Shown here one piece after another: positions 1 through 54,338 of a stretch of DNA of 54,338 nucleotides. The stretch spans positions 1-54,338 of the IMG/VR virus record IMGVR_UViG_3300021062_000018, one strand, 5' to 3'. How positions within the stretch are numbered: the first letter of the stretch is position 1; the number at the start of each line of letters is the position of its first letter. The notes under the pieces are model-generated. The model did no database searches and was not told where the DNA came from. It was given only the letters and a program-made list of their open reading frames with translations. Source of the DNA: a virus. The position numbers and the translations under genes are program-made.

Positions 1-1
1 T

Positions 2-127
2 GGTAAGCGGCGGCCGAAAGTCTCGCACACGCACCGGGTGGACTCGGGCTTCCACCACCGCAAGAACCGCGTTTGGACGCAATGAGCAAGGGTGATGGGG
101 CCTTCTGGCTGGCGAGGACGCAGGCGG
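2..127. repeat. Terminal direct repeat, left copy
   Basis: This 126-base stretch is identical to the last 126 bases of the window, and the base before it differs (t here, g at 54212). The repeat contains the end of the packaging-site region and the first codons of the small terminase. The simplest reading is an assembly overlap of a circular or circularly permuted genome, so the true unit is about 54.2 kb. A genuine short terminal repeat on virion DNA is possible but cannot be told apart here. Confidence 0.95.
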
Positions 128-582
128 CGGAGCTGGTCGGGCTCAGCGCGCGGCAGTTCGACGACGCGATCCGGCCGAAGCTCGGCGCCGACGGGACCCG
201 CGGCACGGCGAAGTCGCTCCGGTTCTTCGCGCCGGCCGTCGTGTCTGCGCTGGTGAGGTACCGGGTCGACCAGGCGAAGCCGCCGGTCCCGCTCTCCGGC
301 GACGACGCCCTGCTCATGGACGGCGGCGGCGACTCGCCGGCGCTCGAGCGGCTCCGGATGGCCAAGGCACAGCTGGCCGAGCGGGACCTCGCGGAGCGGG
401 ACGGGGACCTCGTGCGGCGGGCGGTGATCGTCGACGCCCTCCGCCCCGCCGCCGCCGGGCTCCGGCAGGCCGGCGAGCGGCTGGCCAAGGACTACGGGAA
501 CGACGCCGCCGCGGTCTACAACGACGCGGTCGACGACTTCGCCGCGGCCGTCGAGCGGCTCGCCGCGGGCGGTGCCAAGTGA
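82..582 (+). CDS. Terminase small subunit (Nu1-like), putative
   Basis: The product is 166 residues and sits directly before the large terminase. Its first 60 residues (around WLARTQAAELVGLSARQFDD) look like a winged-helix DNA-binding domain of the Nu1/excisionase type. The C-terminal half is a long charged helical region (LERLRMAKAQLAERDLAERD) expected for oligomerisation. In this family the protein binds the cos or pac site and loads the large subunit. ATG at 82 is chosen over an in-frame TTG at 73; neither has a strong ribosome site. The stop overlaps the next start (GTGA). Function rests on position and fold impression, not on a diagnostic motif. Confidence 0.75.
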   Translation: MSKGDGAFWLARTQAAELVGLSARQFDDAIRPKLGADGTRGTAKSLRFFAPAVVSALVRYRVDQAKPPVPLSGDDALLMDGGGDSPALERLRMAKAQLAERDLAERDGDLVRRAVIVDALRPAAAGLRQAGERLAKDYGNDAAAVYNDAVDDFAAAVERLAAGGAK

Positions 583-2552
583 CGGCCGTCGCCGCGCTGG
601 CCCTCGAGCTCCGCGGGATGCTGCGGACGCCGGGCATCCGCTCGCTGAGCGAGTTCGCCGAGGCCGAGATCGTCGTCCCCGACGGGCCGCTCGAGGGGCG
701 GCGGTTCCGGCTCGACCGGCACCCGGCCGCGCGGCTGCTGTTCGCCGAGATCGACTCGGGCCGGTGGCGGCGGGTGTTCTGGACGGGCCCGAACCAGGAC
801 GGCAAGACGTTCCTGCTGTCGATCGTCCTGTGCTGGCTCCTGTTCGAGCGGCGGGAGACGGTCGTCTACGGCGTGCCGACGCTCGACATGTCGGCCGACA
901 AGTGGCGGGTCCTGCTGGCCGTGATCCGCGCCAGCCGGTACCGCGACGAGCTGCCGACGAGCGGCGCCGGCAGCCGCGGCGGCGAGGTGACGGCGATCGA
1001 GTTCCGGTGCGGACCGGTCCTGCGGTTCATGACCGGCGGCGGCGACGACCAGAGTCGGTCGGCGTTCACGAGCCGGAACCTGTGCGTCACCGAGGCCGAC
1101 GGGTTCGACGAGGTCGGCGGGTCGAGCCGCGAGGGCGACAAGTTCACCCAGCTCGTCAAACGGACGCTCGCGTTCGGCCCCGACGCCCGGGTGCTGGCCG
1201 AGTGCACGGTCAGCACCGAGCAGGGCCGGGTCTGGCAGGAGTACCAGCGGGGGTCGGCGAGCCGGATCGCGATGCCGTGCCCGCACTGCGGCGCGTACGT
1301 GACGCCGGAACGGGAGCACCTGCACGGCTGGCAGACGGCCGAGTCGGAGGACGCCGCGGCCGACGCCGCCGCGGTCCACTGCCCCGACTGCGGCGCGGCC
1401 TGGACCGAGGCCGAGCGGATCGCGGCCAACGGCCGCGCCGTCCTCGTGCACCGCGGGCAGGAGGTTGCCCCGGACGGGACCGTCACCGGCCCCCCGCCGC
1501 CGACGAAGACGCTCGGGTTCCGGTGGACGGCGGTCAACGCGGTCCTGCGGCCCGGACGGCTGGCCGACGTCGCCCGGGAGGAGTGGGCGGCTAAGCGGGC
1601 GCCCGACGAGGACCTCGCCGACCGGAACCTCTGCCAGATGCAGTGGGTCCTGCCGGCCAAGCCCGCGAAGGCCGACGTCTCGGGGCTCGACGCGTTCGTG
1701 ATCATCCGCCGGACGCTGGGCGAGAAGTTCGGCCGCGGCGTGTGCCCGCCGGACACGCAGGCCGTGACGGTCGCGGCCGACGTCGGCAAGCGGCTGGTCC
1801 ACTGGGCGGCGATCGCGTGGCGGCCGAACGCGACCCCGCACGTCGTCGACTACGGCCGGTTCGACGTGCCGAGCGACGAGCTCGGGGAGGAGCCGGCGAT
1901 CCTGCTGGCCCTGCGGGACTGGCGGGACGAGCTGACGGGGTGGAAGTGCGGGGACCGGATCCTGCGCCCGACGTTCGCGTTCGTCGACGCCGGCAACTGG
2001 CAGGACACTATCCTGCAGTTCGTCGCCGAGAGCGGCCCGCCGTTCTTCGGGACCAAGGGGTACGGGACCGGCCAGCGCCGCGAGGGCAGCTACCGGCGGG
2101 ACACCGGGTCGACGGTCGTGTGGACGAAGGACGGGTACGGGCTGGTCCGGCTGCAAGACGGCCGGGAGTACGTCGAGGTGTCGGCAGACCGGTGGAAGAC
2201 GTGGCTGCACGCGAGGGTGCGGACGCCGCTGGGGCAGGACGGGGCCCTGACGCTGTTCCACGGGACCGACCCCAACGAGCACGTGAGCTACGCGAAGCAC
2301 CTGACGGCCGAGCGGCAGGTCGAGCAGTTCGACCCGAAGCGCGGGACCGTTACGACCTGGCAGGCGGTCAGCCGCAACAACCACTGGCTCGACGCGACCG
2401 TGCTCGCGTGCGTCGCCGGGCATGAGGCGGGCGTGCGGCTGATCGAGCCGGCCGCGCCGCCAGCGGCGGCCCCGGTGACGGCGGTGCGGGAGCCCGATCG
2501 CGAGCGGCCGGCCAGCTCGAACTGGGCCACCGGCCACCGCGGGAGGTACTGA
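579..2552 (+). CDS. Terminase large subunit (GpA family)
   Basis: This is the packaging motor and headful or cos nuclease, 657 residues, the usual size for the lambda gpA family. The ATPase domain shows a P-loop-like segment GPNQDGKT near residue 68 and an acidic TEADGFDE segment near 168. A CPHCGAY and CPDCGAAW pair (about 230-275) forms a zinc-ribbon-like insertion, common in GpA proteins. The nuclease half has acidic segments VAADVGK (near 395) and FVDAGNW (near 467), and ends with NNHWLDATVLACVA. The GTG start overlaps the small subunit stop by four bases, implying translational coupling. Confidence 0.95.
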   Translation: MTAVAALALELRGMLRTPGIRSLSEFAEAEIVVPDGPLEGRRFRLDRHPAARLLFAEIDSGRWRRVFWTGPNQDGKTFLLSIVLCWLLFERRETVVYGVPTLDMSADKWRVLLAVIRASRYRDELPTSGAGSRGGEVTAIEFRCGPVLRFMTGGGDDQSRSAFTSRNLCVTEADGFDEVGGSSREGDKFTQLVKRTLAFGPDARVLAECTVSTEQGRVWQEYQRGSASRIAMPCPHCGAYVTPEREHLHGWQTAESEDAAADAAAVHCPDCGAAWTEAERIAANGRAVLVHRGQEVAPDGTVTGPPPPTKTLGFRWTAVNAVLRPGRLADVAREEWAAKRAPDEDLADRNLCQMQWVLPAKPAKADVSGLDAFVIIRRTLGEKFGRGVCPPDTQAVTVAADVGKRLVHWAAIAWRPNATPHVVDYGRFDVPSDELGEEPAILLALRDWRDELTGWKCGDRILRPTFAFVDAGNWQDTILQFVAESGPPFFGTKGYGTGQRREGSYRRDTGSTVVWTKDGYGLVRLQDGREYVEVSADRWKTWLHARVRTPLGQDGALTLFHGTDPNEHVSYAKHLTAERQVEQFDPKRGTVTTWQAVSRNNHWLDATVLACVAGHEAGVRLIEPAAPPAAAPVTAVREPDRERPASSNWATGHRGRY

Positions 2553-2556
2553 GCTC

Positions 2557-2802
2557 ATGGCGATCGACGAAGCCGCACTGACCGCGATCCCCGACCTGAC
2601 CGACGCCGGCCTGCTGAAGGCGACGCGGCTGGCGATCGCCCAGATCACGCTGACGGGCACGGCCCGGAGCATCAACGGCCGGTCCCTGACGACCGCGAAC
2701 CTGCCGGACCTGTGGAAGCAGGTCGCGGAGCTCGAGGGCCGGATCAACGCCGACGCCGGCACCGGCTTCGTGGCCGTCGCAACCTTCAACGACCCCCAGT
2801 AG
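2557..2802 (+). CDS. Head-tail joining protein, gpW-like
   Basis: The product has 81 residues and lies between large terminase and portal, exactly where lambda gpW lies. Gp W caps the filled head so that the tail connector can bind. Its arrangement matches: an N-terminal helix rich in Leu and Ala, a short beta segment (ARSINGRSLT), then a second helix (LPDLWKQVAELEGRINAD). In lambda gpW a similar strand followed by LKKYIAELE is seen. The stop lies just upstream of the portal start, so the genes are co-translated. The call rests on size, position and this short resemblance. Confidence 0.75.
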   Translation: MAIDEAALTAIPDLTDAGLLKATRLAIAQITLTGTARSINGRSLTTANLPDLWKQVAELEGRINADAGTGFVAVATFNDPQ

Positions 2803-2810
2803 ACGAACCC

Positions 2811-4406
2811 TTGGCCACCAAACGAAAACCCAAGGCCGCGGCCGGTGCCGCCCACGCGGAGCAGAACGTCCGCAAGCTCCGCGCCGAGGTGGAGGCGGCC
2901 GGCCTTCGGTCGATGCTCGCCGCCTACGGCTCGGGCACGCGGGCGACGTACCGCGGCGCCGCCCGCACCCGGCTCGACACCGCCTGGTCGCCGCTGCCCG
3001 GCGTCGGCGTCCGCCAGGCGAACCGCAGCCTACGGGAGTCGTTCCGGAGCCTGCGGGCGCGGGCCCGGCAGCTCGAGCAGGACAACGTCTTGGCCGGCGG
3101 CGTCCTCGACCGGGCGGTGGAGAACGTGATCGGCGGCGGCTTCCGGATCGTCCCGATGTCGTCGTCGCCGGCGTTTAACGCCGCCGCGGCCAAGGCCTGG
3201 GCGACCTGGACGCGGGGCACGCGGGCGGACGTGCGGCACATGCACACGTTCGCCGCGCTGCAGCAGCTGGCGTACCGGGGGAAGCTCCGGGACGGCGACG
3301 GCGGCGTGCTGCTGACCGAGGAGCTCGACCTGCAGGGCCGGTCGCACCCGCGGCTGCAGATCATCGAGGGCGAGCACATCGACAACCCGGCCGGCGGGGT
3401 CAGGGGCGAGGACGGGACCCCGCTCGAGGTGATCGACGGCGTCGAGCTCGGGCCGAACGACGAGGCGGTCGCGTTCCACCTGCTGCCGCGGGACGGGGTC
3501 GGCGGCAAGACGGCCCGGGTCCGGGCGCGCGACTTCGTGTACCTCTGCCGCCCCGGCCTCTACAGCAGCGTGCGGGGGGAGTCAGTCTTCAACGGCGGCT
3601 GGACGCTGTTCGACCAGATCGTCGGGTACCTCGAGGCGGTCGTCGTCGCGTCGCGGGTCGGGGCGTGTCAGGCGGGGATCATCAAGACGAAGAGCCCGGC
3701 CCGGACGCTGAACGGGCTGGCGAACACGCCCGGGAGCCCGGCCGCCGGCGAGGCCCGCAAGTCGTTCAACGTCGAGCCCGGGTCGATCAACTTCCTCGAG
3801 CACGACGACGAGTTCGTCGCCTACAACCCCGCCCAGCCGCAGCAGCAGATGGAGTCGGCGATCAACACGTTCTGCCGGTTCATCGGCCTGCGGCTCGGGC
3901 TGACGATCGAGCAGGTGCTGCTGGACTTCAGCAGGACGAGCTACAGCAGCGCCCGGGCGGCGCGGCTGCAGGCCCAGGCGACGGCCGAGCAGGAGCAGGG
4001 CGCGTTCGCGGCCACGTTCTTCGCCCGGGTGTACCCGTGGGCGGTGGCCAAGTGGGTCAAGGCCGGGCTGATCGACGTGCCCGCGCCCGAGGACGGCAGC
4101 GCCGGCGACTTCGAGTGGATCCCGCCGTCGCGGCCGTGGATCGACCCGACGAAGGAGATCGCCGCGGCGAAGGAGGCGATCGGGCTGAACCTCGACGCCC
4201 GGAGCTTCATCGCCGCCGAGCGCGGGTACACATTCGAACAGCTCGTGGCCGCGAACAAGGCCGACAACGAGAAGCTCGCGGCGGCCGGCCTGGTCCCCCC
4301 GCCCGCGCCGCCCGCGGTCACCGTCAACGAGGCCGGGCAGCTCACGGTCGGCGGCCCCGCCGCGCCGGCGCCCGCCCCGCAGCCGCAGGACGCAGCCAAT
4401 GGGTAA
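2811..4406 (+). CDS. Portal protein, lambda gpB family
   Basis: The 531-residue portal forms the dodecameric ring through which DNA enters the head. Family features are clear: an N-terminal basic arm, GGVLDRAVENVIGGGFRI near residue 100, the EGEHIDNP segment near 190, and RLGLTIEQVLLDFSRTSYSSARAARL near 365, which is typical of phage lambda-type portals. The C-terminus is a disordered Pro/Ala tail. The chosen start is TTG at 2811, eight bases after the previous stop; a longer frame upstream overlaps gpW and has no homology-like content. The end overlaps the protease start by eight bases. Confidence 0.93.
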   Translation: MATKRKPKAAAGAAHAEQNVRKLRAEVEAAGLRSMLAAYGSGTRATYRGAARTRLDTAWSPLPGVGVRQANRSLRESFRSLRARARQLEQDNVLAGGVLDRAVENVIGGGFRIVPMSSSPAFNAAAAKAWATWTRGTRADVRHMHTFAALQQLAYRGKLRDGDGGVLLTEELDLQGRSHPRLQIIEGEHIDNPAGGVRGEDGTPLEVIDGVELGPNDEAVAFHLLPRDGVGGKTARVRARDFVYLCRPGLYSSVRGESVFNGGWTLFDQIVGYLEAVVVASRVGACQAGIIKTKSPARTLNGLANTPGSPAAGEARKSFNVEPGSINFLEHDDEFVAYNPAQPQQQMESAINTFCRFIGLRLGLTIEQVLLDFSRTSYSSARAARLQAQATAEQEQGAFAATFFARVYPWAVAKWVKAGLIDVPAPEDGSAGDFEWIPPSRPWIDPTKEIAAAKEAIGLNLDARSFIAAERGYTFEQLVAANKADNEKLAAAGLVPPPAPPAVTVNEAGQLTVGGPAAPAPAPQPQDAANG

Positions 4407-5292
4407 CCAGCAGCACCGCAGACACGCCATCACCGGCTGCCGCGTCGGCTCCCTGCTCGGCCAGTGGGCGATCGAGCCGCAGCGGTTCCGCCGCATGTAC
4501 GACGTCGCGGTCCGCACCGACCTGCTCGCGCTGGCCGAGCGGCGGAAGGCAATGGCCGACGCCGAGGGCGAGGCGAAGGAGGACGAGCTGCCGTACGAGA
4601 TGATCGGCGACGGCATCGCCCGGATCCCCGTCCACGGCCCGCTCACGAAGTTCCCGACGAGCTTCGACTCGATGTTCGGCGGCAGCTCGACCGTCCGGAT
4701 CCGCAACGCGGTCCGCCGCGCCGCGACCGACAACAACGTGCTCGCCCTTCTGCTCGACGTAGACAGCCCCGGCGGCACGGTCAACGGCACCCCGGAGCTG
4801 GCCGACGACGTGCGGGCGTTCCGGGACGTCAAGCCGGTCGTCGCCTACGTCTCGGACCTGTGCTGCTCGGCCGCGTACTGGATCGCCTCGCAGGCCGACC
4901 AGATCCACGTGAGCCCGGTCAGCTTCACCGGCAACATCGGCTGCTACTCGGTTCTCGAGGATTCGACCGGGGCGCAGGAGAAGTACGGCTACAAGCTCAC
5001 CACCGTCGCGTCGGCCGAGTTCAAGGGGCTTGGCGCCGACGGGAAGGTCACCGAGGCCCTGATCGCCGAAACGCAGCGCGAGGTGACGGGCATCCACGAG
5101 CTGTTCGTCGACGCGGTCGCCGCCGGCCGCCTGATGGACCGCGACGCGGCCGCCGCCCTCGCCGACGGGCGGGCCCACCTCGGGGCCGCCGCGGTCGCCG
5201 TCGGGCTCGCGGACAAGGTCTGCACGATCGACGACACAATCCAGCACCTGATCGACCACCTGTACGCGCCGGCCGACGCCGCCGCCGACTGA
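4399..5292 (+). CDS. Head maturation protease, S49 (SppA/gpC-like)
   Basis: The 297-residue protein is a ClpP-fold serine protease of family S49, the class that processes portal and scaffold in lambda-like phages. The oxyanion segment LLLDVDSPGGTVNG is near residue 115. The nucleophile serine lies in LCCSAAYWIAS (about 157) and the general-base lysine in AEFKGLGADGK (about 208). The overlap with the portal gene supports the head-assembly role. Downstream lies a scaffold-like gene rather than the in-frame nested scaffold of lambda. The protease here ends at the usual length for the catalytic domain, with no long C-terminal scaffold extension. Confidence 0.93.
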   Translation: MGNQQHRRHAITGCRVGSLLGQWAIEPQRFRRMYDVAVRTDLLALAERRKAMADAEGEAKEDELPYEMIGDGIARIPVHGPLTKFPTSFDSMFGGSSTVRIRNAVRRAATDNNVLALLLDVDSPGGTVNGTPELADDVRAFRDVKPVVAYVSDLCCSAAYWIASQADQIHVSPVSFTGNIGCYSVLEDSTGAQEKYGYKLTTVASAEFKGLGADGKVTEALIAETQREVTGIHELFVDAVAAGRLMDRDAAAALADGRAHLGAAAVAVGLADKVCTIDDTIQHLIDHLYAPADAAAD

Positions 5293-5319
5293 CTCTCACA
5301 ACCACAAAGGAGCAGCCAC

Positions 5320-6000
5320 ATGGCTACCCCCACCCGCCGCGCCATCGGCGCGGACCCGGCCGGCGCGCAGGCGACGGCGACCAGCAAGCCCAAGGCCGAG
5401 GACGTCGTCGTCGACCCGGCGGCGGAGCCGGCCCCGGCCCCGGCGACCGAGCCGGCGAAGGACGAGATCGTCCCGGTCGACACGGAGAGTGCCGACTACA
5501 AGGCCGGCTACCAGAACGCCCTCGACGGGGTCGACTGCGAGAGCAACGACTACCGCCAGGGGTACGCGGCCGGCCTCGGGGCCAAGGGCGAGGCCCCGGC
5601 GGACGCACCCGCCGAGCCGGCCCCTGCCGCAGCCCGGGCCGCTGGCAAGCCCGCGACCGTGCAGGAGCTGAAGGCCTTGGCCCCGGACGACGACGCGTTC
5701 GTCGTCGCCCAACTCCAGTCCGGCGCCACGCTCGCCGCTGCGCAGTCCGCCCGGCTCCGGGCGCTCGACGCGCGGCTCAAGGCGGAGACCGCCGCCCGGC
5801 TGAAGGCGGAGAGGGACCTGGCGGCCGAGCAGAAGAGCCCCCCGCCGCTGCGGACCGCCAAGGGCACCACGCCTGCGGCGGCCGCCGCCGCGGACCCAGA
5901 CGCCGAGGCGAAGGCCGACTGGGCGGCGAACGTCGACAACTGCCAGGCCGACTTCGTCAGCGAGCAGGTGTACGTCGGCTACCGCCGGCGTCAGCGCTGA
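5320..6000 (+). CDS. Scaffold-like head protein, hypothetical
   Basis: This 226-residue protein is not recognised by sequence. It follows the head protease and precedes capsid genes, the expected site for a scaffold. The N-terminal third is Pro/Ala rich and disordered. Two similar motifs follow, DYKAGYQNALDG and DYRQGYAAGLG, about 17 residues apart. Then comes a charged helical region (ARLRALDARLKAETAARLKAERDLAAEQ) that should form a coiled coil, and a short aromatic tail. A good ribosome site (AAAGGAG) precedes the ATG. Scaffold is an inference from position and helical composition. Confidence 0.7.
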   Translation: MATPTRRAIGADPAGAQATATSKPKAEDVVVDPAAEPAPAPATEPAKDEIVPVDTESADYKAGYQNALDGVDCESNDYRQGYAAGLGAKGEAPADAPAEPAPAAARAAGKPATVQELKALAPDDDAFVVAQLQSGATLAAAQSARLRALDARLKAETAARLKAERDLAAEQKSPPPLRTAKGTTPAAAAAADPDAEAKADWAANVDNCQADFVSEQVYVGYRRRQR

Positions 6001-6119
6001 GCCCGCCCCCCACCGAACCAACCAACCGGACGGACCGGGCTCGCCCCGCGACCCGCCCGACGTGACCCCTGAACCGAGACCCCATGCGGGCCACCCGCCC
6101 GCCCAAGGAGTGAAACCCC

Positions 6120-6581
6120 ATGGCTCAGCTCACCGCTGACAAGAGCCGGAAGTACAAGTTGCACCCGGACATCCGGGGCGAGCTGCCCGTCGCGGCGTCG
6201 TCCACGATCTACATGAACTCGGCCGTCGGACGCAGCAGCGGGTACGCCCGCCAGCTCGTGGCCGGCGACGCCTTCGCCGGCTTCGCGGTCGGCAAGGCGG
6301 TCAACGTCGCCGACGCGAACCGCCCCGGCTACGCGATCGGCGGCGTCCTGCTGGGCGCGGCCGGGGCGCTCACGGTCGAGCTCCGCCAGGACGGCATCGT
6401 CGAGGTGCCGACGATCGCCGGCGCCTCGGCCGTGACCGACGTCGGGACGGCCGTCTACATGAGCGACGGCGACACGTTCACGCTCACGTCGACGAGCAAC
6501 ACCCGGGTCGGCACGATCGCCTGGTACCTCAACGGCCTGTTCGGCGTCCGGTTCCAGGCCGACACCGCCAAGGTCGCCTAA
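6120..6581 (+). CDS. Capsid decoration/stabilisation protein
   Basis: The product of 153 residues sits immediately before the major capsid gene. Its composition is beta-rich with Gly/Ala/Val/Thr, and segments such as AGDAFAGFAVGKAVNVAD and VDGTAVYMSDGDTF-like turns resemble the DUF2190 and gpD-like cementing proteins, which bind the outside of the capsid and stabilise it during packaging. The start is supported by an AAGGAG ribosome site nine bases upstream. About 120 bases of GC-rich noncoding sequence separate it from the preceding gene, with no clear hairpin. Expected to be a highly expressed structural protein. Confidence 0.75.
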   Translation: MAQLTADKSRKYKLHPDIRGELPVAASSTIYMNSAVGRSSGYARQLVAGDAFAGFAVGKAVNVADANRPGYAIGGVLLGAAGALTVELRQDGIVEVPTIAGASAVTDVGTAVYMSDGDTFTLTSTSNTRVGTIAWYLNGLFGVRFQADTAKVA

Positions 6582-6683
6582 CCCCCGCCGTCTCCCCGCG
6601 CGGGACGGCCGCGTCAGAGTCCTTCACTTTCCACTCACGAACGATGCGCCCGGGCCCGCCGCCCGCGCGAGGAGACCCCTCAA

Positions 6684-7640
6684 ATGCAGACCGCACAGTA
6701 CGGATTGCTCGACAGCCGGAACCTCATCGGGATCTGGGACCAGATGTACGAGCCGGCGCTCAACGGCGTCTGGGCCACCCAGATCGGGTCGATGGTCGAC
6801 TCGAACATGGACACCGAGAGTTACGGCTGGCTCGGGGCGGCCCCCGGCCTCGAGGTGATGACGGCCGACAACCCCACGGAGGAGCAGTTCAAGCAGTACG
6901 CGTACTACCTGAAGAACGTCGAGTACGCGAAGGCGCTGAAGATCGCGGAGAAGGACCTCCGCCGGGACAAGCTCGGGCAGATCAACCTCCGGATCGGCGA
7001 GATGACCGAGAAGGCGGCCGAGCACTGGAACCAGCTGGCCGCCGCCGCGATCGTCGCCAACCCGACTGGGTACGACGGCGTGTCGCTGTACTCGACCGCC
7101 CACCCGGAGAGCGGCACGAACCAGAGCAACGACGTGGCGGCCGGCGCGATCCCCGCGTTGGACGTCGTGTCGGCGACGGCCCCGACGCCGGTCGAGGCGG
7201 CCGCGGCGCTGAACGCCGTCATCGGGCAGTTCTACACGCTGACGGACGACAAGGGCGATCCGATCAACGGGCAGGCGAAGGACTTCACGGTCTTGGCCGG
7301 CACGCCCGCGATCTGGTCAGCCCTCCAGTACGCGGCGACCGCGACGACGTTCGCCGGCGGGCAGACGAACCAGCTCGTGGGGCTGCAGGCGAACGGGATG
7401 AAGATCAACGTCCTGCTCGTCCCGCGGCTGAGTAGCCTGACGACGTCGTTCCTCGTGTTCCGGAACGACAGCCGGGTCAAGGCGCTGTTCCTGCAGAACG
7501 AGGTCGACGTGTCGCCGGCCGTCTCGGACAAGACGAACGACGAGTACATCAAGTTCCGCCGGTTCCTGTTCAGCATCTACGCCAGCCGGGCCGTCGGCGT
7601 CGCCCGGTGGCAGAGCACGATCCGCGCGACGTTCTCGTAA
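6684..7640 (+). CDS. Major capsid protein, Mu gpT-like
   Basis: The 318-residue protein resembles the Mu gpT class of HK97-fold capsid proteins. Characteristic stretches are WDQMYEPALNG near residue 20, AYYLKNVEYAKALKIAEKDLRRDK near residue 75, where the fold's spine helix is expected, and the SLYSTAHPESGTN loop near residue 135. The C-terminus ends with FLFSIYASRAVGVARWQS, again typical. It is preceded by a GAGGAG ribosome site. A Mu-type capsid next to lambda-type terminase and portal shows the usual modular mosaicism of tailed phages. Confidence 0.88.
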   Translation: MQTAQYGLLDSRNLIGIWDQMYEPALNGVWATQIGSMVDSNMDTESYGWLGAAPGLEVMTADNPTEEQFKQYAYYLKNVEYAKALKIAEKDLRRDKLGQINLRIGEMTEKAAEHWNQLAAAAIVANPTGYDGVSLYSTAHPESGTNQSNDVAAGAIPALDVVSATAPTPVEAAAALNAVIGQFYTLTDDKGDPINGQAKDFTVLAGTPAIWSALQYAATATTFAGGQTNQLVGLQANGMKINVLLVPRLSSLTTSFLVFRNDSRVKALFLQNEVDVSPAVSDKTNDEYIKFRRFLFSIYASRAVGVARWQSTIRATFS

Positions 7641-7746
7641 GCCGACCTGCCGGCCCCGCCGGCCGTCCCCAGCGAACCGGCCCCCGGCGACGGACACGCC
7701 GCCGGGGCCCCTGCCTCCCCTCCCCCTCCCCTACCGGAGCACCGCC

Positions 7747-8313
7747 ATGAGCAAGAAGGACGACGTCACGCACAAGCCCAACCCGATCACCGCCAAGGGC
7801 CTGCCGCAGGCCGCGGCGACGGCCCGGGCGAAGGCCGAGGAGCCGGCCACCGCGCCGGCCGCCGCCCTGACCCCTGCGGCGACGCAGCCGACGGACCAGC
7901 CCCCTCACCATGACCCGGCACCGGACCCCCGATCGAACCCGGGCAACCTCCCGCACGTGCAGCCGCCCGCCCCGGCCACGCCGGCCCCCGCGGCGACGCC
8001 GGCCGATCAGCCCCCGGCCGCCCCGTCGCCCGCGGCCGAGGCTCTGCCCGAGCCGGAGGACCCGCGGTCGGCCGCCGAGCTGCGGGCCGAGTACGACAAG
8101 CTCGCCGCTAAGGTGAAGGAGAAGGACCTGGCCAACCGCCGGGCGGAGGCCCGGATCGCCGCCGAGCTCAAGGAGCGGGTGGCGAAGGAGGTCGGGAGCC
8201 TGGCCGAGCTGAAGGAGCGGAAGCGGCAGGCGTTCGTCGCCTGGCAGGCGAAGGAGGAGAAGGAGAAGGCGGAGGCCCGGGCACGGGACCTAGCGGCCGT
8301 CGCCCCCAAGTAG
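7747..8313 (+). CDS. Hypothetical protein with Pro-rich arm and coiled coil
   Basis: The 188-residue product is not recognised. Residues 1-100 are low complexity, rich in Pro, Ala and Thr, and probably disordered. Residues 105-185 are highly charged and helical (AAELRAEYDKLAAKVKEKDLANRRAEARIAAELKE), a likely coiled coil. Lying between the capsid and head-tail joining genes, it may be a connector or head-completion accessory. The ATG follows a GGAGCACC ribosome site. No enzymatic motif is visible. Confidence 0.7.
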   Translation: MSKKDDVTHKPNPITAKGLPQAAATARAKAEEPATAPAAALTPAATQPTDQPPHHDPAPDPRSNPGNLPHVQPPAPATPAPAATPADQPPAAPSPAAEALPEPEDPRSAAELRAEYDKLAAKVKEKDLANRRAEARIAAELKERVAKEVGSLAELKERKRQAFVAWQAKEEKEKAEARARDLAAVAPK

Positions 8314-8395
8314 GGGCGGCGCGGTGGCGGAAGACGGTCCGTGGCGTCGCTGGGTCGCTCGGCGGGCCCGGCGCCGGGGTGCGGTGGGTCACGCG

Positions 8396-8746
8396 ATGAG
8401 CTTCCTCGACGACGTCATCGCCTTCGACGCCGAGCACGCGTTCGCGGACACCTTCGGGGAGCCCGTCACGTACACCAAGCGGTCGGGCGCCTCCCGGGTG
8501 ATTACGGCGATCGTCACGCGGTACCCGCCGGCACCGGCCGGTGCCGACTACCGGCAGCCGGCGATGGACGTGTCCGTCGTGAACAGCGCGACGACCGGCA
8601 TCAGCGCGGCCGAGGTCGACTTCGGCGGCGACACGATCGCCGTCGCGCTCAAACCCGGCGGCGCCGCCCGCGCGTACAAGATCCACCAGCCGGCCGACGG
8701 TCAGCCGCACGTCGACGCCGGCATGCTTCGCCTGGAGCTCCATTAA
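8396..8746 (+). CDS. Head-tail joining protein, gpFII-like, putative
   Basis: The reading frame encodes MSFLDDVIAFDAEHAFADTF followed by GEPVTYTKRSGASRVITAIV, an arrangement seen in phage head-tail attachment proteins of the gpFII/neck type, in which a GEPVTY segment starts the beta barrel. The product would be 116 residues. A GTG at 8324 would add 24 arginine-rich residues and sits ten bases after the previous stop, so that longer start remains possible. The stop overlaps the next start (TAATG). In the family the protein joins the portal-cap complex to the tail. Confidence 0.72.
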   Translation: MSFLDDVIAFDAEHAFADTFGEPVTYTKRSGASRVITAIVTRYPPAPAGADYRQPAMDVSVVNSATTGISAAEVDFGGDTIAVALKPGGAARAYKIHQPADGQPHVDAGMLRLELH

Positions 8747-9669
8747 TGCCCGCTAGCAAGTACTGGATCGGCGGCACCGCCGGCAACACGGGCAACTGGT
8801 CGACCGCGGCCAACTGGTCGGACGGCGCCGTGCCGGTCACCGGCGACACGGTCGTCATCGACGGCCGCAGCACGTACGCGATCACGGCCGGGCTGTCGCA
8901 GTCGGCGGTCACGCTGGCCAAGCTGACGATCGTCCTCGGGTCGCCGGCCGTCGGGACGACGTCGGCCCCGCTGGCGATCAGCGCGACGATCCTCGACGTG
9001 AACGTCCCGCCGACCGACGGGAGCCAGCCGGGCGGGGCCGCGACGATCAACATCGACACGGGGAGCAACGCCGCGACCGTCACCGTCTACGGGTCGCGGT
9101 CGAGCGGCGACACGGGGCTCGAGCCGGTCATCTGGAAGGGCGCCCACGCGTCGAACGTCCTGTACGTCCGGGGCGGCAAGGTCGGCGTGGCCACGTGCCT
9201 GCCGGGCGACACGGCGACGCTTCCGACGGCCCAGCTCCTCGGCGACGACGCGGCCCTCCGCCTGTCGTCCGGCGTGACGGCGACGACGGTCACCCAGACC
9301 GGCGGGACGCTCCTGCTCGAGTGCGCGGCGACGACGGTCAACCAGGACGGCGGGACGCTCGAGACGCGGGGCACGGGGGCGATCACGACCCTGTACGCGA
9401 ATGGGACCGCCCGGCTGAACAGCACGGGCACGGTCACGAACCTCTACGTCGAGCCGGCCGGCGAGGTCGACTTCACCGGGAACACGGCGGCCCGGACCGT
9501 GACGAACGCGACCGTGACGGGCGGCGGGCGGGTGAACGCGGCGCTGCCGGTGGTGTCCGGGTCCGGCCACCCGATCGCGTTCACGAACGGCGTCGACTGC
9601 ATCCGCGGCGCGAGGTCCGGGCAGGTCGACTTCGGCGGCGACATCACGGTCACCCCCTCGGCGGTCTGA
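8746..9669 (+). CDS. Beta-rich virion protein, hypothetical
   Basis: The 307-residue protein begins with a motif KYWIGGTAGNTGNWSTAANW, which occurs at the start of many beta-solenoid or autotransporter-like surface proteins. The rest is a string of short Thr/Gly/Ala/Val strands (TQTGGTLLLECAATTVNQDG) that would build a right-handed beta helix. No signal peptide or catalytic motif is visible. It is embedded between head-tail joining and minor tail genes and overlaps both neighbours by one base, so it is probably a virion surface or neck whisker protein. That role is an inference. Confidence 0.75.
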   Translation: MPASKYWIGGTAGNTGNWSTAANWSDGAVPVTGDTVVIDGRSTYAITAGLSQSAVTLAKLTIVLGSPAVGTTSAPLAISATILDVNVPPTDGSQPGGAATINIDTGSNAATVTVYGSRSSGDTGLEPVIWKGAHASNVLYVRGGKVGVATCLPGDTATLPTAQLLGDDAALRLSSGVTATTVTQTGGTLLLECAATTVNQDGGTLETRGTGAITTLYANGTARLNSTGTVTNLYVEPAGEVDFTGNTAARTVTNATVTGGGRVNAALPVVSGSGHPIAFTNGVDCIRGARSGQVDFGGDITVTPSAV

Positions 9670-10343
9670 TGGCCACCCCCGGCGTCCTGAGCCTCACCGT
9701 GTCCGACGCGCAGGTCGCGGCGCTCGTCGCCGACCTGGGCGAGATCCCCAAGGGCGTGCCGAAGGCGATCGTCGGCGCGATCAACAAGACGCTGGCGACG
9801 GGCCGCAGCCTGGTTGTGAAGCGCCTGACGAAGGAGCTCGCGCTCAAGCAGAAGGTCATCCGCGACACGATCGGCATCCGGAAGGCGACGTACGACACCA
9901 AGCGGGGCGTGATCACGATCAGCCGCAAGGGCATCTCGCTGATGCAGTTCTCGCCGATCCCGGCGGTGCCCGCGTACGAGCACAAGGTCGCGCTGATCCG
10001 CAAGCTCGTCCAGAAGGGCCAGGGGATCGAGAAGCTCAGGCTGCCGGCCGGCGTGAGCGTGCGGGTCCGGCCCGGCAAGCCCCGGGAGATCCTCAAGGGC
10101 ACGTACGTCGCCAAGATGCGGTCCGGGCACGTTGGCGTGTACGAGCGCCGGCGGACGGGCGGGAAGCGGGCCCCGCGGCTCCCGATCCAGGAGCGGTTCG
10201 GGCCGACCCCCGAGGGCGTGTTCTCGCACGCGCCCGGCGTGGCGGCCGACGTCATGTCGCAGCTCGGGGCCACCCTGCAGAAGAACCTCGACTCGCAGGT
10301 CGACCGCCTGCTGGACCGGAAGAAGGCCGACCGCCCCGAGTGA
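9669..10343 (+). CDS. Minor tail protein Z-like (tail completion)
   Basis: The 224-residue product carries the hallmark segment of the phage minor tail protein Z family: AINKTLATGRSLVVKRLTKE followed by LKQKVIRDTIGIRKAT (residues 35-75). In lambda, gpZ completes the tail so that it can join the head. The protein is strongly basic, and its C-terminal region includes a GHVGVYERRR segment. The start overlaps the upstream stop (TGATG), indicating re-initiation. The family match is by eye but the conserved segment is long. Confidence 0.8.
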   Translation: MATPGVLSLTVSDAQVAALVADLGEIPKGVPKAIVGAINKTLATGRSLVVKRLTKELALKQKVIRDTIGIRKATYDTKRGVITISRKGISLMQFSPIPAVPAYEHKVALIRKLVQKGQGIEKLRLPAGVSVRVRPGKPREILKGTYVAKMRSGHVGVYERRRTGGKRAPRLPIQERFGPTPEGVFSHAPGVAADVMSQLGATLQKNLDSQVDRLLDRKKADRPE

Positions 10344-10344
10344 C

Positions 10345-10836
10345 ATGGGACAGCCCTCGCAGACCATCCTGGAGCGGATCGCGCGGAACCGGCTCGACGC
10401 GCTCAAGGGCGTCAGGGTGCACGCGGGGTACACGATCGACCTGATCGCCGAGCGGCCCGACGCCGTCGACGGCAACCCGGTCCGCGACGGGCTGGCGGTC
10501 CTGACGATGGGTCAGCCGACCCGGCAGGGCGAGGGCGTGCCCGTGACGCTGACCGGCTGGGACCAGCCGTTCGAGGTCGCGTGCACGCGGATCCGGTCGC
10601 AGGCCGACGAGTCGGGCATGGACGTCCTGCTCGCCCGCCTGTGCGGCGACGTGATGCGGGCGGTGACCGCGGACGAGAGCTGCGGCGGGCTCGCGTTCGA
10701 CACCTGGCTCGACGACCCGACGTTCGACTACCTCGGGGCCAACGCGAACGCCGGCGTCGTCACGGTCCGGTTCACGGTCCGGTACCGCACCCTGTTCAAC
10801 GACCCGTTCCGCTCCCCCCACGAAACCTACGAGTGA
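10345..10836 (+). CDS. Tail terminator-like protein (gpU position)
   Basis: The ATG lies one base after the previous stop; the product has 163 residues. It begins with helices (ILERIARNRLDALKGV) and continues as a mixed alpha/beta protein ending YRTLFNDPFRSPHETYE. Such short proteins between the gpZ-like and tail tube genes are tail terminators that stop tube polymerisation and interact with the neck. The C-terminal pattern (VVTVRFTVRYRTLFNDPF) resembles these terminators, which end with a strand and a 'DPF' turn. The assignment is mostly by gene order. Confidence 0.68.
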   Translation: MGQPSQTILERIARNRLDALKGVRVHAGYTIDLIAERPDAVDGNPVRDGLAVLTMGQPTRQGEGVPVTLTGWDQPFEVACTRIRSQADESGMDVLLARLCGDVMRAVTADESCGGLAFDTWLDDPTFDYLGANANAGVVTVRFTVRYRTLFNDPFRSPHETYE

Positions 10837-10845
10837 GGTAACCCG

Positions 10846-11787
10846 ATGTCCGTCCTCGCCCCCCTGCTCACCCGCCAGCGTGTCTTCGCCTGCAAGGCCG
10901 AGACGACGACCGGCACCGCCGAGGCCCTGACGAACGCCGAGGCCGCGTACAACGCGATGGACGCCGACTGCGTCCCGGAGTTCGTCAACACCGAGCGGCC
11001 CGGGCAGTCGTCGCTGTCCCAGCTCCCGAGCGTCCCCGGCGCCGCCGGCGGGCGGATCTCGCTCCGGACGGAGCTGTTCGGGTCCGGGGACAACCTGGGC
11101 CCGACGCCGGCCTGGGCCGACACGCTGCTCGCCGCGGCCGGGTTCCTCGGGGCGACGAACGTCTACAAGCCGAAGACCGGGTCGACGTCGTACACGACGC
11201 TGACGGCGGCGGTGTACAAGGACGGGCTCAAGCAGTTCCTCGCCGGGTGCTCGGCGAACTTCACGCTGACCGGCGAGTACGGCAAGCCGTGCGTGTTCGC
11301 GTGGGACCTGCTCGGCGTGTGGCAGGCCCCGGTCGACGCCGCGATCCTCGCCCCGACGTACCCGACGGTCATCCCGCCGAAGATGGCGTCGGTGGCGTTC
11401 ACGGTCGGGGGCACGTCCTTCCAGCTGACCGACTTCGCGCTCGCGATGAACAACGAGCTGTACCTGCGGCAGGACGGCCGCACGGGCGCCGCGTACCTCG
11501 CGGCCTGCATCCCGAACCGCAAGCCGACGCTGTCCGTCGGCATCGAGGCGTCGCTCCTGGCGACGCACGACTGGTACGCCGACCATGCGGCCGGGACCGA
11601 GCGGGCGGTCAGCCTGGCGATCGGCTCGACGGCCGGGAACACCGTCACGATCGCGGTCCCGAAGGGGCAGCTGATGGAGGCCCCGAAGACCGAGGACGCC
11701 GGCGGCACGGTGAAGTACCGGCTGGCGTTCCAGTGCAACCGGAACGCGGCGGCCGGCGACGACGAGCTCTCACTCACGTTCAGCTGA
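10846..11787 (+). CDS. Major tail tube protein
   Basis: The 313-residue protein has the layout of phage tail tube proteins: an N-terminal arm (LAPLLTRQRVFACKAETTTGT), an alternating beta sandwich with many Thr, Gly and Val, and a C-terminal strand region that may be an added surface domain. The segment LKQFLAGCSANFTLTGEYGKP near residue 125 is typical of tail tube families. It is followed by the frameshifted chaperone and tape measure, the canonical order. A GAGGTAACCCG ribosome site precedes the ATG. Confidence 0.82.
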   Translation: MSVLAPLLTRQRVFACKAETTTGTAEALTNAEAAYNAMDADCVPEFVNTERPGQSSLSQLPSVPGAAGGRISLRTELFGSGDNLGPTPAWADTLLAAAGFLGATNVYKPKTGSTSYTTLTAAVYKDGLKQFLAGCSANFTLTGEYGKPCVFAWDLLGVWQAPVDAAILAPTYPTVIPPKMASVAFTVGGTSFQLTDFALAMNNELYLRQDGRTGAAYLAACIPNRKPTLSVGIEASLLATHDWYADHAAGTERAVSLAIGSTAGNTVTIAVPKGQLMEAPKTEDAGGTVKYRLAFQCNRNAAAGDDELSLTFS

Positions 11788-11872
11788 CGGCCAGAGCCCC
11801 GGCGGCCGGGTTCACTGGTCCTGTCCCGCCGCCGGGTGCTTGTTCGACAGGACCGACCCCCACAGGACCACC

Positions 11873-12232
11873 ATGATCTGCGCAGACCCGACCCAGACGT
11901 TCCCCGTGAGACTGAGCGGCGACGACGACCGCAAAGACGCCCCGACGTTCCACCTGCGGTTCATCACGGCCGCCGAGGTCGGCCGAGTGGCGTCGCTGGT
12001 CGCCGAGGCCGACGCCGCCGAGCGCAAGGGCGACGACGTCGCCGCGACGAAGCTGCTGCTCGACGCGATCGCCGTCGGGCTCGTCCGCGCCGACGGCATC
12101 CCCGACGGCAAGGGCCCGGCCGACGTGCTGTCGCTCGACGAGCTGTCGGAGCTCGCGGCCCGGGTGCAGTACGAGCCGCGGTCGGAGGAGCGCCGCCGAA
12201 AAAAAGCATCCGCCTCGCAGCCGGCTACGTGA
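11873..12232 (+). CDS. Tail assembly chaperone (gpG-like), zero-frame product
   Basis: The 119-residue protein is the short form of the tail chaperone. It is predominantly helical (FITAAEVGRVASLVAEADAAE) and lies between the tube and tape measure genes. It ends shortly after an A7 run where a -1 frameshift makes the longer form. The in-frame TTG at 11840 is possible, but the ATG at 11873 has a CAGGA ribosome-like site and leaves a simpler N-terminus. In lambda the excess of the short form over the fusion controls tape measure coating. Confidence 0.85.
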   Translation: MICADPTQTFPVRLSGDDDRKDAPTFHLRFITAAEVGRVASLVAEADAAERKGDDVAATKLLLDAIAVGLVRADGIPDGKGPADVLSLDELSELAARVQYEPRSEERRRKKASASQPAT

Positions 12233-12576
12233 GCGGCGCCGTCTGCTCGCGGTGCGACCCCGGCCGCACGTGCGTCGACTGCCCCGGGCGGTACGACCCG
12301 GTCCGGATGGTGTGCACGGAGTGCGACGGCGAGCAGTCGGACGGGTGCGAGGCGTGCGGCGGCCGCGGGTGGGAGCCGGTCGACCGGTGCCCGCTGTCGC
12401 TGGTCACCCCGGACGTGTGGGAGCTGCTGACGACGGCCGCGGACGCGGAGGCCGGTTACCTGCCCGTCGCCGGCGGGACGCTGAACCAGACGCACAGCTG
12501 GCTGACGGCGTGGCGACGGATGCGGGCGGAGAAGGCGCACTGGAAGCGGCTAATGGCCCCGGCGGACGCGAAGTGA
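11873..12576 (+). CDS. Tail assembly chaperone GT fusion by -1 frameshift
   Basis: The zero frame reads cga aaa aaa gca across 12197-12208. The in-frame heptamer A AAA AAA at 12199-12205 is a classical slippery site. A -1 slip continues as agc atc cgc from 12205 and stays open to a stop at 12574-12576, adding 123 residues and giving about 234 in total. The added T domain has a cysteine cluster (CSRCDPG, CVDCPG, CTECDG, CEACGGRG), much like a DnaJ-type zinc finger. The next gene is the tape measure, the expected client. The gene order and slippery site match lambda G/GT. Confidence 0.9.
12199..12205 (+). promoter_or_regulatory. Programmed -1 ribosomal frameshift slippery site
   Basis: Seven adenines are aligned with the reading frame as A AAA AAA. 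Both tRNAs can re-pair perfectly after a one-base backward slip. The run is conspicuous because long A runs are very rare in this GC-rich genome. The -1 frame is open for 120 codons downstream and codes for a cysteine-rich domain. I did not identify a specific stimulatory pseudoknot, although the following sequence is GC-rich. Confidence 0.88.
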
Positions 12577-12580
12577 CCAC

Positions 12581-14215
12581 ATGGCCGAGAAGCGCGTAGA
12601 CATCGTCGTCGGGGCCAAGGACGAGGCGTCCGGCAAGATCAAGGCGACGGCCGAGAAGGTCCGCAAGGAGCTGTCGGCGCTCGACACGCTCAAGGGCGGG
12701 CTGGGTGAGGAGTCGGCGCTGGGCAACACCCTGAAGGTGTTCCAGGGCGCCGGGGCCATCGCCGGCCTGACGATGGCCGGGACCATGCTGAACACGCTGG
12801 CCACGAAGGCCGGCGAGCTGCGGCGTGAGCTCAACTCGGGCGAGAAGTCCGCCGGCCAGGTCGCCGAGGAGGCGGCCAAGTCGCTGCCGATCTTCGGCCC
12901 GCTGGTCGACGCCGGCCGGAAGTTCCGGGCGATGCTCGACGGGTCGGCCGATGCGGTCGAGCGGATCCAGTCGGAGACGGCCGCGGTCAACGCCCGCACG
13001 GAGGCGATGGCCACCAGCGCGGCCGTCGTCAACGACAAGTGGGGCGGGCTGCCGGAGATCATCCGGAAGGTCCGGCAGGAGATCGACACGCTGCGGACGC
13101 CCGAGGCGGACCGGGCGAAGGTCGGCATCGCGTTCAACGCCGAGGAGGAAAAGCGGGCGGCGGTCAAGGCCGCCGAGGACGCGGCGAAAGCTGCGAACGA
13201 GGCGTGGCAGAAGGCGGACGCGGCCGAGGCGGTTAACGTCGCCGCCGCCCAGCGTCGCATGATGGCGGCGAAGGACGCCGCGCAGTCGGGGTCCGCGTCT
13301 GGATCCGCTGGCGTCGGAGCGAGGGCTGTCGACGATTCCGGACCAAGGCGGGAGGCCGCTGCCCGAGCCGAGCGCGAGTTCCTCGCTGCCAACGCCCGCC
13401 AGAGGGCTGACGCGATGGCCCGGGACGCGAAACTGCAGGCTATCGAGAAGCAGAAGCAGGACGCGGTCACCGACATCGAGCGGAAGGCCCAGCTGCAGCG
13501 GGCCGAGATCGAGCGACAGCAGCAGCGCGAACGGGAAGCCCGGTGGGCTGAGGAGTTCAAGCTCGAGCAGGACCGCGCCCGCCAGCGGGTACAGCTCGCC
13601 ACCGACACCCAGCGAAAGGTCGCCGACATCGCCGCGCAGATGCAGGACGACCGGCTCCGGCTCGCCGGCAAGGGCTTCAAAGCCGACGCCCGGGCGACGT
13701 GGCGGGCGGCCCAACAGGACATCGTCGGGACGCTGCTCGGCGCCGTCTCCGGCGTCTCGCCGGGCGGCGGCACGTTCGGGGCCGAGGGGTTCCTCGACGC
13801 GGGGGCGCGGTTCCGGACGGCCGCGGGGGCGGTGCCGTCGATCACCGCCCAGCGGGACCAGGCCCTCGAGATGCAGTGGAAGGCGAAGGCGGTCGACCAC
13901 ATCAAGCGGGCTCTGTCCGGTCCGTCCCGGGAAGACATCGCCAAGTCAATCCTGCCGACGGCGTCCGACGCGCTGCTCCGGGGGCTGTTCGGGGGCACCG
14001 GCCCGAACCTGCGTGAGGTGCCGCCGGTGGCCCAGATCGCGCCGACGCCCTTCGCGTCACTCCGCGAAGCCCGGTTTCTGACTGGGGCCGGGCTCGACGA
14101 CCCGACGCTGCGGATCGCTCGCGAGCAGAAGGCGCTGCTGACCAGAGCGACGGTCTCGCTCGAGCGGATCGAGGCCCGGATGCGGCAGGAGAACGTCGTG
14201 AAGCTGTTTAACTGA
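12581..14215 (+). CDS. Tail tape measure protein
   Basis: The 544-residue protein starts RVDIVVGAKDEASGKIKATA, the typical opening of phage tape measures, followed by long coiled coils. A hydrophobic segment (GAGAIAGLTMAGTMLNTLA) is near residue 50, and a Glu/Arg/Gln-rich helix covers about 260-350 (KAQLQRAEIERQQQRERE). Tape measures set tail length at roughly 0.15 nm per residue, which predicts a tail near 80 nm if none is removed; this is an estimate only. The ATG lies four bases after the GT frame stop. Confidence 0.9.
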   Translation: MAEKRVDIVVGAKDEASGKIKATAEKVRKELSALDTLKGGLGEESALGNTLKVFQGAGAIAGLTMAGTMLNTLATKAGELRRELNSGEKSAGQVAEEAAKSLPIFGPLVDAGRKFRAMLDGSADAVERIQSETAAVNARTEAMATSAAVVNDKWGGLPEIIRKVRQEIDTLRTPEADRAKVGIAFNAEEEKRAAVKAAEDAAKAANEAWQKADAAEAVNVAAAQRRMMAAKDAAQSGSASGSAGVGARAVDDSGPRREAAARAEREFLAANARQRADAMARDAKLQAIEKQKQDAVTDIERKAQLQRAEIERQQQREREARWAEEFKLEQDRARQRVQLATDTQRKVADIAAQMQDDRLRLAGKGFKADARATWRAAQQDIVGTLLGAVSGVSPGGGTFGAEGFLDAGARFRTAAGAVPSITAQRDQALEMQWKAKAVDHIKRALSGPSREDIAKSILPTASDALLRGLFGGTGPNLREVPPVAQIAPTPFASLREARFLTGAGLDDPTLRIAREQKALLTRATVSLERIEARMRQENVVKLFN

Positions 14216-14216
14216 C

Positions 14217-15164
14217 ATGAGCCAAGCCCCCCAGGCAACCCCCCGGTGGTCGGACTTCTCGCACGCCTATGGTGTGAGCGCGTTCGTCGCGTACGACGTG
14301 CAGGCCGACAGCTCGTCGCAGGCGCTGGGCGCCGTGCCGTACACCGCCGGGAACACGTTCGAGAAGGACGCGGCACTCACCGCAGAGCAGCCGGAGGCCC
14401 GGACGAACGGCGGGCCGCGGACGTGGATTGTCGGGGTGAAGTTCTCCCCCGCCAACGCGAACGCCCAGCAGAAGGACCGGAACAAGCCGCAGATCCAGTG
14501 GTGGCGTCAGGTCAGCCGGGAGGCGGTCGACGCCGACGCGGACGGCAACCCGATCACGAACAGCGCCGGCGACCCGTTCGACCCGCCGCCCGAGAAGGAG
14601 TTCGGCGAGCGGGGGTTCAGCATCTTCCGGTACGAGAAGTCGTACGACCTGCTGCTCGCCGAGTCGTTCGAAGACTCCGTCAACGACGCGGCGGTCACCC
14701 TGCTGGGGCGGTACAAGTTCAGGCCGCTGCAGCTGAAGTTCGACAGCTACCTGCCGACCGGCCGCGTCGCGTACGACGCGACGGAGATCGAGATGGAGTA
14801 CCGGTTCAGCATCCGCCGGGACCAGGTGCCGAACGCCAAGGTCAGCCCGTGGGACTGGCGGCTCATCGACCAAGGCCGGGCGGGGTGGGGGCAGGACAGC
14901 AACGGGAAGCTGATCCGCCAGCCGTTCACGTTCAAGAAGACGAACCAGAGCGGCGGCGTCGACCAGGTCACCGAGAACGTGCTGCTGAACGGGTTCGGCG
15001 TGCCCGTCGACACGGACTCTTACCGCGTCGGCGCCGGCCGCCTCACGGCCAACGCGAACCCTAGGCCGCTGCCAGCAGCGATCGTGGAGAGGGCGAAGAA
15101 TGGCGTCGCGTTCATCCGCCCAAAGAAGTTCCGCCGGATGCCCTTCCAAGGGCTGCACCTCTGA
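14217..15164 (+). CDS. Minor tail/baseplate protein, hypothetical
   Basis: The 315-residue protein is not recognised. It lies directly after the tape measure, where distal tail or baseplate proteins are encoded. It shows mixed beta content with many aromatic residues (IQWWRQVSREAV, EIEMEYRFSIRRDQVP, SPWDWRLIDQGRAGWG). There is no signal peptide or transmembrane segment. The start follows the tape measure stop by one base, and its stop overlaps the next start (TGATG). Role in the tail tip is inferred from position. Confidence 0.7.
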   Translation: MSQAPQATPRWSDFSHAYGVSAFVAYDVQADSSSQALGAVPYTAGNTFEKDAALTAEQPEARTNGGPRTWIVGVKFSPANANAQQKDRNKPQIQWWRQVSREAVDADADGNPITNSAGDPFDPPPEKEFGERGFSIFRYEKSYDLLLAESFEDSVNDAAVTLLGRYKFRPLQLKFDSYLPTGRVAYDATEIEMEYRFSIRRDQVPNAKVSPWDWRLIDQGRAGWGQDSNGKLIRQPFTFKKTNQSGGVDQVTENVLLNGFGVPVDTDSYRVGAGRLTANANPRPLPAAIVERAKNGVAFIRPKKFRRMPFQGLHL

Positions 15165-15667
15165 TGATCCGTGGGGACCCCGAAGACCTGAAGGAGCTGG
15201 AGCGGATCCGGCGGAAGCTCGACGGCATCCGCGGCGGCCCCGGCATCCTCGTTCGGAACACCCGCGACGGGATCACGATCAGCGGGCCGCCGGGCCGCCC
15301 GGTTGCCGGCGGTCACGACGACGGCCAGCGGTGGGCCCGGGTGACGGCGTCCACTCGGCCCGGGGCGGCGTGGCAGTGGTCGTACACGCTGGAGCTCGTC
15401 GAGAAGACGGCGGCCGGGTACGGCGGGTGGTCGACGGTCAGCGGAGTCGATACGGTGACCGGGTACAACCTGCTCGAGAACGCCAACGGGTCGACGGGGC
15501 TGATGGGCTGCGGCGTGAACATCGACAACCTGCCGACCGGTTTTGAGTTGCAGCCGGCGCCGGTCGGCACGGTCGTTCGGGTGTGGATTGTGCCAGTGCT
15601 CGACGCTGACGCCGAGCACTGGTTCGCACACGAGAACGCGGTCGACGGGACCTGCGGGGGTGCCTGA
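15164..15667 (+). CDS. Minor tail protein, hypothetical
   Basis: The 167-residue product has an N-terminal helix (EDLKELERIRRKLDGIRGG) followed by a short strand and a Gly/Pro linker (ITISGPPGRP), then a beta-rich domain (WARVTASTRPGAAWQWSYTL). An N-terminal oligomerisation helix plus a beta domain is a layout common in phage receptor-binding or baseplate proteins. No enzymatic residues are evident. It overlaps both neighbours by one base and therefore belongs to the same operon. Confidence 0.68.
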   Translation: MIRGDPEDLKELERIRRKLDGIRGGPGILVRNTRDGITISGPPGRPVAGGHDDGQRWARVTASTRPGAAWQWSYTLELVEKTAAGYGGWSTVSGVDTVTGYNLLENANGSTGLMGCGVNIDNLPTGFELQPAPVGTVVRVWIVPVLDADAEHWFAHENAVDGTCGGA

Positions 15668-16308
15668 TGCCGGTCGCCCCGTGGTGGTGCTGCTGCGGCG
15701 GGTGCGCTGGCCCCTGCTGCGACGTCGCTTGGACACCGTACGTACAGGCCGGCAGTGGCAAGACTGGCGGCGACCTGCTGCGATTCGCGTGGGATGGCGA
15801 GCCGGGCGGACAGGACTGGGAGGCGGCGACGGTACTCGGCCAGCTCCGCGGCGGCCGGGGCCCGAACCCCCGTCGGTGCCGGCGGCTGCTCGTGTACGAG
15901 GGCGTCACTATCGCCGGCGACGTGATCACCGGCGGCGGGACGAACCTGCCGGACTACGTGATCAGCACGAACGCTTACGGGTACCGTCCCGTGTTCAGCG
16001 GGGCGGAGATCGTCGACCGCCTCCCGTTCGAGACCGCGCCGGGCAGTGGGACGCCGCTCGACACCGCGCCGTACTGGTTCGAGACATGCGAGCGGGGCGG
16101 ATTCGCTGACGTCACCGGTTCGCACTGGCACAAGCCGACCCTGTCGGCCATCGAGGGCCGGCGGGACACTGCCCTCGCCGACGGGACCTGGCGGTACCTG
16201 ATCCTCGTCTCGTACGTGTCCTACAAGTTCGCCGACGGGACCTACGCGATCCCGGTGAACAAGGGGAGCGCGAGGCTGTTAGACTGGCGGGCGGAGAAGA
16301 CCGCGTAG
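15667..16308 (+). CDS. Cysteine-rich tail-tip protein, hypothetical
   Basis: The 213-residue protein opens with an unusual cysteine cluster (WWCCCGGCAGPCCDVAW), seven cysteines in the first 20 residues, suggesting metal binding or disulfides in the virion. The remainder is beta-rich with many Gly, Thr and aromatic residues. It is the last large gene before the group I intron, and its stop codon (TAG at 16306) lies about ten bases upstream of the intron core region. No known family recognised. Confidence 0.7.
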   Translation: MPVAPWWCCCGGCAGPCCDVAWTPYVQAGSGKTGGDLLRFAWDGEPGGQDWEAATVLGQLRGGRGPNPRRCRRLLVYEGVTIAGDVITGGGTNLPDYVISTNAYGYRPVFSGAEIVDRLPFETAPGSGTPLDTAPYWFETCERGGFADVTGSHWHKPTLSAIEGRRDTALADGTWRYLILVSYVSYKFADGTYAIPVNKGSARLLDWRAEKTA

Positions 16309-16317
16309 CGAATCACT

Positions 16318-16556
16318 GGCCGTACCGGGTGAACTCAGGGAAGCCTACCGGCCGCGAGGCCCACGGTAATCCTGAGCCGAGCCGGCGGGGAATCCGCCGG
16401 AAGGTGCAGAGACTACGGGCCCCGACAGACCGTCGATGATGCCCGCACGAGCGCCCGGCCCCGCAGACCGCCCGAATGGCGGGAGGGGAAGAGATAGTCC
16501 GACACTCCGGTGAAAGCCGGAGGGCTGGGATAAAGAGCCCGGCCGCCAACGATGTG
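16318..16556 (+). ncRNA. Group I self-splicing intron, IC3-like core
   Basis: The sequence contains the ordered conserved elements of a group I ribozyme. P/Q: aactcaggg (from 16331) pairs with aatcctgagcc (from about 16368) to form P4. P5 has GGCC-GCGA-GGCC with a GNRA tetraloop. P6 is a perfect seven-pair hairpin (CCGGCGG/CCGCCGG, 16382-16400). R is gtgcagagacta (16404-16415) and S is gagatagtcc (16491-16500), forming P7. Two hairpins follow (CTCCGG/CCGGAG and GGGCT/AGCCC). The elements resemble the cyanobacterial tRNA-Leu intron. Splice sites are uncertain: TCACT before 16318 can pair with GGTGA, and G16556 is the best terminal guanosine. No endonuclease is inside it. Confidence 0.9.
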
Positions 16557-16564
16557 AGCTGACT

Positions 16565-16789
16565 TTGTCTACTGGCTGGCTCACGGTCCCCCAGAGCGAA
16601 GCCCGCAGGCGGTTCACCCTGAAAGGGGCCGAACGCCTGCGGGCTTCTGCCGTTGATGGGGCGGCCGACCCGTGGCGGGTGCCGCCCGACGTGTACGCCG
16701 AGTGCCAGCGCTGGTACCGCCAACCCGAGAAGATCCCGGACGGGTACACCGTCGATCAGTGGCGCGAGGGCGGGTGCGGGTGCAAGTGA
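16565..16789 (+). CDS. Small protein downstream of the group I intron
   Basis: The 74-residue frame starts at TTG and reads STGWLTVPQSEARRRFTLKG, then WRVPPDVYAECQRWYRQPEK, and ends in a CGCK tail. It is open upstream into the intron 3' end as far as a stop at 16511, so the true start may be supplied by the 5' exon after splicing. No ribosome site is visible before the TTG in unspliced RNA. The function is unknown. It ends at the boundary to the minus-strand cargo genes. Confidence 0.6.
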   Translation: MSTGWLTVPQSEARRRFTLKGAERLRASAVDGAADPWRVPPDVYAECQRWYRQPEKIPDGYTVDQWREGGCGCK

Positions 16790-16790
16790 C

Positions 16791-17183
16791 TCAGCGGAGC
16801 GTTTCATTCGACACGCTGAGCGACACGATCTTCCCCTTCCGGACGTCCATGGTGTAGATCCGGTACGCCTTCGGGTCTGACGGGTCGGCCACCGTCGAGC
16901 GGTACGTCTGCGTCGTCCCGTCGTCGGCAACCAGCGTCGCCTTCTCCCGGGCGATCCGCTCCGCCTCGGCCAGAGTCATGCCGACCTTGATCGCTCCGTC
17001 GTCGGCCGCTGGTGCAATCCGGGCCTTCATGTCGGCCAGCTCGCGGCGGAGCTGCTCAACCTCCGCCCGGAGCTTCTCGTTCTCCGCCTTCAGCTCCGCG
17101 TAGGTCGGCGGTTTGGCCGGCTTGGTGGCCGGGGCGGCGGCGACGCACAGCAGCACGATCGGCAGCAACACCATCTTCCGCAC
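16791..17183 (-). CDS. Exported coiled-coil protein with SmpA-like C-terminus
   Basis: The 130-residue protein begins with a signal peptide (VRKMVLLPIVLLCVAAAPA) and is followed by a coiled coil (YAELKAENEKLRAEVEQLRRELADMKARI). The C-terminal 60 residues (IKVGMTLAEAERIAREKATLVADDG) resemble the short beta-lactamase-inhibitor/SmpA fold found in envelope proteins. A GGAGGAG ribosome site fits the GTG at 17183 with seven-base spacing; a longer frame to 17249 lacks one. It probably acts in the host periplasm, so it is cargo rather than a phage structural gene. Confidence 0.72.
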   Translation of the reverse strand: MRKMVLLPIVLLCVAAAPATKPAKPPTYAELKAENEKLRAEVEQLRRELADMKARIAPAADDGAIKVGMTLAEAERIAREKATLVADDGTTQTYRSTVADPSDPKAYRIYTMDVRKGKIVSLSVSNETLR

Positions 17184-17209
17184 GTTCACTCCTCCCCGGC
17201 TCGGCCGGT

Positions 17210-18574
17210 TCAGATCAGGTCGCTCTTCGCCCCGTTGCACCTTCGGCACAGGAGCTGCACGTTCTTCTCGTCGTTACTCCCGCCGCGGGCGTGCGGGATG
17301 ATGTGGTCGTACTCAAGGTAGTCGGTCGCCCCGCACTCGGCGCACTTGCCGCCGTACGTCTGCCAGACGCGTTGCCGCACGTGCCGCGGGATGTGCCGCG
17401 ACGGGCTCCCCTCGACCGCCTGCGTGATCGTCTGATTCGCCCGGCCGATCGCGACCTGGTAGATGAGCGGGCCCCGCTCCGGCTGGGTCTCGAAGTAGTA
17501 GCACCCCGCCCCCTTGGCCGCCGTCTGCACTTCCGCCACCCCGTGCCCGAGCAGCAGGTTCGCGACCCGCCGGTGCCCGAGGTCGACGCTCAGCAGCGGC
17601 GACACGAAGAGCAGGCGGTCGTCCGTGACGGCGAGGTGCCCGTCGAACTGCTCCTCCCGGTGCTCGCCCCGGCGGACGCGGACCCGCGTGTAGTAGCCGC
17701 GGCCCTGGTAGTGGACGATCTCCCCGCCCCGCAGCTGCAGCCCGCCGGCATCGACGGAGGGAAGCCGGCCTCGGCGGATCGCCGCCAGCTCGTTTACCTC
17801 GCGGATCTGGTTCTCGACGTAGGCCCGGTGTCCGCCGTAGATGCCGAACGTGTCCATGAGCCACCGCAGCCCATCGGCCTCCTGATCGGTTACCTCCCCG
17901 TCCGCCTTCGCGCCGGCGAGCGCCGCCTCGACCACCCGCCCCGCCTGTGGCGCGACAGCCGCCTGCACCTCGGCCTCGGTCATCCCGAGCGCGGCCGCCG
18001 TCGTCACCATCCGCTGCCAGTCGGTCGACGTGAACTGGCCCCGGCGGATCGCCGCCTCCATTGCCGACCGGAGCAGCTGCCCGCCCTCGTCTGCGAATGA
18101 CTGGCGGACCAGGTCGCGGACCGGGACGCCGATGCCCGCCGCGAGCTGCTCGAGCTCCGCCTTCTCGGCCGGAGAGACTTCCCCGTCCGCGACCGCCGCC
18201 CGCAGCGCCTCGCCGAACAGCCTGCCCCCGGTCTCGAGTTCGAGCCGGGACCGCCGCTCGTTAGACATCCCGAGCAGCTGGGCGATGAGGTTGAGCGACT
18301 GCCGCTCCTTCGCGTCGATCGACCCGCTCTGCCACGCCTTCGCCAGCGCGTTCAGGTAGACCCGGCCCGCAACGTCGCGGCGGTCCTGGTCCTCGACGCC
18401 GAGCTGGATGCAGCTCGCCTCGAAGTTGAACGCCCGCTTGTAAGCGGCGATGTGCTTCCACATCTCCACCGCCTGCGTCGCGATCCGCAGCTCGCGATTC
18501 GGGTCGAAGATCAGGTTGCTCGTCTCGAACAGGCGATTACCTGCCGCCCTCAGCCAGTTCACCACGCCCGCCAT
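17210..18574 (-). CDS. HNH endonuclease with TerB-like helical repeats
   Basis: The 454-residue protein ends in an HNH nuclease: C-A-E-C near 418, LEYDHIIPHARGG near 428, and LLCRRCNGAK at the end, with the D-H, N and zinc cysteines present. Before it are two repeats of a TerB-like helical domain (ALRAAVADGEVSPAEKAELEQLA and AALAGAKADGEVTDQEADGLRWL) and a beta domain (GEIVHYQGRGYYTRVRVRRG) that may be a short PH/SH3-like fold. The strong ribosome site GGAAGGGG precedes the ATG. It lies on the opposite strand from the nearby intron. A role in DNA modification-sensitive restriction or superinfection exclusion is possible but unproven. Confidence 0.82.
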   Translation of the reverse strand: MAGVVNWLRAAGNRLFETSNLIFDPNRELRIATQAVEMWKHIAAYKRAFNFEASCIQLGVEDQDRRDVAGRVYLNALAKAWQSGSIDAKERQSLNLIAQLLGMSNERRSRLELETGGRLFGEALRAAVADGEVSPAEKAELEQLAAGIGVPVRDLVRQSFADEGGQLLRSAMEAAIRRGQFTSTDWQRMVTTAAALGMTEAEVQAAVAPQAGRVVEAALAGAKADGEVTDQEADGLRWLMDTFGIYGGHRAYVENQIREVNELAAIRRGRLPSVDAGGLQLRGGEIVHYQGRGYYTRVRVRRGEHREEQFDGHLAVTDDRLLFVSPLLSVDLGHRRVANLLLGHGVAEVQTAAKGAGCYYFETQPERGPLIYQVAIGRANQTITQAVEGSPSRHIPRHVRQRVWQTYGGKCAECGATDYLEYDHIIPHARGGSNDEKNVQLLCRRCNGAKSDLI

Positions 18575-18608
18575 CTCGCACCCCTTCCGTAGGATCCGTG
18601 CTCCCGCG

Positions 18609-19247
18609 TCACTTCCGCCCGCGCGACGGCGAGGACCGCTGGTGCGGCTGGACGTAGGTCCCGTCCTTCCGGGTGTACCCGCGGACCGAGACGCCCCCGC
18701 CCGACGAGCCCGAACCAGCCGACGACTCCGCCGCGGCCGGCTGCTCCGGCTTCGCCTGCGCGACGGTCTCGCGTTTCGCCCGCTCGCGTGCGGCGGTCGC
18801 GATCGTGACGGTGTACCGGTAGTAGTTCGTCGCCCGTACGACGCGGGGGCTTGCGGCGACGGCCGCCTCGAGGTTCCGGTTGTACCGCGACCGCCACACT
18901 TGCAGTGAGCCCGCAGCCTGGGTGCGCTGCTGCTCCGTCGTCGCGTCGCTCACGGCCCGCGTCCGGTTTACGACCTCCCGCAGGTCCGCCTGCGCCTCCG
19001 GTGTCGCGATGTACTCTTGGGCCGCCTGGCGTTTCGCCGCATTCAGTGCAGCCAGCGCCTCGGCCTCGATCCGCTCGGCGTCCGCGAGCGTCAGGGGCAC
19101 CTCGGCCGGTGCCGTCGCCGGTCGCGTTGCCGGCGCGGACGTCGGCCTTGCCACGGCAGGCGGCCGCACCGGGGGCGGTGCTCCCTGCCCGTAAGCCGCT
19201 GCAGGCCCGATCGTCAGCGCCGCCAGTAGGATCACCACGCGATTCAT
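18609..19247 (-). CDS. Exported protein with RGYTRKDGTYV C-terminal motif
   Basis: The 212-residue product starts with a signal peptide (NRVVILLAALTIGPAAAYGQ) followed by a Pro/Ala/Thr-rich linker and a helical region (AEALAALNAAKRQAAQEYIA). Its C-terminus carries VRGYTRKDGTYVQPHQRSSP, a short motif that recurs at the ends of many bacterial envelope proteins and probably binds a surface or processing partner. The start ATG at 19247 has a GGAAGGGG ribosome site; the frame extends a little further without one. It is transcribed with the two other minus-strand cargo genes. Role unknown. Confidence 0.7.
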   Translation of the reverse strand: MNRVVILLAALTIGPAAAYGQGAPPPVRPPAVARPTSAPATRPATAPAEVPLTLADAERIEAEALAALNAAKRQAAQEYIATPEAQADLREVVNRTRAVSDATTEQQRTQAAGSLQVWRSRYNRNLEAAVAASPRVVRATNYYRYTVTIATAARERAKRETVAQAKPEQPAAAESSAGSGSSGGGVSVRGYTRKDGTYVQPHQRSSPSRGRK

Positions 19248-19443
19248 ACCGTCCCCTTCCCGCGCCGACTTCACCCGGTTCTCCGGTCACCGCCCGTCGA
19301 ACCGGCGATGAACCGTCACGGCAGGTGCGCCGGCCGCACCCCTGCTGCCGGTCAGACACCATTCCACCACCGAAGCTACCGCGCGCCGGCCGGTGACTCC
19401 AGCACGACGCGGGACCGCCGCGCCTGCGGTACACTCCCGCGCG

Positions 19444-20028
19444 ATGCCTGCGGTGGACCGCTTCAAGCTTCTGCACGGCCCCTACCGCCCGCCCAAGACG
19501 CGCCGGGACGCCAAGCTGTTCTGCGAGGTCCGCGGGACCGTCACGGTCGGCGGGTACCACGACGGCCCGATCCCGTGGCCGCGGGTGAAAAAGGGCGGCC
19601 GCCCGTGCTTGATCCTCTGCGGCGACCTGGTGCGGGCGGTGCGGTCGGAGTCCAGGCTGGCGGTCGCGCACCACTTCGGGGTCGCGGAGGAAACGGTCTG
19701 GACGTGGCGGAAGGCGCTGGGCCTGCCGCAGTACACGGAAGGGACGCGGAAGCTCCGCAGCCGCGTTGCCAAGGGTTGGGCCGACTCCCCCAACCTCAAC
19801 CACGGCAACCCGATCGAGCACACCGGCGAGCGGCGGGCGAAGGTCGCGGCCGCGTGGCGGCGGAAGGGCCACGGCCCCGCCGGCCCCGGCGCCCGGCTCT
19901 GGGCGGCCGAGGAGGATGCGCTGCTGGGGACGATGCCGGCGAAGGCGCTGGCGGCCCGGCTCGGCCGCACGGTCCAAGCGGTACACGTCCGGCGGTCCAA
20001 GCTCGGCATCCCGCCGTACCGCGGCTGA
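19444..20028 (+). CDS. HTH DNA-binding protein of a planctomycete-type family
   Basis: The 194-residue protein contains FKLLHGPYRPPKTRRDAKLF and CEVRGTVTVGGYHDGPIPWP near the N-terminus, then a helix-turn-helix (VAHHFGVAEETVWTWRKALG) and a C-terminal Myb/SANT-like segment (LWAAEEDALLGTMPAKALAARLG followed by AVHVRRSKLG). I associate this arrangement with a family abundant in Gemmata-like planctomycetes, which is one of the reasons for the host inference. It stands alone on the plus strand between minus-strand genes. Its job may be transcriptional regulation of the cargo region. Confidence 0.72.
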   Translation: MPAVDRFKLLHGPYRPPKTRRDAKLFCEVRGTVTVGGYHDGPIPWPRVKKGGRPCLILCGDLVRAVRSESRLAVAHHFGVAEETVWTWRKALGLPQYTEGTRKLRSRVAKGWADSPNLNHGNPIEHTGERRAKVAAAWRRKGHGPAGPGARLWAAEEDALLGTMPAKALAARLGRTVQAVHVRRSKLGIPPYRG

Positions 20029-20031
20029 CCG

Positions 20032-20319
20032 TTACTCCCACAGTTCCACCCCCACCATCCGGGCCAGCTCCACGCCCACCATCCGCGCCAGCTCCACCGC
20101 GCACGCCCGCTCCGCCGCCTCGAGCCCGTCCGCCTCTATGACCACCTTCGCCACCCACTGAGCCCCTGACGGCAGCTCGACGGCCTGGCACTCGACGGAC
20201 GCCGGGACGGTGCCGCGGAGGCTGGCGCCGAGCCGGAAGTACGCGACCCGGTAGCCGAGCGACCGGAGGTGGCGGAGGACCGCGCGGGCGGTGTAGTCGT
20301 CGGGCTCCGTCGCGCTCAC
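20032..20319 (-). CDS. Hypothetical small protein with C-terminal tandem repeat
   Basis: The 95-residue product is not recognised. The GTG start overlaps the preceding gene's stop by four bases. Two tandem 24-base copies (20051-20074 and 20075-20098, differing at few positions) encode a repeated ELARMVGV unit at the C-terminus, a recent in-frame duplication. Its N-terminal part (YTARAVLRHLRSLGYRVAYFRL) is an alpha/beta segment. It is likely co-expressed with the gene upstream. Function unknown. Confidence 0.62.
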   Translation of the reverse strand: MSATEPDDYTARAVLRHLRSLGYRVAYFRLGASLRGTVPASVECQAVELPSGAQWVAKVVIEADGLEAAERACAVELARMVGVELARMVGVELWE

Positions 20320-20543
20320 CTACCCATCTCCGCCAGCCGCTGCTCCGCCAGTGCCTTCGCCTCCGCCTCGGTCGGTCGCATCTCGTGCACGCCGACGATC
20401 TGCCCGCCCCGCCTGAGCGTGCTCCGCCAGTGCGGGGCGTTCGGCATGATCTGCAGGACCTCGGCCTCGACGTCGCCGGCGGTGCCGATCCAGCGGGCGG
20501 TCCAGTTCGGGCGTTCCGGGTGGTGCGTCCAGTCGAAGGGCAT
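20316..20543 (-). CDS. Hypothetical small protein
   Basis: The 75-residue frame starts MPFDWTHHPERPNWTARWIG and ends with a charged helix (TEAEAKALAEQRLAEMGR). The internal segment VEAEVLQIMPNAPHWRSTLR is a short alternating strand. No known domain is recognised. The chosen ATG at 20543 avoids an arginine-rich N-terminal stretch in a longer frame reaching 20579. It is the first gene of a two-gene minus-strand unit reading away from the 20.6-20.9 kb regulatory region. Confidence 0.62.
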   Translation of the reverse strand: MPFDWTHHPERPNWTARWIGTAGDVEAEVLQIMPNAPHWRSTLRRGGQIVGVHEMRPTEAEAKALAEQRLAEMGR

Positions 20544-20677
20544 GGGGCGGGAGTGTATCGGGCGGCGCGTTGCCGTCACGCCCGCGGTCGGTCGTGCGGG
20601 TGGGGGTCTAGGGGCCTGTTAATGTTTGTGCGGGGCTGCAGGGGTGAGGCACCGCTCATTCTGCACCACTCGTGCAC

Positions 20678-20729
20678 CCACGGTGGATAACTTCGGGCCT
20701 TCAGCGGCCGCTGAACGATGCCACGGTGG
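20678..20729. promoter_or_regulatory. Palindromic operator-like cluster
   Basis: The 318-base gap between the divergent genes at 20543 and 20862 holds a compact cluster: CCACGGTGG at 20678-20686 and again at 20721-20729, both nine-base palindromes, flank a perfect 16-base palindrome TTCAGCGGCCGCTGAA at 20700-20715. Two identical sites on either side of a larger palindrome, placed in a divergent intergenic region, look like repressor binding sites. A weak promoter-like TTGAGT (around 20748) with a TGTAGT 15 bases on lies just downstream. No cognate regulator can be named. Confidence 0.6.
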
Positions 20730-20861
20730 AGACGCCGGAATTCGTTTTGAGTTCGGCCGATGTTCGGTGTAGTGTTCGGATGTCCGGCCGCCACAGAGGG
20801 CGACCGGGTCACGCCCAGGGATAGGGCTCCCCGCACAACCCGCGTCACGAAAGGACCGCCC

Positions 20862-21311
20862 ATGCGTTCCCCGCTCTCGGTGCGCCCGTCAGTCCCCGCA
20901 AAGCCCTGCTGCCCGTCCTGCCGGCGCCCGCTCGGCGGCCGGCCCCGGCTCGCCCGCCCCGTCCCCGTGCTCACGCTCGAGCAGCTCCGCGACGTCGCCG
21001 CCGGCAGCGGCCGCGTCGTCGAGACCGGGGCGGCCGTCGTCGACGTCGGCGACAACCACCAGGTCCGGGCGACGGTGACCATCGCCGTGCGGTTCGGCCC
21101 CGAGGTCGAGCGGTTCGTCGGCGAGGCGGTGCTCGACGAGGACTTCCAGCGGACGGACGTCTGGCACGACGACCCGGTCGGCGCGCTGTGCGGTGTCGCC
21201 GAGGCCCGGGCGATCCGGGCGGCGTTCCCCGGCCGGCTGCGGGGGACGGTGACCGTGTGGGAGGTCGGGGAGGCCGAGCCAGTCGCGTCGCGCGGCGGGA
21301 GGGCGGCGTGA
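20862..21311 (+). CDS. RecT C-terminal-like small paralogue 1, with CxxC
   Basis: The 149-residue protein has a CCPSCRRP zinc-like knuckle near residue 16. Its core (VRATVTIAVRFGPEVERFVG then DVWHDDPVGALCGVAEARAIRAAFPG) aligns by eye with the C-terminal half of the Bet-type protein encoded at 22489 (WYDRSPETMLAKCCEAKLLRGLFPD). It lacks the N-terminal region of that protein. The start is supported by AAGGA seven bases upstream. It begins the recombination operon and its stop overlaps the next start (GTGA). Possible modulator of the annealase; function unknown. Confidence 0.72.
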   Translation: MRSPLSVRPSVPAKPCCPSCRRPLGGRPRLARPVPVLTLEQLRDVAAGSGRVVETGAAVVDVGDNHQVRATVTIAVRFGPEVERFVGEAVLDEDFQRTDVWHDDPVGALCGVAEARAIRAAFPGRLRGTVTVWEVGEAEPVASRGGRAA

Positions 21312-21667
21312 GCGCCGTCGCGCTGCTCCGGGAGCTGCGGGCGGTCGTGCCGCCGGAGTGGCGGGAGCGGATCGACGCCGCGCTGCCGCCGCCGCGGAGC
21401 TTCGCCGCGTTCGCCGCTACGCACCCGGTCGACTGGCGGCTCAACAACTGCGACCTCGGCCGCTGCTTCGGCGTCGGCCGGATGGTCGTCGGGGCCGCCC
21501 GCCGGTCCCTTCGGGCGCCGGCCCCGACGTGGCCGCAGCGGCGGACGAAGGCGGCCGAGCGGCTCGAGGCGATCGACCGCCAGCGGGTGCTGGCGATGTT
21601 CTGGAAGACCGAACGGAAGCCAACAGGGAGAAGTGATGCTGCGTCCCTACCGAGTCGTGACGATTGA
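21308..21667 (+). CDS. Hypothetical protein in recombination operon
   Basis: The 119-residue protein begins at a GTG overlapping the preceding stop. It is helical and basic (LLRELRAVVPPEWRERIDAA and RRTKAAERLEAIDRQRVLAM), with a loop containing LNNCDLGRCFG. It could bind DNA or a partner, but no family is recognised. Its last 32 bases overlap the following gene in another frame, so the C-terminal dozen residues are compositionally different from the rest. Confidence 0.66.
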   Translation: MSAVALLRELRAVVPPEWRERIDAALPPPRSFAAFAATHPVDWRLNNCDLGRCFGVGRMVVGAARRSLRAPAPTWPQRRTKAAERLEAIDRQRVLAMFWKTERKPTGRSDAASLPSRDD

Positions 21668-22067
21668 GAAGCTCCGCGAGATGGCCCGCGCCCGCGGCGA
21701 CACGTTCAAGCTGTTCCCGCTGAAGTACACCGCGGACGGCCTGCAGCCCGGGAAGGTGCGGGCCTCCATGCGCATCGAGCGGACGAAGCCGAACGGCCAC
21801 ACGTTCTTCTGCTACGGGTCGGCATGGCTCGACGAGAGCCGCGCGGACACCGCGCTGTGGCGGGACGACCCGCTAGCGGCGATGGCCGAGTGCGCCGAGG
21901 CCGACGCGTACCGGATGGCCTGTCCGGACTTCCTCGCGGCGATCTACAGCCAGAACGAGCCGGCCGAGGATTTCGAACGGATGGAGGAGGCGTGGGCGCT
22001 GCAGTTCGGCGTGCTGGCCGTGATCGACAGGCCGGCCGACCGCCCGACGCCGAAGTACCTGAACTGA
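21636..22067 (+). CDS. RecT C-terminal-like small paralogue 2
   Basis: The 143-residue product starts MLRPYRVVTIEKLREMARAR. The middle and C-terminal portion (VRASMRIERTKPNGHTFFCY, then ALWRDDPLAAMAECAEADAYRMACPD) is similar by eye to paralogue 1 and to the C-terminal half of the Bet-like protein downstream, including a tryptophan, a D-P, a helix of E-A repeats and an Arg before a Cys-Pro. The ribosome site AGGGAG lies five bases upstream of the ATG. Same operon as the annealase. Role unknown. Confidence 0.72.
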   Translation: MLRPYRVVTIEKLREMARARGDTFKLFPLKYTADGLQPGKVRASMRIERTKPNGHTFFCYGSAWLDESRADTALWRDDPLAAMAECAEADAYRMACPDFLAAIYSQNEPAEDFERMEEAWALQFGVLAVIDRPADRPTPKYLN

Positions 22068-22071
22068 CGCC

Positions 22072-22476
22072 GTGCCGGACACCGCCCCCGTCACCCTGGC
22101 GACGCTCCGCGCCCTCGCCGAGGCGACCGGCGAGTTCGCCGGCGTCACGTTCTTCGAGGTCGACCCGGACGACTGGCCGGCCGGTGCGGTGTACCGGGAG
22201 GTCGCCGTCGCGTGGCGGCGGGCCGGCGCCCACGGCCGGGCCGTCGCGTTCCCCGGGACCGCGGCGGACGACGAGCTGCCGTGGACCGCGGGCGTCATGG
22301 ACGGCCACCGCCTGCTGAAGGAGTGGGCTGAGGCCCGGGCCCTCCGGAAAGCGTTCCCGGAGTGCCGGGGCCCGCTGCTCGAGGGCGAGCCGGAGCGGGT
22401 CGTTCGGGCGTGCCCGCCCGGGCCGATGCCGGTGCGCCGCCGGCGCGGCGTGTTCGTGGATCCGAACGAGCTGTAA
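22072..22476 (+). CDS. RecT C-terminal-like small paralogue 3
   Basis: The 134-residue protein starts at GTG four bases after the previous stop. It shares the layout of its neighbours: an N-terminal helix (TLATLRALAEATGEFAGV), a strand pair (YREVAVAWRRAGAHGRAVAF), and a C-terminal helix (LLKEWAEARALRKAFPECRG) matching the annealase motif. The acidic and W/DP positions are partly changed, so it is the most diverged of the three. A basic tail (MPVRRRRGVFVDPNEL) ends the protein. Confidence 0.7.
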   Translation: MPDTAPVTLATLRALAEATGEFAGVTFFEVDPDDWPAGAVYREVAVAWRRAGAHGRAVAFPGTAADDELPWTAGVMDGHRLLKEWAEARALRKAFPECRGPLLEGEPERVVRACPPGPMPVRRRRGVFVDPNEL

Positions 22477-22488
22477 CCAGGAGAGAGA

Positions 22489-23466
22489 ATGTCCGCACCC
22501 ATCTTCGCATCGGTCGACGGCGCCCCGCTGCCCCTGCTCCCGCGTAACGCGCTCGGCGTGGAGCGGAAGCCGGACGGCGCGTCGGTCCTGTCCCTCGAGC
22601 AGGCCGCAGAGCGGTTCAAGCTGCCCGGCGACGTCCTTCGGAAGCTGTACCTGGCCAATCTGACCGAGCACGCCGAGGCCGGCGGCCGGCCGCTGAGCGA
22701 CGACCCCGACGAGGCCGAGCGGCTGCGGGAGCTGCACCGCAAGGCGTACCCGCAGCTGAAGCCGGTGGAGTTCGCCGGGCTCGTCGACTTCGCGCGGCGG
22801 CTCGGGCTCGACCCGTTCAAGAAGCACGTCTACCCGCAGATCCGGACCGTCAACGGGCGGGTCGGGTACGAGTGGCGGCTCCGGCTGAGCGGCATGAAGG
22901 TCGTGGTCCGGGCGACCGGCGACCACATCGAGGTCTGCGGCCCGCTCTACACCTACACGGAGGAGCGGTACCCGCTGCGGTGCACGATGACCGGCACCCG
23001 GACGAGCCGGTCGGGGCAGAAGTACACGCTGACGGTCAGCGCGGCGTGGGCCGAGCACGCGCGGCCGACCGAGTGGTACGACCGCTCGCCGGAGACGATG
23101 CTGGCCAAGTGCTGCGAGGCGAAGCTGCTCCGCGGGCTGTTCCCTGACGAGCTCGGCGACGTCTACGCGGAGGAGGAGGGGGCGACGCTCGACCTGCCGA
23201 CGGGCGGGGCGCTGCCGCCGGCGCAGGACACCGACCCGCAGCGGCGGAGGCCGTGGCCGAAGACCTCGATGGAGTTCCACCAGGCCCTGCACGACTGCCA
23301 ATTGAGGGAGGCGCCGAAGCGGAAGGCGCTGATCGTGCAGTTTCGCCAGGACCTCGGCGACCGGCTCGGCGACGAGGAGTTCTACCGGGCGGTGCTGGAG
23401 CGTGTGTACGCGGACCCGGCGAGGTACGGGGCGCGGCTGCCGGAGGCGGAGGCGGAGGCGGGGTGA
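22489..23466 (+). CDS. bet: Single-strand annealing protein, Bet/RecT family
   Basis: The 325-residue protein matches the Bet branch of the RecT superfamily. VDFARRLGLDPFKKHVYPQI (near residue 95) is the hallmark corresponding to lambda Bet's RYGLNPFLKEIYP. The C-terminal SPETMLAKCCEAKLLRGLFP with DVYAEEE is the second conserved segment. It anneals complementary single strands during recombination and repair of phage DNA. The ATG has a strong AGGAGAG ribosome site. The C-terminal 90 residues are an Arg-, Glu- and Ala-rich helical extension. No adjacent exonuclease is recognised, although a RecU-like nuclease lies at 31532. Confidence 0.92.
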   Translation: MSAPIFASVDGAPLPLLPRNALGVERKPDGASVLSLEQAAERFKLPGDVLRKLYLANLTEHAEAGGRPLSDDPDEAERLRELHRKAYPQLKPVEFAGLVDFARRLGLDPFKKHVYPQIRTVNGRVGYEWRLRLSGMKVVVRATGDHIEVCGPLYTYTEERYPLRCTMTGTRTSRSGQKYTLTVSAAWAEHARPTEWYDRSPETMLAKCCEAKLLRGLFPDELGDVYAEEEGATLDLPTGGALPPAQDTDPQRRRPWPKTSMEFHQALHDCQLREAPKRKALIVQFRQDLGDRLGDEEFYRAVLERVYADPARYGARLPEAEAEAG

Positions 23467-23534
23467 GGGGCGAGCAACTTTCAGTACCCGGGCACTCGCG
23501 GTGAATCCGGCAATGCTCCTAATTGCGGAACTGC

Positions 23535-23563
23535 AATACCGGTATTCATACCGTAAGCGGTAA
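23535..23563. terminator. Convergent-gene intergenic hairpins
   Basis: Two inverted repeats lie between the end of bet and the end of the minus-strand operon: a 12-base palindrome AATACCGGTATT at 23535-23546 and a hairpin TACCG-TAAG-CGGTA at 23550-23563. The approximately 100-base gap is less GC-rich than its surroundings. Their position between converging genes fits transcription termination for both strands, though no T run follows, so an operator is an alternative. Confidence 0.5.
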
Positions 23564-23568
23564 TCGAC

Positions 23569-24288
23569 TTAGGTCAACCCATAGCAGATTTTGCGGCACC
23601 CGGGTGTCATGGTGTTAGTAATGATGTGGCGATCCTCGGCGGTGAACTTGTGGAAGTGGTCCTTGTGAAAGATCGCGAGCACGAAGTTGGTTGCCTCCGC
23701 GCATTTCTCGACGGCGAGCGTGTGGAGTTCAAAGGTCGACCTGTCGTACCGTACTTCCGCCACAGCCCGACGGGTTTCGAGATCCGTTACCCGTCGCCCG
23801 TGCACGCCGGCGGAGAGCTCGTCGTACAGCGTCCGTAGCCGGTGCACCGCATCAAACTTTTTCTCTGCCTCGGCGATCAGCGGGTGCTCACCCGCGTACT
23901 CGAGCAGCTCGTCGACGCCGACGTACCACTTCCCGCGATCGTTCATACGCCGGAACTCGATGGGGTGGTCGGCGAAGTAAACGTGCCTCAGCACGTTCTC
24001 GACCACGCCGCGGATCAGCAGCTTCGTCGTCTTCCCGAAGCCGATCATCGCCTGTGGCAATACCTGAAGGGAGTCGGACGCGATTTCCTCGACGAACCAT
24101 TTGGCGTGCTCTGGCATCTTCGGGAGCCGGAACCGCCACAGGATCAAGCTATATGTCGCCCGGTGCATCCGCTTGGCGATTCCCGCGTCGTCGGCGGGGA
24201 ATCGCTCGGGCACGATCCCTCGCTCCGCCAGGTGCGTCATCACCCCCTGGAAGTCAGCGGCGACCGTTGGGATAGCACGCTTGGACAT
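23569..24288 (-). CDS. ParA-linked protein, HEPN-like helical, unknown function
   Basis: The 239-residue protein starts at ATG 24288, sharing one base with the ParA stop (TGATG), so the two are translationally coupled. It is all-helical with a motif RTLYDELSAGVHGRRV near residue 155 that resembles the R-x4-6-H region of HEPN-type helical proteins, and a C-terminal helix rich in His (FHKDHFHKFTAEDRH). It has no ParB-type HTH. It could be a partition accessory or the effector of an ATPase-controlled system. The HEPN resemblance is tentative. Confidence 0.7.
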   Translation of the reverse strand: MSKRAIPTVAADFQGVMTHLAERGIVPERFPADDAGIAKRMHRATYSLILWRFRLPKMPEHAKWFVEEIASDSLQVLPQAMIGFGKTTKLLIRGVVENVLRHVYFADHPIEFRRMNDRGKWYVGVDELLEYAGEHPLIAEAEKKFDAVHRLRTLYDELSAGVHGRRVTDLETRRAVAEVRYDRSTFELHTLAVEKCAEATNFVLAIFHKDHFHKFTAEDRHIITNTMTPGCRKICYGLT

Positions 24289-25691
24289 CAGAGCTTCGTT
24301 CCCTTGATGATCCGCTCCCACCTAGAGAAGAAGTCGCGCCGGTCTGCCGCCCGATTCGTGTCGCGCGACATGGCTTCCCTCATCGACCGCTCGAACGCGT
24401 CCCGGGTGCCCGGGTCCAGCGTTTCCAAGTATTCGATGATCCGCGCGGCGATGTCACCGCGCGACATCTTCCGGAACCGCGTGCGGCTCATGTTCGGCAG
24501 GATGCTGGCCGCGAAGGTGATCAGATCTGGATTGGACGGGAACAGCCGCTTCTGCCGCAGCAGGTCGAAGAGGTGCATCGACTCGCCGGATCCAGGCTTC
24601 CGGCCGGACTTGCCCCGAGGAGGCTCGGGCGAGAGTGGTTCCGCCTCGGACTCGGCGGCCTGCGCCAGCCGCAGGTAGGCGTCGATGACCGGGATCAGTG
24701 GAGGGGCCGAGACGAACGCGGTTTCGCGGAACCGCTCCAGGTCCTCTTTGGAATAGGACGCTGGCACGCCCAGTGCCTTTTGGGCGAACGCCAGAAACGC
24801 ATGATGTCGCCGGTTCTCCGCCAACGCTACGCTCCGCCCGTCCGGGTCCAAAACTCTTCCACTATCGACTGCATCTCCTTCGCCACTCGACCATGGCTTG
24901 TACTTAAAGATGGGCTGGTGGTGCTCAACCGACTCCGCGACGTGCGTCGAGACGGAGAGGTGGCTCTGGAACATCTCCTCGCCGTGGTTCGCCCGCAGGG
25001 TGTCCATCACCTCGTTCATGCGCGGCACGTTCGCGCGGACGAGCGTGAACACCATTCCGATCTTCTCCAGGCGAATCCCGTACCGCTCCATGCAGTCGTC
25101 CAGCCACCGCTCGAGCAGCGGCAGCCCGACGATCGACAGAGGGTCCGGCTTGATCGGGACGATGTACTTCTGGCTGGCGAGTACGGCCGCCTGGGAGAAG
25201 AGGCTGACGGTCGGCGGGCAGTCGATGATGACGTAGTCGTACCCCCTCGCCCGCTCGTTGATGAAGTTGTTGAGCATGCGCTCCGTGCCGCGCGGCGCGG
25301 CCTCGGAGTCGATCAGCTTCAGCGTGGACGGGATGATGTCGAGCCGCCCGCCCGGCCCCTTGCCCGACGTTCCGGCGTAGATCGGGATGGTGAAGGCCGG
25401 CAGCGACATCCGGCTGCGGTTCACCGGCTTGGCGAAGCCGGTGACGGTGTTTATGGATCCGTCCCGGCGCGGAATCAGGACGTCGAGGAGACTGCCTTTG
25501 CTGCGGTCGCCCATGTGCGCGATGTAGGCGTCGTCTTCTACGAGATACTGGGTCGCGTTGAACTGCGGGTCCGCATCCACCAGTAGCACCTGCTTGTGGT
25601 GGAAGTGGGCGAGGCCATAGGCGACGTTGACGGCCAACGTCGTCTTGGCTACCCCGCCCTTCATGTTGATGAACGAAATCACCTGCCCCAT
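24288..25691 (-). CDS. parA: ParA-family partition ATPase with C-terminal extension
   Basis: The 467-residue protein has a deviant Walker A motif INMKGGVAKTT at residues 8-18, a DADPQFN motif, and DYVIIDCPP as the Walker B region, all diagnostic of ParA/Soj ATPases. These form dynamic filaments or gradients on DNA to segregate plasmids. A strong ribosome site GGGAGG lies five bases before the ATG. Beyond the 260-residue ATPase are about 200 extra residues that are not typical: a linker plus a helical domain (FAASILPNMSRTRFRKMSRG). There is no N-terminal HTH, so regulation is likely by the small proteins upstream, as in ParF systems. Confidence 0.9.
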   Translation of the reverse strand: MGQVISFINMKGGVAKTTLAVNVAYGLAHFHHKQVLLVDADPQFNATQYLVEDDAYIAHMGDRSKGSLLDVLIPRRDGSINTVTGFAKPVNRSRMSLPAFTIPIYAGTSGKGPGGRLDIIPSTLKLIDSEAAPRGTERMLNNFINERARGYDYVIIDCPPTVSLFSQAAVLASQKYIVPIKPDPLSIVGLPLLERWLDDCMERYGIRLEKIGMVFTLVRANVPRMNEVMDTLRANHGEEMFQSHLSVSTHVAESVEHHQPIFKYKPWSSGEGDAVDSGRVLDPDGRSVALAENRRHHAFLAFAQKALGVPASYSKEDLERFRETAFVSAPPLIPVIDAYLRLAQAAESEAEPLSPEPPRGKSGRKPGSGESMHLFDLLRQKRLFPSNPDLITFAASILPNMSRTRFRKMSRGDIAARIIEYLETLDPGTRDAFERSMREAMSRDTNRAADRRDFFSRWERIIKGTKL

Positions 25692-25746
25692 GCTCGCCTC
25701 CCGACGTACCACCGCCTGACTCACGCCGTCCTCCGCCCCTCACCGC

Positions 25747-25977
25747 CTACTTCGGCGGGTCCTTCACCCGCCCGGTCGCCCGCTCGAGGATCAGCCGGGC
25801 GAGGTTCCCGATGTGCATCGCGCGCTGCTCAGCGATCTGCAGAACATTCCCCTTGAACGGGTACCCGGTCCGGTCGGCCACCCGCTGGGCGACGCGGATC
25901 GCCGTCGCCAGCGCGTCGGCCGTGTCCGGCTCGGTGTCCGGCGGGACCGTCGACTGCTTCGGTTGCTGCTCTGCCAC
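25747..25977 (-). CDS. Small protein upstream of ParA
   Basis: The 76-residue protein starts at GTG with a GGAGG ribosome site six bases upstream. Its first 22 residues are Pro/Gln/Thr-rich and disordered, and the rest is a helix pair (TAIRVAQRVADRTGYPFKGN and LQIAEQRAMHIGNLARLILE). It lies 55 bases ahead of ParA and may be a partition accessory or centromere-binding adaptor. No known family recognised. Confidence 0.65.
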   Translation of the reverse strand: MAEQQPKQSTVPPDTEPDTADALATAIRVAQRVADRTGYPFKGNVLQIAEQRAMHIGNLARLILERATGRVKDPPK

Positions 25978-26003
25978 CGGGTCCTCCTGTGCGTGTTGAT
26001 GCC

Positions 26004-26477
26004 TCAGCCGGTCTGCCGCTTCTTCCTCCCCGCGGGCGGAATCTGCCCCTCGGCCGTCGGCGGGGGCGGCGCTGTCGCGTCCCGCTCCCGCTTCCCCTCC
26101 CGCCCCTGACGCTCCCGGCGCGCGGCGTCGGTCAGCTGCTGGGCCGCGGGCGAGGGGTTGGGGCCGACGAGGGTCTGACCCGGTGGGACGGATGCGGCAC
26201 GTTCGGCCTCGCGTTCCATGTATGCGCGAGCGGCGTCTACGCTGAGCCCTTCCAAAAGCCCGAGGACCGAACGCTGGTACAGATCGTCCTGCGCAGCGAA
26301 CCAGTCCATCAGCTTGCCGAAAACGACGTAGTCCTTCATACCGTAGCGGTCTGCCACGGCTTTAATTTTCTCCGCGGCATCCGCCGTGGTGGCCGCTTTG
26401 ATGACTGCGCGCTTCTGCGTCACAGGCATGAGCATCCCCGTTACTTCTGTTAACTGAAAGCCCAATTGGAGTGCCAT
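26004..26477 (-). CDS. RHH-like partition/regulatory protein
   Basis: The 157-residue protein has a short strand-helix-helix start (PVTQKRAVIKAATTADAAEK, then IKAVADRYGMKDYVVFGKLM), consistent with a ribbon-helix-helix DNA-binding fold as in ParG. The remainder is a charged, Pro-rich tail (ERQGREGKRERD). A GGAAGGAAAAG ribosome site precedes the ATG at 26477; an ATG at 26435 would leave both operator repeats upstream of the gene. It is the first gene of the par operon and the best candidate for the centromere-binding protein of a type Ib partition system. Confidence 0.72.
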   Translation of the reverse strand: MALQLGFQLTEVTGMLMPVTQKRAVIKAATTADAAEKIKAVADRYGMKDYVVFGKLMDWFAAQDDLYQRSVLGLLEGLSVDAARAYMEREAERAASVPPGQTLVGPNPSPAAQQLTDAARRERQGREGKRERDATAPPPPTAEGQIPPAGRKKRQTG

Positions 26478-26506
26478 TCTTTTCCTTCCTGAGACTTCTG
26501 TTGACT
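26443..26506. repeat. Two direct repeats, par operator/centromere candidate
   Basis: ACTTCTGTTAACT occurs at 26443-26455 and ACTTCTGTTGACT at 26494-26506. The two 13-base repeats differ at one position and are 51 bases apart start to start. The second copy overlaps the -35 element of the promoter for the divergent RHH gene; the first lies within or just before the start of the 157-residue protein gene. Direct repeats of this kind are bound by ParG-type proteins both as operator and as centromere. Confidence 0.65.
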
Positions 26507-26529
26507 TTTGTCACGACCGGCGGAATACT
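26501..26529 (+). promoter_or_regulatory. Sigma70-type promoter for the RHH gene
   Basis: TTGACT at 26501-26506 is followed 17 bases later by AATACT (26524-26529), four of six matches to TATAAT. It reads into the gene starting at 26555 and overlaps the second operator repeat, which would allow repression. It is the clearest promoter in the window; the low GC of this small stretch stands out in a GC-rich genome. Confidence 0.62.
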
Positions 26530-26554
26530 TGGTCCGCCCCATCAGGAGTCACCA

Positions 26555-26752
26555 GTGCCCGACGAGAAGACCAAGACCCCCAGCGACATCGTCCGCTTGA
26601 AGGCGGGGACGCGGCCCAAGCTTGAGCAGATCGCCCGCACCCAACGGTGGAAGCTGAACGAGACCATCGACGCCCTCGCGGACGACTTTCTCGCCCGGCT
26701 GGGCGCTCCCGAGCAGCATCAGAGCGCGCAGGCCGCCACCTCCGCAGCGTGA
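26555..26752 (+). CDS. Ribbon-helix-helix protein (CopG/Arc-like)
   Basis: The 65-residue protein starts at GTG with an AGGAG ribosome site six bases upstream. It contains SDIVRLKAGTRPKLEQIART and QRWKLNETIDALADDFLARL, a strand followed by two helices of an RHH fold with a short basic loop. It is transcribed divergently from the par operon across the repeat-containing region, so it is likely to bind those repeats and to control either or both operons. The fold is inferred from pattern. Confidence 0.75.
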   Translation: MPDEKTKTPSDIVRLKAGTRPKLEQIARTQRWKLNETIDALADDFLARLGAPEQHQSAQAATSAA

Positions 26753-26839
26753 CCCGCACCTCCGTTCCTCCCGGGCCGGTCGCGCCACGCCCGCTCCCGC
26801 CCATCATTGCCGCCCGTCGTCCCAAGGTTCCGGAATCCA

Positions 26840-27337
26840 ATGCCGAAGTTCACGAACAACCCGAAGCTGTCCGACGCCCTGCGGGCCGTCCGCGAGCGGC
26901 ACGGGATCAAGGTCGAGACGCTGGCGGCCGGGTTCCTCTGCTCCGACTCGACGGTCTACGACGTGCTCGGCGAGAAGCGCGCCTGGGACGAGCTGTTCGC
27001 CGACCTCCGCCACGCGCTGGGCACGCTGCCGGCGCCGGCGGCCGACGCGGTGCTCGGCGTGCTGCTGGCCGGCACGGGGTACCCGGTGCCGCCGCGGGGC
27101 GACGCGGTCCGGGACTTCAACGGCGACGGGGTCGAGGACAAGGCGGACATCCGCCGCGGGCTCGCGCAGGTCGCCGGCACGACGGCCCAGCTGCAGGAGG
27201 CGTGCGAGGAGACCGGCCGGCTGCTCACGCCCGAGGAGGCGGCGGCGCAGCTGGCGGCGATCGACGAGCAGCGGCGGAAGCTCGACGGGGTGCGGGAGCT
27301 CGTCGTGCGGCTGACGTACCCGAAGGCGGCGGGGTGA
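26840..27337 (+). CDS. CII-like phage regulator with EF-hand-like loop
   Basis: The 165-residue protein has an N-terminal region (LSDALRAVRERHGIKVETLA, then FLCSDSTVYDVLGEKRAWDE) similar to phage CII-type regulators, a helix-turn-helix with a C-terminal oligomerisation helix. Around residue 90 it has an insertion DFNGDGVEDKADI that fits an EF-hand/dockerin calcium-binding loop (D-x-N-x-D-G-x-x-D). The C-terminal helix (TPEEAAAQLAAIDEQRRKLD) completes the family layout. ATG at 26840 is used; a longer frame reaches 26807. Calcium binding is inferred from the loop alone. Confidence 0.74.
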   Translation: MPKFTNNPKLSDALRAVRERHGIKVETLAAGFLCSDSTVYDVLGEKRAWDELFADLRHALGTLPAPAADAVLGVLLAGTGYPVPPRGDAVRDFNGDGVEDKADIRRGLAQVAGTTAQLQEACEETGRLLTPEEAAAQLAAIDEQRRKLDGVRELVVRLTYPKAAG

Positions 27338-27491
27338 CGGAACAACGCCGCCCGGCGCGGGCGGCACCGGGCGGCTTGCGGGATTGGAGCGGCGTGCGGG
27401 CCGCGTTGAGAGGCACGTCTTGTACCTGCCCCCTCTCCGCGGCGTCAACAGTAATCACAGTCAGCCGGCGACGCCGGCCACACGGAAAGGG

Positions 27492-28682
27492 ATGCACATG
27501 AGCAGCGGGACCCAACAGACCGCGATCGTGCCGGCCGGGCAGACGACGGCGCTCGCCGTCGCGTCCGAGGCCGACGCGTTCATGCCGGTCATGTCGATCG
27601 AGCAGGCCGTCGGCCGGCGGAACCTCGTCGTCCAGTTCGCGCAGAAGGTGATGGTGAAGGGTCTCGACTACGGGGCGATCCCCGGGACCGGGGAGAAGCC
27701 GACGCTCCTGAAGCCGGGGGCTGAGAAGCTCTGCAGCCTGTTCGGGCTCGTCCCCGACTTCCAGGACTACCGGGTCACGGAGGACTGGGAGAACGGCTTC
27801 TTCTTCTACGCGTACCGCTGCGTCGTCAGCCGCAACGGCAAGCCGATCGGCAGCGGGATCGGGTCCTGCAACAGCCGGGAGAAGAAGTACCGCCGGGACT
27901 CCCGCGCGTGCCCGGAGTGCGGGAAGCCGGCGATCAAGCGGAGCAAGTACCCCCCGCGGGACGACCCGCAGGCCGAGCCGGGCTGGTACTGCTTCGGCAA
28001 GGCCGGCGGGTGCGGGGCCAACTTCGCCGCGGACGACCCGGCGATCGTCGACCAGTCGGCGAAGGTCGACCCGAACGAGGTCGCCGACCTCGTGAACACG
28101 ATCCAGAAGATGGCGCAGAAGCGGGCGCTGGTCGCCGCCGTCCTGGTCGCCACCAGCGCGTCGGAGTTCTTCACCCAGGACGTGGAGGACATGGGGATCA
28201 TCGACGCCGAGGTTGAGCCGCCGCGGGGCCGGACGCCGGCCGCCCACGCCCCGGTCGACGACGAGCCGCAGCAGACCCGCCAGGAGTGGTTCCTCGAGCA
28301 GTGGGACGCGCTGGCCCGCGAGCGCGGGCTGAACGGCGCGGGCCGCGGCGTGCTGCCGGTGCTGGCGAAGAAGGAGAAGCTCCCGACCGACATCAACGCC
28401 TGGACGGACCAGCAGTGCGACGCGGTGCTCAACCGCCTGCGGAACGCGACGGACGAGCAGATCGCCGCGTTGAAGAAGCCGGCGGCGAAGGCACCGGCCA
28501 AGGCCTCGGCCGCCCAGGTCGAAAGGATCGGCGAGCTGCTCGGCGACGTGGCCGACCCGGGCGCCGCGCTGGCGGACGTCCTGCGGGCGCACAAGGTCGA
28601 GAAGCTCGACGACCTGACGGCCGACGCGGCTGTGAAGTTGATCCAGTCCCTCGAAGCCGAGCCGGCCGCCGCGGGGGCGTGA
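27492..28682 (+). CDS. DNA-metabolism protein with zinc ribbon, RAD52-like core (tentative)
   Basis: The 396-residue protein is of a type found in many phages. It has KPTLLKPGAEKLCSLFGLVP near residue 75, a GSGIGSCNSREKKY stretch, a zinc ribbon (CPECGKPAIKR, then WYCFGKAGGCGANF) and the signature NTIQKMAQKRALVAAVLVAT near residue 205, ending in FFTQDVED. The last segment resembles the helix of RAD52-like annealing proteins, so a second single-strand annealing or DNA-binding role is plausible. The C-terminal 150 residues form a linker plus an HhH-like helical domain. GGAAAGGG lies upstream of the ATG pair at 27492 and 27498. Confidence 0.62.
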   Translation: MHMSSGTQQTAIVPAGQTTALAVASEADAFMPVMSIEQAVGRRNLVVQFAQKVMVKGLDYGAIPGTGEKPTLLKPGAEKLCSLFGLVPDFQDYRVTEDWENGFFFYAYRCVVSRNGKPIGSGIGSCNSREKKYRRDSRACPECGKPAIKRSKYPPRDDPQAEPGWYCFGKAGGCGANFAADDPAIVDQSAKVDPNEVADLVNTIQKMAQKRALVAAVLVATSASEFFTQDVEDMGIIDAEVEPPRGRTPAAHAPVDDEPQQTRQEWFLEQWDALARERGLNGAGRGVLPVLAKKEKLPTDINAWTDQQCDAVLNRLRNATDEQIAALKKPAAKAPAKASAAQVERIGELLGDVADPGAALADVLRAHKVEKLDDLTADAAVKLIQSLEAEPAAAGA

Positions 28683-29082
28683 CGGACTGATTTCTAACGG
28701 AGGGGCGCTGAACCTGCGGTGACGGTGTGACCCGCAGCGGAGCCCCGCACGACCCCTGCCCCGGTTGCACCGACTGAGGCAGGGTAGGCCGGCGGATGAG
28801 CCGGGGATCCGGGTGGGCCCGTCGGAAACGGCGGCCCCACCCATGAGGCGAGAGCCTCGCGAGGGATAGAGCCGCGTGCGGTGGGCAAGCCAAGCCGCAC
28901 GAAACGACCGCAAGCGTCCGGCGAAGCGGCGTGCAGGTGACTACCGAGGAGCCGGAGTGCGGGCGGGTCGGGCGGAGACGCCCGGCCCTCCCTTCGCGGC
29001 GCGTGCCGCACGGGGCGACGGGCGCAGCCATTGACCCGGCCCGGCGTCGCCCCGGTTGAACAACCGACGGCAGGAGGCCCCC
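28683..29082 (+). ncRNA. Structured 5' leader/noncoding RNA upstream of csrA
   Basis: This 400-base gap contains no plausible gene. It has many strong hairpins: CTGCGG/CCGCAG at 28714-28737; CTGCC/GGCAG around 28756-28783; CCGGC-GGATGA-GCCGG at 28789-28804; GGGTGGG/CCCACCC around 28811-28842 with an inner CCGT-CGGAA-ACGG; GAGGC-GAGA-GCCTC at 28845-28858; GTGCGG/CCGCAC at 28877-28899; GGGCG-GAGA-CGCCC at 28970-28983; GGGGCGAC/GTCGCCCC at 29013-29053; and CGGTTG-AA-CAACCG just upstream. At least two loops carry GGA, the CsrA recognition core, suggesting autoregulation by the downstream csrA. A mobile or riboswitch-like RNA is an alternative. Confidence 0.6.
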
Positions 29083-29427
29083 ATGCTGGTGCTCGCGAGG
29101 CAGCGTGATGAGACGATCGAGATCGGCGACCGCGCGCAGACGTCTGTGATCCTCAGCCCGGCCGACGAGGCGGCGCTGAAGGGGTGCACCGACCCGGCCC
29201 TGCAGGACCTCGCGGCGCGGCTGCTCGACCCGACGAACCGCGGCGTCGTCCTCGCGACCGTCGTCGACATCCGCGGGGACAAGGTCCGGATCGGCCTAGC
29301 CGGGCCGCGCGGCGTGGCGTTCAACCGCCGCGAGGTGGCCGAGTCGATCCGCCGCGAGGGCCGGCACGTGCAGCTGCAGCCGAACCGCGTCGTGAAGCAC
29401 GGCGTCCCCCTGGAGGCAGGCCGATGA
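29083..29427 (+). CDS. csrA: CsrA-family RNA-binding regulator with insertion
   Basis: The 114-residue protein starts MLVLARQRDETIEIGD, the classic CsrA/RsmA opening, and continues VVLATVVDIRGDKVRIGLAG and FNRREVAESIRREG, matching strands 2-5 and the helix. CsrA dimers bind GGA motifs in mRNA leaders and block translation. Here about 38 residues (SPADEAALKGCTDPALQDLAARLLD and neighbours) interrupt the fold between strand 1 and strand 2, and a C-terminal tail of about 20 residues follows. A perfect AGGAGG ribosome site precedes the ATG. The stop overlaps the next start (ATGA). Confidence 0.85.
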   Translation: MLVLARQRDETIEIGDRAQTSVILSPADEAALKGCTDPALQDLAARLLDPTNRGVVLATVVDIRGDKVRIGLAGPRGVAFNRREVAESIRREGRHVQLQPNRVVKHGVPLEAGR

Positions 29428-29795
29428 TCCGCTTCCTCGACGGCCCGGCCGCAGGCGTCAACCTCGTCCTCCGCCGCGCGCCGATCATGCTCCGGGTGGT
29501 CCGCTCCGCCGCAGGCGAGTGGGACGCGCTCGACCAGCTCGACGACGAGCCGGCCGCCGGCGAGGCGGTCTACGTCTACCGGCTGCAGGGCGACGCCGGG
29601 TGGATGCACATCGACTATCGAGACAAGGCCGGCCGCCGTCGGGGCGAGACCCGGATGACCGGCGACTACCGGTACGTCGAAGCCCAGCCGGGCGACCAGC
29701 ACACGCTGACGAACGCGGCGTGGGTGGCGTGGTGCGACGCGAACAAGGACCGGATCCTGGCCGAGCGGGCGGCCGCGGTGCCGGCGAACGGGTGA
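29424..29795 (+). CDS. Hypothetical protein downstream of CsrA
   Basis: The 123-residue protein overlaps the csrA stop (ATGA). It opens MIRFLDGPAAGVNLVLRRAP and forms a compact alpha/beta domain with many aromatic residues (VYVYRLQGDAGWMHIDYRDK, then YVEAQPGDQHTLTNAAWVAW). No signal peptide or catalytic motif is visible. It is coupled to csrA and may modulate it. The family is not recognised, although the start resembles small phage proteins with a (M)IRFxDGP(A)AG opening. Confidence 0.68.
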   Translation: MIRFLDGPAAGVNLVLRRAPIMLRVVRSAAGEWDALDQLDDEPAAGEAVYVYRLQGDAGWMHIDYRDKAGRRRGETRMTGDYRYVEAQPGDQHTLTNAAWVAWCDANKDRILAERAAAVPANG

Positions 29796-29803
29796 GGACG
29801 ACG

Positions 29804-30112
29804 ATGGACCAGGCGACAGCACAACCCACGGTGGCCGGCGGCCCCTACGTCCCGCTGCCCGCCCCGCCGCCCACGCGGATGCTCACCGCCGAGCAGGCCG
29901 CCGCGTACTGCGGCGGCATGAGCGAGCGGACGTTCCGCGACTTCCGGTCGCGCTGGGCGGTCCCGGTGATCCCGCTCATGCCCCAGACGTACCGCTACGA
30001 CGTCCGCGACCTCGACGCCGCCCTCGACCGGGCACGGGTCGCCGCCGTCGCCAAGGGCAACGCGCCGGCCGGCGCCGGCGCGCGGGCAGAGAGCGAGGCC
30101 GCCAATGGCTAG
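29804..30112 (+). CDS. Excisionase-like HTH protein
   Basis: The 102-residue protein has a winged-helix/HTH-17 motif (MLTAEQAAAYCGGMSERTFR, then FRSRWAVPVIPLMPQTYRYD), the pattern of excisionases and recombination directionality factors. It sits directly upstream of the integrase and overlaps it by eight bases, the standard xis-int arrangement, so it likely controls excision. GAGGA five bases before the ATG is a good ribosome site. The C-terminal Ala/Gly tail looks disordered. Confidence 0.8.
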   Translation: MDQATAQPTVAGGPYVPLPAPPPTRMLTAEQAAAYCGGMSERTFRDFRSRWAVPVIPLMPQTYRYDVRDLDAALDRARVAAVAKGNAPAGAGARAESEAANG

Positions 30113-31535
30113 CGTGATCAACGACCCCAACGGCCGCAAGCGGATCGAGTTCACCGGCGCCGACGGCCGGCGGAAGCGGGTCCGGATCGGCGTCGCCAAC
30201 GCCGCCAAGGCCGACGCGTTCCGGGCGAAGGTCGAGGAGCTGGCGAACGCCCGGGCCGGCGGGTACGAGCCGTCGCGTGAGGCGGTCGCCTGGTTCGCCG
30301 CGCTCCCGCCGCTGCTCCGCAAGCGGGTGTCGGCCGCCGGGCTGATGCCCCCCTCGGCGGACCCCGCGCGCCGCGAGCTGTCGCTCGGCGGGCTGCTGAC
30401 GGAGTTCCTCGCGGCCGCCGAGGTGAAGGCCGGGACCCGGAAGGTGTACGAGCAGGCCCGGGACAAGCTCGTCGAGTTCTTCGGGGCCGGGAAGCTGATC
30501 CGCGACCTGACCCCGCTCGACGCCGAGAAGTGGAAGCAGTGGCTGAAGGCCGCCGGGTTCGCCGAGGCGACGGTCGCCAAGCGGGTGAAGGTCGCCCGCC
30601 AGGCGTTCAAGGCCGCGGTCCGCTGGCGACTGCTCGCCGAGTCGCCGTTCGCCGGCGTCCGCCCCGGCTCTCAGCGGAACAAGGCCCGGCAGTTCTTCCT
30701 GTCCCGCGCCGACGCCGCGACGGTGATCGCCGGGTGCGGGGACACGGACCTGGCGACGGCGTTCGCGCTGGCCCGGTTCGGCGGGCTCCGGGTGCCGTCC
30801 GAGGCCGTCGCGCTCAAGTGGTCGGACGTCGACGAGGCCGGCGGGCGGTTCCGGGTGACGAGCCCGAAGACCGAGCGGCACCCCGGCGGCGAGCAGCGGT
30901 GGGTCCCGCTGTTCCCGGAGCTGCTCCCGCACCTGGCGGCCGCGCGCCGGCGGGCCGACGCGGTCGGCTCGCCGTTCGTGCTCACAGAGAAGCGGAGCGC
31001 GACGCAGAACCTCGGGACGCGGCTCGAGCGGGTGCTCGCCCGGGTCGGGGTTAAGCGGTACCCGAAGCTGTTCCAGAACCTCCGCAGCACGCGGCAGACG
31101 GAGCTCGTGGCGGACGGGTGGCCCCAGCACGTGGTGTGCGCCTGGCTCGGGAACTCCGAACAGGTCGCCCGGGACCACTACTTCCAGGTGACCGACGCGG
31201 ACTACCTGGCGGCGGCGGGCCGGTCGGTGCCGGTCGCGCCCAAAGTCGCGCCCAATCAGGCCGCGACCCCCGCGAATCCCGGCGGATCAGGAGCTTGTTC
31301 GGACCCCTCATGGCCCACTGAACCCACCGGCGAACGCCGGCACACCGCCGGCAAACCCAGCGCAACGAGTCAAAAAGAGGGGTCGGAGGGTACGACGGGT
31401 ATCCGTCTGCCGTCGCCTGCCGGCGTTAGCCGCGCCCAAATTCGCGCCCAATCTGAGGACCGGTTCGCCCGCAGGCAGCAGCTGCTCGCCCGGGTGATGG
31501 GTCGCGTCCTGCGCCGGAACGGGGGTGGCCGGTGA
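30105..31535 (+). CDS. int: Tyrosine recombinase (integrase)
   Basis: The 476-residue protein has an SAM-like core-binding domain (residues 95-190) and a catalytic domain: first Arg in LARFGGLRVPSEAVALKWSD near 230, box II as LFQNLRSTRQTELV near 325 where the usual His is Asn, WLGNSEQVA near 345, and the nucleophile Tyr in HYFQVTD near 359. This variant box II and motif set is what I expect in planctomycete integrases. After the tyrosine there are 115 low-complexity residues, an unusually long tail; the DNA there carries direct repeats. It integrates phage DNA at an attachment site not identified here. Confidence 0.92.
   Translation: MASVINDPNGRKRIEFTGADGRRKRVRIGVANAAKADAFRAKVEELANARAGGYEPSREAVAWFAALPPLLRKRVSAAGLMPPSADPARRELSLGGLLTEFLAAAEVKAGTRKVYEQARDKLVEFFGAGKLIRDLTPLDAEKWKQWLKAAGFAEATVAKRVKVARQAFKAAVRWRLLAESPFAGVRPGSQRNKARQFFLSRADAATVIAGCGDTDLATAFALARFGGLRVPSEAVALKWSDVDEAGGRFRVTSPKTERHPGGEQRWVPLFPELLPHLAAARRRADAVGSPFVLTEKRSATQNLGTRLERVLARVGVKRYPKLFQNLRSTRQTELVADGWPQHVVCAWLGNSEQVARDHYFQVTDADYLAAAGRSVPVAPKVAPNQAATPANPGGSGACSDPSWPTEPTGERRHTAGKPSATSQKEGSEGTTGIRLPSPAGVSRAQIRAQSEDRFARRQQLLARVMGRVLRRNGGGR
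31235..31458. repeat. Direct repeats inside int, arm-site/attP candidate
   Basis: A 25-base unit beginning CGCGCCCAAA and ending CGCGCCCAAT occurs at 31235-31256 and again at 31431-31452, with one internal mismatch, then diverging tails. Each unit holds two copies of GCGCCCAA, four in all. The first unit is read in the integrase frame as V-A-P-K-V-A-P-N, the second as R-A-Q-I-R-A-Q-S, because the two lie in different codon phases. Conservation is therefore of DNA, not protein, as expected for recombinase binding sites. Confidence 0.6.
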
Positions 31536-32128
31536 CCCGCCAGCCCCGTCCCGACCCCGTCGCCGTCGAGTCCCGCCGGATGCTCGAGCAGCTCTGGCCG
31601 GACGAGGCCCGCGCAGCGTTCGCCGACAAGCCCCTGCCGCCCGAGCACGAGCCCAGGCCCCAGAAGCGGGGCAAGCGGCTCGAGCGGATGTGCGCCGCCC
31701 CGAGCCCGCTCGTCCTCCTCGTCCGCGTCGAGCAGGGCATCCGCCGGTTCAGGAAGGGCGGCGACTGGCAGCAGCAGTCGGTCAAGAGCCCGCCGGACTT
31801 CTACGGGTGCGTGATCGGCACCGGCCGCCTAGTCGTGTTCGACGCCAAGGAGACCGCCCACGCGCGGCACCTCGACGCCCGGCCGAAGATCGTCAAGACC
31901 CACCAGAAGCGGCAGATCGTCCGGGCCGGCCGCGCCGGCGCGGTCGCCGGGCTCCTGTGCCTCCGCACGACGGACGACGCGCTGTTCTGGTGCCCGTGGC
32001 CCCTGCTCGAGAACGAGACGGTGACGGAGATCCCGTGGTCGGCGATGCGGGCGTGCGGGACCGTCCGCCGCGGCATCGACTGGCGCCTCGTGCTCGCCGC
32101 CGCCGGCGAGGGGAGGGCCGTGGCGTGA
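31532..32128 (+). CDS. RecU-like Holliday junction resolvase
   Basis: The 198-residue protein contains PDFYGCVIGTGRLVVFDAKE near residue 90, matching the RecU-type PD-(D/E)xK core in which D and the E-x-K (here F-D-A-K) coordinate metal, followed by KTHQKRQIVRAGRAGAVAGL. RecU-like enzymes cleave four-way junctions made during recombination and replication. The GTG start overlaps the integrase stop. It opens the replication operon and would complement the Bet annealase, for which no dedicated exonuclease was found. Confidence 0.78.
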   Translation: MTRQPRPDPVAVESRRMLEQLWPDEARAAFADKPLPPEHEPRPQKRGKRLERMCAAPSPLVLLVRVEQGIRRFRKGGDWQQQSVKSPPDFYGCVIGTGRLVVFDAKETAHARHLDARPKIVKTHQKRQIVRAGRAGAVAGLLCLRTTDDALFWCPWPLLENETVTEIPWSAMRACGTVRRGIDWRLVLAAAGEGRAVA

Positions 32129-32547
32129 AGCTTCTCGACCTCATCCTGTCCCGCGTCGAGTGGTTCGACATCGCCAACGCCGCCGGCGACGTGTTCATGC
32201 GCCGCTACAAGCTGCTGCGGACGCCGCTCGGGAACGTCTACCTGCACCACATCCGGCGGAGCGACGAGGACCGGTGCCTGCACGACCACCCGTGGCCGTT
32301 CGTCACCCTGATTCTGGCCGGCGGCTATCGGGAGGTTCTGCCGGGCGGCCGGCGGTGGCGGGAGCCCGGATCGTTCCTCTCCCGCCGCGCGACGTTCGCA
32401 CACCGCATCGAGGTTGACCGCCCCGCGTGGTCGCTGGTGTTCGTCGGACCCAAGTGCCGCGCGTGGGGATTCTTCACCCTCGCCGGCTGGCGGCAGTTCC
32501 TCCCCGGCCAAGCTCGGCCCATCTGCGAAACGGGGGTGGCCGCGTGA
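32125..32547 (+). CDS. Cupin-fold phage protein
   Basis: The 140-residue protein contains DRCLHDHPWPFVTLILAGGY and LSRRATFAHRIEVDRPAWSL, the metal-binding H-x-H and later His of a double-stranded beta helix, with phage-typical GGYREVLPGG between. Related proteins are common in phage genomes and their substrate is unknown. GTG start overlapping the RecU-like stop (GTGA) and GTGA at its own end show operon coupling. Related to cysteine-dioxygenase-like cupins only in fold. Confidence 0.75.
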   Translation: MKLLDLILSRVEWFDIANAAGDVFMRRYKLLRTPLGNVYLHHIRRSDEDRCLHDHPWPFVTLILAGGYREVLPGGRRWREPGSFLSRRATFAHRIEVDRPAWSLVFVGPKCRAWGFFTLAGWRQFLPGQARPICETGVAA

Positions 32548-33098
32548 AAACCTCGCCGACCGCCTCCGCCGCCGCCCCCAAGCCCTACCCGCAGTACGCG
32601 AACGTCCGCCTCTGCGGCCGCCTCTACGGCGTCGTCACCCGCGGGACCACCCGCGGCGACCTCGTCACGTTCACGATCGCCGTCCAGAAGAACCCGGCCG
32701 ACAAGGCGGCCACCCTGTACCCGTGCCAGGCCTGGGACGCGCTGGCCGACGCGGTGCAGAAGGAGGGGCGGCACCTCCGGTGGGCCGTCGTCGAGGGCTC
32801 CCTCGAGCTGAACCAGTGGGTGAACGGCCGCGAGATGTTCGTCCGGGCCAAGGCCGTGCGGTTCGCGCCCGACTCGCCGGCCACGCCGCCGCCGAAGCCC
32901 GCCCCCGTGAAGGTCACCCAGCCGGAGCTGCCGCTCGGCGACGGGTGCCCCGGGACGATCGGCCCCAACAAGCCCAAGGCCGGCGCGCCCGAGAAGCCGC
33001 GGCCGCCGCCGCGGGGCGGGAGCCTGTTCGACCGTCCCCCGCTCGAGGCGCTGCCGCCGGCGGGGACGCACTACACGCCCGACCAGATCCCGTTCTGA
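32544..33098 (+). CDS. ssb: Single-stranded DNA-binding protein
   Basis: The 184-residue protein has an OB fold (ANVRLCGRLYGVVTRGTTRG, then DLVTFTIAVQ and YPCQAWDALADAVQKEGRHL) followed by a Pro/Gly-rich linker and the terminal tip DQIPF, the acidic-hydrophobic C-terminus through which SSB proteins recruit partners. It coats single strands in replication and recombination. It overlaps the cupin gene and precedes primase and helicase, a coherent replication module. GTG start. Confidence 0.85.
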   Translation: MKTSPTASAAAPKPYPQYANVRLCGRLYGVVTRGTTRGDLVTFTIAVQKNPADKAATLYPCQAWDALADAVQKEGRHLRWAVVEGSLELNQWVNGREMFVRAKAVRFAPDSPATPPPKPAPVKVTQPELPLGDGCPGTIGPNKPKAGAPEKPRPPPRGGSLFDRPPLEALPPAGTHYTPDQIPF

Positions 33099-33105
33099 GC
33101 CATTC

Positions 33106-34032
33106 ATGTCGATCCCACGGGAACAACGCACGAGCCGCTCACGACCTTGCCCCGCATGCGGCAAGGCCGGCTGGTGCTACTTCCTCGCCGACGGGACCGC
33201 CTACTGGTGCGGCCGCATGGCGGGCGGGCGGCCGTGGAAGGGCGGCTGGATCCACAAGCTCGAGGGGGCGACGCCGATCGCGGCGCCGCGGCCGACGCCG
33301 CGGCCGCAGAAGGTCGACCGCTCCGCCCTGGCCCGCCTGGCGAGGGACTGCCGGCTGGCCGTCGCCGACCGCCAGCTCAGCGCGCTGGCCCGGGCGCTGT
33401 GCCCGCGGGCCGACGCGATCGTCGGGTACGCCGGCGGGCTGATCCGCCTGGGCACCGGCTGGCTGACCGCCGATGCGGCCGCCGCGCACGACACCGCCTG
33501 TCACGCCGACGGGCTCTGGACGTTCCCGATGTCCGCCGGCGCGCTGCTGGGTAACGGGCACACCGACGTCGTCGGGATCCGTGTCCGCTCGCACGCCGGC
33601 AAGAAGTATTCGGTCACCGGCTCCGACGGGTCCGCCCTCTTCCTCCCGAGCGGCCTCCCCCGCCGCTCCCAACTGGTCCTGCCCGAGGGGCCGACCAGCT
33701 GCGCGGCGCTGCTGGCCGCAGGGTTCGCCGCGGTTGGCCGGCCGAACAACCGGCTCGGCGCCGAGCACCTCCGGCGCCTGTGCAGGGACCTGCGGCCCAG
33801 CCGTCTGGTCGTCCTCGGCGACAACGACGAGAAGGCGGACGGCCGGTGGCCCGGGCTCGAGGGGGCGGAGGAGGTGGCGACGGCACTCGCCGGGGCGGCG
33901 GCCCGCGTCGACGTGGTCCTTCCGCCCCCGGGCGTGAAGGACGCCCGGGACTGGCTCGTGAGGGACGGGCCCGCCGGGTTCCGCGACGGGCTCGTCGAGG
34001 CGATCGAGGCGGCGGCGATGGCGACGGCGTGA
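33106..34032 (+). CDS. DNA primase (zinc-binding/TOPRIM)
   Basis: The 308-residue protein has an N-terminal zinc ribbon (CPACGKAGWCYFLADGTAYW, then CGRMAGG) for template recognition, and a TOPRIM-type catalytic region: VLPEGPTSCAALLAAG near residue 197, LVVLGDNDEKADGRWPGLEG near 240 and VKDARDWLVRDG near 280, where the E and D-x-D metal ligands sit. It synthesises RNA primers for phage replication. The ATG is ten bases after ssb. It is shorter than DnaG because it lacks the helicase-binding domain; the neighbouring helicase is a separate gene. Confidence 0.85.
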   Translation: MSIPREQRTSRSRPCPACGKAGWCYFLADGTAYWCGRMAGGRPWKGGWIHKLEGATPIAAPRPTPRPQKVDRSALARLARDCRLAVADRQLSALARALCPRADAIVGYAGGLIRLGTGWLTADAAAAHDTACHADGLWTFPMSAGALLGNGHTDVVGIRVRSHAGKKYSVTGSDGSALFLPSGLPRRSQLVLPEGPTSCAALLAAGFAAVGRPNNRLGAEHLRRLCRDLRPSRLVVLGDNDEKADGRWPGLEGAEEVATALAGAAARVDVVLPPPGVKDARDWLVRDGPAGFRDGLVEAIEAAAMATA

Positions 34033-34055
34033 CGGACGCGGGGACGGGAGACGGC

Positions 34056-35714
34056 ATGGAAGACAACGGACCGACCAACTTCGAGCCGGCAGACCCCGCC
34101 GACGCCCCGAGCGCGACGCTGCCGGACACGCGGCCGTACACGCTGGCGGCGGCGTACCTCCGGGCGCGGGGGCTCGGCGAGGTCCACGAGTGCAAGGACG
34201 CCCGCGGGTTCGAGATGCTGCGCTTCGTGCGGCCGACCCGGCTCCGGCACTGGCGCGAGGAGTTCTACGAGTTCCAGTCGTGCGTCTACCGCCGCCGGCT
34301 GCTCGAGCAGCTGCTGAGCGACCTGACGCTCTTCCTGAACAACCAGTGGCACTTCAAAGCGGGGAATGAGCGGGTGCCGCTGCGGGTGACCGGGAGCACG
34401 GTGAACGACGTCGTCCGCCAGCTCCGGGCGCTGTGCCAGGCGGACGTCGAGGCGATGCCCGAGTGGCTCGACGGCGAGGCCGGTGACGACCGCCCGGACC
34501 CGCACCACGTGATCGCGTTCGAGGACGGGCTGCTCGACTACCGCGCGTGGCTCGACGACCCGGCGGTGCCGCTGCAGAAGCCGACCCCGGACTGGTTCAG
34601 CGTGGCGGTCCTGCCGCGGCCGTACCAGCCGGTCGCCGAGTGCCCGAAGATCCTCGGGTTCCTCAGGCAGTCGATCGGCGAGGAGCAGATGCCCGTCCTG
34701 CAGGAGTGGGCGGGGTACCTGCTGACCCGGGAGACGCGGCTCCAAAAGATGATGTGGCTGCACGGCGTCGGCGGCGGCGGCAAGGGGACGATCCTCCGCC
34801 TGCTGACCGAGCTGGTCGGCCCGGTGAATGCGGTCAGCTTCCGGCTCTCGGACCTGTGCGAGCGGTTCACCCTGTCGAGCTTCCTTGGCAAGACGTCCGC
34901 GATGAGCGGCGAGACGCTGCTCGGCCGGAGCGACGCGCACCGGATCGTCGAGCACCTGCTGGCGATCGTGGGCGAGGACGACCGGAATATCGACCGCAAG
35001 AACCGCGAGCTGCTCGCCAGCGTCCGGCTCGGGACCCGCCTGACGCTCGCGGCCAATCGGTTCCCGAAGCTCCCGGACGCCGGGATCGCCATGAAGCGGC
35101 GGTCGCTCGTGATCAGCTTCGAGCGGACGTTCGCGTCGAACCCGGACCCGGACCTGTTCGACAAGCTCCGCGCCGAGATGCCCGGCTTCACCGCCTGGGC
35201 GATGGCCGGCCTCCGGCGCCTGTGGGCGAACGGCTGGCGGTTCAGCCAGACCGAGCGAGGGATCGATCTGCTCGAGCGGTTCAGCCGCCAGTCGTCGCCG
35301 GTGAAGGCGTTCGTCGAGGAGTGCCTCGAGGTATTCGCCTACGAGCTCGACGCGGACGGCCGGCAGAAGGAGCGGCCGCGGGAGCTGAAGCGGCACGTGT
35401 ACGAGCTGTGGAAGTGGTGGCAGGGCCGGAACGGCCACGAGCAGATGGCCCTGAACACGTTCTCGGAGCAGCTGTACGAGGCGACCCTGAGCCTGGTGAA
35501 GCCGGGCCGGCCGTGGGTGGAGACCGGCGGCAAGAAGCGAAGGTCCCACACGTTCGACGGGGTCTCGATCCTGTCGAACTACCGCGCGTACATCCCGACG
35601 AACGAGGTCGACGAGACGCCCGACGAGCGGGACGAGCTGCGGGCGCTGGCGGCGGTGGCGAACGGGCACGACCCGGCCGCCCTCGCCCCGGTGCTGCCCT
35701 TCGAAACCAGATGA
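34056..35714 (+). CDS. D5-type (SF3) replicative helicase
   Basis: The 552-residue protein has the D5/P4-type layout: an N-terminal domain of about 220 residues and an SF3 AAA+ ATPase with Walker A GVGGGGKGT near residue 238 and DERFTLSSFLGKT- and TLAANRFPKLPDAG-like motifs after it. The C-terminal PriCT/winged region ends WWQGRNGHEQMALNTFSEQL. Such helicases load at phage origins carrying iterons. A GTG at 34029 overlapping the primase stop is an alternative start; the ATG has GGGAG five bases upstream. It is immediately followed by an iteron array. Confidence 0.85.
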   Translation: MEDNGPTNFEPADPADAPSATLPDTRPYTLAAAYLRARGLGEVHECKDARGFEMLRFVRPTRLRHWREEFYEFQSCVYRRRLLEQLLSDLTLFLNNQWHFKAGNERVPLRVTGSTVNDVVRQLRALCQADVEAMPEWLDGEAGDDRPDPHHVIAFEDGLLDYRAWLDDPAVPLQKPTPDWFSVAVLPRPYQPVAECPKILGFLRQSIGEEQMPVLQEWAGYLLTRETRLQKMMWLHGVGGGGKGTILRLLTELVGPVNAVSFRLSDLCERFTLSSFLGKTSAMSGETLLGRSDAHRIVEHLLAIVGEDDRNIDRKNRELLASVRLGTRLTLAANRFPKLPDAGIAMKRRSLVISFERTFASNPDPDLFDKLRAEMPGFTAWAMAGLRRLWANGWRFSQTERGIDLLERFSRQSSPVKAFVEECLEVFAYELDADGRQKERPRELKRHVYELWKWWQGRNGHEQMALNTFSEQLYEATLSLVKPGRPWVETGGKKRRSHTFDGVSILSNYRAYIPTNEVDETPDERDELRALAAVANGHDPAALAPVLPFETR

Positions 35715-35719
35715 CCCGA

Positions 35720-35930
35720 GCCCTGACCGGACCCTGACCAAAAGGACGATGACCCTGACCAAAGCCGAGTAGACCCTGACCAAAGCCGGCGAGCCAAACA
35801 CGTCTGACGGCGTGGAAATGGAAGGTTCGCGCCGAAACAGGCGTTTTGGTCAGGGTCACCAGGGTCAAAAGCTACGAGAGAGAGATTTAAAGAGAGAGAC
35901 AGAGAGAGAAGTAAGGGAGAGCCCTGTCGG
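35720..35930. other. Iteron array and purine tract, probable replication origin
   Basis: CCCTGACC repeats lie at 35721, 35731 (as ACCCTGACCAAAA), 35752 and 35773. The last three start exactly 21 bases apart (two helical turns) and the first 11 bases before (one turn), so all face the same side. TTTTGGTCAGGGT at 35844-35856 is a perfect inverted copy of the second unit. From 35868 follows a purine tract of GAGAGA blocks around ATTTAAAG that could melt. The array lies directly downstream of the helicase gene and includes very short peptides reading (M)TLTKAE, an effect of the repeat. The arrangement is that of a phage or plasmid origin. Confidence 0.72.
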
Positions 35931-35957
35931 CCCTGCCACCATGACCGAAGGAACGCC

Positions 35958-36668
35958 ATGCACTCACACGACCGAACGCTCCTCGCCAAGCTCGGGTTCG
36001 CCGACGCCGACAAGGGGGACCGACGGCACGACCTCGCCTGCCGCTACCTGGCGACGCCGGAGGTCGCGCGAAGGCTGATCGCGAGCATCTACCCCGACAC
36101 GCCGACCGTCGTCGACCTGCACGACGGCCTAGTCGAGCGCGAGGGCCGGAAGCTCTTCAGCATCGAGGACGGACCCCACCATCAGTTGGAGGCGCCCGTG
36201 AGCAAGGGCGAAGGTCAGTACAAGACGACCATCGGGTTCGTCGACCTGCTGCTCCGGTTCAGCGTGGTGGAAGTGTTCGCCGGGCGGCGACGGTGGCGGT
36301 TCGAGCAGGGTTGCGGCCCGGAGAGGTGGTCGGCCTACATGAGCGAGACGCGGATCAAGGAGCTGCCTTGGTCCGATTGGCGAGAGGAGTCGGCGCTCCG
36401 CGAACACCGGCTCCCGTGCCTCCTCGGGGTCGAGGTGAAGATTCGTCCGGTGGGGGTCGGCGAGATCCTCCGCCAGGTCAACCTGTACCGCGAGTACCAG
36501 CCGACGACGACCTGGGTCGCGGCCACCGCCTTCCCCATGACCGCCGCGGACGTCGCCTCTCTACGAGAGCAGAAGGTCCGCCACGCGCTGCTCGGCCGCG
36601 GCTTCGAGGAGTTCGTCCGCCGCACCGACGCAGAGCCTCAAGGCCAGGCCGACAGCGTCGAGCTCTGA
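35958..36668 (+). CDS. PD-(D/E)xK nuclease-like protein
   Basis: The 236-residue protein has GFVDLLLRFSV near residue 95 and LGVEVKIRPVGVGEILRQV near residue 155, the D...E-x-K pattern of restriction-endonuclease-like folds, followed by a helix (NLYREY). It lies beside the origin and may nick or process DNA there, or belong to a family of planctomycete phage proteins of unknown target. ATG start without a strong ribosome site; GGAACGCC precedes it. The C-terminal end is rich in charged residues. Confidence 0.74.
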   Translation: MHSHDRTLLAKLGFADADKGDRRHDLACRYLATPEVARRLIASIYPDTPTVVDLHDGLVEREGRKLFSIEDGPHHQLEAPVSKGEGQYKTTIGFVDLLLRFSVVEVFAGRRRWRFEQGCGPERWSAYMSETRIKELPWSDWREESALREHRLPCLLGVEVKIRPVGVGEILRQVNLYREYQPTTTWVAATAFPMTAADVASLREQKVRHALLGRGFEEFVRRTDAEPQGQADSVEL

Positions 36669-36681
36669 CACGGAGACCTTC

Positions 36682-36912
36682 ATGACCCCCTTCGACATCC
36701 GCCAGGAGACCCGCCGCCGGCTGAACGGGACGATCGCGCTCCTCTGCCCGGCCAACGTAGAGGGCGAGCACGACGTCGAGTCGCTCCGCCGCGTTCGCGA
36801 CCGGCTGCGGGCGGAGGCGAACTGGCTGACCAGCGTGCTCCCCGTCCTCGAGCGGGCGGAGGCGCGGCGGGCCGGGCTCGAGACCGCGGCGGCGGGCTGC
36901 TCGTCGCGCTGA
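36682..36912 (+). CDS. Small coiled-coil protein
   Basis: The 76-residue product is a charged helical protein (FDIRQETRRRLNGTIALLCP, then DVESLRRVRDRLRAEANWLT and VLERAEARRAGLETA) likely to dimerise. A GGAGAC ribosome-like site precedes the ATG. It lies in the small-gene block downstream of the origin. No function recognised. Confidence 0.65.
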   Translation: MTPFDIRQETRRRLNGTIALLCPANVEGEHDVESLRRVRDRLRAEANWLTSVLPVLERAEARRAGLETAAAGCSSR

Positions 36913-36939
36913 AGTGAAGGCATCTACTACGCTTGCAAG

Positions 36940-37263
36940 ATGAGACGCGCACCCCAGACCCACCGAACGGTCCCTCCGGCCCCGACGAGCTGGGCGCCCG
37001 CCGCCCCGCCGCCGCCGGACCTCGAGGACCGGATCCGGACGCGGATCGCCGAGGCGGAGCGGCTCGGTCTGCGGGGCAGCGACGGGCGGGTCCGCAGGGT
37101 CACCGGCGGCCGGGCGTACCGGGTCGTCGAGAGCGACCAGGGCCCGCGGTGGGAAGGGCTGATGGCAACGGCCGAGGCGCTGGGCGTGACGACGCAGACG
37201 GTCTGGATGCGGCTGAAGGACGGGCAACCGGTGAAGGGCCACCGGCTGCGGTACGCGGACTGA
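36940..37263 (+). CDS. HTH-like small regulator
   Basis: The 107-residue protein opens with a Pro-rich arm and has a helix-turn-helix at the C-terminus (LMATAEALGVTTQTVWMRLK with DGQPVKGHRLRY), a pattern shared with small phage DNA-binding proteins. The upstream sequence TTGCAAG precedes the ATG by four bases. It may regulate the downstream large gene or cargo. DNA-binding specificity is unknown. Confidence 0.66.
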   Translation: MRRAPQTHRTVPPAPTSWAPAAPPPPDLEDRIRTRIAEAERLGLRGSDGRVRRVTGGRAYRVVESDQGPRWEGLMATAEALGVTTQTVWMRLKDGQPVKGHRLRYAD

Positions 37264-37313
37264 ACGGATCACAACCGGCCGCGGGCGCGGCCACAACCGA
37301 AGGCGAGGCGAAC

Positions 37314-39176
37314 ATGAGCAGCAACAGCGGGACGACCGAGGCGAAGGCGATCGGCCTGGGCGACGTGGTGTGGTTCCGGACCGGCGAGGACGGCCGGCCG
37401 GCCCGCGGCGAGGTCGTGAAGTTCCGGGCCGGCAAGCCGCGGGTGCGGCTGGCGGACGACACCGAGGAGACGGTCGACCCGTCGCGGATCGTCGAGCCGC
37501 CGGCGGCCCCCGGGGTCGGCGAGACCGTGTGGTACCGGACGGCGAACGGCGGGCCGGCGTCGGCGGTGATGGCCGGCGAGGACGAGAACGGGTGGTACCG
37601 GGTGACGACCGGGCACGGGCTGACGGTCCCGCTGAACCCGGGGCTGGTGATCGACCCGCCGGCGGACGCGGCGAAGGTGTCCGAGCCGGTGGCTGCGGCG
37701 GGCGAGGGGGTACAGCTCGCACCGCCGGAGCGGGACGCGCTGGTCATCAACGTCCCCGCCGGCGCGGTCGCGCACTTCTGGGAGGAGCCGCCGGCCGGGC
37801 ACGAGGAGTTCTGGGCGTTCGGCAAGCGGCCGGACGCCGAGCCCGGCCAGGGGATCGAGTTCCTGATCCGGGGCGAGCTGGTCGCCGAGGCGGTCGTCGG
37901 CCGGGTCGAGGAGCCCGGGCGGACGAAGTGCGAGGGGACCGGCAAGTTCGGCAACCAGTGGAAGGTGTTCTGGCCGCCGGAATCGTTCCGGGACCTGCGG
38001 CCCGTGCTGCAGTGGGAGGTCGAGGGCAAGGGCCCGGACGTGAAGGCGACCGGCCACGGCGGCGCGCAGTTCCGGATCGAGGACGGCGAGCCGACGGACG
38101 ACGAGGTCGAGGTCTGGCACGCCGGCATAGTGCCCGCCGGGCAGGACCTGGTGACGTTCGAGCCGGACCGGTTCCCCACCTTGGCGGCGGCGAAGGCGTG
38201 GTGCGAGGAGCGGAACCGGGAGCTGGCGGCTGCGGCGGCCCCCGTCCGCACGACCGAGACGCCGAAGGACGAGCGGCGGGCCGCGGCCGCCGCGGCGGAG
38301 GAGCCCAAGCCCGACCGCCTGCAGAAGCACCTGGCCGACATCGAGAAGGCCGAGCGGGAGGCCACGAACCTGCGGCTCGAATGGGAGGAGGCGAAGGACC
38401 ACGCGGCCGCACTCAAGAAGGATTACGAGCGGGCGTGCGAGGACCTGTGCCGGATCATCCGGGACTACAACGCCCCGGCCCCGCTGTTCGACCAGGTCGC
38501 CGGCGGCGTGCGGATGCCGACCGCCCAGGTTGTGACCGTCCCGCCCGCCACCGGTGAAGCCCCGGGGGAGAACGGGGAGGCGATTATTCCGCCGTCCGAC
38601 CCCGACGCCTGGCGGGCCGTCCCGATCGGCGAGGTGGTGACCGACGAGAAGCTCGCCGCGCTGCTGGCCGAGCACGGGATCACGACGTTCGGCGAGCTGG
38701 AGGACCACCGGGCCGCCCGCTGGGAGCCGAAGGTCGCCGGGCTGGGGGAGAAGAAGCGGCAGGCGGTCGAGGACTTCATCGTCGCGTACTGGATCGCCCA
38801 CCCGCGGGAGAAAGCGGCAGCGGGGAAGCCGGCGGGGCTGGCGTGGGAGCCGGAGGACGGCGGCAACACGTGGGCGGCCGACAACACGGCCGGGATCACG
38901 GAGGACGAGGGGGAGCCCTCCGCGTTCGTCATCGAGGACAAGGGCGAGGGCGCGGGGTCCGGCCGGTACGCGCTCGACATGTCCAGCGACTACCTGATGC
39001 CGTCGAAGTTCCCGAGCGGGTTCGAGCTCCTCGACGACGCCAAGGCCTGGTGCCAGCGCCGCAACGACGAGCTGGCGGCGGACCCGGACCGCGGCCAACC
39101 CCTCTCCCCTGCACCCGAGGGAGAGGGCGAGGGTGAGGCCGAGCCGGCCGAGGAGCCGGAGGCGGCGGCGGTCTGA
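37314..39176 (+). CDS. Large multidomain protein with repeated SH3-like and AKAWC motifs
   Basis: The 620-residue protein is not recognised. Residues 10-110 hold two SH3-like repeats (GDVVWFRTGEDGRPARGEVV and GETVWYRTANGG). A repeated domain of about 45 residues occurs near 255 and 538, each starting F-R/V-I-E-D and ending P-x-x-F-P...AKAWC-x-x-RN-x-ELAA. A coiled coil (LRLEWEEAKDHAAALKKDYE) lies near 375, and an HhH-like segment (LLAEHGITTFGELEDHRAAR, then GLGEKKRQAVEDF) near 460 suggests DNA binding. AGGCGAGG precedes the ATG. A regulatory or DNA-metabolism role is possible. Confidence 0.75.
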   Translation: MSSNSGTTEAKAIGLGDVVWFRTGEDGRPARGEVVKFRAGKPRVRLADDTEETVDPSRIVEPPAAPGVGETVWYRTANGGPASAVMAGEDENGWYRVTTGHGLTVPLNPGLVIDPPADAAKVSEPVAAAGEGVQLAPPERDALVINVPAGAVAHFWEEPPAGHEEFWAFGKRPDAEPGQGIEFLIRGELVAEAVVGRVEEPGRTKCEGTGKFGNQWKVFWPPESFRDLRPVLQWEVEGKGPDVKATGHGGAQFRIEDGEPTDDEVEVWHAGIVPAGQDLVTFEPDRFPTLAAAKAWCEERNRELAAAAAPVRTTETPKDERRAAAAAAEEPKPDRLQKHLADIEKAEREATNLRLEWEEAKDHAAALKKDYERACEDLCRIIRDYNAPAPLFDQVAGGVRMPTAQVVTVPPATGEAPGENGEAIIPPSDPDAWRAVPIGEVVTDEKLAALLAEHGITTFGELEDHRAARWEPKVAGLGEKKRQAVEDFIVAYWIAHPREKAAAGKPAGLAWEPEDGGNTWAADNTAGITEDEGEPSAFVIEDKGEGAGSGRYALDMSSDYLMPSKFPSGFELLDDAKAWCQRRNDELAADPDRGQPLSPAPEGEGEGEAEPAEEPEAAAV

Positions 39177-39247
39177 GCGGCGGGCGGACGAGGCCCCGCC
39201 GGCACCGGGCCGGCGGGTGAGGACACACCAGCGCGGGAGAGCAGCAC

Positions 39248-40720
39248 GTGAAGGACCTACACGGAACGGCATCGGGGCGGCGGGCGCGGGGACCGACGAT
39301 GCTCGACGCGCTGCTCGACCAGGTCGCGGCGTTGGCCGAGCAGTGCCGGCGGGCGACGTCGCCGACGCGGCCTGTCGTCGTCACTGTCACCGAGACACGC
39401 AGACCGGCACCGGCGAGGTCCCCGCGGCGGTTCTGGACGGACGCCGAGCTGGCAGTGGTCCGGGAGCGGTCGGCCGCCGGCGACTCGGCCGAGCGGATCC
39501 TCTCCCGCCTCCCCGGCCGCACGCTGTCGGGTGTGCACCAGGCCCGCAAGCGCCTGGGGATCTCGCGGCCGCTGAAGGAACAGCTGGCGGGGGTGAACGA
39601 CTACATCCGCGCCCGGCACGCCGAACAGTGGACGGACGGCGAGATTGCCCGGGGGTGGTCCGAGCTCCGCGGCGTCCCGCTGTCGCGCGAGAGCGTCAGC
39701 GAGCGGCGGCGGAACCTCGGGCTGCCGAACAACCGGCTGGCGGACCGCCAGCGGGTGAAGGTCGCGGCCAGGACGCGCGAGCAGCTCGCGGCGGCCGGGT
39801 TGAGCAGCCTGGCGGAGCTCCGGGTCAAGTCGTTCGCCGAACGGGCGGCGGCCGCCGGGTGGCCGGCCGACCTGCGGCCCCGCGCCGTGCAGATCCTCAA
39901 CGCGATCTGGGACCGCGGCCCCATGACGCGGCGCGAGATCGCCGACGCGATCGGCATGCCGTGGAAGGGGAGCCGGGCCAGCCTGACGAGCAACGACCCC
40001 GAAGGGTCGTACCTGGCCCACCTGATGAAGCGGGGGCTGGTCGTCTGCCTCGGCCGCCAGGTCCGGTCACCGGACTGCGGCAAAGGGAACCGCGCCGGCA
40101 GCGGCCGGAGCGTTTGCGTCTACTCACTGCCGTTCACGATCGAGCGGCGAAAGGTGGTCTCCGATGGGAACGACGAACGGGAACAACAACGGGGCGAACG
40201 GCCTGGCCAGGCTGGGCACGGACGCCGGGATCGAGACGGCGAAGCAGGTGATGCAGCTGCCGCCGTGGCTGCAGACGCTCCGGGACGCGATGGGCGGCGC
40301 GATCAAGGGCGAGGACCTGCAGGCGGTGATGGGGAAGCAGGTCGAGGCGGCGAAGGAGGGGGACATCAAGGCGGCCCGGTTCGTGTTCGACCAGGCCCAC
40401 AAGATGCTGCAGGCGAACACGCAGGCGCTGCCGCCGGTGACGATCGTCCAGAACAACTACTACGACACGCCGGCGGCCGAGCGGCCCGACGCGCCGGTGG
40501 TACCGGAGGACCCGAAGGAGGCGCGGATCCGGAAGCTGCGGAACCGCGTGCGGGCCGGCTCGCCGCTGTCGAAGGACGACGACCGGACCGTGCGGCCCGT
40601 CAGCGACGAGGAGGAGAAGGAACTGCGCAGGCGGGAGCAGGAGCGGGAAGACGACGAGGCGGGCGACCCGCTGAGGGACTGACCTGGCAACACCCCGCAC
40701 GAGAGGCGGTGCCGGCATGA
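39248..40720 (+). CDS. HTH/SANT-domain protein, C-terminus overlapping next gene
   Basis: The N-terminal 300 residues are protein-like: an N-terminal helix (LDALLDQVAALAEQCRRATS), a Myb/SANT-like segment (RRFWTDAELAVVRERSAAGD with GVHQARKRLGI), a second of the same type (QWTDGEIARGWSELRGVPLS), and a winged-helix-like region (AVQILNAIWDRGPMTRREIA). GGAGAG precedes the GTG start. The open frame runs to 40720, through the whole next gene in another phase, giving a Gly/Arg/Asp tail that looks like a shadow. Either the true end is near 40160 (sequencing indel or frameshift) or the tail is real. Confidence 0.72.
   Translation: MKDLHGTASGRRARGPTMLDALLDQVAALAEQCRRATSPTRPVVVTVTETRRPAPARSPRRFWTDAELAVVRERSAAGDSAERILSRLPGRTLSGVHQARKRLGISRPLKEQLAGVNDYIRARHAEQWTDGEIARGWSELRGVPLSRESVSERRRNLGLPNNRLADRQRVKVAARTREQLAAAGLSSLAELRVKSFAERAAAAGWPADLRPRAVQILNAIWDRGPMTRREIADAIGMPWKGSRASLTSNDPEGSYLAHLMKRGLVVCLGRQVRSPDCGKGNRAGSGRSVCVYSLPFTIERRKVVSDGNDEREQQRGERPGQAGHGRRDRDGEAGDAAAAVAADAPGRDGRRDQGRGPAGGDGEAGRGGEGGGHQGGPVRVRPGPQDAAGEHAGAAAGDDRPEQLLRHAGGRAARRAGGTGGPEGGADPEAAEPRAGRLAAVEGRRPDRAARQRRGGEGTAQAGAGAGRRRGGRPAEGLTWQHPAREAVPA
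40164..40682 (+). CDS. Small terminase-like/hypothetical phage protein
   Basis: The 172-residue protein contains QLPPWLQTLRDAMGGAIKGE and AAKEGDIKAARFVFDQAHKM, a helical region with an 'A-K-x-G-D-x-x-A-A-x-F-V-F-D' pattern seen in small terminase-like proteins, and VTIVQNNYYDTP, then a charged tail. Because a terminase pair exists at 0.08-2.6 kb, a second small terminase would be redundant, so the role is open. It is nested within the frame of the preceding gene. ATG preceded by a weak site. Confidence 0.65.
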   Translation: MGTTNGNNNGANGLARLGTDAGIETAKQVMQLPPWLQTLRDAMGGAIKGEDLQAVMGKQVEAAKEGDIKAARFVFDQAHKMLQANTQALPPVTIVQNNYYDTPAAERPDAPVVPEDPKEARIRKLRNRVRAGSPLSKDDDRTVRPVSDEEEKELRRREQEREDDEAGDPLRD

Positions 40721-41613
40721 GCACGCAACCCGAGATGAAGATCAAAGCCCTCGCCCCCTGGTTCGGCGGGAAGCGGACGCTGGCCCCGACGATCGTCGAG
40801 GAGCTGGGCCCGCACCGGGCGTACTGGGAGCCGTTCTGCGGGTCGATGGCGGTGCTGCTGGCGAAGCCCCAGAGCCGGCAGGAGACCGTCGTGGATCTGC
40901 ACGGTGACCTGATCAACCTCGCCCGCGTCATCCAGTCGCGGGACACCAGCGCCGCCCTGTACCGGAAGCTCCGCAGCACGTGGATGCACGAGGACACGCT
41001 GCGCGAGGCCACCGCCCTTCTGGCCGAGCGGGCCGCCGACGCCGACGCCCGCGACGTCGGCCGCGCGTGGGCCTTCTTCGTCGCCTCGTGGTGCGGGCGG
41101 AACGGGTCTGTCGGGACCGAAGGGCACGCCCGGACCAACACGTTCTGCATCCGGTACACCGCCAACGGGGGCGACTCGGCCACCCGGTTCCGCGGGGCGG
41201 TCGAGTCGATCCCCCAGTGGCGCGAGCGGATGCGGAACGTCACGATCCTTAACCGCGATGCCTTCGAGGTGCTCGCCAAGATCGCCGACGAGGCGCAGTG
41301 TGTGATCTACGCCGACCCGCCGTACCTGGTGAAGGGGGCGAAGTACGTCCACGACTTCGGGGAGGGGTTCATGGGGCAAGACGATCACGCCCGGCTGGCC
41401 GACGCGCTCCGCCGGTTCAAGAAGACCCGCGTCGTCGTCAGCTACTACGCCCACCCCCGGCTGGCGGAGCTGTACCCGGGCTGGACGCAGCGCGCGGTGA
41501 CCATGGTCAAGAACATGGCCAGCGCCACGAGGCGGGAGGCCGGCGCGACCGCCGCCCCCGAGGTCCTGCTGATCAACGGCCCGTCGCTGGCCGCCGGACA
41601 GGAGGTCGCGTGA
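40717..41613 (+). CDS. dam: DNA adenine methyltransferase (D12/Dam class)
   Basis: The 298-residue protein has APWFGGKRTLAP near residue 17 (AdoMet-binding F-x-G-G-K) and IYADPPYLVKGAKYVHDFGE near residue 200, where DPPY is the catalytic motif of N6-adenine methylases of the D12 class, plus LINGPSLA at the end. It methylates a short target such as GATC to shield phage DNA or control packaging and replication. Start ATG at 40717. The gene ends convergently against a minus-strand receiver protein gene. Confidence 0.88.
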   Translation: MSTQPEMKIKALAPWFGGKRTLAPTIVEELGPHRAYWEPFCGSMAVLLAKPQSRQETVVDLHGDLINLARVIQSRDTSAALYRKLRSTWMHEDTLREATALLAERAADADARDVGRAWAFFVASWCGRNGSVGTEGHARTNTFCIRYTANGGDSATRFRGAVESIPQWRERMRNVTILNRDAFEVLAKIADEAQCVIYADPPYLVKGAKYVHDFGEGFMGQDDHARLADALRRFKKTRVVVSYYAHPRLAELYPGWTQRAVTMVKNMASATRREAGATAAPEVLLINGPSLAAGQEVA

Positions 41614-41662
41614 GGCCCCTCCTCATCGACGGCGACGGTACCGTCCGGCCGGCGTCGCCGAG

Positions 41663-42037
41663 TCACGGCTTCCCCGCGTGCTGGGACACGGCCGCGAGGA
41701 CCGAGTCCCACGAGGCCCGGCCCTTCACCAGGAACTCGTTCGCCCCGAGCCGCATCGCCTCCTCGCGACATTCCGGGGAGACGTCGGCCGTGTACATGAC
41801 GACCGAGACGGACTCCGTACGCGGGTCGCGCCGCACCGCCCGCAGGACGTCCAGCCCGCTCATGTCCGACATGGGGCAGTCGAGCACGACGGCAGCCGGC
41901 ACCCGAACCGTCAACAGGCGCAGCGCCTCCGGCCCGGTCGGGGCGGCGACGGCCTCGTACCCGGCGAACCGGAGCAGGCGCTCCAGGCACTGGGCGGTGT
42001 CCAGGTGTTCCTCGACGATCAGCACAAGTTTCGGCAC
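41663..42037 (-). CDS. CheY-like single-domain response regulator
   Basis: The 124-residue protein is a receiver domain alone: LVLIVEEHLDT (acidic pocket E9 and E10, normally Asp-Asp or Asp-Glu), VVLDCPMSDMSG with phospho-acceptor D53, MYTAD with T83, and EFLVKGRAS with K105. In two-component systems it is phosphorylated by a sensor kinase. No output domain or kinase is nearby. The start is GTG at 42037; an AAGGA lies about ten bases upstream. It is the only minus-strand gene among plus-strand ones here and may be acquired from the host. Confidence 0.75.
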   Translation of the reverse strand: MPKLVLIVEEHLDTAQCLERLLRFAGYEAVAAPTGPEALRLLTVRVPAAVVLDCPMSDMSGLDVLRAVRRDPRTESVSVVMYTADVSPECREEAMRLGANEFLVKGRASWDSVLAAVSQHAGKP

Positions 42038-42191
42038 GGGGGGGAGGTCCTTGCTCCGGCGGCCCGCGTGACGGGCTCGCCCGAAGTAAGGAGGGTCCGA
42101 GGGGTGGGGGTACCAGACGTACGCCCGGGCCGCATCGAGGATCAGAGCAAATCCACGGGGTCGGCCCTCGGGCCGGCCTGATCGGAGCACC

Positions 42192-42419
42192 ATGAACCCC
42201 ACCGACCCCACCCCACCCGTCGACCTGGCCGGCATCACCCATGCCCGGGAGCGCGACGACCGCGCCGCCAAGGGCCCCGGTGCCCTCGTGATCGAGGCCG
42301 TCCTGCTGGCCGACCCGGACACCCTGCCGCCGGCCGTGCGGCTCGCCCGCGACGCGCTCGTGCGGGCGGCGTGGGCGACGGCCGAGGCGGACGTGCGAAG
42401 GGAGGACGCCCGTGCTTAG
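42192..42419 (+). CDS. Hypothetical small protein
   Basis: The 75-residue helical, acidic product (DLAGITHARERDDRAAKGPG and RLARDALVRAAWATAEADVR) follows GGAG with a four-base gap to the ATG. Upstream a GGCC-CTCG-GGCC hairpin separates it from the receiver gene promoter region. Its stop overlaps the next start. Function unknown. Confidence 0.62.
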   Translation: MNPTDPTPPVDLAGITHARERDDRAAKGPGALVIEAVLLADPDTLPPAVRLARDALVRAAWATAEADVRREDARA

Positions 42420-42909
42420 CGCCCTCCCGCCGATCGACCCCGCACCGTGCGAGTACTGCGCCGCCGTCCCCGGCTTCCCATGTGCACACCACCGAGAGGC
42501 TGACATGCCAGACCCCAGGCCGCCCGCCCCGATCTCCGACGTCGACCTGATGCTCGTCCGGGAGCTGGCCGCCCGCGGCGAGACTTTCTCGGGCGAGACG
42601 ATGCAGTCCGTGGTAGCCCGCCTCGACGCGGCCGAGACGGACGCCGCCTCCCTCCGCCCGGTCCTCGACGACGTCGCGATCGCCCTCAACGACTGGTACG
42701 CCGAGCGGGCCGCCGCCCACGCCAAGCGGGCGGCTGACTGGCGTGACTACCAGGCCCGTTCGTTTGGGCACGGCGGCGAGCCGTGGGTGTTCGCCGAGGA
42801 GACGATCCGCCGGGACGACGCCGCCACGCTCGAGCCGATCCGGGTGCTGATGCGGCGGGCTGACGCCGCGATCGACCGGAAGCCCGGGGCCGCATCCGGG
42901 GGCCGGTAG
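42412..42909 (+). CDS. Hypothetical protein with zinc-knuckle-like N-terminus
   Basis: The 165-residue protein begins at GTG with APCEYCAAVPGFPCAHHREA, a CxxC...CxHH cluster suitable for zinc, followed by a helical domain (DLMLVRELAARGETFSGETM, LNDWYAERAAAHAKRAADWR). It overlaps its upstream neighbour. No known family. A DNA- or RNA-binding adaptor is possible. Confidence 0.65.
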   Translation: MLSALPPIDPAPCEYCAAVPGFPCAHHREADMPDPRPPAPISDVDLMLVRELAARGETFSGETMQSVVARLDAAETDAASLRPVLDDVAIALNDWYAERAAAHAKRAADWRDYQARSFGHGGEPWVFAEETIRRDDAATLEPIRVLMRRADAAIDRKPGAASGGR

Positions 42910-43081
42910 CTGCCGGTCGATCAGGCGGATCGATAGATGCGTGAGCACCGGGAACAGGGTGATGGAGCAGAAGAGGTAGAGGAACGCCGCGAGATTCTTG
43001 TTCTTCACACCCAAAGGGTCGTGGCCAGCGGCGGCGGAAATTGAGATTGCCGACCGAGGTCCAATAACCAAGGGATGAACC
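42910..43081. other. Lower-GC intergenic patch
   Basis: This 172-base gap is markedly less GC-rich than its surroundings, with stretches such as gattcttgttcttcaca and aaattgagattg. The minus strand has a short open frame containing KNKNLAAFLYLFCSITLFPV, a transmembrane-like segment, running through 42910-43000, but without a clear ribosome site. It may be a remnant of imported sequence or hold the promoter for the next gene. Confidence 0.45.
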
Positions 43082-43762
43082 GTGATCCGCTTCGTACCGA
43101 TCGAGGCCTGGCCCGGCACGCACACGCCGACCCGACGCCGCTCGCCCTTCAGGGCCGGATACGCCTCCACCGTCCGGCACCTCGAGCGGGAGCTGGCCGC
43201 CGTGAAGGCCCGGAACGTCGTCGTTCAGCTCGCGCTGCGGGCGGACGAGATCAAGCGGGACGGCCTCCCGTACGCGAACGCCAAGCCGGCCCACCCGGGC
43301 GTGATCGTCTCGTTCGAGACGCCCCCGCTCGGCCGGGTGATCAACGGGAAGTGGACGGAGACGGTGCCGGCGGTGCCGCTGTCCTTCCCCTGCGACCGGT
43401 TCGCGACGTGGCAGGAGAACCTGCGGGCGATCGCGCTGGCGCTCGACGCGCTGCGGCGGGTCGACCGGTACGGCGTCACCCGGAACGCGGAGCAGTACCG
43501 CGGGTGGGCGAAGCTGCCGCCGCCGGGCGGGCTGGTGACGCCGGTCGCCATGAAGGTCGACGACGCGTCCGCGTTCCTGGCCCGGCACACGAACGAGCGG
43601 TGGAGCCACGTGGCGATCGAGGGGTCGGCCGACGCGTTCCGGTCCGCCTACCGGTTCGTCGCCCAGCTCATGCACCCGGACACGAACGGCGGGCGGACGC
43701 ACCCGGACTGGGGCACGCTGCAGCAGGCGAAGGCCGTTCTCGACAAGCACCACGGGCAGTGA
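43082..43762 (+). CDS. Phage protein with J-domain-like C-terminus
   Basis: The 226-residue protein ends with YRFVAQLMHPDTNGGRTHPD followed by LQQAKAVLDKHHG, the H-P-D motif and helices of a J-domain, which stimulates DnaK ATPase. The first 160 residues form an unassigned domain (VVVQLALRADEIKRDGLPYA, SWP-rich stretches). GTG start with AAGGGA seven bases upstream. Phage J-proteins may recruit host Hsp70 for replication or assembly. J-domain call rests on the HPD motif. Confidence 0.68.
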   Translation: MIRFVPIEAWPGTHTPTRRRSPFRAGYASTVRHLERELAAVKARNVVVQLALRADEIKRDGLPYANAKPAHPGVIVSFETPPLGRVINGKWTETVPAVPLSFPCDRFATWQENLRAIALALDALRRVDRYGVTRNAEQYRGWAKLPPPGGLVTPVAMKVDDASAFLARHTNERWSHVAIEGSADAFRSAYRFVAQLMHPDTNGGRTHPDWGTLQQAKAVLDKHHGQ

Positions 43763-43855
43763 CCGGATCTGCCGAAAGGGGCGAGCCCCCGCGTGACGGC
43801 GGGCGGTGACGCCGCGGGGGACGCGGACTACTGACTATTGACGGAGGACGACCCG

Positions 43856-44059
43856 ATGTTCGACCGCGTCATGCTCCGCGTCGCCACCGCCGCCCTTTGG
43901 GCCGCCTACGCGGCTGTCGGGCTGCTCCTTGGAGCCCTCGCCGGCGAGGGCGTGTGCATCATCGCCCAAGGCCGCGCCGGGTTCGGCTTGTTGATTGTCG
44001 CCGGGGCGCTGCTGGCCCTCTATGCCATTCCGAGATGCGTCCGCCGGCCGAGGCGGTAA
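43856..44059 (+). CDS. Small membrane protein, two transmembrane segments
   Basis: The 67-residue protein has two hydrophobic helices (VATAALWAAYAAVGLLLGAL and GFGLLIVAGALLALYAIPRC) with a basic tail (VRRPRR). The ATG at 43856 has GGAGGA upstream; an ATG-less longer frame begins at 43838. It could be a holin-like or other inner-membrane protein of the phage. Confidence 0.68.
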   Translation: MFDRVMLRVATAALWAAYAAVGLLLGALAGEGVCIIAQGRAGFGLLIVAGALLALYAIPRCVRRPRR

Positions 44060-44190
44060 CCGCCCCACCATCGCAGGCCGGCCCGCCGAGCCCGGTCGGG
44101 TCTGCTACGTTCGTGCTATTTGCTGGGACCGGATGACCCGCAGGTGTAGACTAGGCGTACTGATCTGCGGGACCTCACGACGGGGTGCGG

Positions 44191-44769
44191 ATGACGGCGA
44201 CGGCAACCCCAACGAAGAAGCGGCGGCGGCGGGACACGCCCCTCGAGCGGACGCGCGCCCTCCCGCCGGCCGACCCGGCCGTCACCGGCGAGCCCGAGTT
44301 CGGGCCCGAACCGGTCCAGCCGAGCGCGGAGTGGGTGACCCGCCGGGAGATCCAGATCGCCCACTACGCCGCCCTCGGGTTCGAGGCCCGCGTGCTCCAC
44401 GCGCTGGCGGTGCTCGGCGTCGTCCCCCCGCCGGTCCAGTTCCCCCCGCTCCGGGTCCCGCCCCCGATCACCGTCGTCGACCTGCTCGTCGCGTACGTCG
44501 AGGCCCACCTCGTCGAGCGGGCGATGTTCCCGGGCGAGTTCGTCCGGGCCGACGTCGACGAGGCCGACCCGCCCGACGAGGACCTGATCGACGCCGACCG
44601 GCTGAGCATCGTCCCGCCGCCGCGGCACCGCCCGGCCCGCGACTGCATCCTGCCCGGGTGCCAGGGCCGCGCCGCCGACGGGTCCCGCTGCCTGCTGCTC
44701 CGGGCCAGGGGCGACCGGTACTGCCCCGGGTGCGAGCGGAAGGCGCGGCGGCAGATGAAGGCGCGTTAA
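44191..44769 (+). CDS. Hypothetical protein with C-terminal zinc cluster
   Basis: The 192-residue protein has a basic N-terminus (TPTKKRRRRDTPLERTRALP), a helical middle (IQIAHYAALGFEARVLHALA) and a C-terminal cluster CILPGCQGRAADGSRCLLLR with YCPGCERKARRQMKAR that looks like a zinc finger. The upstream region carries a plausible promoter (TGTAGACT). It is a candidate DNA-binding protein. Function unknown; GTG at 44185 is an alternative start. Confidence 0.65.
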   Translation: MTATATPTKKRRRRDTPLERTRALPPADPAVTGEPEFGPEPVQPSAEWVTRREIQIAHYAALGFEARVLHALAVLGVVPPPVQFPPLRVPPPITVVDLLVAYVEAHLVERAMFPGEFVRADVDEADPPDEDLIDADRLSIVPPPRHRPARDCILPGCQGRAADGSRCLLLRARGDRYCPGCERKARRQMKAR

Positions 44770-44794
44770 CGCGCGCGCACTGTCCTATAGAGGG

Positions 44795-45025
44795 ATGCCG
44801 TTTCCCGCGACCGACAACCCGCTCCTGGCCATGACGCCGCGCCAGCGGGAGGCCTGCGCTCACCGACTCCCAGACGCGGCCGGCTGTGTCGTGCCCCTGT
44901 CCCAGATCGGGGACCGGATGGGCGTGACCAAGGTCGCCGCGCAACGTCTGATCGACCGTGGCCTCCGCCAGCTGGCCGCCGCCGGGTACGACCCGGGGCC
45001 CCTCCGCCGACGCCTCGCCCTCTGA
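44795..45025 (+). CDS. Sigma-region-4-like HTH protein
   Basis: The 76-residue protein carries LLAMTPRQREACAHRLPDAA and LSQIGDRMGVTKVAAQRLID, the LTxxQREA turn and HTH of sigma factor region 4, ending in a basic helix (GLRQLAAAGYDPGPLRRRLA). Similar phage late-gene activators recruit RNA polymerase. It precedes the lysis and tail fibre genes and could switch on late transcription. Confidence 0.74.
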   Translation: MPFPATDNPLLAMTPRQREACAHRLPDAAGCVVPLSQIGDRMGVTKVAAQRLIDRGLRQLAAAGYDPGPLRRRLAL

Positions 45026-45030
45026 CCGCC

Positions 45031-45132
45031 GTGCTCCCGCCCTCCGTCCAACCCTACGCCGTCGCCGCGCTCGCCCTCGCGTACTGCGCGGTGTTGGCGT
45101 GGGGGCTGATCGGCCGCCGAGGTCCCCGATGA
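45031..45132 (+). CDS. 33-residue single-pass membrane peptide
   Basis: A 33-residue frame starts at GTG and reads LPPSVQPYAVAALALAYCAV then LAWGLIGRRGPR, a hydrophobic segment with a basic tail. Its last four bases overlap the next ATG (ATGA), a strong sign of a real coupled gene. It is too short for usual detection and probably belongs to a lysis cassette as a holin or antiholin-like peptide. Confidence 0.6.
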   Translation: MLPPSVQPYAVAALALAYCAVLAWGLIGRRGPR

Positions 45133-45599
45133 AGCTCCGCCGCCTGCCCGCCCTCGCCCTGGTCGCCCTGCTGCTGCTGACGGCCGGCGGGTGCAACCAG
45201 CTCAGCCCGGGGCAGCAGGCCGTCGCCGCCTCCGACACGCTCAAAGCGTCGGTCGCCGCCGTCCGTGCCGCGCACGCCGCCGGCTACCTCGACGACGAGA
45301 CGTTCGTCGCCACCGAGCCCGCCGTGAAGGCCGCCGCCGCCGCCGTCGCGACCATGTTCGAGGCCGCCGACGCCGGCAGCCCCGACCAGCCCGGCTCCGC
45401 GTTCTGGCGCGCCGCCCGCGCCGCCGACGCCGCGCTGGCCGAGCTGCTGAAGGTCCGCCAGGCGGCCGAGCGGGCGCGGCCCGTCGCGCCGGCGAGCGGG
45501 CCGGCGGCCGTCGCCCGGCCGTCCGCCCCGGTGCCCGCGGGGGCGCCGCCGTCCGCGCCCCCGCCGGTCGTGCCGCCGAACAGGGACCCCGTCGACTGA
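45129..45599 (+). CDS. Lipoprotein, possible spanin-type outer-membrane component
   Basis: The 156-residue protein starts KLRRLPALALVALLLLTAGG followed by Cys at 22, a lipoprotein signal ending AGGC. The mature part is Ala-rich helical (AASDTLKASVAAVRAAHAAG), then a Pro/Ala/Val tail rich in proline. It sits among small membrane genes before the tail fibre cluster, so an outer-membrane spanin role is plausible, but the mature sequence is longer than typical Rz1. Start at ATG 45129. Confidence 0.68.
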   Translation: MKLRRLPALALVALLLLTAGGCNQLSPGQQAVAASDTLKASVAAVRAAHAAGYLDDETFVATEPAVKAAAAAVATMFEAADAGSPDQPGSAFWRAARAADAALAELLKVRQAAERARPVAPASGPAAVARPSAPVPAGAPPSAPPPVVPPNRDPVD

Positions 45600-45626
45600 C
45601 ATAGGGCTCGCGCCGCAGGCTTCGAC

Positions 45627-45654
45627 CTTCGTCCTTCCGCCTTCGTCCTTCCGC
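45627..45654. repeat. Tandem 14-base repeat
   Basis: CCTTCGTCCTTCCG occurs at 45627-45640 and immediately again at 45641-45654, both perfect. The pyrimidine-rich repeat lies in the 70-base gap between the lipoprotein and the next small gene. Its role is unknown; it may be a slippage product or a binding site. Confidence 0.7.
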
Positions 45655-45668
45655 CCCCGGAGCCGCCG

Positions 45669-45896
45669 ATGTCCACGCCCGCCAGCGAGACCGGGAAGCT
45701 GATCCTCGACGGGGTCACGATCGTCGGCCCGGCCGCGATCGCCGCGTTCAACGCGATCTTCCACCACCCCGACGCCACGCCCGAGGCGAGGGCCGCGGCC
45801 AAGGCCGGGCTCGACGCCGAGTTGGCCCGGTACGACGCGGACATCGCCGCGGCGAAGGACCGGATCGCGGCGCGAGGGGGAAGCCGCGGGCAGTGA
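45669..45896 (+). CDS. Small acidic/helical protein
   Basis: The 75-residue protein starts STPASETGKLILDGVTIVGP with a moderately hydrophobic region (AAIAAFNAIFHHPDATPEAR) and ends with a charged helix (AELARYDADIAAAKDRIAAR). It lies in the lysis-like block. Its function is unknown; a capsid- or membrane-associated role is possible. Confidence 0.6.
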   Translation: MSTPASETGKLILDGVTIVGPAAIAAFNAIFHHPDATPEARAAAKAGLDAELARYDADIAAAKDRIAARGGSRGQ

Positions 45897-45992
45897 CCGG
45901 ACGGGGCCGGCCCGACCGCCGGCCGACCCGGGCAGGGACCACGACACGACGGTTGGGCCGGCGGGCCGGCCGGGCGTCAACCCGCCGACGCC

Positions 45993-46328
45993 ATGCCGAC
46001 CCTCCTCGCCGACGCCGACGCGGTCACGCTCATCAAGGTCATCACCGAGGGCGGCCCCCTCGTGCTGCTCGGCGTCGGCGTCCTCGCCCTCGTCAAGGGC
46101 TGGGTGGTGACGAAGGGGCACCACACGGACGTGATCGCCGCCCGGGAGCGGGAACACGCGGCCGTGGTCGCCCAGTACGAGATCCGGATCAAGGACAAGG
46201 ACGCCGCGATCGACAACTGGCGCACCCTTTGCGACGCGCAGGCGACGAACGCACGCGCGGCGACGAAGCTGACGGAACATGTCGTGAGCAAGCAGCTCGC
46301 CGCCCCCAACCCCCAGGGGGACGCATGA
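45993..46328 (+). CDS. Membrane-anchored coiled-coil protein, spanin/holin-like
   Basis: The 111-residue protein has an N-terminal hydrophobic helix (GGPLVLLGVGVLALVKGWVV) followed by a long charged coiled coil (EREHAAVVAQYEIRIKDKDA). One membrane anchor plus coiled coil is the i-spanin/Rz layout, although the anchor starts at residue 19. Its stop overlaps the next start (ATGA). No endolysin is seen next to it. Confidence 0.66.
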   Translation: MPTLLADADAVTLIKVITEGGPLVLLGVGVLALVKGWVVTKGHHTDVIAAREREHAAVVAQYEIRIKDKDAAIDNWRTLCDAQATNARAATKLTEHVVSKQLAAPNPQGDA

Positions 46329-46576
46329 ACGCTGTGGCCACCCACTCCGCCCAGTTCGACCGGTACGACGACGCCGACGACGCCCGCCGGATGCGGCAGG
46401 ACCGGGACCGACGGGCGTCGGCCGAGGCCGAGATCCGCGCGACCCGCGAACGGCTCGACGGCCTCGCCCGGCTCGCCGGGCTCGACGACACGCTCGCCGT
46501 CCTCACCGCCGACGATGCCGATCCTGCACCTCATCTGCCTTGCGGTGGTCGCCGCCGGCCCGCTGGCGACGCTTAG
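46325..46576 (+). CDS. Small coiled-coil protein
   Basis: The 83-residue protein overlaps the previous stop. Its N-terminal half is charged (DRYDDADDARRMRQDRDRRA) and helical (EIRATRERLDGLARLAGLDD), while the C-terminal part overlaps the next gene in another frame, giving an atypical Arg/Gly tail. Possibly only the first 60 residues are functional. Role unknown. Confidence 0.58.
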   Translation: MNAVATHSAQFDRYDDADDARRMRQDRDRRASAEAEIRATRERLDGLARLAGLDDTLAVLTADDADPAPHLPCGGRRRPAGDA

Positions 46577-47090
46577 CACGCTCGCCGAGGCCCGCCGCGA
46601 CCTCCGCGCCGCCCGCCGGGCCGGGCTCGACGGGGCCAAGCTGCTGACCGCCGTCCGGGCCCACCGGCACGAGCAGTTCCGGCTCGTCAAGCACCTGACG
46701 TGCGTCGGCGGGCTGGCGCTGGCGTGGCTCGTCGAGGGCGGGGCGTGCCCGATCCCGCTGGCCACGATCGCCACGGTCAGCGCCCTGCTGACCTGGACGA
46801 GCCTGCAGGACGTCCACTACCGCCGCCGGATCGACGTCGCCCGCGACCCGCACCGGGCCGGGCCGGTGTCGCCGGTGCAGCTGGCGTGGTCCGGGCTCCT
46901 GGCGGCCGGCGTCGCGGTCGTCGCCGTGCTGCTGATCGCGAACGCGGCGGCCCGGTGGACGGCAGTCGAGGAGAAGCAGGACGCCGGCCGGGAGCGGGTG
47001 CTGCAGGAGCTGGCCGACGTGCGGGCCCGGCTCGAGCGGTGGGAGCGGGAGGACGCCCGCCGCCGCGCGTCGGGGGAGCCACGGGAATGA
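46515..47090 (+). CDS. Multi-pass membrane protein, holin-like
   Basis: The 191-residue protein has hydrophobic helices at the N-terminus (ILHLICLAVVAAGPLATLST), near residue 65 (CVGGLALAWLVEGGACPIPL, ATIATVSALLTWTSL) and near 130 (LAWSGLLAAGVAVVAVLLIA), then a charged coiled coil (ERVLQELADVRARLERWERE). The multi-pass layout among lysis-like genes suggests a holin or a membrane-associated tail gene. ATGA overlap couples the following peptide. Confidence 0.68.
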   Translation: MPILHLICLAVVAAGPLATLSTLAEARRDLRAARRAGLDGAKLLTAVRAHRHEQFRLVKHLTCVGGLALAWLVEGGACPIPLATIATVSALLTWTSLQDVHYRRRIDVARDPHRAGPVSPVQLAWSGLLAAGVAVVAVLLIANAAARWTAVEEKQDAGRERVLQELADVRARLERWEREDARRRASGEPRE

Positions 47091-47176
47091 GCCGCCGGGA
47101 GTACGTGACCGCGGTCCTATGCCTCGCCGGGATCCTCGTCCTCTCGTGGCTGGCGCTGTCGGGCGGCCGCCCCTGA
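47087..47176 (+). CDS. 29-residue membrane peptide
   Basis: The frame encodes SRREYVTAVLCLAGILVLSW and LALSGGRP, one hydrophobic segment with a basic start. Its ATG overlaps the preceding stop (ATGA). It is shorter than the usual detection limits but well positioned in a run of coupled membrane genes. Confidence 0.58.
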   Translation: MSRREYVTAVLCLAGILVLSWLALSGGRP

Positions 47177-47256
47177 CCGTCCACCCGCCGAACCGCCTCG
47201 CCCTCGCCGCCTGGTGCCTCGTCGTGCCGGTGCTGGCGACGCTGGCCGGCTGCTGA
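47173..47256 (+). CDS. 27-residue peptide ending in a lipobox cysteine (tentative)
   Basis: A CTG overlapping the previous stop (CTGA) would start a 27-codon frame reading VHPPNRLALAAWCLVVPVLA then TLAGC and a stop. The final LAGC is a textbook lipobox, so the product would be a signal sequence ending in its lipidated cysteine with no further residues. The overlap pattern matches neighbours, but a CTG start is rare. It may be the remnant of a lipoprotein gene, or non-coding. Confidence 0.3.
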   Translation: MTVHPPNRLALAAWCLVVPVLATLAGC

Positions 47257-47260
47257 ACCA

Positions 47261-48622
47261 ATGAACCGCCCCCTCGCCCTGGTCCTCGCCGCCGTCGCCC
47301 TCGCGCTCGTCGCGGCCGACCGCCCGTCGTCGGTGACGCTCACGTACCCGGACGGCTCGACCGTCGTCTACGTGCCCGGCGGGGTCCTGACGCCGGTGCC
47401 GACGACGCCCCCGGTGCCGGTGCCGGCGACGCTCCCGACGACCGACCCGAACGTCGTGCTCGTCGCGCCCGGCCAGAGCTGGGTCGCCGCCGTCCGCGCC
47501 GCCCGTCCGGGCCAGACGGTGCGGCTCCCCGCCGGCGAGGTCCGCGAGCCGCTGACCGACACGACCGTCCGCCCGGCCGCCGGCGTCACGATCGACGGCA
47601 CGGGGACGACGCTCCGGGTGCCCAAGGGCCCCGCCGTCGTCGCCTGGTGCTGGGAGCGGGTGACGATCAAGGGCCTCCGCGTCGTCGCCGACGACCCGGC
47701 CGACCAGGCGGGCGTCCGGCTGTACCAGGCCCGGGGCGTCACGCTCGACGGCTGCGCGGTCACCGGGTTCGCCAAGGGCCTGACGACCGAGGCGGCCGGC
47801 GACGGCCCGGCCCAGCGGGGCGACGGCGTCCGGCTGCTCAACTGCGACTTCAGCGGCAACAGCGCCCGCGGCGGCACCTACCCGGACCGGACCGGCAAGC
47901 CCCAGCGGGTCGTCTCGGCCGGCGTGTACGCGAGCCGGACCGACCGGCTCGAGGTCCGCGGGTGCCGGTTCGCCGACTGCGGCTGGCTCGCCGGCGTGTT
48001 CGCCGGGACGGAGTTCAACCACGCCCTGTACCTCGCCGGCGACTGCGGCCCGGCCAGGGTCGTCGGCAACGTGTTCGCCCGCCCGAGCAGCCACGGGCTG
48101 CAGCTCCGGTGCGGCGGGGACGCGACCGACAACCTGTTCGTCGACTGCCCGATCGGCCTGAGCTTCGCGCTCGTCAACGGCGAGGGCCCGCTGCCGGTCG
48201 GCGGGTGCTCCGGGACGGTCGCCCGGAACCTGTTCGTCGGGACCCGGCTGCTCGCGGGCTCCCCCCGCGGGTGGGCGATCGAGGTCGGTGACAACGTGCT
48301 GTCGGCGACGGTCACCGGGAACGAGGTCCTGATCCCCGTCGCGGCCGCCCCGCCGACCCGCGGGCAGGCGGTCGCCGCGATCAAGGTCGACGTCGGCGCG
48401 CTGAGCGAGAAGAACCCGTTCAAGGGCAAGGGCCTGCGGGCCGTCCGCGACCTGACGGTGTCGGACAACGCGGTGACGCACTTCGCCGGGCCGCTGTGGG
48501 TGCACAAGGACGTCGCCGCGAAGGCGAAGCTGCGGTCGGCCGGCACGCGGCTCGTGACGCAGACCGAGTGGCCGGCGGCCGACCCGAACGTCGAGGCGGC
48601 GGCCCGGGCGCGGGCGCGGTGA
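47261..48622 (+). CDS. Exported beta-helix protein (tailspike-like)
   Basis: The 453-residue protein has a signal peptide-like start (NRPLALVLAAVALALVAADR) and a right-handed beta-helix core with repeated strands and Asn/Gly turns (GVTIDGTGTTLRVPKGPAVV, VRLYQARGVTLDGCAVTGFA, LEVRGCRFADCGWLAGVFAG). This fold is typical of pectate-lyase-like and phage tailspike depolymerases. A secretion signal is unusual for a tailspike, so it may also be an envelope protein. The tail fibre genes and glycan-modifying genes are next to it. Confidence 0.72.
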   Translation: MNRPLALVLAAVALALVAADRPSSVTLTYPDGSTVVYVPGGVLTPVPTTPPVPVPATLPTTDPNVVLVAPGQSWVAAVRAARPGQTVRLPAGEVREPLTDTTVRPAAGVTIDGTGTTLRVPKGPAVVAWCWERVTIKGLRVVADDPADQAGVRLYQARGVTLDGCAVTGFAKGLTTEAAGDGPAQRGDGVRLLNCDFSGNSARGGTYPDRTGKPQRVVSAGVYASRTDRLEVRGCRFADCGWLAGVFAGTEFNHALYLAGDCGPARVVGNVFARPSSHGLQLRCGGDATDNLFVDCPIGLSFALVNGEGPLPVGGCSGTVARNLFVGTRLLAGSPRGWAIEVGDNVLSATVTGNEVLIPVAAAPPTRGQAVAAIKVDVGALSEKNPFKGKGLRAVRDLTVSDNAVTHFAGPLWVHKDVAAKAKLRSAGTRLVTQTEWPAADPNVEAAARARAR

Positions 48623-48625
48623 GGC

Positions 48626-49606
48626 TTACGCCGGCCCGGTGCCCATAGCGTCGCCGACCCGCCGCACGCTCTGCGTCGTCAGATCGACCACCTGACAGTC
48701 AAGGATCAGTTTCAGGCGGTCGTCCCCGCTCGCGAACGTGAGCTGGCCGGCCTCGTCACGGCTGTCGCGGAACCGGCTCGGCATGTAGCCTTCGGCCGCC
48801 GTGAGCCGGCGGAGGCGGCCCGCACAGTCTTCGCGGACGAAGAACGCGTTGCTGCCGGCCGTGTTCGAGCCGACGAACACATACCCGATGGCGGCGGCCA
48901 GATCGCAGAACGCGTTCAGCGACGCTCCCCAAAGCTGGTTGGAGTGGTGTGCCTGGAATCTGGTAAAGGCCGGGTCGTATGGCACCGTCACCTTCGCAGC
49001 CGGCCCGAACACCCCGTTGTACTCGCAGATGACGATGCGGGGCCGGACGACCGAGATCGCCTTCCAGACCCAGTAGTCATTGCCGTCGATATCAACGCTG
49101 AGCAGGCCGATGTCGCCAGAGATGCCGGCGGCGGAGATGAGCCCGTTGATGTTCTCAGCCGTCACGAACGCGTGCGTGGCGGTCAGGTCGTGCTGCCAGG
49201 TGAGCCACGAGTTGCGGATCGATCCGACGTGCTCGATGCTCCCGTCGATGACGAGCCCGCGCCAGTTGCGGTGGGACAGGAGGAACCGGGTATTCGACTC
49301 CCGATAGTCCTCGACGCCGAACTCGACAAACGTCGGGACGGGGACGTCGATGCGGGACACGAGGTACTCGATGATTCCGTCCTCGCCCCACTGCGAGAAG
49401 ACCGCGAACTCGGCCTCGCGTAGCGGGGAGCCGTCCGGGAGCTGGCGGACCCGGGCAGCCTGCCCGACGCCGACCAGCATCCGAAGGCGGTCGAAGTCCC
49501 TGCCCAGCTTCCACACTTCCCCGGGCAGGGAGGCCAGTTCGGGTCCGGCGGCGCCGAGCGTCCGTCGGGCGATGCGACGCGCGAAGCGTGCGAAGGGTCG
49601 GAGCAT
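48626..49606 (-). CDS. FkbM-like methyltransferase
   Basis: The 326-residue protein has an AdoMet-dependent methyltransferase core: FSQWGEDGIIEYLVSRIDVP, TFVEFGVEDYRESNTRFLLS near residue 95, and LLSVDIDGNDYWVWKAISVV near residue 165. This set is typical of the FkbM family that methylates sugars of surface polysaccharides. It is minus-strand, divergent from the tail fibres, and next to an acyltransferase gene, suggesting modification of the host's surface glycan. Start at ATG 49606. Confidence 0.78.
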   Translation of the reverse strand: MLRPFARFARRIARRTLGAAGPELASLPGEVWKLGRDFDRLRMLVGVGQAARVRQLPDGSPLREAEFAVFSQWGEDGIIEYLVSRIDVPVPTFVEFGVEDYRESNTRFLLSHRNWRGLVIDGSIEHVGSIRNSWLTWQHDLTATHAFVTAENINGLISAAGISGDIGLLSVDIDGNDYWVWKAISVVRPRIVICEYNGVFGPAAKVTVPYDPAFTRFQAHHSNQLWGASLNAFCDLAAAIGYVFVGSNTAGSNAFFVREDCAGRLRRLTAAEGYMPSRFRDSRDEAGQLTFASGDDRLKLILDCQVVDLTTQSVRRVGDAMGTGPA

Positions 49607-49615
49607 CCCGGGATG

Positions 49616-50796
49616 CTACCGGCCCACGGGCCGTCCCGCACCCGCCGTCGCCGATGCTTGCTCGCCCGTTCCCCGGTTAGCCGGCACGGGCCGTTCCATC
49701 GGGAAGTAGCGCTTCAGCCGCAGGATCGGTCGCTCGAAGAGGTGATAGCTCGCGACCGCCGCGGCCAGCGCCAGCAGACAGCCGCCGGCCAGCACCAGCG
49801 CCGACCACGGGACACCGGGCAGCAGACGCCCAACGAATGGGAGCAGCACCGTGACCGGCAGGTGGTACACGTACAGCCCATAGCTGTACCTGCCAAGAAA
49901 CCGCAGGGGCGGGACCGAGATGGCTCTGCCCGCGATCGACGTCCGGCCGACGGCGACACACAGGACGAGAACCGAGCCTGCGGCCCATCCCACGGCCGGC
50001 AGTCCGTAGAGCATCGTCAGGCGGTCGCCGGCCGGCAGCCCCCGCAGCCGCAACGCGAGAACCACGACCGAGACGGCGGCCGTCGACCCAGTGACCATTG
50101 CCGGCACGACCAACCGCCTGACGCCGACCCACCTAGCCGCGACTGCTACGGCGGCACCGATGGCGATCGTGTCGATCCGGCAGGGAGTCAGCACGTAGGC
50201 GGTGAGTGGCTGGTGTCGCGCGACGAACCAATAGCGGGCAGCAGCGGCCAGAACGCACAGTCCCGCACAGGTGGCGAGTAGCCCACGGCGGCCGAGCAGC
50301 AGAACGACGGCCGGCCTGACGAGGTAGAAGTGCTCCTCGACGGCCAGCGACCAAAGGTGATTAAGGCTGAATCCCCCGGGCGCCTCGTAAACCCACCCGT
50401 GCCGGGCGGTCTCCACGTTCGAAAGGTACGACCACAACCAGAACCCCCGCCCTCTGAAGGTTGCGGCCACCGGCGAGTCGGGCCAAAGGACGCACGCGAC
50501 CGCGACGCCTGCTAGGAGGCCGTAGTAGAGCGGGAAGATCCGTAGCGTGCGGCGGGCGTAGAAGTTCAGGAAGTACCGCCGGCCGCCCTTGGCGTCGAGC
50601 AGGATGCCGGTGATGAGGAGCCGCTTAGGACGAAGAAGAGGTCCACACCGACCCAGAGCGACCCGCCGATCTGGTAGACGGTCTCGCCCGGCGAGCACGC
50701 CCGCTGGAGAAGGTGGGCGAAGACGACGAGCGTCACCGCCACGCCACGTAATCCGTCGAGCGAGGGGATGTGGCCGCGGAGGTTTGGTTCGTTCAT
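49616..50796 (-). pseudogene. Acyltransferase-3 (OafA-like), frameshifted
   Basis: The N-terminal part (from 50796) reads IPSLDGLRGVAVTLVVFAHL then GVDLFFVLSG and changes frame, while LITGILLDAKGGRRYFLNFY and FYARRTLRIFPLYY continue in another frame. Aligning the two halves at S-G-(F)-L-I-T-G implies loss of one base at about 50617-50620 (ggctcctcatc where ggcttcctcatc is expected). The rest is a ten-helix membrane protein with the usual SLAVEEHFYLVRPAV motif. It would O-acetylate surface sugars if repaired. Either a pseudogene, a phase-variable gene or a sequencing error; the ATG at 50796 has GAGG upstream. Confidence 0.78.
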
Positions 50797-50841
50797 GAGT
50801 GGCGCGTGGCTTGGTGGCTTCCGTGCGGTAGCTTACCGGTC

Positions 50842-51459
50842 ATGGCCGACCACCGCAGCATCGTCCGGACCGCATTGCGAGCGGTCGCTGACCACCTTCA
50901 GCCCGTCCCGCGATCCCGCCGGATCGCGTTCGTCGGCAACTCGTTGGTGCAGGGGCACATGGTCCCGGCCGACGCGAGCCTCCCGGCGCAGGTCGCCGCC
51001 CTGATCGGCCGCCGCTGGCGGGTCGCGAACCTAGGCGTCGGCGGCCAGGTGACCGCCGAGCTGCCCGACGACGTGGGGTGGCGCGGGGTCTGCGTGATCT
51101 GGGAGGGCACGAACGAGCTTGCCGCCGGCGCGACCGCCGACGACGCGTTCGGCCGACTGAGGGACTACTGCTATCGCCAGCGGATCGCGCGCCGTCGCGT
51201 GCTGCTGCTGACGATCCTCCCGCGGCAACAGCCGGGACTGCCGGAAGGCTTCGATGCGGCGCGGGTCAAGGTTAACGACCGTCTGCGCGGCTCCTACTCT
51301 TGGCACCAGTTGATTGACGTAGCCGCGATCCCCTCGCTGAGTGATCCGACCGACGCCCGCTTCTACCACGACGGAATTCATCTGACGCCGGCCGGGTACG
51401 CCCTCGTCGCCGAGCCGGTCGCCCAGGAGATCCGCGAGCCGATCTTCTATCTAACTTGA
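50842..51459 (+). CDS. SGNH/GDSL-type hydrolase
   Basis: The 205-residue protein has FVGNSLVQG near residue 30 (block I with N instead of D before Ser), VIWEGTNELAAGA near 95 (block III) and DGIHLTPAGYALVAEP near 180 (block V with D-x-x-H). These are the SGNH hydrolase signatures. It would deacetylate or hydrolyse sugar esters on surface polysaccharides, complementing the acyltransferase beside it. ATG at 50842. It ends in a TTGA overlap with the tail fibre gene. Confidence 0.76.
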   Translation: MADHRSIVRTALRAVADHLQPVPRSRRIAFVGNSLVQGHMVPADASLPAQVAALIGRRWRVANLGVGGQVTAELPDDVGWRGVCVIWEGTNELAAGATADDAFGRLRDYCYRQRIARRRVLLLTILPRQQPGLPEGFDAARVKVNDRLRGSYSWHQLIDVAAIPSLSDPTDARFYHDGIHLTPAGYALVAEPVAQEIREPIFYLT

Positions 51460-53372
51460 CGCTACTCGTCTCCGACACCTTCACCGACTCGGCCGGCCGG
51501 CCGATCACCGCGCACACGCCCGAGCGCGGCGAAGCGGTCGTCGCGGTGGCCGCGTTCACGGCGGCGCTCGCGATCACCGCCGGCGGGCGGATGCGGGCGA
51601 GCCCGGCCGGCTCGAACGTTGTCCGCTACCTGCGGCGGATGGGGCCGGACCAGGTCCTGCGGGCCCGGCTGGTGATCGTCACGCTCGATGCGGGCTCGCA
51701 CCGCGACGCGCTGGCCGCCCGGATCCAGCCGGACGGCTCGCGGTACGTGGCCGGCTACAACGTCGACCGGTGGCGGATCTTCGCGCCGGGCTACAGCGGG
51801 GTCGGCACCGTCACGGTCGAGCCCCTGGTCGACGGGGCGACGTACGACCTCCTGTTCTCCCTGACCGGCCCCGCCCTGACGCTTGAGGTCAGCACGGACG
51901 GCGGAGCGACGTGGGCCCTCAAGGCCGCCGCGAACAGCTCGGCGATCACGAAGGGCGGCCGCGTCGGGTTCGACCTCTACAACGAGGCCGCATACACGGA
52001 CTCCGCCGGCCACCAGTGGGACGACTTCACCGCGGACGGCACGCCCGAGCAGAGCGAGACGCTCGGCGTCGTCGACAGCAGCTACGGGACCGGCACCGGG
52101 GCCTCGGCAGGGAACGACTACCCCACGGTCCTCAAGGGGCTGCTCGCCAAGGAGGCCGTCGAAAACAGGTCCGTCGGCGCGACCTGCGCCCCCGACCAGT
52201 ACGACCAGGTGCTCCTCCTCCGCGTCGCCCCCGACTCGGTCACCGTATGGGGCACGCCGGGGCTGAACGACTACCGGAACAACGGGACCGACGCGGCGAA
52301 GCTCGAGGACTTCGTCGGGTGCTCGCGGGCGATCCTCGTCGTCCTGCTCGTGCCGCGGTCCCGGTTCGCGTTCGCCGGCACGGCCGCCGTCGCGGAGTCC
52401 GGGGCCGGGTGGAGCTCGGCGGGCGTGCTCGGCGGCGTCCGGTTCACGCAGTCTGAGGGTGCGTACGCGGAGGCCGTGCGGTCCGGGCGGACGATCTACG
52501 TCTGCCTGATGCGCGCGGCCGGCCACGGCGGGCTGGCCGAGATCTCCGTCGACGGCGCGGTCGTCCTGAGCGGGGTCGACACCGACTCGTCCACCTCGAC
52601 CACGGCGGCGCCGCCGCGGACGTACCTGCCGTACTGCGTCCGGATCGGCGGGCTGTCGGACGGCGAGCACGTCGTCCGTGTGACGAACGCCAACGGCGGG
52701 TACGTCACCGTCGTCTGGATCGTCGGGGTGGACGGGAGCGACCTGGGGCCGCGGGTGACCGCCGCCCTCGCCCACCGGATCCCCGGCTACGGGGTCGCCC
52801 CCTCGAACGGGTCGGACGCGGCGGCCGACCTGTACCGGTCGGCCCAGTCGGCCCTGTACACGGAGCTCGGCGGTGACGGGCTGGAGCTGTCGGTCGCGGA
52901 CGTGATGCCGGGGCAGGATCAGGGGACCGACTTCGACCCCGACCTCGTCCACGAGAACGACCTCGGCCACGCGAAGCGGGCCGCCGCGCTCGCGAGCCCG
53001 ACCAGCCTCGCGGTCCACGACTCGGTCGCCCCGGCCGCCCCGGCCGGCGGCTCGGCCGCAGTCGCCGCCGCCACGGTCACCGTCACGCACACTTGGACGC
53101 CGGGCGTTGACGAGACGACCGGGCCGGCCGACTGCGTCCACCGGCTGTACCGCGACGGCGTCCTGCTCGGCACGGGGACGTACAGCGGCGGGACCGTGAC
53201 GTACGTCGAGACGGTCGCGGCCGACGAGTCAGAGCACGACTACCACGCGACGACGGTGGACGCGGCGGGCAATGAGTCGGACCCCTCGGCCGAGTGGTCG
53301 GCGACGTACGCGGCGGCCGGCGGCGGCACCGTGTTCGGTCCCGGCGTGTTCGGCCCCAGGCAACTCGGCTGA
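51456..53372 (+). CDS. Tail fibre protein with SGNH-like domain
   Basis: The 638-residue protein starts at TTG overlapping the previous stop. Residues 1-190 form a beta-sandwich domain with sugar-binding look (GATYDLLFSLTGPALTLEVS). The middle part shows SGNH signatures: VVDSSYGTGTGASAGNDYP, WGTPGLNDYRNNG and DPDLVHENDLGHAKRAAALA, the last with D-x-x-H. A C-terminal Fn3-like domain (VTVTHTWTPGVDETTGPADC) follows. It is a receptor-binding protein likely de-esterifying surface glycan. Role in host binding is inferred from position and domains. Confidence 0.76.
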   Translation: MTLLVSDTFTDSAGRPITAHTPERGEAVVAVAAFTAALAITAGGRMRASPAGSNVVRYLRRMGPDQVLRARLVIVTLDAGSHRDALAARIQPDGSRYVAGYNVDRWRIFAPGYSGVGTVTVEPLVDGATYDLLFSLTGPALTLEVSTDGGATWALKAAANSSAITKGGRVGFDLYNEAAYTDSAGHQWDDFTADGTPEQSETLGVVDSSYGTGTGASAGNDYPTVLKGLLAKEAVENRSVGATCAPDQYDQVLLLRVAPDSVTVWGTPGLNDYRNNGTDAAKLEDFVGCSRAILVVLLVPRSRFAFAGTAAVAESGAGWSSAGVLGGVRFTQSEGAYAEAVRSGRTIYVCLMRAAGHGGLAEISVDGAVVLSGVDTDSSTSTTAAPPRTYLPYCVRIGGLSDGEHVVRVTNANGGYVTVVWIVGVDGSDLGPRVTAALAHRIPGYGVAPSNGSDAAADLYRSAQSALYTELGGDGLELSVADVMPGQDQGTDFDPDLVHENDLGHAKRAAALASPTSLAVHDSVAPAAPAGGSAAVAAATVTVTHTWTPGVDETTGPADCVHRLYRDGVLLGTGTYSGGTVTYVETVAADESEHDYHATTVDAAGNESDPSAEWSATYAAAGGGTVFGPGVFGPRQLG

Positions 53373-54115
53373 TGCTCTACGCCCCCGGCGACACCTTCAC
53401 GAAGCTCTTCCCCACCCGGGGCACGGCGGGCTCGGCGAATGCCGACGGTACGCCTACGGCGGGGCTGTACCGGAACGGCGCGGTCGACGGGACGGTGATA
53501 CTAACGGTCGCCAACGTGGCGACGGGGCTCTACAGGGTGACGGGGACGATCCCGGGCGCGTATGCGGCGGACGACGAGGTCGCGGTCGTGGGCACGGCCA
53601 CGGTCGGCGGGACGACGGACAAGATCGTGATCGACCTGGGGCGGCTGGTGCCGGTCACAGACGGGTTCACGAGCGACGACCGGGAGGCACTCGCCCAGGT
53701 CAAGGCCCAGACGGACCTGATCACCACCGGGGCGCTACAGCACTTCGGGGCCGTCTCCGGAACGTCCCTCACGCTGCACCAGGGCGACAGCTACGGCACG
53801 ACCAGCGGCGAGCAGCTCCCGTTCGCCAAGCCGAGCGGGGCGAGCTGGCCCGACCTGACCGACGGCTGGGCGGTGACGTTCGTCGCCCGGTACGCCAGCG
53901 ACGACGCCGCCGACGGGACGGTGGTGCTGAGCAAGGTCTGCACGGTCACCGGGGCCTCGGGCTTCCGGCTGGACTTGGCCAGCAGCGACACCAGCGGGCT
54001 CGCCGCGGGCTCCGGGGCCTGGGAGTGGCAGGCGGTGGCCGCCAAGACCGGAAGCCTCGCCAAGACGCTTCGGGAGGGGACGATGAGCGTCGTGGAGCGG
54101 GTGACCGTGGCGTGA
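53372..54115 (+). CDS. Tail fibre/baseplate protein, hypothetical
   Basis: The 247-residue protein starts at ATG overlapping the fibre stop (TGATG). It opens LYAPGDTFTKLFPTRGTAGS with a beta domain typical of BppU-like baseplate proteins (GLYRNGAVDGTVILTVANVA) and a C-terminal region (SGTSLTLHQGDSYGTTSGEQ) that resembles the upper baseplate fold. It is the last gene of the late operon before the packaging site. Function inferred from position. Confidence 0.7.
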   Translation: MLYAPGDTFTKLFPTRGTAGSANADGTPTAGLYRNGAVDGTVILTVANVATGLYRVTGTIPGAYAADDEVAVVGTATVGGTTDKIVIDLGRLVPVTDGFTSDDREALAQVKAQTDLITTGALQHFGAVSGTSLTLHQGDSYGTTSGEQLPFAKPSGASWPDLTDGWAVTFVARYASDDAADGTVVLSKVCTVTGASGFRLDLASSDTSGLAAGSGAWEWQAVAAKTGSLAKTLREGTMSVVERVTVA

Positions 54116-54212
54116 GGTGAAAAACGCTCGTAAGTCCTTATGGGGAAAGGCTGCCATTCCGGCACCACGCCACCCTGTCGCGGGTCCTTCCTAGGGGGCC
54201 GGCCGGGGTGCG
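54116..54212. other. Noncoding region before small terminase, cos/pac candidate
   Basis: The gap between the last tail gene and the small terminase holds an AT-richer start (gaaaaacgctcgtaagtccttatgggg) and two short palindromes, CCTAGG at 54190-54195 and GGCCGGCC at 54197-54204. The region next to a GpA-type terminase is where the cos or pac site should be. No overhang or repeated binding sites can be identified with confidence. Confidence 0.5.
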
Positions 54213-54338
54213 GGTAAGCGGCGGCCGAAAGTCTCGCACACGCACCGGGTGGACTCGGGCTTCCACCACCGCAAGAACCGCGTTTGGACGCAATGAGCAA
54301 GGGTGATGGGGCCTTCTGGCTGGCGAGGACGCAGGCGG
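54213..54338. repeat. Terminal direct repeat, right copy
   Basis: Identical to bases 2-127, including the first 46 bases of the small terminase gene (ATG at 54293). The final gene fragment here is therefore a truncated copy of the gene starting at 82 and should not be counted twice. Confidence 0.95.

Follow-up and report, generated by a model that had tools for sequence, protein, structure and literature searches.

A temperate phage CsrA with an RsmN-like insert and a hairpin-rich non-coding leader upstream of its gene

The csrA locus of the phage

The window analysed here is the whole of a 54-kb virus record (IMGVR_UViG_3300021062_000018; 54,338 nt), to which all positions refer unless another locus is named. 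A csrA gene encoding 114 residues stands at the head of an operon-like order, being followed by a 123-aa gene, an excisionase-like gene and an integrase (Table 1). Upstream it is separated from the preceding gene by a gene-free stretch of exactly 400 nt under the simple gene model applied. Since the neighbours of csrA include the excisionase-like gene and a tyrosine integrase, the phage is considered temperate, and it belongs to the tailed phages. Among the 80 genome loci that match the phage CsrA best, 79 are labelled as Planctomycetota or their subgroups, which makes a planctomycete the likely host, going by the CsrA matches only. The same phage also encodes a stand-alone response-regulator receiver domain (41663-42037, − strand; PF00072), a GDSL-like lipase/esterase domain (50842-51459; PF13472) and, alongside its integrase, a ParA-type ATPase (24288-25691, − strand; PF13614).

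Table 1. Genes and sequence features at the csrA locus; probabilities of hairpins are mean pair probabilities.
Feature	Position	Strand	Basis or remark
phrog_10048-like gene, no function assigned	27492-28682	+	C-terminal GemA-like match just below cut-off
Leader, non-coding, hairpin-rich	28683-29082	+	between phrog_10048-like gene and csrA
5' strand of possible stem covering the Shine-Dalgarno (with 29070-29082)	28702-28717	+	P 0.77-0.96, leader-only fold
Hairpin, 13 bp, loop CAC	28754-28784	+	0.97; keeps its fold in every context tried
Hairpin, 5 bp, hexaloop GGATGA	28789-28804	+	0.97
Hairpin, 13 bp, GNRA tetraloop GAAA	28811-28842	+	0.99
Hairpin, 5 bp, GNRA tetraloop GAGA	28845-28858	+	1.0
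Hairpin, 8 bp, loop GGGCAAGCCAA	28875-28901	+	0.86
Imperfect hairpin, context-dependent	28904-28932	+	0.79; absent from some longer contexts
Hairpin, 13 bp, GNRA tetraloop GAGA, like 28811-28842	28961-28992	+	0.95
Hairpin, 5 bp, loop GCGT	28996-29009	+	0.93
Hairpin, 10 bp outer stem plus inner stem	29011-29054	+	0.94
Shine-Dalgarno AGGAGG of csrA, holds one GGA	29072-29077	+	sequence
csrA, 114 aa	29083-29427	+	PF02599
In-frame insert at the strand 2-3 joint, about 38-39 codons	29140-29256	+	profile pieces, alignment, AlphaFold
123-aa gene, no function assigned	29424-29795	+	ATGA overlap (4 bases) with csrA 3' end
Excisionase-like gene	29804-30112	+	phrog_66, E 1.8e-4
Tyrosine integrase	30105-31535	+	PF00589, phrog_1

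An enlarged CsrA and its relatives

The first-pass annotation had claimed that the phage encodes its own CsrA, and the open reading frame at 29083-29427 bears this out, scoring as a whole protein 42.2 bits against PF02599, the Pfam CsrA family (cut-off 27); the strict NCBIfam csrA equivalog cut-offs are missed (44.4 versus 73 and 38.7 versus 70.1). As for the RNA-contact positions, L4 and R6 are present and R82 corresponds to the canonical R44, and residues L2, R6, R82 and E84 occupy invariant columns in an alignment of 53 CsrAs. Judged from its sequence, the protein has a CsrA core in which the positions contacting RNA are conserved. That phages can carry csrA is already known: in the available text of the reports on the RsmM phages of Pseudomonas and on the Bcep22-like phage JC1 (gp47), csrA is a phage accessory gene, as it is here (PMC7366521, PMC9144972). 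JC1 gp47 is of ordinary length (64 aa), unlike the 114-aa protein described here, and that text describes neither an insert nor a 400-nt structured leader for those phages.

The PF02599 match is split into two pieces, 29083-29139 (profile positions 1-19) and 29257-29352 (profile positions 21-52), with about 39 codons between them, and in the pairwise alignment to the family 38 inserted residues follow canonical position 19. The extra residues, about 38, had thus been estimated correctly at the outset, but they had been assigned to the joint between strands 1 and 2, whereas the alignment puts them between strands 2 and 3. Structural prediction, which had been proposed as a check of the insertion, yielded two helices within it in the AlphaFold model (residues 26-33 and 38-48; pLDDT of the block approximately 80-93) and a C-terminal helix at residues 83-97, with confidence dropping past residue 90. 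The overall pTM is only 0.54, in keeping with a single chain taken from a domain-swapped dimer, so that the predicted topology is provisional; strands 1 and 5 did not form in the model. Foldseek gave CsrA as the best match (E 0.01), and structure comparison returned CsrA matches at weak Z only, the lack of RsmN among them being uninformative. At the sequence level, a profile including the insert-bearing CsrAs reaches RsmN/RsmF with an E-value of approximately 1e-7, and the single sequence aligns with these proteins from residue 44, which lies inside the insert, onward (E 0.02).

RsmN/RsmF from Pseudomonas aeruginosa (PDB 4KJI, 4KRW, 4K59) is a member of the same family whose insert, likewise of helical character, lies at the strand 2-3 joint as well. 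Its 16 residues form a helix and oblige the chain to cross over, the RNA-binding sheet being kept (PMC3791407). The RNA-contact arginine is retained in both proteins (R62 of RsmN and R82 of the phage CsrA), and the insert ends with Gly-Ile in RsmN and with Gly-Val (54-55) in the phage protein. The latter differs in being phage-borne, in the size of its insert (38 residues with two predicted helices versus 16 residues with one helix) and in the predicted C-terminal helix, which RsmN with its 71 residues does not have.

Inserts at the same joint were sought in 152 distinct CsrA open reading frames, 84 of them from bacterial genomes. Those of at least 13 residues were found in the present phage, in L206, in L253 and in the second domain of L003, and in none of the 84 bacterial-genome sequences; the set was gathered by similarity and neighbourhood and is therefore biased, so that these counts should not be taken as frequencies. 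The CsrA of L253 (L253:2958-3245), barely above the Pfam cut-off (27.6 versus 27), has a 41-aa insert with no visible sequence likeness to the present one; this phage also possesses a homologue (48% identity) of the upstream gene 26840-27337. In L206 (L206:5765-6010) an RsmN-like CsrA with a 13-aa insert is directly followed by a homologue of the 123-aa gene (29424-29795), an arrangement suggesting that csrA and this partner gene form a conserved pair; no homologue of the partner gene was found in 102 genomes of one order. In two phage contigs a pair of CsrA domains is fused in frame and in tandem (L003:5001-5492 and L028:5001-5429); PF02599 matches the former twice, and the insert in its second domain amounts to about 20 residues as read from the alignment. 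RsmN is reported to possess a uniquely inserted helix; what appears to be novel here is the size and the recurrence of strand 2-3 inserts among phage CsrAs.

A structured leader without detectable relatives

The 400 gene-free bases reported at first sight ahead of csrA were confirmed, the gap being exact and each of the six frames scoring negative in codon log-odds (−0.31 to −0.49 per codon, compared with +0.36 ± 0.11 in the called genes). The leader, with a GC content of 74%, folds on the + strand with −221.5 kcal/mol (z −3.18), a stability reached by 0 of 100 dinucleotide shuffles, the corresponding z-score of the − strand being −1.92. Its 5' half, with z −3.7, occupies rank 9 among the 542 windows of a whole-phage scan (200 nt each), some of the lower-scoring windows being coding, and the folding is for this reason notable rather than unique. 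On these computed measures the leader is non-coding and rich in hairpins, with + strand folding better than chance. Elsewhere in the phage, the lowest folding z-scores were obtained inside coding regions (−5.76 at 12683-12882 and −5.46 at 41083-41282); a 482-nt intergenic gap (16309-16790) contains a segment, 16483-16682, that is strongly folded on both strands (z −4.45 and −4.14), and strong + strand folding at 35683-35882 (z −3.99) coincides with a 243-nt gap (35715-35957).

About nine hairpins proved robust, with mean pair probabilities of 0.79-1.0, in agreement with the number counted initially. Most of the local hairpins persist across nearly every flanking context tried, and the ends of the leader re-pair. 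The minimum-energy fold of the + strand contains three GNRA tetraloops as compared with 0.25 expected (1% of shuffles reach three), and that of the − strand contains none. Furthermore, two pairs, each consisting of a long and a short hairpin, are mutually alike, the covariance model R1 matching 28939-29011 with 27 bits. A candidate 26-nt internal direct repeat similar to the start region of csrA was discarded, 19% of shuffles equalling the best 26-mer. The possible closing stem over the Shine-Dalgarno sequence falls to P 0 once the csrA coding sequence is added, and 9-13% of shuffles reach an equally good one; because of both results, occlusion of the ribosome-binding site is not claimed. A scan of the leader region for sigma-70-like promoters and intrinsic terminators detected neither, and no tRNAs were found near the leader.

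Relatives of the leader were searched for in several ways. No Rfam family, including GOLLD, ROOL, introns and riboswitches, matched the leader region at gathering scores, and at E ≤ 10 there were only non-credible matches far under the family cut-offs. DNA searches gave nothing but short GC-rich chance matches, in phages and the record itself, in the 397-genome class samples reached via Phycisphaerales-like loci and via a Thermoguttaceae locus, and in a 95-genome family inside the latter sample; in that family, matches to the csrA part are ordinary CsrAs of 61-102 aa without the insert. One gapped leader pattern had 0 matches in viral contigs, and no relatives occurred in related phages fetched via terminase, csrA and neighbour genes. 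The single-sequence covariance models R1 and R2, run over 0.9 Mb of phage loci, had no match with E < 0.25 other than the leader itself; a weak match ahead of csrA in L253 (E 0.3) consists of a hairpin, GC-rich and located at a stop codon, and was rejected. The regions upstream of four other phage csrA genes (L004, L026, L005, L003) have no visible kinship to the leader and look, by eye, partly tRNA-like or coding. No homologue from which covariation could be read was found in the collections searched (phages, viral contigs and approximately 800 planctomycete-side genomes), among which the leader is an orphan.

Possible roles of the leader and the insert

The original reading allowed for a titrating or autoregulatory leader, with GGA presented in at least two loops. 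Of the two that it named, the GGA at 28794 is the sole full loop GGA, forming the first three bases of the hexaloop, although it lacks the A of ANGGAN, the register known from RsmE (PMC7652899); the supposed second loop, CGGAA at 28824, does not hold, since its first G closes the GAAA tetraloop. All counts are at chance level, with 11 GGA (12.1 in shuffles), two ANGGA (2.0) and one GGA within hairpin loops (0.97), which leaves the decoy reading without statistical support. A CsrB/RsmZ-like decoy or autoregulatory leader, whose GGA-loop hairpins would bind the CsrA of the phage or of its host, could still draw on that loop, on the GGA of the Shine-Dalgarno sequence (29073), on the ANGGAN sites at 28697 and 28862, and on the known autoregulation of csrA in E. 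coli (PMC7652899), where the leader ahead of csrA also has a GGA at the Shine-Dalgarno sequence. In comparison with the E. coli leader, however, the present one is long, with strong GNRA hairpins and GGA at chance frequency; its stems are long and stable, whereas selected CsrA ligands mostly contain no more than four contiguous pairs, and 22 GGA occur in CsrB itself (PMC7652899). Such a role is accordingly regarded as decidedly improbable; weak or non-canonical binding of CsrA to the leader may nevertheless occur.

The robust hairpins, the GNRA tetraloops enriched on the + strand only, the strand asymmetry of folding (z −3.18 versus −1.92) and the internally alike long/short modules (27 bits) would also suit an independent large structured non-coding RNA that represents a new class comparable to GOLLD or ROOL, with which the leader shares being a structured phage RNA. 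Yet it matches neither of their Rfam models, has no tRNA island, measures only about 400 nt, and is a single example with no homologue in the viral contigs, phages and planctomycete-side genomes and no sigma-70-like promoter or intrinsic terminator, so that this reading is unlikely. That the stretch has no specific function, being intergenic, GC-rich and folded by virtue of its composition, is rather unlikely: it would agree with the 74% GC, with the eight other 200-nt windows that score lower, some within genes, and with conservation not having been shown, but not with the shuffles, none of which was as stable, the strand asymmetry, the GNRA excess or the presence of 400 gene-free nt in a compact phage. 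An element acting at the DNA level or as an insulator, such as an attachment site, origin or terminator array with incidental hairpins, could be argued from the integrase 1 kb away and from other structured gaps of the phage, e.g. that folded on both strands at 16483-16682; better folding of the + strand, GNRA loops confined to it, and the lack of an intrinsic terminator and of a significant direct repeat make it quite improbable.

The best explanation overall, to which we assign a probability of roughly one half, is a phage csrA operon with an RsmN-like insert in its CsrA and an orphan, structured, cis-acting 5' leader. What is retained of the earlier reading is the enlarged phage CsrA together with the structured non-coding leader, whereas the titrating decoy is unsupported and autoregulation and an independent non-coding RNA stay as candidates. 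According to the preferred explanation, the protein would be an RNA-binding dimer, in which the two predicted helices of the insert may either force a different path on the chain, like the one helix inserted in RsmN, or add a partner-binding surface; the insert-bearing CsrA might then act on RNAs or partners other than those of the ordinary CsrA of the host. The leader is probably cis-acting and not a CsrB-like sponge, and as a folded 5' untranslated region in the csrA mRNA it would protect the transcript, limit ribosome access, or both. A two-part system, in which CsrA gains through its insert a new partner or a new specificity for RNA and works together with a GNRA-rich, one-domain RNA of about 380 nt that represents a new class, is very improbable.

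Reprogramming of host translation by the phage CsrA is plausible in view of the family to which the protein belongs. Only conservation among relatives would make the leader important. As the joint at which RsmN has its insert bears larger ones in a number of divergent phage CsrAs (those of this phage, L253, L206 and L003), the loop between strands 2 and 3 is suggested to be a spot at which phages repeatedly remodel a global regulator.

Follow-up and report, generated by a model that had tools for sequence, protein, structure and literature searches.

Genomic context of the repeat array

The window, by which the whole stretch of 54,338 nucleotides analysed here is meant, is a viral contig belonging to a temperate tailed phage. 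Its terminase, portal, protease, major head and tail genes occupy 0.6-12 kb, and further along it encodes a RecT-like protein (22.5 kb), an integrase (30.1 kb) and a D12 methyltransferase (40.7 kb). The nearest helicases found to the one described below are those of Gemmataceae genomes (37 of 95 genomes, best identity 40%), and a planctomycete host is likely. Between the integrase and the primase, an open reading frame (ORF) at 31525-32547 matches a PHROG annotated as cysteine dioxygenase (E 7e-38), which is unusual for a phage replication region. The primase, the helicase and the repeats that follow them are arranged as listed below.

33106-34032, + strand: primase gene with a Zn-ribbon-like N-terminus and a Toprim domain (Toprim_3, E 4e-4, under the Pfam cut-off), separate from the helicase
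34029-35714, + strand: D5/SF3 helicase, the proposed origin-binding initiator, with Walker A motif GVGGGGKGT (DUF5906, weak Pox_D5, PHROG primases to E 3e-45)
35720-35728, + strand: outer iteron, variant GCCCTGACC
35731-35742, + strand: outer iteron ACCCTGACCAAA
35752-35763, + strand: outer iteron ACCCTGACCAAA
35773-35784, + strand: outer iteron ACCCTGACCAAA
35844-35857, - strand: inverted iteron TTTTGGTCAGGGTC (9-mer GGTCAGGGT at 35848-35856), the left arm beside the core
35857-35937, no strand: core of 81 nt, 47% AT, with the purine tract GAGAGAGA-TTTAAA-GAGAGAGA; proposed melting region
35938-35946, + strand: putative right-arm iteron ACCATGACC with one mismatch (8/9), assigned on the basis that its distance equals the core gap of the family
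35958-36668, + strand: downstream ORF (ORF list and translation) bounding the intergenic region, called a PD-(D/E)xK protein in the earlier note

The primase has matches to PHROG DNA primases (E 4e-9 and 2e-8) and a CPACGKAGWC / YWCGR motif in its translation, and its stop codon overlaps the likely GTG start of the helicase. The downstream ORF at 35958-36668 had no match in Pfam or PHROG.

Sequence of the array and its core

The three exact + strand copies of the 12-mer ACCCTGACCAAA stand 21 nt apart, just as the earlier note had described them. The partial copy that it placed 11 nt ahead of the first full one is likewise there, in the form of GCCCTGACC starting at 35720, so that the array begins 6 nt past the stop codon of the helicase (35712-35714). 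A further exact copy lies on the - strand at 35845-35856, and these four are the only ones in the whole 54,338-base record, all within one 230-nt stretch. The inverted copy reported at 35844 is indeed perfect, with a length of 14 nt instead of the 13 originally given: TTTTGGTCAGGGTC at 35844-35857 and the first copy form a perfect pair 100 nt apart. A partial copy in CACCAGGGTCA comes after this inverted iteron, and the GAGA purine tract said to follow it is present as GAGA/ATTTAAA/GAGA.

When the 247-nt intergenic stretch was shuffled 5000 times by dinucleotides, none of the shuffles had any 12-mer three or more times, against the four occurrences observed, and the 21-nt-period pair ACCCTGACC-N12-ACCCTGACC was found in none of 294 planctomycete genomes. 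Since the window has a few further sites, all GC-rich, at which a 9-mer is repeated four times within 300 nt, it is length, exactness and context that distinguish the array. Rfam and tRNA scans gave no matches, and searches of papers for the text of the 9-mer returned matches swamped by primers.

From GGTCAGGGT (35848-35856) to ACCATGACC (35938-35946) the gap is 81 nt, and it includes the GAGA-ATTTAAA-GAGA tract. The AT content of the core (47%, in a record of about 28% AT) is matched by 0.56% of the record's 81-nt stretches, and the most purine-rich 48-mer of the record begins within it. While the left set of iterons is clear, the right set is a single degenerate copy, spotted after the fact, and taken alone it is weak evidence for the layout. 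Degenerate GCCCTG pieces lie near it at 35922-35936, and the word ACCATGACC is also present in the arrays of loci L108 and L103, described below. The GC-skew curve, proposed earlier as a check, has no minimum at the array; in this record it says little either way.

The same word beside other helicases

Two DNA patterns holding no protein information were scanned through IMG/VR. On the DNA pattern alone, about 20 loci with dense inverted arrays were recovered, with a D5-type helicase ending just upstream; many matches to ACCCTGACC-N12-ACCCTGACC were coding repeats without a helicase, which were left out as support. The strict inverted two-sided pattern was found at 5 loci in 84,980 genomes (one per species), and also in 20 viral contigs. 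Taking its 27 fixed bases and 31 gap lengths, we estimate that chance alone would give about a thousandth of one locus. The genome loci belong to a Gemmata sp., a deltaproteobacterial MAG, a Lysobacteraceae MAG, an alphaproteobacterial MAG and Gilvimarinus, and an SF3 or VapE-like helicase lies directly upstream of the array in all five. The search for the same unit beside D5 helicases, suggested in the earlier note, was in this way successful, in Gemmata and also in other bacterial groups. In a 9.3-Mb Gemmata genome the tandem 18-mer occurs at one place only. The Gilvimarinus loci (L108:3740-5800 and L103:10695-12760) have a VapE-like helicase, from another SF3 branch, followed by the same GGTCAGGGT arrays. 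At L030:230-560, two ACCCTGACC/GGTCAGGGT array pairs stand about 200 nt apart, with no helicase found in 2.3 kb of sequence. A search of viral contigs with the window helicase as sole query returned no relative, the DNA-motif route being the one that succeeded, and blastn of one array against phages and plasmids gave chance matches only.

A set of 64 loci fetched by protein similarity, some of which are the same contigs as in the DNA scan, contains 209 motif copies in 44.8 kb downstream of the gene, compared to 64 in 464 kb elsewhere; at least four copies of the window's word were present within 700 nt after the gene in 20 of them. When repeats were sought blind to the word, bidirectional repeats downstream of the gene were recovered for 38 of 84 distinct protein-selected helicases, compared to 156 of 3000 random stretches (5%). 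Many relatives without the window's word feature other inverted words at the same position, namely ACCCGGACC, ACCTGTGCC, ACTTGGATC, GCCTGGACG and ACATGTGAC. Gemmataceae words at that position include GGCCCTA, GGCACAGGT, TCCCGCG, TGGACAGG and GTAACGG, and L199 has the window's own word. Such arrays were also found in Acidithiobacillus phage AcaML1 and in a streptococcal satellite phage. In AcaML1 (L303:3544-3700), TCTGACGG/CCGTCAGA repeats and a CGCGCGCGCG core come directly after the D5 helicase gene, and these repeats are likely the unannotated origin of a named phage.

Layout across relatives

The usual layout consists of iterons, a core of about 80 nt and inverted iterons; as many as 13 copies are present, and their order is mixed. 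Most relatives have 75-100 nt, commonly 79-82, between the opposed sets, and the spacing of same-strand iterons is most often 9 nt, followed by 11, 10, 12, 33 and 21. The earlier note had placed all repeats on one face of the helix. This is true of the window; helical phasing is no family rule, since the commonest spacing in relatives is 9 nt, and a strict form of it is ruled out by their spacings. The outer copies of the window are oriented opposite to their counterparts in most relatives. Gemmata L104 resembles the window, with a comparable copy order and a gap of 78 nt by our reading.

Alternating purine-pyrimidine tracts (CGCGCG/CACACG) of up to 32 nt were observed in the cores of L069, L077, L075, L079, L124, L074 and others. 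These alternating CG/CA (Z-like) tracts, present in 16 of 20 examined cores of the L077-like group, are possibly prone to form Z-DNA between the iteron sets; they are absent from the core of the window and therefore not essential. In L082:3366-3560, L039:4982-5173 and L104:3904-4047, the open helicase frame either contains the iterons or overlaps them at its 3' end, and part of the array would therefore be translated.

Helicase fold and base-residue covariation

The structure model of the helicase is a confident one, with a pLDDT of 88.8, and its best PDB fold match is the SaPI5 primase-helicase 7ola (E 8e-17; profile match E 1e-45). An RFX-type winged helix is predicted at the C-terminus, at about residues 442-515 counted from the ATG at 34056 (profile RFX5 E 2e-9, RFX1 E 2e-6). 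Across relatives the C-terminal R-x-R...R...G wing motif is kept while the N-terminal primase modules vary, and the primase parts on helicases beside the window's word comprise Prim-Pol, CHC2-Toprim, DUF3854 and RepB-like ones. The wing residue of the window helicase is H498, and a His is likewise found in L107 and L199, which have the same iteron word; many relatives have Gln or Asn there. In a Gemmataceae genome, a helicase fragment (L199:1402-2454) shares the unusual RPW...H wing of the window together with the word GGTCAGGGTA.

Covariation between iterons and helicases was assessed on 31 helicases of relatives with A or C at iteron base 5, contrasting A and C iterons over 525 alignment columns. 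The best of the 525 columns is the wing position, where 9 of the 11 C-type helicases but none of the 20 A-type ones have Tyr (p 2.7e-6); the other 2 of the 11 have Arg. When labels were permuted through the whole procedure, 1 permutation in 5000 was as good over all columns, corresponding to a family-wise p of about 2e-4. When the helicase tree was computed with the C-terminal part left out, its well supported branches carried at least 7 switches of base 5, and the wing residue follows the base in 6-7 of 7 independent pairs, never in the opposite direction (sign test p 0.016-0.031). Between the L134 and L138 helicases, which are 87% identical, about a dozen iterons go from A to C on both strands together with a change from Gln to Tyr. 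In the arrays themselves (L134:6341-6900 and L138:6341-6900), the same single-base difference recurs in about a dozen iterons with conserved flanks, indicating a concerted change of the array. The wing of RFX proteins enters the DNA major groove (PMC2533330), with which a wing residue reading a base would fit.

Since iteron base 5 covaries with the wing residue in relatives, the helicase is likely the initiator. Two candidates had been put forward earlier, this helicase and the PD-(D/E)xK protein; covariation favours the former, and the latter is unneeded. The PD-(D/E)xK protein was given up as candidate initiator because the word stays with the helicase, with which it covaries, and not with a given downstream gene. 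The repeats are present in the window, and the predicted binding of an initiator to them is supported by covariation drawn entirely from relatives.

A candidate replication origin and its alternatives

The stretch 35,720-35,950 is very probably the phage's iteron-type replication origin, bound by the RFX-like winged helix of the upstream helicase. The reading as an iteron-bound initiator origin, already advanced in the earlier note, is now supported by the presence of the same 9-mer beside distant helicases, the two-sided layout, the homology to SaPI5 and the base-residue covariation. Against it stand the AT content of the core, no higher than 47%, the right arm, which is one degenerate copy, the outer copies, which are reversed relative to most relatives, the GC skew, which lends no support, and the two C-type helicases with Arg in place of Tyr. 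From the repeats, their layout, the gene neighbourhood, the predicted fold, conservation and the covariation of relatives, all read in sequence, we infer binding, melting and replication along the following lines. The helicase encoded just upstream would bind the 9-mer GGTCAGGGT/ACCCTGACC via the RFX-like winged helix at its C-terminus, whose wing would read base 5, in the window an A that would face His498. With copies flanking the AT- and purine-rich core of about 80 nt, helicase rings would be able to assemble, and these may then melt the core and load onto its single strands. The Toprim primase, whose gene lies directly upstream, would prime synthesis, and a host polymerase would take over.

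The repeats are flanked by two genes of the same operon-like run, and autoregulation is frequent among iteron-bound initiators. Both facts would suit operators through which the helicase or another phage regulator controls the operon or the downstream gene, with no origin involved. This is improbable: the repeats come after the helicase gene, overlapping its 3' end in L039 and falling within its frame in L082, and their two-sided arrangement around a core of about 80 nt persists despite different downstream genes. The perfect 14-bp inverted pair, 100 nt apart, could instead suggest that the inverted copies act as a DNA stem-loop recognised by the helicase and not as separate binding sites, as has been proposed for the archaeal plasmid pRN1, in which a stem-loop of about 100 nt, 3' of an AEP-SF3-winged-helix protein, forms the origin (PMC4234260). 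We consider this very unlikely, as the window has three direct copies and one inverted, and the arms of relatives, with their numerous copies in mixed order, lack one-to-one pairing. Iteron-like arrays also serve as partition centromeres, and a packaging, partition or recombination site may have come to lie there by chance. To this, which no result of the analysis favours, we give hardly any credence, as the terminase gene is about 33 kb away, the array comes after the helicase gene whether the locus is of phage, satellite or plasmid-like type, and its sequence covaries with the helicase.

Comparison with known systems

The replication origin proposed here most resembles the Rep-ori module of PICIs and SaPIs (SaPI1, SaPIbov1, SaPI5, EcCICFT073). 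In both, the origin is immediately 3' of the SF3 initiator gene and iterons lie on either side of an AT-rich region, the putative right set of the window being one 8/9 copy; moreover, the window helicase is homologous to SaPI Rep (7ola) and has an RFX-like C-terminal domain. In PICI/SaPI modules, rep together with ori suffices for autonomous replication. In contrast to these modules, the window belongs to a full-size temperate tailed phage, its primase is on a separate gene, its word is GGTCAGGGT and its right arm is degenerate. PICIs are small satellites without full head and packaging genes; since this phage has its own (terminase, portal, protease and major head protein), the element is not a PICI.

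As proposed for the window, satellite phage P4 combines short iterons with an SF3 helicase, the alpha protein, that binds the origin through a winged-helix domain at its C-terminus; unlike the window, P4 has two separated sites (ori and crr) and another iteron word. The winged helix of the alpha protein is also described in PMC4234260. The helicases of SaPI and SCCmec elements use the C-terminal domain to bind iterons that follow their own genes (PMC7581432). SCCmec Cch2 is, like the window helicase, of D5 type with repeats downstream of the gene, and its C-terminal domain binds direct repeats (PMC7581432), but these are three 5-nt AAGTG repeats, whereas the window has 9-nt words on both strands around a core. 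ORF904 of pRN1 shares with the window an SF3 helicase with a winged helix and an origin 3' of the gene; its origin is a stem-loop without iterons, whereas the window has direct iterons. RFX1 and RFX5 have profile similarity over the C-terminal domain of the window helicase, but they are eukaryotic transcription factors with a different DNA word and no helicase. The type of origin proposed for the window is already known from PICIs and SaPIs, while the residue-base code as a general rule is possibly new.

Conclusions

In this study, a probable phage origin was placed from sequence alone. The origin design credited to PICIs is widespread beside the D5 helicases of phages, those of Planctomycetota included. 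This raises the question of whether one wing residue of a D5 helicase sets which base the initiator reads, and of how a dozen iterons change in step. We see an even chance that one origin grammar is common to the D5-type helicases found in phages, satellites and plasmid-like elements of different phyla. In this grammar, two opposed sets of 9-nt words, separated by about 80 nt and located 3' of the gene, would be read through a simple residue-to-base code by a modular, RFX-like wing, and single wing changes would accompany concerted change of all iterons. If so, origin specificity might be predictable from protein sequence, and unrelated elements sharing GGTCAGGGT could fire or titrate each other's origins. 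Should the code hold, the origins of many uncultured phages, satellites and plasmids could become readable from their sequences, and shared words would predict cross-talk between them.
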